In this document: in pieces, positions 1-32,602 of the stretch | Numbering within the stretch: the first letter of the stretch is position 1 | Layout: the number at the start of each line of letters is the position of its first letter | Origin: Candidatus Parcubacteria bacterium | Lineage (GTDB): Bacteria > Patescibacteriota > Patescibacteriia > Patescibacteriales > UBA12075 | Reading direction: 5' to 3' | DNA length: 32,602 bases | NCBI GenBank assembly: GCA_023142215.1 | Contig: JAGLJW010000016.1 | Location: 1-32,602 of the forward strand | The notes under the pieces: model-generated | What the model was told of the DNA's origin: nothing | Databases searched by the model: none | Seen by the model: the letters and a program-made list of their open reading frames with translations, nothing else | Made by a program: the position numbers and the translations under genes

Positions 1-92
1 TTTTAGTGATTGGCGACAGTCCCTTTATATATTCTATTTTTCATGATATACTAAAAATAAGACTATTATTAATTAAATAAAAATTATTTATT

Positions 93-524
93 ATGCGTAC
101 ATATATTAAGTCTGGTTTAAAATCACTAATATTAATAATTCCTTTTATACTATATCTACTAGTGAGGTTTTTATTCCCACTTTGTCCTGATAATGATTAT
201 ATTAATATTTTAAAAGCTACTGTCCTGTTTTCATGTGTATCTATTGCGTTAACTTTTATAACATCTTTTATTACGCATTCAATAATTAAAAAACGTATTA
301 ATTTAAAAAAATGGCATGAATCTGGAATTAAAAGTTTTAATATCATAGTCCCTATATCGTCTTTACTGGCTCTTTTTGGAGTATTAGTCTTTTTACCGGG
401 AATACTAAACACGCTGTTGCTCATTATATTCTTCTTTTGTATGACGCTATTATTAACTATAATACTTGGCATACCTATTAGTATAATAGTAACCCGAATA
501 TCTTATTTTATAAACCAAAAATAG
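93..524 (+). CDS. small multi-pass membrane protein, tandem paralog 1
   Basis: 143-aa ORF with about four hydrophobic segments; start region almost identical to the next ORF (MRTYIKSGLKSL). Confidence 0.7.
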   Translation: MRTYIKSGLKSLILIIPFILYLLVRFLFPLCPDNDYINILKATVLFSCVSIALTFITSFITHSIIKKRINLKKWHESGIKSFNIIVPISSLLALFGVLVFLPGILNTLLLIIFFFCMTLLLTIILGIPISIIVTRISYFINQK

Positions 525-582
525 TTTATCTATTATCACCGCTTCCTAAAATTTATCATTAATTAAATAAAAATTATTTACT

Positions 583-1032
583 ATGCGTACATATATTAAG
601 TCTGGTTTAAAATCACTAATATTTATAATTCCTTTTATACTATTAATAAGTTTTAATACACTTCATCATGCTGGCTATACTGATATTTTAAAGATTGCCA
701 CCATATTTATGTCCATATCCATTGCATCAGCTTTTATAACATCTTTCATTACACACTCAATGATTAAAAAACGCGTTGAATTAAAAAAGTGGTATAAATC
801 TGGAATTAAAAGTTTTAATGTCATAGTCCCTATATCATCTCTAATATCTATTAGCGCATTCTCAACTACTTACAGAACATTCGGAGCACCTGACTTCTTT
901 GCATCAGTACCTTTAAATATACTAGTTGTTGTTATTCTGTTTTTTTTCTATACACTTTGCTTCACTATAATACTTGGCATACCTATTAGTATAATAGTAA
1001 TCTCAATATCTTATTTTATAAACCGAGAATAA
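583..1032 (+). CDS. small multi-pass membrane protein, tandem paralog 2
   Basis: 149-aa ORF clearly homologous to 93..524 in N-terminus, middle (IKKR..LKKW..SGIKSFN) and C-terminus. Confidence 0.7.
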   Translation: MRTYIKSGLKSLIFIIPFILLISFNTLHHAGYTDILKIATIFMSISIASAFITSFITHSMIKKRVELKKWYKSGIKSFNVIVPISSLISISAFSTTYRTFGAPDFFASVPLNILVVVILFFFYTLCFTIILGIPISIIVISISYFINRE

Positions 1033-1033
1033 T

Positions 1034-1363
1034 TTATCTATTATCACCACTTCCTTGAATTGTTCCTCTTTCTAATCGTGAAAATAATTTTTCTAAGTTA
1101 TTGTTTGCAACTTCATCTAAGGAAACATCTAATTCTCTTGCAATTTGAGCAACATACCACAATACATCTCCAAGTTCTTTTCCAATTTCTTTTTTCTTTT
1201 CATCTGTCATTATGCCATTGTCATCACGCATAATTTTTTTTACTTTATTTGCAATTTCACCAGCCTCACCAGTTAAACCAAGAGTGGGGTAGATGATATT
1301 TTTTCCAACATTTGGATACAAAGCTGTTTTTTTAGCTTGTTCTTGATACTCATTTAAAGTCAT
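1034..1363 (-). CDS. MazG-like nucleotide pyrophosphohydrolase
   Basis: MTLNEYQEQAKKTA...GLTGEAGEIANKVKK...ELGDVLWYVAQIA: MazG/dUTPase-like EExxE...ExxD pattern. Confidence 0.88.
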   Translation of the reverse strand: MTLNEYQEQAKKTALYPNVGKNIIYPTLGLTGEAGEIANKVKKIMRDDNGIMTDEKKKEIGKELGDVLWYVAQIARELDVSLDEVANNNLEKLFSRLERGTIQGSGDNR

Positions 1364-1367
1364 AAGT

Positions 1368-2474
1368 TTATTCTTTATTTTTAATTATCCAATAGACTGC
1401 AATTAGAGTACTAATTGGTACTGTTAAAATTAATCCAATACTACCTGTTAAAGTTCTAACTATTTCTGTTGCAATTACTTCATTGTTGATTATTTGCCCC
1501 CATGTGCCAAAAATGCTTCCACCACTTACAAACAATATCAACAAGGGGAGTGAGACACCGACGTAAGCCAGGAATAAGGTGTTCGTCATTGAGCTAATGT
1601 GTGACACGCCAACTTTATAAGCTTTATGAAAAACTTCTTTTTTAGATTGATCAGAATTAGCTTTAATTATTTGTTCTACTGCAACAACTTGTGAAATTAC
1701 TACATCGTCTAAAATACCCAAAGTACCAATTATCATACCTGCCAATAATAAACCTTTGAAATTAATTACTGTTTCACCAAAACTAACCAAATAAAACATT
1801 TCATCGGAAGCAAGTCCTGATAAACAAACAAGCTCTATAAAAAACCAAGATAAAATAATAGAAATAAATAATCCAATTGATATACTGACAATGGCAATAT
1901 GCGACTTGGTTTTAAATCCTTCTGTAATATAGATTATTGAAAATAAAATTATTATAGATCCAATTAAGGTTGTTAATAATGGACTATGTCCTGATATTAT
2001 TTGTGGGATTAAATATTTTACAATTACTAAAAATGATATAGCCAATGAAAACAAAGAACGTACTCCTTTTAATTTTCCAACTGCTATTACTACTAAAATA
2101 AACAGGATAAACAATAAAGCTAAAAAATCAGAACGTTCGTAATCTGTTATGTAATAATTAGCTTTTCCTAATTCATCAAAACTAGCAACGACGATAACTT
2201 TGTCATTTTCTTTGTAAATATTATTTTTTATTACATCAAAATCTTTAATATTATTAATAACAATTTCTTTTCCAGCTTCATCACCATCAAGAAGTTTTAT
2301 TTTGATTCTTTGCTGTTCAACTTTTTCTTCATCTGGCAATTCTTTCTCAACTTGTTCTAAAATTTCAAGAACTCTGGCAGAAAAAACTTTATCTGCAATA
2401 GCTTCTTTGTCTTGGGCTAAAACCAAAAATGGAATAAATAATAATATTAAGATGAATAATAATATTTTTTTCAT
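1368..2474 (-). CDS. YibE/F family multi-pass membrane protein
   Basis: Signal peptide, short extracytoplasmic domain, then multi-TM region with YibE/F-like segments (GILDDVVISQ...ISSMTNTLFLAYVG). Confidence 0.85.
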   Translation of the reverse strand: MKKILLFILILLFIPFLVLAQDKEAIADKVFSARVLEILEQVEKELPDEEKVEQQRIKIKLLDGDEAGKEIVINNIKDFDVIKNNIYKENDKVIVVASFDELGKANYYITDYERSDFLALLFILFILVVIAVGKLKGVRSLFSLAISFLVIVKYLIPQIISGHSPLLTTLIGSIIILFSIIYITEGFKTKSHIAIVSISIGLFISIILSWFFIELVCLSGLASDEMFYLVSFGETVINFKGLLLAGMIIGTLGILDDVVISQVVAVEQIIKANSDQSKKEVFHKAYKVGVSHISSMTNTLFLAYVGVSLPLLILFVSGGSIFGTWGQIINNEVIATEIVRTLTGSIGLILTVPISTLIAVYWIIKNKE

Positions 2475-2475
2475 A

Positions 2476-3969
2476 CTAATGAATATTTGTTACATATAAA
2501 TCAACAGGTGCATAATCATCTGTTAATATAGGCAAATCATTATCAACTTTTTTAGTCCATAAATGACTTAAGTGCTTATCAAACTCTAAATTTTCACTTT
2601 TAAATTCAGGTTTATTCTCACTCTTTAAAAAAACAACTAGAGAATTTTGTCTTTTAAAACCATCCTCAGGATATTGAACAGGGAAGATATAGGCTTGAGG
2701 AAATTTTGTTTTATAGGTAGCAATTTCAGCACGCATAAATTTTCCTTTATCGCCGTCAATGGCAGAAATAATATTAACAAGCACAACTCCGTCATCACTT
2801 AAATTATTATACAACTTGCTTACCACTTCTTTTGTTGTTAAATGAAATGGCGCAGATAGATTAGAATTAAATGCATCCATAATTATTACATCATAAACTT
2901 CTTTCATTTCATTAATAAAAGTTCTTCCATCTTCGTGATAAATATTTATTCTATCATTTTCTTTGAAATCAAAATATTTTTTTGCAACATTGATTAATTC
3001 TGGATCAATTTCAACCACATCCATTGTTCCTGTTTCACTTCTTCGTAAAAAATCTTGCGGATAGGTATAAGTACCACCACCAATCATTAAAGTTTTTCGA
3101 TAGTTAGGTTTAAAATGTTCTGCTAGTCTGTAAAATCTATAGATATCAAAAACCAAATCATTATTATCATCTGTAAAAATTGCACTTTGTACTCCAAAGG
3201 GATCGGTAATATAGCCACGAATTGGTCTTTTTGTTTCTTTGTCTTTGGTTTCAATAATTCTAATATCATTATAGCTTGTACTAATTTCAATAAAATCTTT
3301 ATTTGTGGTTTTCGCATTAACAAAACTTATGGCTGTTATTAATATTAAAAACGAAACAATTGTAACATGCTTTTTTTCTATTTTTTTATTATTTTGTGTA
3401 TATGCTAATGCTGACGAAACCAAAAGAGAAAGCACAATAAATAATAAAATATTAGAAGAACCAATCATTGGAATTAAAACAAAACCTGCTAAAAATGTTC
3501 CAAATATACTTCCAACAGTTGAAATAGCATACATAGAGCCAATTGTTTCACCTGAGTGTTCAATTTCTTTTAATTTCAATCTAACGGCATAAGGTGAAAC
3601 CATTCCAAATAAAACACTAGCCGGAGCAAATAAGAATATTGTAGCAACAACACCTGCGATACGAATATCTTTAACAAAAAAACTTAAATACTCTAAAAAT
3701 GGATTTTTTATAAGTGCTGTAATGGTAATAAATAGAGCAGCTACAAAAATCATACTAGACAAAGTTAAATAATTTGGTTTTCTGTCAGATAATTTTCCTC
3801 CAATATAATAACCTAAACTTAAGCTACCAAGTATTATTCCAATTAGACTGGTCCAGATAACTAAGGATGTTCCCATGTATGGTGCTAATATTCGTGAACC
3901 AACCAGTTCAAAAATCATAACAACAGCTCCGCTAATAAAAACAATAATTTCCAATAAATATTTTTTCAT
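2476..3969 (-). CDS. membrane-fused spermidine synthase-like protein (N-terminal TM region plus SAM-dependent methyltransferase-like domain)
   Basis: N-terminal TM segments (EIIVFISGAVVMIFELVGSRILAPYMG) and C-terminal MIGGGTYTYPQDFL...VVEIDPELINVAKKYF...DAFNS. Confidence 0.88.
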   Translation of the reverse strand: MKKYLLEIIVFISGAVVMIFELVGSRILAPYMGTSLVIWTSLIGIILGSLSLGYYIGGKLSDRKPNYLTLSSMIFVAALFITITALIKNPFLEYLSFFVKDIRIAGVVATIFLFAPASVLFGMVSPYAVRLKLKEIEHSGETIGSMYAISTVGSIFGTFLAGFVLIPMIGSSNILLFIVLSLLVSSALAYTQNNKKIEKKHVTIVSFLILITAISFVNAKTTNKDFIEISTSYNDIRIIETKDKETKRPIRGYITDPFGVQSAIFTDDNNDLVFDIYRFYRLAEHFKPNYRKTLMIGGGTYTYPQDFLRRSETGTMDVVEIDPELINVAKKYFDFKENDRINIYHEDGRTFINEMKEVYDVIIMDAFNSNLSAPFHLTTKEVVSKLYNNLSDDGVVLVNIISAIDGDKGKFMRAEIATYKTKFPQAYIFPVQYPEDGFKRQNSLVVFLKSENKPEFKSENLEFDKHLSHLWTKKVDNDLPILTDDYAPVDLYVTNIH

Positions 3970-3986
3970 AATAACATTTTTTTAAT

Positions 3987-4059
3987 GGGTCTGTCGCCAA
4001 ACTACAGTTTTGGCATAAATTTTCAGATTTCGGTCATACTGTAGTTTGGTGACAAACCC
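3987..4059. repeat. hairpin/MITE-like interspersed repeat, copy B
   Basis: 22-nt inverted arms GGGTCTGTCGCCAAACTACAGT / ACTGTAGTTTGGTGACAAACCC (2 mismatches) around TTTGGCATAAATTTTCAGATTT; related sequence at 1-25 and 11506-11608. Confidence 0.75.
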
Positions 4060-4068
4060 TAAATAAAT

Positions 4069-5205
4069 TTAAAACATAATCCACTCTGGTTTAAATATTA
4101 AAAGTATTCCTAGAATGAATATAATAATTCCTCCAATTAAGTTTGCATATTTAGTGTATTTTGTATTAATTCCTTTCAATTCTAAGGTTTTCATAGCAAT
4201 AACAAAAATTAACATGTCATCAAGCATGAAAATCAAAATATAAAAAACTAAATAAATATAATATTGCCAGACTGGCAAATTACTAACTGTAAGTATTTGA
4301 GCAAAAACAGCCGGTAATCCTGCAGAACAAACCAATTCAACTAAATTTACGGCAACAGCTAAAATAATAATACCTAATAGTGCCAACCAAAGTTTTTGTT
4401 CTGTAATAATTTTTTGAATTTTACAAAAAATCTTTTTTCTTTTTTCATTACCAGTTACCCTGCAAGATCCGTTTTTGTTATTTAAATAATCATACACATG
4501 ATAAGAACCGCTTGCAACAGCAACAAAACCAATTAGAATACGTACCCAAAAAACGAAACCGATAAATAAAAACAAATTCAACCAAGCAGATAAAAATAAA
4601 AAATACACTGTTCCTGATGAAAAAATAAAAGTCATACCAAGAATCCACATTCGTTTTTTATCTTGCATGCCTAAAAGAAGACTAATTAAAAAAATTAAAA
4701 CCCACATAGCACAAGGATTAAAGCCATCAGTTGCTGCTATTATAAACGTTAAAAAGGGTAAAGAAAAATTTCTAGCATTAATTTCACCAATGAAAGGAAT
4801 ACTAATAAGCACAGGGGAATTATTTTCTTCATTTGATGTATCAAGATATCTTTTAATAATTTCTTCTATTTTTTTTCCTGTTATTTCATCGGATCCATAT
4901 CCAATTACATATTCATCTTCAATAATTAATAAAGGAACTCCAGTTCTTGAAACATTTAATTTTTTGACAAATTGTTTATAAAATTCTTGATTTTCAGAAT
5001 TATGATAAGTTTCAAATTTATTGATAATTATATTAGGATATTTATCTTTTAACTTTAATAAAAAAATTTCCTCTTTAGCACAATGCGGACAACTATCACC
5101 ATAAAAAAAATATAAATTAATTTCAGGTTGATTTGCCTTTACCGGACTAATAAAAATGTATGAAAATAAAAAAATGAAAATAATTAATAAAAATATTTTT
5201 TTCAT
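4069..5205 (-). CDS. thioredoxin/glutaredoxin domain fused to CcdA/DsbD-like transmembrane domain
   Basis: Signal peptide; FFYGDSCPHCAKEE (CxxC); TM region with ATDGFNPCAMWVL and ELVCSAGLP, the paired-Cys pattern of CcdA-like domains. Confidence 0.85.
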   Translation of the reverse strand: MKKIFLLIIFIFLFSYIFISPVKANQPEINLYFFYGDSCPHCAKEEIFLLKLKDKYPNIIINKFETYHNSENQEFYKQFVKKLNVSRTGVPLLIIEDEYVIGYGSDEITGKKIEEIIKRYLDTSNEENNSPVLISIPFIGEINARNFSLPFLTFIIAATDGFNPCAMWVLIFLISLLLGMQDKKRMWILGMTFIFSSGTVYFLFLSAWLNLFLFIGFVFWVRILIGFVAVASGSYHVYDYLNNKNGSCRVTGNEKRKKIFCKIQKIITEQKLWLALLGIIILAVAVNLVELVCSAGLPAVFAQILTVSNLPVWQYYIYLVFYILIFMLDDMLIFVIAMKTLELKGINTKYTKYANLIGGIIIFILGILLIFKPEWIMF

Positions 5206-5283
5206 AAACTAACTTGTTATTCTTGTAAAAACAAGAATGTATTTTATTTGTAATAATTAATATTATACACTACCAAACAGAAC

Positions 5284-5311
5284 TTGACAAAGATTAGAAA
5301 AAGTATATAAT
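5284..5311 (+). promoter_or_regulatory. sigma70-type promoter TTGACA-16-TATAAT
   Basis: Exact consensus -35 (5284-5289) and -10 (5306-5311), 16-nt spacer, directly upstream of the 52-aa ORF. Confidence 0.8.
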
Positions 5312-5354
5312 GTATTGCAAGGTCTTTCAAGTCAAAACAAACAAGGAGAAAAAA

Positions 5355-5513
5355 ATGGAAAATCTTTTTTTGGAAATAATAGGTTTTTGTGGCGTATGCA
5401 TATATTTAGTTTCTAATCTAATAGATACTGGAAAAACAGAAGATTTTAGAAAAACTCTTTTGGAAAAGTCAGACAAACAAAATAAATTGCTTAAAAAAAT
5501 TCTTGAAAAATAA
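5355..5513 (+). CDS. 52-aa single-TM small protein
   Basis: MENLFLEIIGFCGVCIYLVSNLIDTGKTEDFRKTLLEKSDKQNKLLKKILEK; AAGGAG Shine-Dalgarno just upstream; the tracked ATG at 5310 lies inside the -10 box so the start is reassigned to 5355. Confidence 0.75.
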   Translation: MENLFLEIIGFCGVCIYLVSNLIDTGKTEDFRKTLLEKSDKQNKLLKKILEK

Positions 5514-5526
5514 CATTAATCTTTAC

Positions 5527-5558
5527 ACAAGTCAAAATTATTGGCTTGTCTTTTTTTT
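5527..5558 (+). terminator. intrinsic terminator of the 52-aa ORF
   Basis: ACAAGTC...GGCTTGT stem followed by CTTTTTTTT. Confidence 0.75.
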
Positions 5559-5743
5559 ACAAAAATTCCTCCCCGAAAAATGAGGAGGAATTTAAGTAAA
5601 AAAGGGGCACGCCTGAGTCTGTTTTAATTTTTAATATTTGTTTTAATTAATAATAATTTACATTATTATTGTTGTTTTATATTATTGATTTCGATGATAC
5701 GTCCCAATGAATGATACGCCCCAGCGGGGCGCATCTACGGGGT

Positions 5744-7201
5744 TTATTTTTTGTTTTCATTGTCTTCTTTTTCATTTTCACTCTCTTTTTCTTTAATCAA
5801 TTCGCGATTCACCCACAATATCCAAGCAATTACTGCTATTAAAAATACTGTGAATATTAGAACGCTCCATGATTTTCCTTGTCCTTGATTGTCTTCTGTC
5901 ACAGCACCTGTTTTTTCAGCTGATGTTGTTGATATTTCTTTGCTTAATATTTCTTCAACATCTTTGTCTTGAATATTATCATTTTCTTTTATTTCTTTGT
6001 CATCAACCTTGTCTGTAATATTGTTTTTAATTTCTTCATCTCGTTCTGAATCATCTTTAATTCTTACCTGTGGAACAATTTCTTTTTTAATTTCTTGCTT
6101 TGGTTCTTCTTTAATTTTGTCCTCTGTTATATCAACATTTTTTTCTTTTTCAACTATTTCAATTTCCTTATCCTCTTTTATATCATAAATATATTCAGCT
6201 ATTTCAGTGTCCTCAATTTTATCACTAACAGCTACTTCGCTAATCATAGGACTTAAGTCACTAGTAACTACAATCTTTGCAAAATTTGACCAAACACTCT
6301 CTTTTCCTCTATCGTCAATAGTTACAACATATACGAAATGATTTCCTGCACTTAAATCAGATTTAATCATATAAACAAAATCAATTGTACCAGATTCATG
6401 ATTTCCTACTTTTATCATTCCATCCATTTTTTGATCTACAAACACTTTAACAAATAATCCATTCTTAACTAATCCTGTTACAAAAGGTCTGGTTTTGTCG
6501 GCTGTATTTGAAACAATGCTTACATTTGAAGCAACAGGAAGATGATGTTCAATATTAAATTTTAAAATATTAGAAATTTTACTTTTTCTGCCATTTTCAT
6601 CTTCGGCTACAACCCAAACCGTATGATTTCCAACTGATAAATTTAAAAATGGTTTATAGGCAAAATTAGCTGTTCCTGAATCATGAGATAAAATTGATGT
6701 TTTTCCATTATACACTCCGTCAACATAAACATGTACTAACGAATTAGTTCTGGTTAAACCTTTAATATATGGTTTTACTTTAGCTATTATAATTTGTTCA
6801 TTAGGAAAAATTAAAGTTGGGGCAGACAGCTCTGGAACAATAATTTCAAAACTTTCACTAAATTCTGACATCAATTCTGTATTAACTTTTTTAGCAATTA
6901 CTTTAATGCTATGACTTCCAACTTCTAAAATTTTATTTAATTTAAAATAATAATTATTAGTTTCAGTACCTTTTGATTGAATTATTGCATTACCTAAAAA
7001 TTTATCATTCTCATAAACTAAAACATCAGAATCTTTTTCCACTAAACCAATTATTAACGGTTGAGTTAAATTTGCTTTTTCAGTATTTACTTCAATAATC
7101 ATCGGAGTTTTCACTGAAGCAGCTTGAGCTAATTTATTTGGTAGAAAAAATAACACTGTTAATACACCCAGAATAAATAAGCTTTTATAAAATCGTTTCA
7201 T
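5744..7201 (-). CDS. secreted/membrane-anchored surface protein with three Ig-like repeats
   Basis: N-terminal signal peptide, three related beta-rich repeats (xxGLVxxxxxVxVxxDxxxxG...GxHxVxVVA), acidic/lysine-rich linker, C-terminal TM (VLIFTVFLIAVIAWILWV). Confidence 0.75.
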   Translation of the reverse strand: MKRFYKSLFILGVLTVLFFLPNKLAQAASVKTPMIIEVNTEKANLTQPLIIGLVEKDSDVLVYENDKFLGNAIIQSKGTETNNYYFKLNKILEVGSHSIKVIAKKVNTELMSEFSESFEIIVPELSAPTLIFPNEQIIIAKVKPYIKGLTRTNSLVHVYVDGVYNGKTSILSHDSGTANFAYKPFLNLSVGNHTVWVVAEDENGRKSKISNILKFNIEHHLPVASNVSIVSNTADKTRPFVTGLVKNGLFVKVFVDQKMDGMIKVGNHESGTIDFVYMIKSDLSAGNHFVYVVTIDDRGKESVWSNFAKIVVTSDLSPMISEVAVSDKIEDTEIAEYIYDIKEDKEIEIVEKEKNVDITEDKIKEEPKQEIKKEIVPQVRIKDDSERDEEIKNNITDKVDDKEIKENDNIQDKDVEEILSKEISTTSAEKTGAVTEDNQGQGKSWSVLIFTVFLIAVIAWILWVNRELIKEKESENEKEDNENKK

Positions 7202-7497
7202 AAAAATTTCTTTCCCTCACTTAATTAGTAATTTATTATTATTTATAATTTTATTTTTTTTAAGAACAGTTTATTTTAGTATTTTTTGTTTATATTTGTA
7301 TTTATATTTGTATTTGTATTTCATAAAAGAACAAACAGATAAAGAAAGATCGATTTATTGTTTTTATACATTAACTTAATAATATATTTTTGACAAGAGC
7401 AAAAAAACAACTATAGAAAAATAACCACTCATAACCTTAAACTGTATCATTTTGTAAGCAATAGCCAGAGAGAGTTCTGAAATTACATAAAAACTAA

Positions 7498-7537
7498 TTC
7501 ATAGCATTAGTGTACGATCGTATCTTAATGCTATGAA
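7498..7537. terminator. long dyad-symmetric hairpin downstream of yraN
   Basis: TTCATAGCATTA (7498-7509) / TAATGCTATGAA (7526-7537), shared centre with inner TACGATCGTA. Confidence 0.5.
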
Positions 7538-7575
7538 AAATAATTTTTATATTAACAAGTTTTTATTAAAATAAC

Positions 7576-7971
7576 TTAAAAAATTTCTTTAAAATGTTTA
7601 ATATTGGCTGTTTTATTTATTTTGTTTAAATCAATAGCAATTAAATCTAGTCTTGTTTTTTCTGGATTAATTTTATTCTTGGCAACATACATTGAAATAG
7701 CTCGAATTAAATGTTTCAATTTATTTCCAGTCATTGCATCCTCAGCTTTACTAAAACTATTTTTTAAACGAGTTTTAACTTCTACAAAAACTATTTCATC
7801 TTTATACTGACAAATTAAATCAATTTCTTTGTAACTAACTTTTACATTTTTTTTGAGCAATTTATAACCCTTCTTCCTTAAATAATCTATGGCTAATCTT
7901 TCACCAAAAACACCAACTTTTTGTTTGTAATTTAAATTATCATAATTAATTTCATTTTTCTTAAAAAACAT
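7576..7971 (-). CDS. yraN: UPF0102 (YraN) endonuclease-like protein
   Basis: GERLAIDYLRKKGYKLLKKNVKVSYKEIDLICQYKDEIVFVEVKTR, canonical UPF0102 pattern. Confidence 0.92.
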   Translation of the reverse strand: MFFKKNEINYDNLNYKQKVGVFGERLAIDYLRKKGYKLLKKNVKVSYKEIDLICQYKDEIVFVEVKTRLKNSFSKAEDAMTGNKLKHLIRAISMYVAKNKINPEKTRLDLIAIDLNKINKTANIKHFKEIF

Positions 7972-7972
7972 T

Positions 7973-8362
7973 TTAAGGTAAATATTTTTTAAATTCTTCG
8001 TCCTTTTTTCTTTTTTCTCTAAGTTTTGGTATTTGTTTTGATTGTTTATAAATTAAAATTAACCAAAAAATCATACCTATCACCCATAATACAAACCAAA
8101 ATCTAGCTGAAAAAAATCTAATATTTTCATAAGTAAAAAACAACAACAGAAGTGAAATAACAAAATTTGTTACTGTGAAAAAATGCAATCTTCGCCAAAT
8201 TTTAGAATAAGATCCTTTTTTTATTTGACTTAAATAAATCGATAAAATAACAAAAATAGCTAAGATTAAAATGAAAAGAATAAAATATAATTGCATTCTT
8301 GGTTCTAGGCTACCTGGACGAAAATTTGTCCAATAATCTAATTTGAAAATATTTTTATACAT
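7973..8362 (-). CDS. conserved hypothetical membrane protein
   Basis: 129-aa ORF with three hydrophobic segments, stop 2 nt from yraN start. Confidence 0.65.
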   Translation of the reverse strand: MYKNIFKLDYWTNFRPGSLEPRMQLYFILFILILAIFVILSIYLSQIKKGSYSKIWRRLHFFTVTNFVISLLLLFFTYENIRFFSARFWFVLWVIGMIFWLILIYKQSKQIPKLREKRKKDEEFKKYLP

Positions 8363-8466
8363 ACTGTTTAGTTAAATTTTATTTATTATTCTTTTAATAT
8401 CATAATAAATATTAAAAGTCAAAAAAAATAAGCTCTTCATGAATATAGCCCAAACATTTTTGTTTT

Positions 8467-9021
8467 TTATATTTTTATAAATACCAAACCATAGTGATAT
8501 TTACCAGCAAAAAATTCTTCTTCAAATTTTAAACCTAATTTTTTTGAACCTTTTATTAAATTATCTTTTTTTACTCGGAATTCTGAAGGCGGACCAAGAG
8601 GAGAAGCAATATTTTTCCACTCAACTATAATAATTTTACCTTGATTTTTAATCATTCTAGTTGATTCTCTGATAATTTCAGGTCTTTTGTGCGATTGATA
8701 AAGTGTATTTATTAAAAAAACTATATCCAAACTGCAAGTTTCAATTTTAGTAGCTCCAAAAATTTCAATATCACTCCAAATTGTTCTAACATTTCTAGTA
8801 TTCTCCACTCTAGCTCTTCGAGACACTGTTTCTAGGGCTGTTTTTAGAATGTCAACAGCATAAACCCTTCCTTTTGAACCAACTATCTCAGCAGCTGGAA
8901 AAACATATCTTCCTAAAGATCCACAACCTAGATCAGCCACCTTCATATTGGTTTCAATTTGAGCTTTATCTAAAATTAAATCAACATCCAATAAAGCTCT
9001 ACCTCCTGTTATATGATTCAT
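8467..9021 (-). CDS. class I SAM-dependent methyltransferase
   Basis: VADLGCGSLGRYVFPAAEIVGSKGRVYAVDI motif I/II, LDIVFLINTLYQ. Confidence 0.85.
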   Translation of the reverse strand: MNHITGGRALLDVDLILDKAQIETNMKVADLGCGSLGRYVFPAAEIVGSKGRVYAVDILKTALETVSRRARVENTRNVRTIWSDIEIFGATKIETCSLDIVFLINTLYQSHKRPEIIRESTRMIKNQGKIIIVEWKNIASPLGPPSEFRVKKDNLIKGSKKLGLKFEEEFFAGKYHYGLVFIKI

Positions 9022-9134
9022 AATATAAATATTATTAAGTAATTTTATATTTATATTATAGCCTATTTCATATCTTTTAACAATATTTTTATCAAATCAG
9101 TGTAGTTCTTAAAAAATATAATACAAATACAGGT

Positions 9135-9755
9135 TTATTGCAACATGCTTTTTACTGGTGAGAAACTTTTTCTATGTATAGGACATGGACCATATTCTTT
9201 TAGTGCAGCCATATGAATCTTAGTGCCATAACCCTTATGTTTATTAAATCCATATTTTGGATATTTATTATGATATTTAATTATTATTCTGTCACGTGTT
9301 ACTTTGGCAATTATTGAAGCAGCAGCTATTCCAAAAACCAAACTGTCACCACCAGGAATAATTCCTTGTTTTATTTTAATATTAGGAATTGCTATGTTGC
9401 CATCCACTAAAATAAAATCTGGTTTTTGTTTTAAATTATTAATCGCTAACTTCATAGCTAAAAGTGAAGCTTGTAAGATATTTATTTTATCAATTGTCCC
9501 ATGATCACAAATTCCAATTCCAATATCCATAGAACTTTCATGAATGAAATTAAATATTTTTTCACGTTTCTTTTCTGAAAGTTTTTTTGAGTCTTTAACT
9601 TCTTTTAAATCATCGCCTATTTTAAAATTATCATCAATTAAAACACAAGCAGCTACAACTGGGCCAGCCAATGGTCCTCTTCCTGCCTCATCTGTTGCAC
9701 CAACAAATTTATAACCTAAATTAAATATTTGTTTTTCTATTTTTAAATCATACAT
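9135..9755 (-). CDS. rnhB: ribonuclease HII
   Basis: GATDEAGRGPLAGPVVAACV...VKDSKKLSEKKRE...ILVDGN...KVTRDR...HKGYGTKIH. Confidence 0.96.
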   Translation of the reverse strand: MYDLKIEKQIFNLGYKFVGATDEAGRGPLAGPVVAACVLIDDNFKIGDDLKEVKDSKKLSEKKREKIFNFIHESSMDIGIGICDHGTIDKINILQASLLAMKLAINNLKQKPDFILVDGNIAIPNIKIKQGIIPGGDSLVFGIAAASIIAKVTRDRIIIKYHNKYPKYGFNKHKGYGTKIHMAALKEYGPCPIHRKSFSPVKSMLQ

Positions 9756-9889
9756 AATATAAATTTTAATAACTTTAGTATATCATAAACTATCCACAAT
9801 TGCTTATTTTACGTTTTTGCTAATATTTAACAAAATGAACAATTTAAGTCTCTAATTTTACACTTGTTAATAGTTTATTCACATTTTTC

Positions 9890-9923
9890 ATACTTATGTC
9901 CACGCTAACGTGGACATAAGTAT
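9890..9923. repeat. GTCCACG-YTAR-CGTGGAC palindrome, copy 1
   Basis: ATACTTATGTCCACGCTAACGTGGACATAAGTAT. Confidence 0.9.
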
Positions 9924-9934
9924 ATTATTAAAAA

Positions 9935-9964
9935 AGATAAGTCCACGCTAACGTGGACTTATCT
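9935..9964. repeat. GTCCACG palindrome, copy 2
   Basis: AGATAAGTCCACGCTAACGTGGACTTATCT. Confidence 0.9.
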
Positions 9965-10110
9965 CTAATATTGTTAAAAATAAACGCGACTTATTAACAA
10001 TATAAATAATTAATATTTAGCTAATATTTAATAAATTAAAACTTTAAATATTCTTATCACCAACTTATCAACTTTTATACACCTGTTCACGCAATAATGT
10101 GCTCATAATA

Positions 10111-10140
10111 AGATAAGTCCACGCTAACGTGGACTTATCT
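10111..10140. repeat. GTCCACG palindrome, copy 3
   Basis: AGATAAGTCCACGCTAACGTGGACTTATCT. Confidence 0.9.
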
Positions 10141-10481
10141 TATAAATATTAAAATAATTTGGCCATATAACATTTAGTGTGCTATTTTTTTTATATCTAT
10201 TTATCTATAATAATCACAAAGTTTTTTTTCTTGCCATTCTCGTACCCGTCTACACGAATATAAACTCCAGCGGGAATCCATACCTGAACTGAATAGATAG
10301 GCGGGTTGGCAATACTGTCTTTTGTTATTATTAGATAAATTAATAGCAATTAAAAAAGGTTTTACTAAATTGAATTATCTCCTCTTTGTGGAAATGGATT
10401 CCCGCTTACGCGAGAATGACAGGGAAAAAATAATGTTTAGTTGTAAAATCAATATTAATTTTTATCATTAAGTTATACACA

Positions 10482-10525
10482 GTAGCATACTTATGTCCAC
10501 GCTAACGTGGACATAAGTATGCTAC
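10482..10525. repeat. GTCCACG palindrome, copy 4
   Basis: GTAGCATACTTATGTCCACGCTAACGTGGACATAAGTATGCTAC (44 nt). Confidence 0.9.
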
Positions 10526-10526
10526 A

Positions 10527-10565
10527 AAAAAAGATAAGTCCACGTTAACGTGGACTTATCTTTTT
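10527..10565. repeat. GTCCACG palindrome, copy 5; terminator-like next to trxB stop
   Basis: AAGATAAGTCCACGTTAACGTGGACTTATCTT flanked by A-run and T-run. Confidence 0.9.
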
Positions 10566-10579
10566 ATTTTTATATTTTT

Positions 10580-11497
10580 TTATTCTTTATCTTTTAATTG
10601 TATATATTGATATGCTGCCAATGCTGCAATTGTAGCTTGACCAACTGCTGTTGTAATTTGCTTAAAAGGAACGTTGGTAACATCACCACATGCAAACATA
10701 CCTTTGGTTTTAGTTCTACATTTTTCATCCACTTTGATTTGCATTCTATTGTCTCTTTCTACAAAATTTTCAATTAAATCCGTATGAGCTATTCTGCCAA
10801 TTTCAACAAATACACCATCAACATCTAAAAACTTTTCTTTATGCTTTTCATTATTTATAATTTGAACTTTTTTAACATTTTTACTACCTATTATTTCTTT
10901 TATCTCAGTATTTAATAAAATATCAATATTTTCTCTGCTTTTTACTTCATCCACCAATACGTTAAACGCGGTAAGTTTTTCACTCCTATGTATCAAATAT
11001 ACCTTCTGACCGATTTTAGATAACAATTCTGCTGCATCAACCGCTGCATTACCTCCACCAACAACTGCAATTATTTTATTTTTATAAAATGGACCATCAC
11101 AATTAGCACAATATGAAACACCCTTTCCTGCAAACTCTTGTTCCCCCTTAATTGCCAATCTTCTTGGAGATAGTCCTATTGCTATTATAACAGTTTTTGT
11201 TTTAAAAACTTCTAATCCAGTTTTAATCTCAAAAGAATCATTTTCTAATTTTACTATTTCTTTTACTTCGCTATTTTTAATTTCTACACCAAGTGCTTTT
11301 ACTTGTTCTTGAAATTTCAAAACTAATTCATAACTATTGATAGACTTAAATCCTGGATAATTTTCTATTTCCGAAGCCATGGCTACTTGCCCTCCTGGTT
11401 CCTTTCCAATAATTAAGGCTTTCATTTCTCTTCTTGCTGCATAAATCCCCGCTGTATAGCCTGCAGGACCTGCACCAATGATAATTGTATCGTACAT
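10580..11497 (-). CDS. trxB: thioredoxin reductase
   Basis: IIGAGPAGYTAGIYAARR, YCANCDGPF (CxxC), VVGGGNAAVDAA, GMFACGDVTN. Confidence 0.95.
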   Translation of the reverse strand: MYDTIIIGAGPAGYTAGIYAARREMKALIIGKEPGGQVAMASEIENYPGFKSINSYELVLKFQEQVKALGVEIKNSEVKEIVKLENDSFEIKTGLEVFKTKTVIIAIGLSPRRLAIKGEQEFAGKGVSYCANCDGPFYKNKIIAVVGGGNAAVDAAELLSKIGQKVYLIHRSEKLTAFNVLVDEVKSRENIDILLNTEIKEIIGSKNVKKVQIINNEKHKEKFLDVDGVFVEIGRIAHTDLIENFVERDNRMQIKVDEKCRTKTKGMFACGDVTNVPFKQITTAVGQATIAALAAYQYIQLKDKE

Positions 11498-11505
11498 AAT
11501 TTTAT

Positions 11506-11608
11506 GAAACTGTCATTAAATATCAGTTTAGACATAAATTTTCAGATTTTGAAGAAATTTACCAAAATATGAAAATTTAGAGCAAATTGGTATTTAGCGA
11601 TAGTCTCT
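11506..11608. repeat. hairpin/MITE-like interspersed repeat, copy C (largest copy)
   Basis: Inverted arms GAAACTGTCATTAAATATCAGTTT..TAAATTTTCAGATTTT and the reverse complement of AAAATATGAAAATTTA..TAGCGATAGTCTC; shares ACATAAATTTTCAGATTT-type core with copy B. Confidence 0.65.
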
Positions 11609-11685
11609 TATATCAATTAATTTTAATAATCTTAAATATATAAAAACTATATAATATGCTTAAAATCAATGTTCTTTATGGAACG

Positions 11686-11762
11686 TGGTGGACTATAAGG
11701 GATTTGAACCCTTGACCTCTTGCATGCCATGCAAGCACTCTAACCAGCTGAGCTAATAGCCC
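11686..11762 (-). tRNA. tRNA-Ala (anticodon GGC), CCA encoded
   Basis: Cloverleaf GGGCTAT/ATAGTCC with G3-U70, anticodon arm CTTGC-ATGGCAT-GCAAG, T arm AGGGTTCAAATCCCT, 3' ACCA. Confidence 0.96.
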
Positions 11763-11840
11763 TTATGTATAACCGTTCCATATGGAACACAGAAATAAAA
11801 AAATAGTTTGCATTTCAAAAACTTGCCAAATTTCAATATT

Positions 11841-11866
11841 TAAGTCCACGTTAGCGTGGACATAAG
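11841..11866. repeat. GTCCACG palindrome, copy 6
   Basis: TAAGTCCACGTTAGCGTGGACATAAG, inverted core orientation. Confidence 0.85.
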
Positions 11867-11890
11867 TTACCACTTTTGCTAATATTAAGC

Positions 11891-11932
11891 TTTTTGAGAT
11901 AAGTCCACGCTAGCGTGGACTTATCTCAAAAA
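11891..11932. repeat. GTCCACG palindrome, copy 7; perfect 42-nt palindrome
   Basis: TTTTTGAGATAAGTCCACGCT/AGCGTGGACTTATCTCAAAAA. Confidence 0.92.
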
Positions 11933-11984
11933 ACACAATTAATTTTCATTTTTAAAATACAATTTTGGCAACAATTTTTTTATG

Positions 11985-12056
11985 TGTTCCTGGGTGGAAT
12001 TGAACCACCATCTAAAACTTAGGAGGTTTTTGTTTTATCCATTAAACTACAGGAAC
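11985..12056 (-). tRNA. tRNA-Arg (anticodon CCU), CCA not encoded
   Basis: Acceptor GTTCCTG/CAGGAAC, anticodon arm AAAAC-CTCCTAA-GTTTT, T arm GGTGGTTCAATTCCACC. Confidence 0.92.
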
Positions 12057-12195
12057 CTTAATTCTTATAATATATTACTTTTGTTTTTCTGACAAGAAAA
12101 ATATAAAGTATAAAATATTTAAAAACTTGAATAAATTAAGTATATATACTATTCTTAAGTTACTATATATAAATTATTATAAATAAAAAAACAAT

Positions 12196-12573
12196 ATGTT
12201 TAATAAAAATGTAAAAGAGGTTACACAAAATGAAGCAGAAACAATTATTGGGCCATCAATCAAGGTTAAAGGAAATTTTCATGGTGAGGGAAGTATGATT
12301 ATTGAAGGTCAAGTTGAAGGAAGTATAAAAACAAAAAATTATCTTTTGGCTGGATCTAGATCGCAAATTACCGCAAACATCTCTGCAAAAAATGCAAAAA
12401 TTAGTGGGAAAATCAAAGGAAATATTACTATAAATGACTATCTTGAAATTTCTTCTTCTGCTGTTATTAATGGTGATATTAGTACAACTCAAATTTCAAT
12501 AGAAAAAGGAGCACAAATTAATGGAAATATTAATACAACAAAAAATGAAATTGTTGACTCTAAAATAAAATAA
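12196..12573 (+). CDS. bactofilin family polymer-forming protein
   Basis: TIIGPSIKVKGNFHGEGSMIIEGQVEGSIKTKNYLLAGSRSQITANISAKNAKISGKIKGNI: beta-helical bactofilin pattern. Confidence 0.93.
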   Translation: MFNKNVKEVTQNEAETIIGPSIKVKGNFHGEGSMIIEGQVEGSIKTKNYLLAGSRSQITANISAKNAKISGKIKGNITINDYLEISSSAVINGDISTTQISIEKGAQINGNINTTKNEIVDSKIK

Positions 12574-13343
12574 TGCATATTTATTTATATGATTCATTTT
12601 TGAATCAAAAAAAATATAATAAAGTAATCTCCAAAATAGAAACAAGAATCACCGATTTAGATCTTAATGGAAAAATCGTTCGAATGAACACAACAAATTC
12701 CATTTATAATATTGTTAATACTGAAATAAACAATGGCTCTAAAACTATTGTTTGTGTTGGGAATAACTATACCTTAAACCAAACCATAAATTCCATTGCT
12801 AAGCTCTCAATTAAAAATCCTTTACTAAATATAGCAATTGGCTTTATCCCCGTTGGAAAAACTGATAATTCCATTGCTAATTATCTAGGAATCAAATATA
12901 ACGAAAATGCCTGTAACGCTATTTCAGCCCGTAGAATAAAACGAATTTGTCTTGGAATAATTAACGATAAAGAATACTTCTTTAACGAAGCTACAATAAA
13001 ATCGCAAGACACAATTGTTGAAATAAATGAAAACTACACATTAGAAACAATAAATAATAGTGTTTTTAGAATTATTAATTTACCCATCAAGAATATATCA
13101 AACAAGACTAAACTGAAAAATAATAAATTAAAATTATTTATTGAACAGAAAAATTCAACTTTGGGTTTTAATAAACCAACACATAAGAACTTATTTTATT
13201 GTGATAAAATAAGAATTATTAATAAGAATCAACCTATATTTGTTGATGATTGTGTAGAAACTAAAACACCAGCTGATATAAAAATATCAAAAGAAATAAT
13301 TAAATTAATTATTGGAAAAAATTTAAATTGGGATTATCACTAA
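12573..13343 (+). CDS. divergent diacylglycerol kinase-like catalytic-fold protein
   Basis: TIVCVGNNYTLNQTINSIAKL...IAIGFIPVGKTDNSIANYLGI...RRIKRICLGIINDKEYFFN resembles DAGKc GGDGTxNE...GIIPLGTGNDFAR..LGI...LGxVN; start overlaps bactofilin stop (TAATG). Confidence 0.6.
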   Translation: MHIYLYDSFLNQKKYNKVISKIETRITDLDLNGKIVRMNTTNSIYNIVNTEINNGSKTIVCVGNNYTLNQTINSIAKLSIKNPLLNIAIGFIPVGKTDNSIANYLGIKYNENACNAISARRIKRICLGIINDKEYFFNEATIKSQDTIVEINENYTLETINNSVFRIINLPIKNISNKTKLKNNKLKLFIEQKNSTLGFNKPTHKNLFYCDKIRIINKNQPIFVDDCVETKTPADIKISKEIIKLIIGKNLNWDYH

Positions 13344-13351
13344 ATAGTAAT

Positions 13352-14092
13352 TTATTTAATTACTTCCCCTTCAATAATTTCGTCTTTTTTCTTGTCTTTA
13401 TTAAAAATTAAGATTTGTTGAAGAATGGTTAATAGTGTTGTTACTAACCAATATAATGCCAGACCACCAGAGAACATTAAACTAAACCAAACAGTCATTA
13501 TTGGCATAAAGTATTGCATTTGTTTATTCATAATAGCTGTCATATCTTCATCCTTGGAGCCTGGAGTTTTAATTTCAGGTTTTTTTGTCGACATCATTCT
13601 AACTTGATAAAATTGAGCAAGTCCTGCCGCTAAAGCTAAAACCCATACTCTTGTTTGAGATAAATCCAAAAGTCCTAAAAAAGTATGATTAATTACTTCG
13701 GGTTTATCAACAAAGGAATAAAGTAAAGTTAATGTTTGATCTGTTAGTCCATCTCTAAAAACTCTAAAAACTGCAAACAAGAATGGCAGTTGAATTAAGA
13801 GTGGCATACAAGAAGATAGGGGGTTAACTTTATTGTCTTTATAAAGTTTCATCATTGCGATACCCATTTGCTCTTTTTTGTCTTTATATTCTTTTTTTAT
13901 TTTTTCAATTTTTGGTTGTAGCTCTTGTAATGCTTTTTGTGATTCAATAGCTTTTCTGGAAATAGGAAATAATATTATTTTTATTATTATTGTTAAAACA
14001 ATAATCGTAATACCCATGTCTTGACCTGGGATAATATTATAAATAAAAACTAGTAAATTTAAAATTGGTTGGTAAAATAATGTTTCAAACAT
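13352..14092 (-). CDS. yidC: membrane protein insertase YidC/OxaI (short form)
   Basis: PGQDMGITIIVLTIIIKIILFPISRKAIESQKALQELQPKIEKIKKEYKD; PLLIQLPFLFAVFRVF; genomic context. Confidence 0.96.
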   Translation of the reverse strand: MFETLFYQPILNLLVFIYNIIPGQDMGITIIVLTIIIKIILFPISRKAIESQKALQELQPKIEKIKKEYKDKKEQMGIAMMKLYKDNKVNPLSSCMPLLIQLPFLFAVFRVFRDGLTDQTLTLLYSFVDKPEVINHTFLGLLDLSQTRVWVLALAAGLAQFYQVRMMSTKKPEIKTPGSKDEDMTAIMNKQMQYFMPIMTVWFSLMFSGGLALYWLVTTLLTILQQILIFNKDKKKDEIIEGEVIK

Positions 14093-14174
14093 AGAATAAA
14101 TAAATTTAGAATTTAGAATTATGATTCGCTCCGCCAGCTGGCGAATGGCGAAATGAATTTTTGATTAGTTTTAT

Positions 14175-14429
14175 TTAATCAACAGGATCATATCCGCCCT
14201 TACTCCAAGGATTGCATCGTAGCACTCTCCATATACTTTTTAATCCACCTTTGACAAATCCATATTTTTCAATTGCACTAATTGCATAATTTGAACAAGT
14301 TGGATAATATTTACAATATCCATTTGGATATAAAAATTTAAAAAATCCATGATCAAAGGATATGGTTTTTTGGTAAAACTTTAAAATTCTTATTAAAATA
14401 TATTTTGGTAAAAATTTTAAATAAAACAT
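14175..14429 (-). CDS. yidD: membrane protein insertion efficiency factor YidD
   Basis: [50 protein letters not shown]. Confidence 0.96.
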
Positions 14430-14491
14430 TATTTTTATTATACAATAAAATTTATTTTAATGGTAGTAATTATTAAAAAAATAATATTTTT

Positions 14492-14830
14492 TTAATACAT
14501 TTTTAATATTTTTAATATTTTAACGATTGTTTGTTTGATAAATTTATAATCTTTATCAGCTATCATTGGTGATGGAATAACAATTATATCAAATCCTGAT
14601 TTTAATATTTGTTCTTCATTAAATAATATTGCTTTAATTCGTCTTTTAATCTTATTTCTTTCAGTGGCTAATTTATTAACTTTTTTGCCTAAAATTACAC
14701 CAAAACGATTATAATTAAGATTATTTTTAATAATTTTAATTCCTAAAATTTTATCATAATTTGATTTTCCTTTTTTAAAAACAAAATCAAATTCTTTTTT
14801 GTTTTTTAAAATATTCTTTTTTTTTAACAT
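14492..14830 (-). CDS. rnpA: ribonuclease P protein component
   Basis: FGVILGKKVNKLATERNKIKRRIKAILFNEEQ (RNR-like motif); position next to rpmH. Confidence 0.93.
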   Translation of the reverse strand: MLKKKNILKNKKEFDFVFKKGKSNYDKILGIKIIKNNLNYNRFGVILGKKVNKLATERNKIKRRIKAILFNEEQILKSGFDIIVIPSPMIADKDYKFIKQTIVKILKILKMY

Positions 14831-14852
14831 AAAAAGCTATTATTTAAAATGT

Positions 14853-14895
14853 AAAAAGCCTACTTTTTCTAAAATAAAAAATAGGCCTTTTTAAA
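14853..14895. terminator. hairpin between rpmH and rnpA
   Basis: AAAAAGCCTA ... TAGGCCTTTTT with flanking A/T runs; possible attenuator. Confidence 0.6.
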
Positions 14896-14899
14896 AAAA

Positions 14900-15037
14900 C
14901 TATTTTGATAATCTTTTTCTTCCCTTTAATCTTCGTCTTTTTAAAACATTTCTTCCGTTTTTTGTTAACATTCTATGTCTAAACCCATGTTTTTTCTTTG
15001 CTTTTCTAACATTAGGCTGAAAGGTTCTTTTTGGCAT
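14900..15037 (-). CDS. rpmH: 50S ribosomal protein L34
   Basis: Not in the ORF track (below its size cutoff). Translation of the minus strand: [45 protein letters not shown]. Confidence 0.97.
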
Positions 15038-15548
15038 ATTTTTTTTAAATTATTACTACAATACCTATTCTACCACAAATCAATAATTAATCAAGTTTAA
15101 ATTTTAAAAATTAATTATATAAAAAAATATTAATTTCCTGTTAATTTCTATGTTTAAAAGCTGGACTTTTTTTGTTGATTATTTTTAATATTTTGTTAAT
15201 AATAATTAAGTAAAGACACTTTTTAACAAACTATTCAGGGTAATATACATGTAATTTACAAGACTAATAACACTTTGTTAATGATTTATTTATGCTAATC
15301 ATAAATAAAAAATAGCTTTTTACACAGAATTTCATTTCCTTATTATTACTACTATTATTTTTTATAAATATATAATATATAATATAATAAATAATATAGA
15401 TTTTATGAACAAATTAACAATTTAAAATATCCACTAAGTATTAACAATTTATAAACATATTTAACTCTTTGTAAAATTTAAAATACTTGTTATACTTGTC
15501 ATATAATTTAAGTTGATATAAATAATAAAGCATTAATTTTTTATTTTT
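15038..15548. other. candidate replication origin region
   Basis: 510-bp very AT-rich gap between rpmH (minus) and dnaA (plus), with AT-only tract at about 15358-15396; no clear consensus DnaA box cluster. Confidence 0.6.
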
Positions 15549-16934
15549 ATGAATAATGATCAAATTTGGCAAGCAGTTCTTGGTGAAATCGAACTAAATC
15601 TTTCAAAGGCTAATTTCACGACCTGGTTTAAGAATACTTTTATTTCATCCCTAGATAACGGAAGAGTTATAATCAGTGTCCCTAACATGTTTACCGAAAC
15701 ATGGTTAAAGAAAAAATATCATGATAAAATTAAAGATGGTATCGAAAGTATCACAAGTGAAAAAATAAAAGATATTGCATATAAAATTGAACAAAGGAAA
15801 AATAACCCAGTAAATGAATTATTTAAAAAACAAAACATTGCAACTGATAATATCACAGAACAATGTAATAGTAATTTAAATAATATACCACAAGTAAACC
15901 ATGGAATGACAAATAAATTTGGATTAAATAAGAAATATGTTTTTGATAATTATATCGTTGGAAAGGGAAATGAGTTAGCACACGCTGCTTGTAAGGCTGT
16001 AGCTGCTAATCCAGGAACAGCTTATAATCCTTTGTTCATTTATGGCGGAGTTGGTTTAGGAAAAACACATTTAATGCAAGCTATTGGTAACGAAACAGTT
16101 AAAAATAATTTAAGAGTTTTGTATGTTACTTGTGAAAAATTTACCAATGATTATGTTAATGCAGTAAAAACAGGTAAAGCAAAAAGTTTTAAAGATTTAT
16201 ATAGAAATGTTGATGTTTTATTAATTGATGATGTTCAATTTATAGCAGGAAAAGAAAGAACACAGGAAGAATTTTTTCATACATTCAACGAATTACATCA
16301 AAGTAATAAACAAATAGTATTAACATCTGATCGTCCTCCGAAATCAATTTTATCCCTTGAAAAAAGATTATTATCAAGATTTGAGTGGGGAATGATTGCA
16401 GATGTTTCAAAACCTGACATAGAAACAATGGTAGCAATTTTAGAAACTAAATGTAAAGAAAAAAATTATACATTAGATAATAAAATTTTATATTACATAG
16501 CTAATAATGTGCAAAACAATATCAGAGAATTAGAAGGTGCTTTAAATAGATTAATTGTTTTTCATGAATTTAATAACACAAAACCAACAATAGATTCCAC
16601 AAAAAATGTTTTAAACACATTACTTTCAGCACTTCAATCAAAATCAATAACAGGTAAAAATATTATTGAAGCAACAGCAGCTTTTTTTGATGTTAAAATC
16701 CCAGATATTATTGGAAAATCAAGAAAAAAGGAATTAGTATATCCACGTCAAATTACTATGTATTTAATGCGAAAAGAGTTAGGAACTTCGTTTCCAACAA
16801 TCGGACAAGATTTAGGAGGAAGAGATCACACAACAGCAATGCATGCTTGTAATAAAATCAAAAAAGAAATTAAAGAAAACGAAAAAGTGAAACAAGATAT
16901 AGAATCAGTTAAGCAACAAATTTATACATTTTAA
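15549..16934 (+). CDS. dnaA: chromosomal replication initiator DnaA
   Basis: NPLFIYGGVGLGKTHLMQAIGN (Walker A), DVLLIDDVQFIAGKERTQEEFFHTFNEL, C-terminal GGRDHTTAMHAC. Confidence 0.98.
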   Translation: MNNDQIWQAVLGEIELNLSKANFTTWFKNTFISSLDNGRVIISVPNMFTETWLKKKYHDKIKDGIESITSEKIKDIAYKIEQRKNNPVNELFKKQNIATDNITEQCNSNLNNIPQVNHGMTNKFGLNKKYVFDNYIVGKGNELAHAACKAVAANPGTAYNPLFIYGGVGLGKTHLMQAIGNETVKNNLRVLYVTCEKFTNDYVNAVKTGKAKSFKDLYRNVDVLLIDDVQFIAGKERTQEEFFHTFNELHQSNKQIVLTSDRPPKSILSLEKRLLSRFEWGMIADVSKPDIETMVAILETKCKEKNYTLDNKILYYIANNVQNNIRELEGALNRLIVFHEFNNTKPTIDSTKNVLNTLLSALQSKSITGKNIIEATAAFFDVKIPDIIGKSRKKELVYPRQITMYLMRKELGTSFPTIGQDLGGRDHTTAMHACNKIKKEIKENEKVKQDIESVKQQIYTF

Positions 16935-16959
16935 AAGTTTAAAAAAACTATTTAGAACT

Positions 16960-18093
16960 ATGAAAATTTCTACTTTACAAGAAAATTTAAAAACAGGTGT
17001 TTATATTGTTAGTCATATAGCTGGCAAAAATGTTAATTTACCAATATTGAGCAATGTTTTAATTAAGGCAAGTAAAGATGGAATTAATTTAATTACAACT
17101 GATTTAGAAATGGGCATAATAAGCAAAATCAGAGGTAAAGTTGAAACAGAAGGTAAGTACACAGTTAATGCAAAAGTTTTATCTGATTATGTTTCACTTC
17201 TTCCAAATCAAAAAATTAATTTAGAAAAAAAAGATAATATTTTAACAGTTTGTAGTGAAAATTATAAAACTTCTATTAAAGGACAAGAAGCAGAAGATTA
17301 TCCATTGATACCAAAAATTGATAAAAATATTTATTTTAAATTAAATATTGAAGAATTTAAAAAAGCATTATCCCAAGTTATTTTTTCAGTTTCTATTTCA
17401 GATACAAGAATTGAGTTAACAGGTGTGTTGTTTTCTTTTAGTAAAAATGGATTAACATTGGCTTCAACAGATAGTTTCAGATTATCAGAAAAAAAAGTAA
17501 AAGTTACAACAAATATTGAAACTGAAGATGAGATAAAAGTAGTTATTCCATCTAAAACACTTCAAGAAGTGATTAGAATTTTATCTACAATTAGAGAAGG
17601 GGAGATAAATAGAGATGAAAACGAAATAGTTTTTTATATTTCCGAAAATCAAGTTTTATTTACAGTTAAAGATACTGAATTAATTTCTAAATTAATTGAC
17701 GGACAATATCCTGATTATACGCAAATAATACCGCTAGAAAATAAAACAGTAGCTATAATAAACAAAAAAGAATTTGTTAGAGCAATAAAAGCATCTTCAA
17801 TTTTTTCCAAGTCAGGAGTAAATGATGTAAATTTAGATTTTCCTTTAGGAAAAAATAAAATAATAATTTCTTCAACCTCGTCATTGACAGGTGAAAATAT
17901 TACCGAGTTAGACGCAAAGGTTGATGGTGATGATAACGGAGTAGTTGTAAATTACAAATATTTGCTTGATGGTTTGAATAATATTGAAGGAGATAGTGTT
18001 CGTATGGAAATAGTTAATAACAACACTCCATGTATCTTAAAATCAGAAAAAGATGATAATTATTTGTATTTAATAATGCCGATAAAACAGTAA
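16960..18093 (+). CDS. dnaN: DNA polymerase III beta subunit (sliding clamp)
   Basis: Follows dnaA; TGVLFSFSKNGLTLASTDSFRLSEKKV; C-terminal YLYLIMPIK. Confidence 0.97.
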   Translation: MKISTLQENLKTGVYIVSHIAGKNVNLPILSNVLIKASKDGINLITTDLEMGIISKIRGKVETEGKYTVNAKVLSDYVSLLPNQKINLEKKDNILTVCSENYKTSIKGQEAEDYPLIPKIDKNIYFKLNIEEFKKALSQVIFSVSISDTRIELTGVLFSFSKNGLTLASTDSFRLSEKKVKVTTNIETEDEIKVVIPSKTLQEVIRILSTIREGEINRDENEIVFYISENQVLFTVKDTELISKLIDGQYPDYTQIIPLENKTVAIINKKEFVRAIKASSIFSKSGVNDVNLDFPLGKNKIIISSTSSLTGENITELDAKVDGDDNGVVVNYKYLLDGLNNIEGDSVRMEIVNNNTPCILKSEKDDNYLYLIMPIKQ

Positions 18094-18100
18094 AATATAG

Positions 18101-18141
18101 AAAAACAAAAAAATACTTAATTAAAGTATTTTTTTGTTTTT
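18101..18141. terminator. bidirectional terminator between convergent dnaN and PBP gene
   Basis: Perfect 18-bp stem AAAAACAAAAAAATACTT-AATTA-AAGTATTTTTTTGTTTTT. Confidence 0.85.
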
Positions 18142-18143
18142 AT

Positions 18144-21077
18144 TTATTCTATATTTTCTATCGTTGAAGAACTTGTTGTATTAATATTTGAAATTATGAT
18201 TAAACCTTCGTTGCTTTTTATTGTATTATTATTCCATGTTTTTATTTCCGAATAAATTTTATATGTTCCTGACTCTGGAATATTGTCCCATTGTGTGTTA
18301 AACAACATTCCTTCAACTGGTTCAACTTTTGCTATTATTGTTGGCGTATTATTTTCATCAATTATATAAGTATTAATTTGAGCGATTAATTTTGAAGAGG
18401 AAACACTATTTTGTACTTTAAATGGAAAATCAATATTTGATAATAAAGCACCATTGTTTGGGTTTATTAATGTTATTAATGGTGTTTTTATTTGTGTGTC
18501 TTGCTTTGGTAAAGCTATTTTCAATTCAACTTTTTTGGAAATACAATTTAAGGCATCGTCACATGATTCTATAGTAAGCGTATAAAAACCGTTTTTAAGA
18601 AAACTGATTTCTTTTTTTAGGTTGTATGGATAATCTTGATTTATTGATAAAAGATTATCGTTGATGTAATATTTAACATTCTTAATTCCTCTTCGTGATT
18701 CGGTTTTAATTTTTGTTGTTAAATAAGGAACATTAATAATTTGATTTTGTTTTGGTGAAGTGATAATTAAACCAGGTTTATTTTCAATTGTATGAATAGT
18801 ATCATATTCCGTTGGTGCTAAAGTTAATTCCGTTGTAGATGAAATTTTTTGTTTTGATAGCCATAATTGAATAGCATCTTCCCAGAGTTTGTATTGAAAA
18901 TCGTTTTCCATGCCTTCAGGTTTTTTGTTCAAAGGTTTTTCTTTGTTTATGTAATATAAAATAGAATGTGGTGATAAAAAAGTTTTTTCTTCAATTAATT
19001 CGGGTGGTGTATTTTCTGTGGCAAGCAAACCAGAAAGTTTATCTATTTTTACTATTTTTTCAACACCACTCCTACCATCTAAAACATTAATTCCTGTTTC
19101 AATATTTTCTGGCTTTTTAAATTCTTCATAGGGTGTATCGCCTAGAACTTTTTTCATATATTTATTCCAGATAGGGGCAGCAACCACACCTCCAGCTGCT
19201 CCTCTTTTCATTTCATCATTATTGTTATTTCCAACCCAAACCCCAGTTACTATTGATGGTGTGTAACCAATAGTCCAAGCGTCGTGATAATCGTTTGTAG
19301 TGCCTGTTTTTGCCGCTACCTGACGATTACCTAGTGTGAGCCAGTTATTAGTACCAAATGCAAAAGCACGAGCGTTATTGTCTGATAGAATGTCATTTAT
19401 TTGTCTAGCCACTAGTGGATCTAAGACTTTTCTTTCTTTTGGTTCTGTATATTCTTCTAAAATATTTCCATCTTTGTCTTCAATTTTTAAAATAGGAGTT
19501 AAATCACGAATATAGCCCTCTCTAGCAAATATACTAAAAGCATTTACATGTTCAATCATTTTAACTTCTCCACCACCAAGAACCAAAGATAATCCTAATC
19601 TATTCCTATCTTTAAATGTTGTATAGCCAAAGTCTTCAGCTAAATCTAATACATTATTTTTTCCAGCCAAATATATTGTTTTAACAGCTGGAATATTTAA
19701 AGAACCAGCCAAGGCTTTTTTGATAGAAACAGGACCTAATTCATCTAAATTATAATTATGCGGTTCGTAAGGCTCTTCTTTGTCAAGTGAAAAATTTGTT
19801 ACAACATCATATAGAATAGTGTTTGGAGTATAACCTTTTATAAAACCAGCTGCATAAATTAAAGGCTTGATTGATGAGCCTGGTTGTCTAATACTGGTTG
19901 TGATATTTACTTGTCCATCAATTTCATCATCAAAGTAATCACGAGAGCCAACCATTGCTAAAATTTGTCCTGTTTTTGGGTCAAGAGAGAGAAGTGCAGC
20001 ATTGGTTGCTTTATATTCTTTGAGGTTTTTTTCACCTTGCTCTTTTATAACTTCTTCGGCAATATCTTGTTTAAATAAATCTAGCGAAGTGATAATTTTT
20101 AGACCAGCCTGTTCAACTGTTTTCTGGCCATATTTTTCACTTAGAATTTCTTTAACGTACATGACAAAATGAGGTGCTTTAATGTTTGTTCCTGGTTTTA
20201 TAAATTCAAGCTCAAACTTTTTAGCATCTTCTGCTTCTTCTTTGGAAATATAATTTTCTTCAACCATTAAATCTAAAATATATTGTTGACGAATAATTAA
20301 TTTATTTTTATGAGATCCATAAGGGGAATAATAAGAAGGTCCTTTTGGTAGTGATGCAAGAATAGCCGCTTCGGCCAAATTAACATCTTGAATATTTTTA
20401 CCAAAATATCTTTGACTTGCAGCTTGAACGCCATAAGAAGTTGAACCATAAGGAATTTCATTAAAATACATTTTTAATATTTCATCTTTTGAAAATTTTT
20501 TTTCAAGTCTGTAAGCAATTAAAAGTTCTTTAATTTTTCGTTTATAGGAATGTTCATTGGTAAGAATGGCATTTTTTACAAATTGTTGAGTTAGTGTTGA
20601 TCCTCCAGCACGTCTATTAAATAAAATATTAGTTACAGCTGTTCTAAATATTGCCCACAAACTAAAACCTTTATGATAATAAAAATCTTGATCTTCAATT
20701 GAAATTGTAGCTTGTTGAACATATTTAGGAATATTATCAAGACTTACTAAGGTTCGTTTTTCTTCTCCATGTATTTCATATAAAACAGTTTCTCCAGTTC
20801 TGTCGTAAATTTTTGTGCTTTGAGCAATTTCACGTTCAGTTAATTTATTTGGATCGGGAAGTTGTCCAGAAATCCAAAAAAATAAGGAAAGAATAGTAAT
20901 TATTCCAACTAAAAATAAAACAACAAAAAGGTATAAAATGTTTTTTTTCAATTTTTTAGAAAAAAAAGATTTATTACTTGCTTTCTTTTTATTGTTCTTA
21001 TTTGGATTTTTATTTGACTGAAGTTTTGTGTGTGTATGTTTCCATCCCTGATTGTTTCGTAATTGTGGAATTGGCAT
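18144..21077 (-). CDS. class A penicillin-binding protein (GT51 plus transpeptidase) with C-terminal Ig-like region
   Basis: IEDQDFYYHKGFSLWAIFRTA, GGSTLTQQFVKN, RQPGSSIKPLIYAA (SxxK), AAKTGTTNDYHDAWTIGYTP (KTG). Confidence 0.96.
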   Translation of the reverse strand: MPIPQLRNNQGWKHTHTKLQSNKNPNKNNKKKASNKSFFSKKLKKNILYLFVVLFLVGIITILSLFFWISGQLPDPNKLTEREIAQSTKIYDRTGETVLYEIHGEEKRTLVSLDNIPKYVQQATISIEDQDFYYHKGFSLWAIFRTAVTNILFNRRAGGSTLTQQFVKNAILTNEHSYKRKIKELLIAYRLEKKFSKDEILKMYFNEIPYGSTSYGVQAASQRYFGKNIQDVNLAEAAILASLPKGPSYYSPYGSHKNKLIIRQQYILDLMVEENYISKEEAEDAKKFELEFIKPGTNIKAPHFVMYVKEILSEKYGQKTVEQAGLKIITSLDLFKQDIAEEVIKEQGEKNLKEYKATNAALLSLDPKTGQILAMVGSRDYFDDEIDGQVNITTSIRQPGSSIKPLIYAAGFIKGYTPNTILYDVVTNFSLDKEEPYEPHNYNLDELGPVSIKKALAGSLNIPAVKTIYLAGKNNVLDLAEDFGYTTFKDRNRLGLSLVLGGGEVKMIEHVNAFSIFAREGYIRDLTPILKIEDKDGNILEEYTEPKERKVLDPLVARQINDILSDNNARAFAFGTNNWLTLGNRQVAAKTGTTNDYHDAWTIGYTPSIVTGVWVGNNNNDEMKRGAAGGVVAAPIWNKYMKKVLGDTPYEEFKKPENIETGINVLDGRSGVEKIVKIDKLSGLLATENTPPELIEEKTFLSPHSILYYINKEKPLNKKPEGMENDFQYKLWEDAIQLWLSKQKISSTTELTLAPTEYDTIHTIENKPGLIITSPKQNQIINVPYLTTKIKTESRRGIKNVKYYINDNLLSINQDYPYNLKKEISFLKNGFYTLTIESCDDALNCISKKVELKIALPKQDTQIKTPLITLINPNNGALLSNIDFPFKVQNSVSSSKLIAQINTYIIDENNTPTIIAKVEPVEGMLFNTQWDNIPESGTYKIYSEIKTWNNNTIKSNEGLIIISNINTTSSSTIENIE

Positions 21078-21254
21078 AAATTATTGTATTTTATTATGTT
21101 TTATTATATATATCTATATTTTATAGTAGTTTTTTGTATGTGTAAATAGTTGTTTAAAGCTTGTTGATAATGTATTAAAAATTAGAATAAAAAATTTGAC
21201 ATTTAAAATATTATTATGCTAAAGTAAGGAAGTAAGAAATTATTACATAAAATT

Positions 21255-21491
21255 ATGACTACAATATTAAAAACTACTTCAAAAGGACAAATAACTATTC
21301 CTGTAGAATGGAGAAGATTATTTGATACAAATCAGTTTATTGCTACAACAAAAGGCGATAAATTAGAAATAAAACCTTTAATATTAGATGAAAAAAAGCC
21401 AGAAAAAGAGCTGACTGTTTTTGATGCTATTCGTGATAATAAAGGCCTTGGGATTAAAGCAAAAGACTTAGTTAAGTTGCTTAAAAAATAG
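21255..21491 (+). CDS. AbrB/SpoVT-type swapped-hairpin antitoxin-like protein
   Basis: TTSKGQITIPVEWRRLFDTNQFIATTKGDKLEIKPL. Confidence 0.85.
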   Translation: MTTILKTTSKGQITIPVEWRRLFDTNQFIATTKGDKLEIKPLILDEKKPEKELTVFDAIRDNKGLGIKAKDLVKLLKK

Positions 21492-21501
21492 TCTAAAGTG
21501 T

Positions 21502-21738
21502 ATGAACAAAATAGAAAAGTTATTGCGTAAAATTTCTAAAAAAGAAAGAAATAATCTTTTGATTTGTGTGAATATAATTATTAGTGGAGATTCAAAATTA
21601 AAAACAGTAAAAATTAAAAACACAGATTTTTACAGAACTAAATATAAGCAGTTTAGAATTATTTTTCATAAAGAAAAAAACGAAATAATTATTGACAATA
21701 TCAGAATGAGGAATGAAAGCACTTATAAAAATTTATAG
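21502..21738 (+). CDS. RelE/ParE-superfamily toxin-like protein
   Basis: 78-aa basic ORF 10 nt after the antitoxin: LKTVKIKNTDFYRTKYKQFRIIFHKEKNEIIIDNIRMRNESTYKN. Confidence 0.75.
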   Translation: MNKIEKLLRKISKKERNNLLICVNIIISGDSKLKTVKIKNTDFYRTKYKQFRIIFHKEKNEIIIDNIRMRNESTYKNL

Positions 21739-21754
21739 CTTTATATTTTTTTTG

Positions 21755-22693
21755 TTATTCTCTAAAATATTCTGCAGCAACTTCAGGTGAAATAGAATTT
21801 ATTACTAAGCCACTTCCAAGTTCAACTCCTGCCCAAATGCTGTCACGGGGTTGAACTTTTATATAAAAATGTTGATTCTTGTCTGAGATAACTTGATGCA
21901 TAAAATAATTATATGACAAATCTATTTTTTTAAGTTTCGTGAGGATTTTTTTTAGTATTGAGGCGAATGATTTAAATTCATCTTGATTCAAGGTGGTAAT
22001 ATTATCCGTGTGTCGTTTTGGAAAAATCCATGCTTCATAATGATATTCACTTGCGAAAGGGGTGAAAGCAATAACTTGCTTGTCTTCAAAAATTAATCTT
22101 TTACTTTTTGACTCTTTTTTAATAATGTCACAGTATGGACAAGTTTTATTTTTTTCTTTGTAGTTTTGTATTAAATTTGATTCTTCTTGAAGATCTGGTG
22201 GAATAATTTCTGTAGCAAATATTTGTGAATGAGAATGTATTAATGAAGCACCAGCTTTTGATCCTTGATTTTTAAAACAAAGAATATAATTAATTTTTTT
22301 GTCTTTTGATAATTCAAGGGTTCTTTTCTTGTACATTTCTAAAACATATCCAATTTCTTCTTCTGATAAATCAGCTAACTCTTTATGATGATGGGGTGTA
22401 TCAATAACAACTTCTTGATAACCATAAGCCTTGTCGTTCTCGGGTGTCATTGTCGGAAAAATATTTTTCACGCTAGTTACTTGACGAACATTATTAATTT
22501 TTAATTCATCAATAATATAATTGCCCTGTTCTTTTTGTTGTTTATCAATGCTTTCTGTGCAGAAATAACAGTCTTTAGCGCGTTTAATAATTGTTTCTTC
22601 CTTAACATCACGTGGCCTTTTAATTCGACCAGGAGTAATGACTACATATTTATTAAGTAAATATGATTTTCTAATTTCAGATTTTAAGTTCAT
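21755..22693 (-). CDS. galactose-1-phosphate uridylyltransferase-like (HIT superfamily) protein
   Basis: CYFCTE, KNQGSKAGASLIHSHSQIFA, CPYCDII, HYEAWIFPKRH. Confidence 0.85.
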   Translation of the reverse strand: MNLKSEIRKSYLLNKYVVITPGRIKRPRDVKEETIIKRAKDCYFCTESIDKQQKEQGNYIIDELKINNVRQVTSVKNIFPTMTPENDKAYGYQEVVIDTPHHHKELADLSEEEIGYVLEMYKKRTLELSKDKKINYILCFKNQGSKAGASLIHSHSQIFATEIIPPDLQEESNLIQNYKEKNKTCPYCDIIKKESKSKRLIFEDKQVIAFTPFASEYHYEAWIFPKRHTDNITTLNQDEFKSFASILKKILTKLKKIDLSYNYFMHQVISDKNQHFYIKVQPRDSIWAGVELGSGLVINSISPEVAAEYFRE

Positions 22694-22761
22694 ATAAAAA
22701 AATTATTGTTATTAATTAATTATAACAAAAAATTTTAATTATAACGAATTTTTTAAAAATA

Positions 22762-22796
22762 GAAGCTACAATTCATTTTTATGAAAGTAGCTTTTT
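22762..22796 (-). terminator. terminator downstream of zinc-ribbon ORF
   Basis: AAGCTAC..TTCAT-TTTT-ATGAA..GTAGCTT stem; T-rich on both sides. Confidence 0.55.
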
Positions 22797-22863
22797 AATT
22801 TGAATATGTGTATGACAAAAATTCAATTATTGATTTTATGTAGCTCTCCTTGTTTAGTCTAGG

Positions 22864-23181
22864 CTAGTTGTTTCCTGTGCGAATGTTGTGCCAATTTAGA
22901 AATTGATCAAATAGGATTACTTGAGTGTCATCAAAAGAAGCTATAAGGTTTTTTGCACTTTTTTTACTATTCTCACTAATACAATTCTGACAGAATTTAT
23001 CTTTATCTTTTTTTGAGCCAGGTGTTTTCTTTCCGCATTGTAAACAAATAATTTCCCACGATGCCAAGTTTAGCATTAACCTCAAACACTTTAAACAATA
23101 TTCATGATTTTTTGGAACAAGTTTAATTTTTTTACATTTTGAGCATGTTTTTTTGTAAGGTGCTAATATTTCTTCTTTCAT
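22864..23181 (-). CDS. small zinc-ribbon-like protein with four CxxC motifs
   Basis: CSKCKK, CLKCLR, CLQCGKK, CQNC; strong SD (TGGAGGT) upstream of ATG. Confidence 0.75.
   Translation of the reverse strand: MKEEILAPYKKTCSKCKKIKLVPKNHEYCLKCLRLMLNLASWEIICLQCGKKTPGSKKDKDKFCQNCISENSKKSAKNLIASFDDTQVILFDQFLNWHNIRTGNN
23047..23047. other. placeholder within zinc-ribbon ORF: none
   Basis: No separate feature is claimed here; disregard. Confidence 0.
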
Positions 23182-23246
23182 TTTTATACCTCCAGGTAAT
23201 TATGATTTGAAAAAATAATAAAAGAAATAACTTATTTAATATGCTA

Positions 23247-23275
23247 ATAGTATAAAAAATTATCAATAAAGTCAA
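23247..23275 (-). promoter_or_regulatory. sigma70-type promoter TTGACT-17-TACTAT for zinc-ribbon ORF
   Basis: On + strand ATAGTA at 23247-23252 and AGTCAA at 23270-23275. Confidence 0.65.
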
Positions 23276-23299
23276 TAGGGGTTTAACAAAAAATACAAA

Positions 23300-23326
23300 A
23301 AAGGTTTTACGTTATGTAAAACCTTT
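23300..23326 (-). terminator. terminator of ncRNA copy 1
   Basis: Minus strand AAAGGTTTTAC-ATAAC-GTAAAACCTTTTTTG. Confidence 0.75.
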
Positions 23327-23357
23327 CTGTTATTATAAAACTTTTTGGAAAAGAAAA

Positions 23358-23513
23358 AAGGATTGAGTGTTTGTGTTGGTTGAAGTTTTGTTTGGGTTTG
23401 TGTATAGAGTTTTTTGTTGGTGAGTATGGTTTTAATTCTTTATTAAGAAGCAAAACTATACTCATCAGCTCTAAACTCTATTCCCGTAAAACTTTAATCA
23501 ACTCTCAATCCTT
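23358..23513 (-). ncRNA. candidate structured ncRNA, copy 1
   Basis: Rod-like self-complementary 156-nt body with paired ends AAGGATTGAG/CTCAATCCTT, promoter TTGACA-16-TATTAT upstream, terminator downstream; near-identical paralog at 24593-24749. Confidence 0.7.
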
Positions 23514-23519
23514 ATTAAT

Positions 23520-23547
23520 ATAATAGCATATAGAAATAATATGTCAA
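23520..23547 (-). promoter_or_regulatory. promoter of ncRNA copy 1 (TTGACA-16-TGCTATTAT extended -10)
   Basis: + strand ATAATA 23520-23525 (plus GCA) and TGTCAA 23542-23547; predicted TSS coincides with start of the paired 5' arm. Confidence 0.75.
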
Positions 23548-23640
23548 ATGACTAATGTTAGTTTAAACTCTATTAAATAGTTGAAAAATATTATAAAATA
23601 AAAAAGTTATCCACAGATAGAATTAATATAAAACATAAAA

Positions 23641-23663
23641 AACTATTAAAAAATAGTTCTTTT
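23641..23663 (-). terminator. terminator downstream of 23806..24441
   Basis: AACTATT-AAAA-AATAGTT with flanking A/T runs. Confidence 0.5.
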
Positions 23664-23805
23664 TGTTAAAGTAATTCTACTTACACTCAATATTTCAGTG
23701 GACTGTGCTTGTTTGAAGCTGAGCTTCAACGAGGTGGAGATGAAAACTGATAGTTGTCATTCTAGCTTTTTTAAGAAGAACAGGGGATACTATTTTGTTC
23801 CAAGA

Positions 23806-24441
23806 TTATAAAATATCTTTATAGTTATTAAGCATATCAATATAAGTATGCTCAATTTTTTTAACCAGTACTTCATCTTTTAATAATTCTTCTGTTTTAG
23901 TTTTGATCTTAATACCAAGTTTTTCGTTTATACCAAGAGCAAGCCACATATTAAAATTATCCTCAACTGTTATTTTCTTTTTATCTTTGTATAAATCAAC
24001 CATTATTTGGTTGTATTTTTTTATTTCATTAATATTTTCTCCATTTGGGTTGTACGAAAAAGCGAGATATTTTAAATATTTTTGAATTGGAAATTGTTGC
24101 ATATCATTCATGTCTTGGATTATTTTCATTGAAGTTGATATTATCCATCTTTGTTCATCATATCCGTTATGCTTTTTAGAAAAGAACTTTGGTAATACTC
24201 TTTTTTTCATTCGGTTTTGCATTATATCGCAAATTTGATGAACTTGCCAACCTTTCTTAAAATCATCTTTAGCGAATGCTGGATTTAAAATATCATCGTT
24301 GTGAGTCAATTCCCTGTCTATTTTTGTAACATAATGACTATCAGGGTAAATTGTTCCTGATATATATTTTTCTATATCTTGCACTTGATACTTGTTTTTT
24401 AAATCAAGAGCAAAGCGAATATGTGTTGCTTCTAATGACAT
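23806..24441 (-). CDS. hypothetical protein, possible His/Asp-rich metal-dependent hydrolase
   Basis: 211-aa ORF: ATHIRFALDL...SGTIYPDSHYVTKIDRELTHND...GWQVHQICD; family assignment by eye only. Confidence 0.6.
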   Translation of the reverse strand: MSLEATHIRFALDLKNKYQVQDIEKYISGTIYPDSHYVTKIDRELTHNDDILNPAFAKDDFKKGWQVHQICDIMQNRMKKRVLPKFFSKKHNGYDEQRWIISTSMKIIQDMNDMQQFPIQKYLKYLAFSYNPNGENINEIKKYNQIMVDLYKDKKKITVEDNFNMWLALGINEKLGIKIKTKTEELLKDEVLVKKIEHTYIDMLNNYKDIL

Positions 24442-24539
24442 ATTATAATTTTATCATAAAAGTTAGAATTAGTCCCGTTATTATAAAAAAAATACGTCAA
24501 ATGTAATTTTTTGTAATTTTGTGGGACAATAGTATACAA

Positions 24540-24563
24540 AAAAAGGCTTATATAAGCCTTTTT
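24540..24563 (-). terminator. terminator of ncRNA copy 2
   Basis: Perfect palindrome AAAAAGGCTTATATAAGCCTTTTT, T-run on minus strand. Confidence 0.75.
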
Positions 24564-24592
24564 ATTAAAATAAAATTTTTTAAAAAAGAAAA

Positions 24593-24749
24593 AAGGATTG
24601 AGTGTTTGTGTTGGTTGAAGTTTTGTTTGGGTTTGTGTATAGAGTTTTTTGTTGGTGAGTATGGTTTTAATTCTTTAAGCAAGAAGCAAAACTATACTCA
24701 TCAGCTCTAAACTCTATTCCCGTAAAACTTTAATCAACTCTCAATCCTT
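24593..24749 (-). ncRNA. candidate structured ncRNA, copy 2
   Basis: Body identical to copy 1 except the apical loop; same promoter; different terminator sequence. Confidence 0.7.
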
Positions 24750-24755
24750 ATTAAT

Positions 24756-24783
24756 ATAATAGCATATAGAAATAATATGTCAA
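24756..24783 (-). promoter_or_regulatory. promoter of ncRNA copy 2 (TTGACA-16-TGCTATTAT)
   Basis: + strand ATAATA 24756-24761 and TGTCAA 24778-24783. Confidence 0.75.
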
Positions 24784-25073
24784 ATGACCAATGTTAGTTA
24801 AAATTCTATTGAATAATTGAATAATATTATAAAATAAAAAAGTTATCAACAAATAGAATTAAGATGAAAGACAAAACAGGAAGAAGTATTAATTAATTTT
24901 CTTTCTGAATTACGATAAGGATGATATGTTTTGTATTATTTTTCGTGTATTTTATTATACTAATTTCAGCAGGTATTGACTTATCCCCCATAATCCCCTA
25001 TAATACCTTATATAACTAATAAGAGTTATTCGTTTGAATCCATTGCTACGAATGCGGAATATGCGAATAAATA

Positions 25074-26153
25074 ATGAATATGATTAAAGAAAATAAATTA
25101 ATAGCGAGATTAAATTGGAAAAAATTTGAAGATACACAAAAAATACAGCGATTGCTTACAGAGATTGATGAGCTTAAAGGCAGATGGATTGCGGGGGTGA
25201 AATTATCACCGCAGATTTTAAATAAATTAAAAAAATCTGTAGTTATCACTTCCGCTGGAGCTAGTACTCGTATTGAGGGTGCTGAATTATCTGATGAGGA
25301 GATAGAAAAATTGTTTAAAGGTTTGAAAATTAAAAAATTTACCACCAGAGACGAACAGGAGGTTGCTGGTTATAAAGAATTGTTGGAAAATATTTTTAAT
25401 TCTTGGGAGAAAATAAAATTTAACGAAAATTCTATTAAACATTTTCATCAAGAATTATTAAAGTATTCCGAAAAAGATAAAAAACATTTGGGTAATTATA
25501 AATTTGGGAGCAATAGAGTTGAGGCGATTGATGCTAGTGGTAAAGTAATTGGTATTGTTTTTGAACCAACTCCTCCGCATCTAACTCCTAAAGAAATGTC
25601 TGAATTAATTGAATGGACTCAAAATGCCTTTAAAGAGAATTTAATTCATCCATTGCTTATCATTGGAAATTTTGTGTTAGAGTTTTTGGCAATTCATCCT
25701 TTTCAAGATGGTAATGGTCGATCTTCACGTGTGTTAACAAATTTCTTAATGCTTCAGTCGGGATATGAATATATGCCGTATGTTTCGCATGAGAAATTTA
25801 TAGAAGACAATAAAGTAGATTATTATTTAGCACTTAAAAAAAGTCAGGGAGATTGGAAAAAACGTAAGAGCGATATTGTACATTGGATGATTTTCTTTTT
25901 AACAATTTTACTTGAACAGGCAAAGATGGCGATTAAAATTAATGAGAGTGAAAGAATAGAACCTTTCCTGTCAGAAAAGCAATTAAAAGTATGGCAGTAT
26001 TTTGGGGAGCATGAATATGTTACTTCAAAAGATATTCGGGAGAACTTAGGAATCAAAGAAGCTACAGCGTTGCAGATTTTGAATAAGCTTTTGGAAATGA
26101 AAAAGATTGAGAGGCTTGGAATGGGAAGAGGTGTTCGTTATAGGAAAATATAA
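25074..26153 (+). CDS. Fic domain protein with N-terminal inhibitory helix and C-terminal winged helix
   Basis: HPFQDGNGRSSR matches HPFx(D/E)GNGRxxR; upstream STRIEG matches inhibitory motif (S/T)xxxE(G/N); C-terminal wHTH-like VTSKDIRENLGIKEATALQILNKLLEMKKIER. Confidence 0.94.
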   Translation: MNMIKENKLIARLNWKKFEDTQKIQRLLTEIDELKGRWIAGVKLSPQILNKLKKSVVITSAGASTRIEGAELSDEEIEKLFKGLKIKKFTTRDEQEVAGYKELLENIFNSWEKIKFNENSIKHFHQELLKYSEKDKKHLGNYKFGSNRVEAIDASGKVIGIVFEPTPPHLTPKEMSELIEWTQNAFKENLIHPLLIIGNFVLEFLAIHPFQDGNGRSSRVLTNFLMLQSGYEYMPYVSHEKFIEDNKVDYYLALKKSQGDWKKRKSDIVHWMIFFLTILLEQAKMAIKINESERIEPFLSEKQLKVWQYFGEHEYVTSKDIRENLGIKEATALQILNKLLEMKKIERLGMGRGVRYRKI

Positions 26154-26175
26154 AAAATGTATAAATTATAAATAA

Positions 26176-29100
26176 ATGTCTATTAGAAAGAAACAAGTTA
26201 ATTTAACTACAAAATTAAAAGTTTACATTAACTGTGGTGGTAAGTGTGGTTTTCCAAACTGCAAAGAACATTTGGTTGAGGAAGATAGCATAGTAGGAGA
26301 TATAGCTCATATAAAAGCAAGAAGTGATGGAGGCCCAAGAGGTAATATTGATTTATCGGAAGAAAAAAGAAATTCACCAGATAATTTGATAGCCTTGTGC
26401 AAGAAGCATCACAAGATAATAGATGACCATCCAGATAAATATAGTGTCGAAGATATGGAAAAATGGAAGAATGATATAGAGGAATGGGCCATAAAATCAC
26501 CTGAAAAAACTGAGTTTGGTAAAAAACTAATATTAATAATGTTGTCTGAGTTGGAAAAAGAATTAGATAGAGGTAATGGAAAGTATGTACTTAAAACCAT
26601 TCAATCAATTAAGATTATCTCAGAAACTCTGGAGGATGATAGCGTTAATAGTGAGCTTGAAATATTAAAGGCAAGAGTCAAACAAAGTTTAGAAGACGTG
26701 AGTGAGGCCAAGAAACTATTAAAAAGCATTTCCAAACTTTATCCCAAAAATATTAAATCTATTCTTTATTTAGCTGAAATTTTTTTAAATGAGGGCGACT
26801 ACGATAAAAATGAAGAGTTATTAAAACAAGCTAAGAAGATAGATAAAAATCATTGGCTTTTTGTTATTGAACAATTGATTAGGAAGCTTCGTTTAAACCA
26901 AAGTATTGATACAACAAAAATTTATGAAAATGATTTTCCCAAAAATGAAAAACAAAAATCTATCTACTATCGTATTTATTCTCATTTTTATCAAAAAGAT
27001 AAAAATTATACAAAAGCTGATGAGTTTATAGAAAAATCAATTAAACTATATCCATGCTCATTTTCTAGCTTTAATACTAAGTTAGCTTTCAGTTTAGAGA
27101 GATTAGTTGAAAAAGGTTTTCCTCTTAAACATATAGAAAAGGCGGAGGAGATATTAAATCAAATTAATGAAATAGAAATAGAAAATAGTAATTGGGATGA
27201 TTTATATATTAGCAGTAAAACTATTTTAGAGTTTAGAAAGTTTTATATTTATGTAGTTCAGCAAAACTATAAAAAGATTATTTATGCTGGCAAAAAACTT
27301 GTTGACCTAATAATGCAATGCTCATTTGATTTAGATGTAGATAATTTTTTAAATTTACTTTTAACGCATTATCGTCCAGAAAAAGAAGATTTTGAGAAAA
27401 TTATTAAATACTTATCAGATAAAAACATCACTTATGATCTTGCAAAATCTTTGGCTTTTCAATTTTGTGAAAGGGGTAAATTATTTGCTGATGGCAAAAA
27501 GTTTTTATCTGCAAAGAATGAAAAAATTAAAGATTTAATTTTACACATAGAAGCAGGGAAGAAAAATGAAGTAATTGATTTTTTGAAAAAAGATTTACAG
27601 TTAATGTTAACGTTTGCAAATTGTTTAAAAGATAATCCTAGTTTGAGGAAAGATATAATTGACAATATACCAGACGATGACAACATCCAAAAAGAAAAAA
27701 TTTATCTATTATATTACTCTGATATAGAAGAATATAATAACGCCTTTAAAATCGTGCAAAACATAGAGTTTGAAAATGCAAATTATCTTGATTGCGAAAT
27801 ATCTTTAAAAGTGGTTCGAGAAAAACAAGCTTGGGAAATGGAGGTAAAAATTTTAGATAGATTATTCAAGTTAGAAAAAAATGAAAGAAAACAATTGACA
27901 TATAAGTTAGACCAATTTACTGCTTGTATGAAGATGGAAGATTATTTAGAGGTAATAAACATAGGCAAATATTTGTTAAGCAATCCCCAAACTTTTGAGT
28001 TAATAGATGAAAAGAATCAAGAACTATTGTTAGGACAAACAATAACCGCTTATTTACAAAGAAGCGAAGAAAAAGATGCCCTGAGGTTGTTTCAGAAATA
28101 TCCTAACATCATTAAAAGTTTTGAATTTGTTATTTCTGTAGAAGCTGAAGTTTATTTAAAAAATGAAGATTATAAAAAAGCATTATTGTCATTGTGTAAT
28201 GGAATTAAAAAAATCAGGAAGCCTACTAAAGAACAATACGGATATTTATTTTTTCAATTCGTCCAATTAAGCAATTCTGGTGTTGCTAAAATTGAAACAC
28301 TTGAAAAAATTACAAACAATTTTTTTGTAAAATTTAAAAACCAAGAGCAGTGGTATTATGTTGGTGATGAAGATGAGTTGGATGCTACTAAAATTAACTC
28401 CGCAAATAATAAATATAATTTGCTTATTGGTAAAAAGGTAAATGATAAAATAGAGTTTCCGGAGGATAAATATCAAACCAATAAAGAAGAAAGAAAGATT
28501 GAAAATATTTTAAATTTAGAGGCTTATATAAACTGGAAAGCTCACGATAGTTTTTTTAGTTTGTCAAAGCAAGGTAGGTGGGATATGGGAGTAGCAATTG
28601 AAGTGCCAAATGATGAAAATGGTGGTATAGATGTTAATAATGTAATAAATTTTATTAAAGACCAGCAAGAAAGAGGTAAAGAATTTTTTGGAGGCTATTG
28701 TTCGAATAATTACCCTTTTGCATTCTTGGCTTTAAGTGAGGGAGGGGTGACTAATGCAATTGGTAAAATCACAAAAGAAAATAAAGGGTTTATACGATTT
28801 TCTGATGGTTCAGTTCAGGATATAAATAAACAAGGGCAAGTAGCTGAAAAAATAATAGAGAATTCGGAAGTGTTTTTAGACGGCACAACAGCTCTCTTTT
28901 TAGCTGAAACAGGTTTATTGAAAAAAATAAAACCCTTCATTCCAAATTTAAAAGTGCCTCAATCGGTTATCACCTTTTTATTTAAAACTTTGGAGAAATT
29001 TAATATTACACCTGGACAGATTGGTCATATGGGATGTGTTGATGACAAATTAGTATCTGATAAGATTGATAAAGCAAAAAACGAAAGGATAAAAAACAAC

Positions 29101-29820
29101 TTTAAACAAAGTATAGAGATTTTAGAAAAAGACAAAAACAATATTTTCTCCATTTCTCAAGCAAATAAATCTGAACATTTTTCAGAAAGCAATATTGCTC
29201 CTGAATTAACAGACGCTTGTATTTTAGCACAAAAAAATAATGCCATTATAATAACCGAAGATTTCTTATATTTGCAAGCCAATAATTTGCAAACTAAAAA
29301 GGGCATACCAGAATATTGCTCACTATTTTCTATAGCCAAAAAGTTGCTTGAGAAGAATAAAATATCTTTTGATGACTACTTAAATATTTATTCCTATCTA
29401 TCTTCTTATAGATGCAGATTTTTAGATTTAAACGCAGACCTAATGATTAAATCTGTTTTTAGAGAAGTTGATAATATCAAATTTGAACCTCAAAAACTAC
29501 ACTATTTAAATCTTAATTTAACATTAACGGAAGAGTATGGGGTTAAACCAGAAAATGCCATAACTGTATTGAGTGAATTTATTTCAAGAATTATAGTGGC
29601 AAATATTGTCACCTTAGAAAATGTAAAAGAAATTTATGAGATTGTTTTGATTTCATCTTTATTTAAAGGGGAAAAGGATAATTGTTCAGCTTTATTAGAA
29701 AAATGTGAGAAGACGATAGTTGGATATTTTGAAAAGTATCATCTTTATTCTATTCCTGATTATACAAAAGAAAAAATTGCAGAATTGGAAAAACAACTAA
29801 ACGTACACACTATTTCGTAA
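26176..29820 (+). CDS. large HNH - TPR-like - PIN-like protein (putative defence nuclease)
   Basis: N-term CGFPNC...GDIAHIKARSDGGPRGN...LIALCKKHHKIID (HNH); central helical TPR-like repeats; C-term VFLDGTTALFLAETGLL...ELTDACILAQKNNAIIITEDFLYL (PIN-like acidic residues). Confidence 0.75.
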   Translation: MSIRKKQVNLTTKLKVYINCGGKCGFPNCKEHLVEEDSIVGDIAHIKARSDGGPRGNIDLSEEKRNSPDNLIALCKKHHKIIDDHPDKYSVEDMEKWKNDIEEWAIKSPEKTEFGKKLILIMLSELEKELDRGNGKYVLKTIQSIKIISETLEDDSVNSELEILKARVKQSLEDVSEAKKLLKSISKLYPKNIKSILYLAEIFLNEGDYDKNEELLKQAKKIDKNHWLFVIEQLIRKLRLNQSIDTTKIYENDFPKNEKQKSIYYRIYSHFYQKDKNYTKADEFIEKSIKLYPCSFSSFNTKLAFSLERLVEKGFPLKHIEKAEEILNQINEIEIENSNWDDLYISSKTILEFRKFYIYVVQQNYKKIIYAGKKLVDLIMQCSFDLDVDNFLNLLLTHYRPEKEDFEKIIKYLSDKNITYDLAKSLAFQFCERGKLFADGKKFLSAKNEKIKDLILHIEAGKKNEVIDFLKKDLQLMLTFANCLKDNPSLRKDIIDNIPDDDNIQKEKIYLLYYSDIEEYNNAFKIVQNIEFENANYLDCEISLKVVREKQAWEMEVKILDRLFKLEKNERKQLTYKLDQFTACMKMEDYLEVINIGKYLLSNPQTFELIDEKNQELLLGQTITAYLQRSEEKDALRLFQKYPNIIKSFEFVISVEAEVYLKNEDYKKALLSLCNGIKKIRKPTKEQYGYLFFQFVQLSNSGVAKIETLEKITNNFFVKFKNQEQWYYVGDEDELDATKINSANNKYNLLIGKKVNDKIEFPEDKYQTNKEERKIENILNLEAYINWKAHDSFFSLSKQGRWDMGVAIEVPNDENGGIDVNNVINFIKDQQERGKEFFGGYCSNNYPFAFLALSEGGVTNAIGKITKENKGFIRFSDGSVQDINKQGQVAEKIIENSEVFLDGTTALFLAETGLLKKIKPFIPNLKVPQSVITFLFKTLEKFNITPGQIGHMGCVDDKLVSDKIDKAKNERIKNNFKQSIEILEKDKNNIFSISQANKSEHFSESNIAPELTDACILAQKNNAIIITEDFLYLQANNLQTKKGIPEYCSLFSIAKKLLEKNKISFDDYLNIYSYLSSYRCRFLDLNADLMIKSVFREVDNIKFEPQKLHYLNLNLTLTEEYGVKPENAITVLSEFISRIIVANIVTLENVKEIYEIVLISSLFKGEKDNCSALLEKCEKTIVGYFEKYHLYSIPDYTKEKIAELEKQLNVHTIS

Positions 29821-29875
29821 AATAAAAAAGAAATTATTTTTTAGTAAATACGATATGTCCCGTTACAAAATTAAG

Positions 29876-30115
29876 CTATTTCTGCTTTAATGAAAAATAA
29901 AAGAATTTTTCATCTTTTAACTCCATAGCTAATACATCTTCATAATCCGTATCTAGTAAATATTCATTCTCTTCTATAAAATTATCAAAAGCCTTTTTTT
30001 CATCTTCTCCGCTAGCAGTTCCAAGCACCTGTAAATTTTCAATATCAGGCATATTTGATTCGGTATTTGGTTGAAAAGTATAACCCTCTTGGGTTAAAAA
30101 AATAAAATGTCTCAT
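29876..30115 (-). CDS. small acidic hypothetical protein
   Basis: 79-aa ORF 4 nt after the upstream ORF in a compact minus-strand operon. Confidence 0.65.
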   Translation of the reverse strand: MRHFIFLTQEGYTFQPNTESNMPDIENLQVLGTASGEDEKKAFDNFIEENEYLLDTDYEDVLAMELKDEKFFYFSLKQK

Positions 30116-30119
30116 AAAT

Positions 30120-30317
30120 TTAGTTTAGTTTATATCTTCCTCGAGAAACGAAACTTAAATAGCCTTTATCTTGAAGTAATTGTAATTGTTGTCTAATTTT
30201 ATCTTTAACGTGATTATTGTCAGGATGTTTTTTAACCCAATCTTCAGTTAAAACATGAATCTTTTGGGAGTTGCTTTTGTATTTATCTGCTATTTGGTTA
30301 TTTAAGTTTGTTTGCAT
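30120..30317 (-). CDS. winged-helix protein resembling the C-terminal domain of DpnI/Dam-replacing family
   Basis: YKSNSQKIHVLTEDWVKKH...IRQQLQLLQDKGYLSFVSRGRYKL. Confidence 0.7.
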   Translation of the reverse strand: MQTNLNNQIADKYKSNSQKIHVLTEDWVKKHPDNNHVKDKIRQQLQLLQDKGYLSFVSRGRYKLN

Positions 30318-30326
30318 AACTTGTTT

Positions 30327-30857
30327 TTATTTACCTTCCATTATCTGAAGAATATCATCTAATATTTTAATCGTTTTTCTTTTTTCTTCAAGCAACTCTT
30401 TCTTAAAAAGATTATTATATTCATAAGCTTCTTTTCTTTGCCTTTTATTTATATATTCAGACTCAAACATTTTTTTACATTCTGGAGAATCGTTGCTTAT
30501 TTTACTTGAGCCTAGAATAGATAAAAGTAAATGTTCAAGACAGGGAGTGTTTTCTATCAGCTCAATTTTCTTACTTCCAGCGATTTTTCTTGCTTCTTCA
30601 ATTTCGCCTTTTGGTTTGTCATTATCCAAAACAACAACTCTTCTATCAAATTCTCCTAACACTCTACTGGCATCAATTACAATATTAGCTGAATTTCCAC
30701 CCCTGCCTTTTCTAACAGTAATAGCTACGTTAGTATCACAACAGTATAACTTTTTTAAATGCTTTAAAAACATTTGCTCATTCATACCTTCGCCAAAAAT
30801 CAACAAAGTTTTATTTGCTTGGCGTCTTTTTCTTTTATATGGATTTGTTCTCGACAT
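30327..30857 (-). CDS. RloB-like (AbiLii-like) protein, TOPRIM-like residues
   Basis: NPYKRKRRQANKTLLIFGEGMNEQMFLKHLKKL...VVVLDNDKPKGEIEEARKIA...NTPCLEHLLLSIL. Confidence 0.8.
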   Translation of the reverse strand: MSRTNPYKRKRRQANKTLLIFGEGMNEQMFLKHLKKLYCCDTNVAITVRKGRGGNSANIVIDASRVLGEFDRRVVVLDNDKPKGEIEEARKIAGSKKIELIENTPCLEHLLLSILGSSKISNDSPECKKMFESEYINKRQRKEAYEYNNLFKKELLEEKRKTIKILDDILQIMEGK

Positions 30858-30860
30858 GTA

Positions 30861-32075
30861 TTATAGTTTAGGGACAGCACCGTAGGCACCAGCAATATAT
30901 TTTGAATAATAATTATCATCAGCGCGAACACCAGTAACATCATCAAGTCGCCAAGCTTCACTTTCACCTTTTTCATTTTTTTCAGTCAAAACAATTTGAT
31001 ATTTATCTAGCTTACTTAATATTTGATGACTATGACTACTAAAAAGCAATTGAGCATTTTTAGGATTAGTTTCTGGTTGCATAAATAAATCAAACAAAGC
31101 TAAAACTATTTCTGGATGCAAATTAACATCAAATTCATCTAATATTGCTGCTCCTCCGTTAGCCAAAACCAGCAAAATTGTTTTTAAGAGCACAAAAAGT
31201 TGTTTTGTTCCAGATGACTCATACTTTATTGGTATATATTTTTTTTCACCACCAAAAGTGTGTGCCACTCTAACATTGATACTTAGTCCGTTATCTTTTT
31301 TTTCTTTTTTTATTTCAAAAGAATCTAAACCAAGATCAAACTGTGATAAAAGCTTTTCGGCTTCAGCTTTAATGTGAGCATTCTTTTTCTCGCTAAAAAA
31401 ATCAAATGCTTCAATAAGTTGCTGATTAGCATTTGGAAGTAAATGGTTGCCAACCCAACCAGCTTCAATTACATTAGTTTCTATATTTTGCCAAAAATTA
31501 AATATTTCCAGACTTTTCTTGTGGTTAAATCGTGAAGCAACACTGATTATACTAGCATTAGAACGAAGAAGTTCTTCATATCCTTTTGGCAAATTAAACT
31601 TCTTGTCATCTAATTCGTACTTATTTTTTTCTTCATTCCATTTGCGAGAAAAAACTTTTTTAGTAGTTACTTTTTTAGTAGTTTTATTTTTTACTTTTAT
31701 TTCTTCTGCAATTATTTTCTTTTCATTTAAGATAAAAGTATAAACATAAATATTACCATTAATCTCAAAATCAACAGACAGTTCAGTGGATTTATTTTTA
31801 TTATTGCCAAATAAAAAAGGTTTTATTGGTAAAGGGGCATTAGGAGAGGCATTAAAAGAAGTAACTATTAACCATTTTAAAAATGGTAATATTTTTAATA
31901 GATTTGTTTTTCCAGATGCATTTGGTCCTATTACAGTTTCAATCTTTGAAAGATGAGCATCCGAGGTAGCCTGAAAATATCCATCGTTACTTGGCGCTTT
32001 ATCGTTTACTGTAAAATCTATTATAGTTAAATCTTTAAATGAATAAAAATTTTTACATGAAAATGAATGTATCAT
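30861..32075 (-). CDS. AAA15/RloA-like (AbiLi-like) ATPase
   Basis: FSCKNFYSFKDLTIIDF; Walker A IGPNASGKTNLLK; Walker B AAILDEFDVNLHPE; LLFSSHSHQIL. Confidence 0.92.
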   Translation of the reverse strand: MIHSFSCKNFYSFKDLTIIDFTVNDKAPSNDGYFQATSDAHLSKIETVIGPNASGKTNLLKILPFLKWLIVTSFNASPNAPLPIKPFLFGNNKNKSTELSVDFEINGNIYVYTFILNEKKIIAEEIKVKNKTTKKVTTKKVFSRKWNEEKNKYELDDKKFNLPKGYEELLRSNASIISVASRFNHKKSLEIFNFWQNIETNVIEAGWVGNHLLPNANQQLIEAFDFFSEKKNAHIKAEAEKLLSQFDLGLDSFEIKKEKKDNGLSINVRVAHTFGGEKKYIPIKYESSGTKQLFVLLKTILLVLANGGAAILDEFDVNLHPEIVLALFDLFMQPETNPKNAQLLFSSHSHQILSKLDKYQIVLTEKNEKGESEAWRLDDVTGVRADDNYYSKYIAGAYGAVPKL

Positions 32076-32462
32076 ATGTTTAATAAATTAAGAAAATTTA
32101 TTATATATTTTGGTTATTAGGATTTTTGCAGTTAAATGCTTCATATTAGTTGAAATATTAATAGCAAGATTTATTATAAGTGTAACTTCTATGTTTAATG
32201 TTAGTGTAAAAATCCATAAAATATATCTTTGGATACCCAATAACCCAAATAGCCAAAATACACAATTATTATTTTTAAAATTAATTCTAGTTATATGGTA
32301 GCAAAAGTATATGTATATGTCAATAACCTACAAATATTTGTATGTTATTTGATTATAGGTACTATTTTTAATGTTTTATTGGTTGGTTTGTGGATAATTT
32401 ATATTAATGATAATTTGTTTGTTGTAATTACGAACAACACTATAATAGATTTATATAAAATA

Positions 32463-32490
32463 AAAACAAAGACATAGGCCTTTGTTTTTA
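32463..32490 (-). terminator. terminator downstream of tRNA-Asp
   Basis: Minus strand AAAACAAAG-GCCTATGT-CTTTGTTTT then T-rich tail. Confidence 0.6.
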
Positions 32491-32500
32491 TTAGTGTATG

Positions 32501-32574
32501 CGGAACGGACGGGACTCGAACCCGCGACCTCCTGCGTGACAGGCAGGCATTCTAACCAGCTGAACTACCGCTCC
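32501..32574 (-). tRNA. tRNA-Asp (anticodon GUC), CCA not encoded
   Basis: Acceptor GGAGCGG/CCGTTCC, anticodon arm CCTGC-CTGTCAC-GCAGG, T arm CGCGGGTTCGAGTCCCG, discriminator G. Confidence 0.95.
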
Positions 32575-32602
32575 ATATTGTTTTTTTATTGTTAATAAAA
32601 AA

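Follow-up and report, generated by a model that had tools for sequence, protein, structure and literature searches.

A predicted family of rod-shaped RNAs in one class of Patescibacteria, with a DnaA-box sequence upstream of the promoter

The window (the whole analysed stretch of DNA, 32,602 nucleotides, corresponding to contig C8 of a genome with 92 contigs and 1.19 Mb) carries two genes of a new family of standalone structured RNA, whose promoters follow an unusual logic. As shown by comparison between genomes, the predicted RNA gene is under selection for a rod-like fold and for a phased upstream site that reads as a DnaA box. Within the genomes searched, the predicted family is confined to one class of Patescibacteria, which are ultra-small bacteria. 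In our reading, each copy is the standalone gene of a structured RNA that acts in trans; putatively, it is switched by DnaA or a factor that shares its specificity, and the RNA probably serves as a protein-binding scaffold. We give this reading a probability of roughly 45%.

An earlier note on this DNA had proposed two autonomous, paralogous structured RNA genes of unknown family. Compensatory changes in homologues and the lack of a matching Rfam family support that proposal, and the two minus-strand bodies of about 156 nt were found at the positions given there. Both promoters scored 11 of 12 matches, with TG preceding the -10, and helices P1-P5 were located as described in both copies. Each body had its own promoter and its own terminator, as a standalone noncoding RNA should, the terminator hairpin of copy b being recognized by eye. 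In alignment A1, the apical loop was the sole difference between the two bodies, and the conserved unit included the terminator region and the promoter and reached as far as an element, TGTGGATAAC, about 100 nt before the RNA start. The features are as follows (positions in the window).

23607-23615, minus strand: DnaA-box sequence TGTGGATAA of copy a, starting 68 nt before the -35; homologues keep the box
23520-23547, minus strand: promoter of copy a, TTGACA, 16 nt, extended -10 TGCTATTAT; kept in the five copies and in homologues
23358-23513, minus strand: rod RNA body of copy a, from folding and covariation
23504-23513 with 23358-23367, minus strand: P1 of copy a, from the P1 duplex test in homologues
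23445-23467 with 23418-23440, minus strand: P4/P5 of copy a, from covariation
23298-23328, minus strand: intrinsic terminator of copy a
24843-24851, minus strand: DnaA-box-like sequence TGTTGATAA of copy b, one mismatch, starting 68 nt before the -35
24756-24783, minus strand: promoter of copy b, TTGACA, 16 nt, extended -10 TGCTATTAT
24593-24749, minus strand: rod RNA body of copy b, from sequence and alignment
24740-24749 with 24593-24602, minus strand: P1 of copy b
24681-24703 with 24653-24675, minus strand: P4/P5 of copy b
24540-24566, minus strand: terminator hairpin AAAAAGGCTTATATAAGCCTTTTTTT of copy b, read by eye in the sequence; the consensus scan missed it

The own genome contained a total of five copies, two on C8 and one each on C15, C29 and C58. 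BLAST of relatives gave three clear homologues (G009, G031, G016), many of the small DNA matches from that search being A+T-rich low-complexity sequence. The set was extended with three covariance models (R1, R2, R3) that cover the P4/P5 hairpin together with the 5' strand and the promoter. Acceptance of a homologue, decided by reading its sequence, required the promoter, a partner for P1 and a 3' side that was open and mostly rich in A and C. The gene was accepted in 28 further genomes, all of the same Patescibacteria class, either in the same order (G003, G007, G009, G011, G012, G016 with two in tandem, G023, G031, G034, G055) or elsewhere in the class (G125, G138, G143, G214, G218, G231, G243, G280, G285, G303, G330, G339, G346, G357, G360, G363, G369, G396). 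Carriers made up 11 of the 109 genomes of the order and 20 of the 384 of the class sample, with the own genome counted in both; the named hosts of homologues were mostly Candidatus Falkowbacteria.

Covariance-model searches of the phylum samples confirmed no rod RNA gene outside the class. Phylum-wide matches reached about 28-37 bits, and those examined were a sigma-70 promoter beside an unrelated hairpin without P1 closure. Weak matches within the class and order were rejected likewise (G002, G057, G090, G100, G147, G153, G249, G317, G361, G388, G392 and a second match in G031), and an alphaproteobacterial pattern match (L063), which had neither promoter nor hairpin, was judged to be chance. 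The true distribution may be wider than found, since P1 and P4 are highly variable in sequence and some members could escape the models. Second rods in tandem downstream of the first were seen in G016 (L050), G231 (L075) and G285 (L078 and L168). The second rod of G016 had no recognized promoter of its own, and the second module of G231 had seemingly lost its 5' P1 strand.

The flanking genes, compared by eye from their protein ends, differed among genomes, and because of this diversity a cis target is unlikely. A gyrB neighbourhood (G243, G280 and G031, where the adjacent frame ends like GyrB) was considered and dropped, as other loci have different neighbours. In the window, the two minus-strand frames beside the RNA genes (23806-24441, 211 aa, and 22864-23181, 105 aa) gave no Pfam match. 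Defence-like genes at 25074-32075 (Fic, PIN-TPR-GreABC with HNH, RloB-like and an AAA_21 ATPase) adjoin the RNA copies, and dnaA and dnaN lie on the same contig at 15549-18093.

The question of which strand is transcribed had been raised by the earlier note, which pointed to mismatches that are A-C on the minus strand and would be G-U on the plus strand. That caveat was fair. The window RNA folded at -44.3 kcal/mol on the minus strand (-18.0 for shuffles, z -8.1) and better on the plus strand (-68.8, z -11.7), and the plus strand reached the lower energy in most family members. The A-C mismatch is a real alignment column, with A-C in 9 of 13 sequences, A-U in 3 and G-C in 1. We think that the better plus-strand fold is a by-product, because linkers made only of G and U find a partner almost anywhere and the corresponding minus-strand linkers, of A and C, remain unpaired. 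Among paired P4 columns outside the mismatch columns, minus-strand cells were G-U in 49 cases versus A-C in 21, with A-C prevailing in a few P4 columns (e.g. 119/156 of alignment A4). The minus strand also fits the promoter, the start position, the U tract and the terminators. Read from the sequence, this good but indirect evidence favours transcription of the minus strand.

Across the family, the predicted RNA is about 155-270 nt long, and its two ends pair to form P1. In 13 aligned sequences, 93.5% of the cells of the P4/P5 helix were paired, compared to 33-55% in slid controls with the partner shifted by 1-3 columns, and 14 of 19 pairs had changed on both sides. With 23 sequences the values were 86.3% and 34-59%. 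In a separate duplex prediction, all 27 loci tested closed P1, forming about 11-15 pairs with many compensated differences; this search maximized pairing and was certain to turn up some helix, so that its informative part is the position. The predicted start falls at the 5' strand of P1, and a U-rich stretch nearly always marks the end of the 3' strand. Compensatory change in homologues, whose absence the earlier note had named as refuting it, was extensive, in both P4/P5 and P1. P2 and P3 come from the folding of single sequences, because the alignments are imperfect between P2 and P4.

The loops of the rod are almost entirely on the 3' strand. In the main stem, 1842 unpaired bases were on the 3' strand versus 404 on the 5' strand, and energy folding of single sequences gave internal loops with 0-8 nt on their 5' side. 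The unpaired bases of the 3' strand were 54% A, 35% C, 9% U and 1.7% G; overall, the 5' half contained 7% C and the 3' half 5% G. The shortest A/C loops had a few bases and the longest was a run of 119 (G055); simple repeats occurred among them, and the window member had 31 nt unpaired on its 3' side. In G303 and G339, the 3' sides were more mixed and held small hairpins.

These loops bear on how the RNA might act. Base pairing in trans with mRNAs, the commonest mode of bacterial small RNAs, would suit a standalone gene with its own promoter and terminator. However, no conserved single-stranded seed was seen among the homologues read, in which neither the apical loops nor the A/C loops were constant, the latter differing in both length and sequence, and we regard base pairing as unlikely. 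Our guess of a protein-binding scaffold was made because of the missing seed, the one-sided G-free loops and the extra dose provided by copies and tandem modules.

The element TGTGGATAAC is the reverse complement of TTATCCACA, the standard 9-mer DnaA box, plus one base. With up to one mismatch, it was present upstream in a fixed orientation at 22 of 27 loci, compared to 0.3% in shuffles, and it was exact over ten bases at 15 of the 27 (0.01% in shuffles). None of the 27 loci had the box on the opposite strand. A DnaA box near the promoter thus occurs beyond chance; three loci with upstream sequence available (G055, G007, G125) lacked it. In the own genome, the 9-mer occurred 28 times versus 14 for a reversed control.

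The distance from the box to the -35 varied in steps of helical turns (16, 26, 36, 47, 58, 68, 78). The first 20 loci gave 16, 25, 26, 36, 47 (five loci), 58, 59, 67, 68 and so on, and a Rayleigh test at 10.5 bp returned p = 1.1e-4 for a phasing that had been noticed beforehand in these same data. Four homologues found later, with distances of 37, 58, 36 and 60, were in phase. All 24 loci together gave p = 1.0e-5, the loci being related and so non-independent, and counting each distance once gave p = 0.003. Distances of 82, 85 and 93 fitted the helical phase less well. Such a box on a fixed face of the helix suggests that the predicted RNA is made in step with chromosome replication.

The RNA might be as described and its upstream site bound by a regulator other than DnaA. 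The case for DnaA consists of the motif and the canonical domain IV of the DnaA encoded in the window, which leaves room for another protein; against this, the site is the standard DnaA box and is so often matched exactly over ten bases. We consider another regulator rather unlikely.

Similar arrangements were observed apart from the family. At L135 (G000:C63:872-880), a DnaA-box sequence lies 15 nt upstream of a perfect sigma-70 promoter, TTGACA-18-TATAAT, and is followed by palindromic repeats without a clear gene start. At L147 (G361:C44, about 1490-1670), a sigma-70 promoter has TGTGTGGATAACT 15 nt upstream of it, and after the promoter a hairpin unit, TTTTCGGCTCGTGTCCATTATCCTATTTCCCGATACGAGCCACCA, is repeated where the contig ends; this may be a further RNA with a DnaA-like box upstream. 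Directly upstream of the -35, many rod RNA promoters (window 23548-23570, L045, L140) carry a TTAGCTAA / CTAATATTAG motif. It also occurs at unrelated promoters of the class (G147, G317) and is perhaps a general upstream promoter element.

In the mechanism that we propose from the motif, DnaA (a different factor with this specificity being less likely) would bind the box on the face occupied by RNA polymerase and activate the promoter as class I activators do, and RNA production would thus track DnaA activity. As a guess, the rod with its G-free single-stranded loops would then bind and titrate a protein, and extra copies (five here) and tandem modules (in three relatives, G016, G231 and G285) would raise the dose. 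This scheme assumes that the site is bound by DnaA and not by some other factor, and that binding activates the promoter instead of repressing it. More tentative, though possible, is its strongest form, in which a class-wide noncoding RNA under direct DnaA control through the helically phased box couples replication initiation to expression by titrating a protein with the G-free loops of the one-sided rod. A replication-linked RNA regulator of that kind would have no described counterpart.

The earlier note had also seen a resemblance to 6S RNA, which would mean that the rod mimics an open promoter and captures the housekeeping RNA polymerase. The length, a closing stem with a terminal hairpin, the sigma-70 promoter and the several copies would fit, and the role could be vacant, as none of the order's 111 genomes was matched by the 6S covariance model (which did match the controls, E. 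coli and B. subtilis). The resemblance did not hold, however: the rod RNA itself has no 6S match, energy folding of single sequences showed no central bubble open on both strands, in keeping with the excess of unpaired bases on the 3' side, and no more than 11 of the order's 109 genomes were found to have the gene. We find this reading improbable. Still less probable is that Rho, or another ring-shaped RNA-binding protein like it, lands on the G-free, C-containing loops and is trapped by the RNA. Rho loading sites are C-containing and G-poor, as are the unpaired 3' bases, but the loops are short in several members, that of the window included.

Rfam, with 6S among its models, contained no family matching the window genes or 20 homologous loci; searched at the gathering score and at E up to 10, it returned below-threshold matches only, mostly microRNA-type hairpins. 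The earlier note had named a database match to a transposon end as an outcome that would speak against it; neither Rfam nor the phage, plasmid and viral collections gave a match, and no target-site duplication stood out at the copy borders in the alignment viewed by eye. The least probable reading is a DNA element (a DnaA titration site, an origin-like site or a mobile hairpin repeat) with incidental transcription: a DnaA-like box beside A+T-rich DNA, five dispersed near-identical copies and a plus strand that also folds well would suit it, but each unit has a single box phased to the promoter, the predicted RNA start coincides with P1, P1 ends at the U tract, G-U exceeds A-C on the minus strand, and phage, plasmid and viral collections held no match to the rod RNA gene.

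A well-supported RNA family with its own promoter logic is a concrete handle on regulation in the reduced genomes of Patescibacteria. If DnaA binds the phased box, the family would offer about two dozen natural promoters with spacing tuned by evolution, and replication control would be linked to a noncoding RNA.

Our literature search returned nothing directly relevant on noncoding RNAs or 6S RNA of Patescibacteria, or on small RNAs activated by DnaA. Among known systems, 6S RNA (RF00013) is likewise a rod of about 160-200 nt with a closing stem, a terminal hairpin and its own gene; the rod RNA differs in lacking a match to its model, in having one-sided loops instead of a two-sided bubble, in its upstream DnaA-like box and in its patchy distribution. 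With the protein-titrating RNAs CsrB and CsrC, it shares a standalone gene, several copies or modules and the lack of a conserved antisense seed, but it is one long rod in which no repeated loop motif was recognized. DnaA-regulated promoters have a DnaA box upstream of a sigma-70 promoter, as does the rod RNA gene, whose product is a noncoding RNA and whose spacing varies among species by whole helical turns. CcnA of Caulobacter, a 182-nt noncoding RNA tied to replication and the cell cycle, is similar as a small replication-linked RNA with DnaA boxes, which were reported inside its gene (PMC8959179). That gene is located at the origin, with CtrA as its presumed activator, and its RNA acts on the ctrA and gcrA mRNAs (PMC8959179). 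By description, the rod RNA is set apart from it as a Patescibacteria gene found at varied places, with one phased box upstream.

Follow-up and report, generated by a model that had tools for sequence, protein, structure and literature searches.

The window, by which we mean the whole 32,602-nt stretch of DNA analyzed, carries on its forward strand a single intact ORF (26176-29820) that starts with ATG, has no internal stops and encodes a protein of 1214 aa (P0001). The ORF is present in one copy in its own genome (1.19 Mb, 92 contigs). Three Pfam families were found above their cut-offs: HNH_2 (aa 40-85), TPR_19 (aa 173-225) and PIN-TPR-GreABC (PF20698, aa 901-1034), and the initial annotation had claimed these same three elements, HNH, TPR and PIN, in one protein. 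The domain order is HNH - TPR - GreA/B-C - PIN - C-terminal helical region, as follows:

26176..29820 (+): whole ORF, 1214 aa; one intact reading frame, single genomic copy
26197..26493 (+): HNH nuclease domain, aa 8-106, Cap5/SAVED-HNH-like, putatively zinc-binding, in the variable effector position (Pfam HNH_2; PADLOC SAVED-HNH effectors and PDC-M68A; phmmer to PDB 9om4 and 7rwm)
26512..28275 (+): TPR solenoid, about aa 113-700 (TPR_19; AF2 hairpins; helices for aa 611-700 in another model too, with alignment of this part to TPR structures)
28315..28515 (+): degenerate GreA/B-C (FKBP-like, putatively RNAP-binding) domain, about aa 714-780 (profile-profile score; AF2 strand/helix order; Pfam GreA_GreB in four relatives)
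28876..29277 (+): PIN domain, aa 901-1034, with acidic residues D902, D1013 and D1029 (PF20698 above cut-off; conservation in 12 relatives; AF2 blocks with pLDDT 75-92)
29293..29817 (+): C-terminal helical extension, aa 1040-1214 (alignment shows it conserved in both of the closest relatives)

The GreA/B-C domain, the fourth and diagnostic one, was absent from the earlier description.

Genomic neighborhood

The surroundings of the gene look like a small defense island. Downstream, on the opposite strand, lies an AbiL/PARIS-like pair (30327-32075, -), consisting of an OLD-type AAA ATPase (AbiLi/AriA-like, 404 aa) and an RloB/AbiLii-like protein (176 aa), with a tRNA-Asp gene past it at the contig end. 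A 65-aa DpnI remnant is encoded at 30120-30317 (-), where the first 31 residues of the DpnI match are joined to the C-terminal HTH and the catalytic middle is missing.

Upstream, a Fic-wHTH gene (SoFic-like; 25074-26153, +) ends 22 bp before the ORF on the same strand, and reading its sequence revealed an intact HPFQDGNGRSSR motif as well as the STRIEG inhibitory motif. Such an arrangement could represent a two-gene module in which AMPylation controls the nuclease protein; we regard this as quite improbable. Fic-wHTH genes are often solitary, which counts against a module. No Fic gene was recognized on reading the neighborhoods of the relatives described below, for which reason Fic is not counted in the system, and no shared neighbor gene was recognized among the relatives' loci that were read. 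In addition, genes of the TPR-GreA/B-C-PIN type are reported to be mostly standalone (PMC8195603); the window gene may be so too, but it does have the Fic gene 22 bp upstream.

Elsewhere in the window, at 23319-23667 and 24554-24876, are two of the five copies (93-96% identical) of a repeat of ~310 nt, found also on G000 contigs C29, C15 and C58. This repeat has fairly sharp ends, a shared right end GTTATC(C/A)ACA and no match in Rfam, and is possibly a small non-autonomous mobile element. The GC skew changes sign near 15000, by dnaA-like (15549-16934) and dnaN-like (16960-18093) genes, and the region is probably that of the replication origin.

Domains of the 1214-aa protein

The central TPR-like helical array that had been proposed is borne out by the TPR_19 match and by an AF2 model of aa 1-640, where confident helical hairpins extend over aa 113-640 with block pLDDT mostly between 80 and 95 (mean pLDDT 78 for the model, its HNH part unmodelled). 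The second AF2 model, of aa 611-1214, was mediocre (mean pLDDT 55.7). A Foldseek search with it gave no match at E<=0.001, the PIN protein 1v8p ranking 45th at E=0.36, and VIA-align aligned mostly its TPR part.

The N-terminal domain was left unfolded by AF2, which had a shallow alignment of three sequences, and the HNH assignment therefore rests on homology to solved structures. A phmmer search of the PDB matched 9om4, an 'HNH endonuclease' (E=6e-18), and also SAVED-domain (Cap5-type) nucleases (7rwm, 8ysq, 7rwk and 8fm1). Among the PADLOC models, the domain is closest to the SAVED-HNH (Cap5) effectors and PDC-M68A. By alignment, both the H45, N70, H79 signature and the putative zinc ligands C24, C29, C75 and H78 are common to 9om4 and the plasmid-borne relative P0002, and largely to the Cap5 structures. 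The HNH part of the proposed CxxC/HNH N-terminus thus stands, and the CxxC part does not, the zinc motif being CxxxxC (C24-C29). The protein shares this N-terminal domain, with its catalytic and zinc residues, with 9om4 and the Cap5/SAVED-HNH effectors of CBASS (7rwm, 8ysq, 8fm1). However, Pfam found no SAVED domain in the 1214-aa protein, the PADLOC SAVED-HNH matches stop at aa 144, and no CD-NTase neighbor was recognized; TPR, GreA/B-C and PIN are present instead.

The PIN domain scored 38.5 bits against PF20698 (cut-off 27.8). The acidic residues pointed out in the initial annotation, D902 (FLDG), D1013 (TDAC) and D1029 (TED), recur in 11, 10 and 12 of the 12 relatives compared, respectively. 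The second canonical acidic position (vP..v..E) is F934 in the window protein and non-acidic in 11 of the 12 relatives, and the retention of three of the four canonical acidic residues is a family-wide feature. Because this second residue is non-acidic, catalysis is likely rather than certain; judged by conservation, the domain is probably active with three aspartates.

The missing residue would fit a restriction-like DNase, in which HNH alone is functional as an effector, some component of the invader is detected by the TPR array, and GreA/B-C and PIN have no catalytic activity and serve for targeting or regulation. This reading also draws on the match of the HNH catalytic and zinc residues to solved Cap5-type nucleases, and on the effector swapping described below, which implies that the killing activity resides in the N-terminus. 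Yet the three PIN aspartates are maintained among proteins with core identities of mostly about 11-15%, a degree of retention that would be puzzling unless they take part in catalysis or bind metal, and we consider the DNase reading doubtful. The same aspartates could argue for the opposite emphasis, namely abortive infection mainly through RNA, where a VapC-like PIN domain cleaves host tRNA or mRNA on TPR sensing and the HNH domain serves as a back-up. In this regard, mutation of the PIN domain abolishes defense in two PIN phage-defense systems from DefensePredictor, DS-3 and DS-5 (PMC13092281), but these may differ in architecture from the TPR-GreA/B-C-PIN proteins. Moreover, a GreA/B-C domain suggests RNA polymerase and not tRNA, so that this alternative appears unlikely.

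Between the TPR and PIN domains, at aa 714-780, lies the GreA/B-C domain, with the sequence FFVKF..WYYVGDEDELDATKI..YNLLIGKKVNDKIEF. Pfam did not detect it in the window protein or in its two relatives P0002 and P0003, the isolated segment included. We therefore compared profiles with hhalign, using a three-sequence core alignment and a GreA-C alignment from 26 genomes of the window's phylum. The best match fell exactly at aa 714-780, with a score of 27.2. The controls scored lower: at most 19.2 in 300 column shuffles (0 of 300 reaching 27.2), 13.3 when the alignment was reversed and 15.2 with the HNH/TPR alignment. The GreA-C topology is strand-strand-strand-helix-strand-strand, and the AF2 model has this same order at aa 714-780. 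In four relatives (L072, L074, L078 and L079), Pfam GreA_GreB was matched below its cut-off in the same place upstream of PIN. In the window protein, this domain is degenerate, too much so for Pfam, and its RNAP-contacting surface is putative. The presence of the domain suggests RNA polymerase as the target.

Relatives and distribution

The full-length HNH-headed relative P0002 is encoded on the conjugative plasmid pLD-TEX-KL of Fluoribacter dumoffii and is 29% identical over the core; by sequence, the same protein is carried by Legionella bozemanae. The closest core relative (P0003/P0004, 40% identity) comes from a Nitrospirae MAG and has an LmuA-type REase N-terminus in place of HNH, with a weak PADLOC match to LmuA. 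In this copy, a short in-frame duplication creates a stop codon, which is either real or an assembly error. A tree of the core pairs the window protein with P0003 and splits them from P0002 with 97% support. Since the tree thus joins an HNH-headed protein with a REase-headed one, apart from the other HNH-headed protein, the HNH and REase heads appear to have been exchanged on the core.

The Nitrospirae gene (L014 12775-16803, -) lies on a 50.6-kb contig (L014/L020) that carries TraH and TraG, a mobile context. The contig is of conjugative type, with Replic_Relax in addition to the two Tra genes, and by eye ParB-, sigma- and sliding-clamp-like ORFs are also found. Within a few kb of the REase-TPR-GreA/B-C-PIN gene, the contig also encodes an RNA polymerase beta' of its own (1342 aa), which shares 46% identity with another rpoC of that genome.

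In the phylum of the Legionella relative, 9 of 398 genomes have the PF20698 PIN domain above cut-off; the ORFs encoding it are 1103-1469 codons long, and their core identity to the window protein is 11-15%. Seven of these nine (L072, L074 and L076-L080) start, by eye, with an Mrr-like REase motif, GxxGQxQxGVDixGR...QCK, which Pfam recognizes weakly in some of them. As in the Nitrospirae protein, the TPR-GreA/B-C-PIN core is that of the window protein and a REase-like domain replaces HNH. Directly 3' of one PF20698 PIN core gene is a DarT-DarG pair (L075 7941-9663), with an integrase-like gene beyond. Two bDLD3-/PNP-headed double-PIN proteins (L081 and L083) resemble the window protein in their large size, related PIN domain and swapped N-terminal effector, but they were not counted, since their PF20698 match is below cut-off; they also have an HTH_upst_double_PIN domain and belong to a neighboring but separate system. 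L003 and L013, which had resembled distant relatives, were left out because the one is a short PIN protein and the other a fragment of unclear nature.

Among 379 genomes of the window's phylum, the full-length protein was found in the window's genome alone, which suggests that it was gained horizontally. Searching viral contigs with the window protein and with the core alignment yielded no relative, and a search of phages gave one weak HNH match and nothing else.

A GreA/B-C domain and an RNase-fold domain within one protein could also be expected of a housekeeping nuclease for transcription quality control. We find this scarcely credible for a gene that is rare, patchy and plasmid-borne, with a variable N-terminus and defense-gene neighbors, and the genome of the window already encodes a separate GreA of its own.

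Membership in a conflict system and possible mode of action

The window protein almost certainly belongs to the TPR-GreA/B-C-PIN conflict system described in eLife in 2021 (PMC8195603). There, TPR, GreA/B-C and PIN form a constant core that evolves fast, and the core is headed by EAD10 or by one of 13 other effectors, among them HNH, REase, TIR, SIR2, PNPase and peptidases. The window protein shares with this system (PF20698) the order of the core, the swappable N-terminal effector and the patchy distribution. The suggestion that the combination is unusual or new is contradicted on two counts, in that a Pfam family is already named for it and the 2021 paper lists HNH-headed TPR + GreA/B-C + PIN proteins. 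This kind of protein is therefore already published, and what is new is a divergent HNH-headed member. It falls in a divergent subgroup, with core identities of 29-40% to the two close relatives and of 11-15% to the nine members from the phylum of the Legionella relative. It further differs in a GreA/B-C domain beyond Pfam detection and in a host genome of 1.19 Mb. In the papers searched, no published experimental test of the system was found.

The prediction made for the system is that hijacked RNA polymerase is targeted, the GreA/B-C domain engaging the beta' coiled coil and PIN cutting the extruded transcript, and that the N-terminal effector triggers cell death should transcript cutting fail (PMC8195603). 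Applied to the window protein, the GreA/B-C domain would dock on the beta' coiled coil at the secondary channel of RNA polymerase, as in that proposal. The TPR solenoid, we infer, would respond to hijacking of the polymerase or to a bound invader protein, and would restrain the nucleases. Once triggered, PIN would cut the transcript and HNH would cut invader or host DNA, such that the infection is stopped or the cell is killed; the sequence in which the two nucleases act is presumed after the same proposal (PMC8195603).

The account we lean toward, at a little short of an even chance, is that of a standalone defense protein which docks on RNA polymerase and whose PIN and HNH domains cut transcripts and DNA, respectively. 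A more specific version is possible but tentative: a transcription-coupled dual nuclease that travels with RNA polymerase via its GreA/B-C-like domain. Once it senses an invader, PIN would cleave the nascent RNA and HNH the template DNA, the HNH and REase heads being interchangeable on a polymerase-docking chassis. The domain order, family membership, conserved catalytic residues, effector swapping and patchy, mobile distribution are read from sequence comparisons, and the defense role is predicted on the grounds that the gene is mobile and rare, swaps its effector and has the neighbors described. Of the dual-nuclease defense effector originally envisaged, the two different nuclease domains with a TPR array between them are thus retained, and the defense role is probable, as a prediction.

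The window protein adds to a predicted defense system a divergent HNH-headed member, from a lineage of tiny genomes in which the system is rare. The paired relatives, having the same core with either an HNH or a REase head, would be well suited to a test of whether the core is the sensor and the head an interchangeable weapon.
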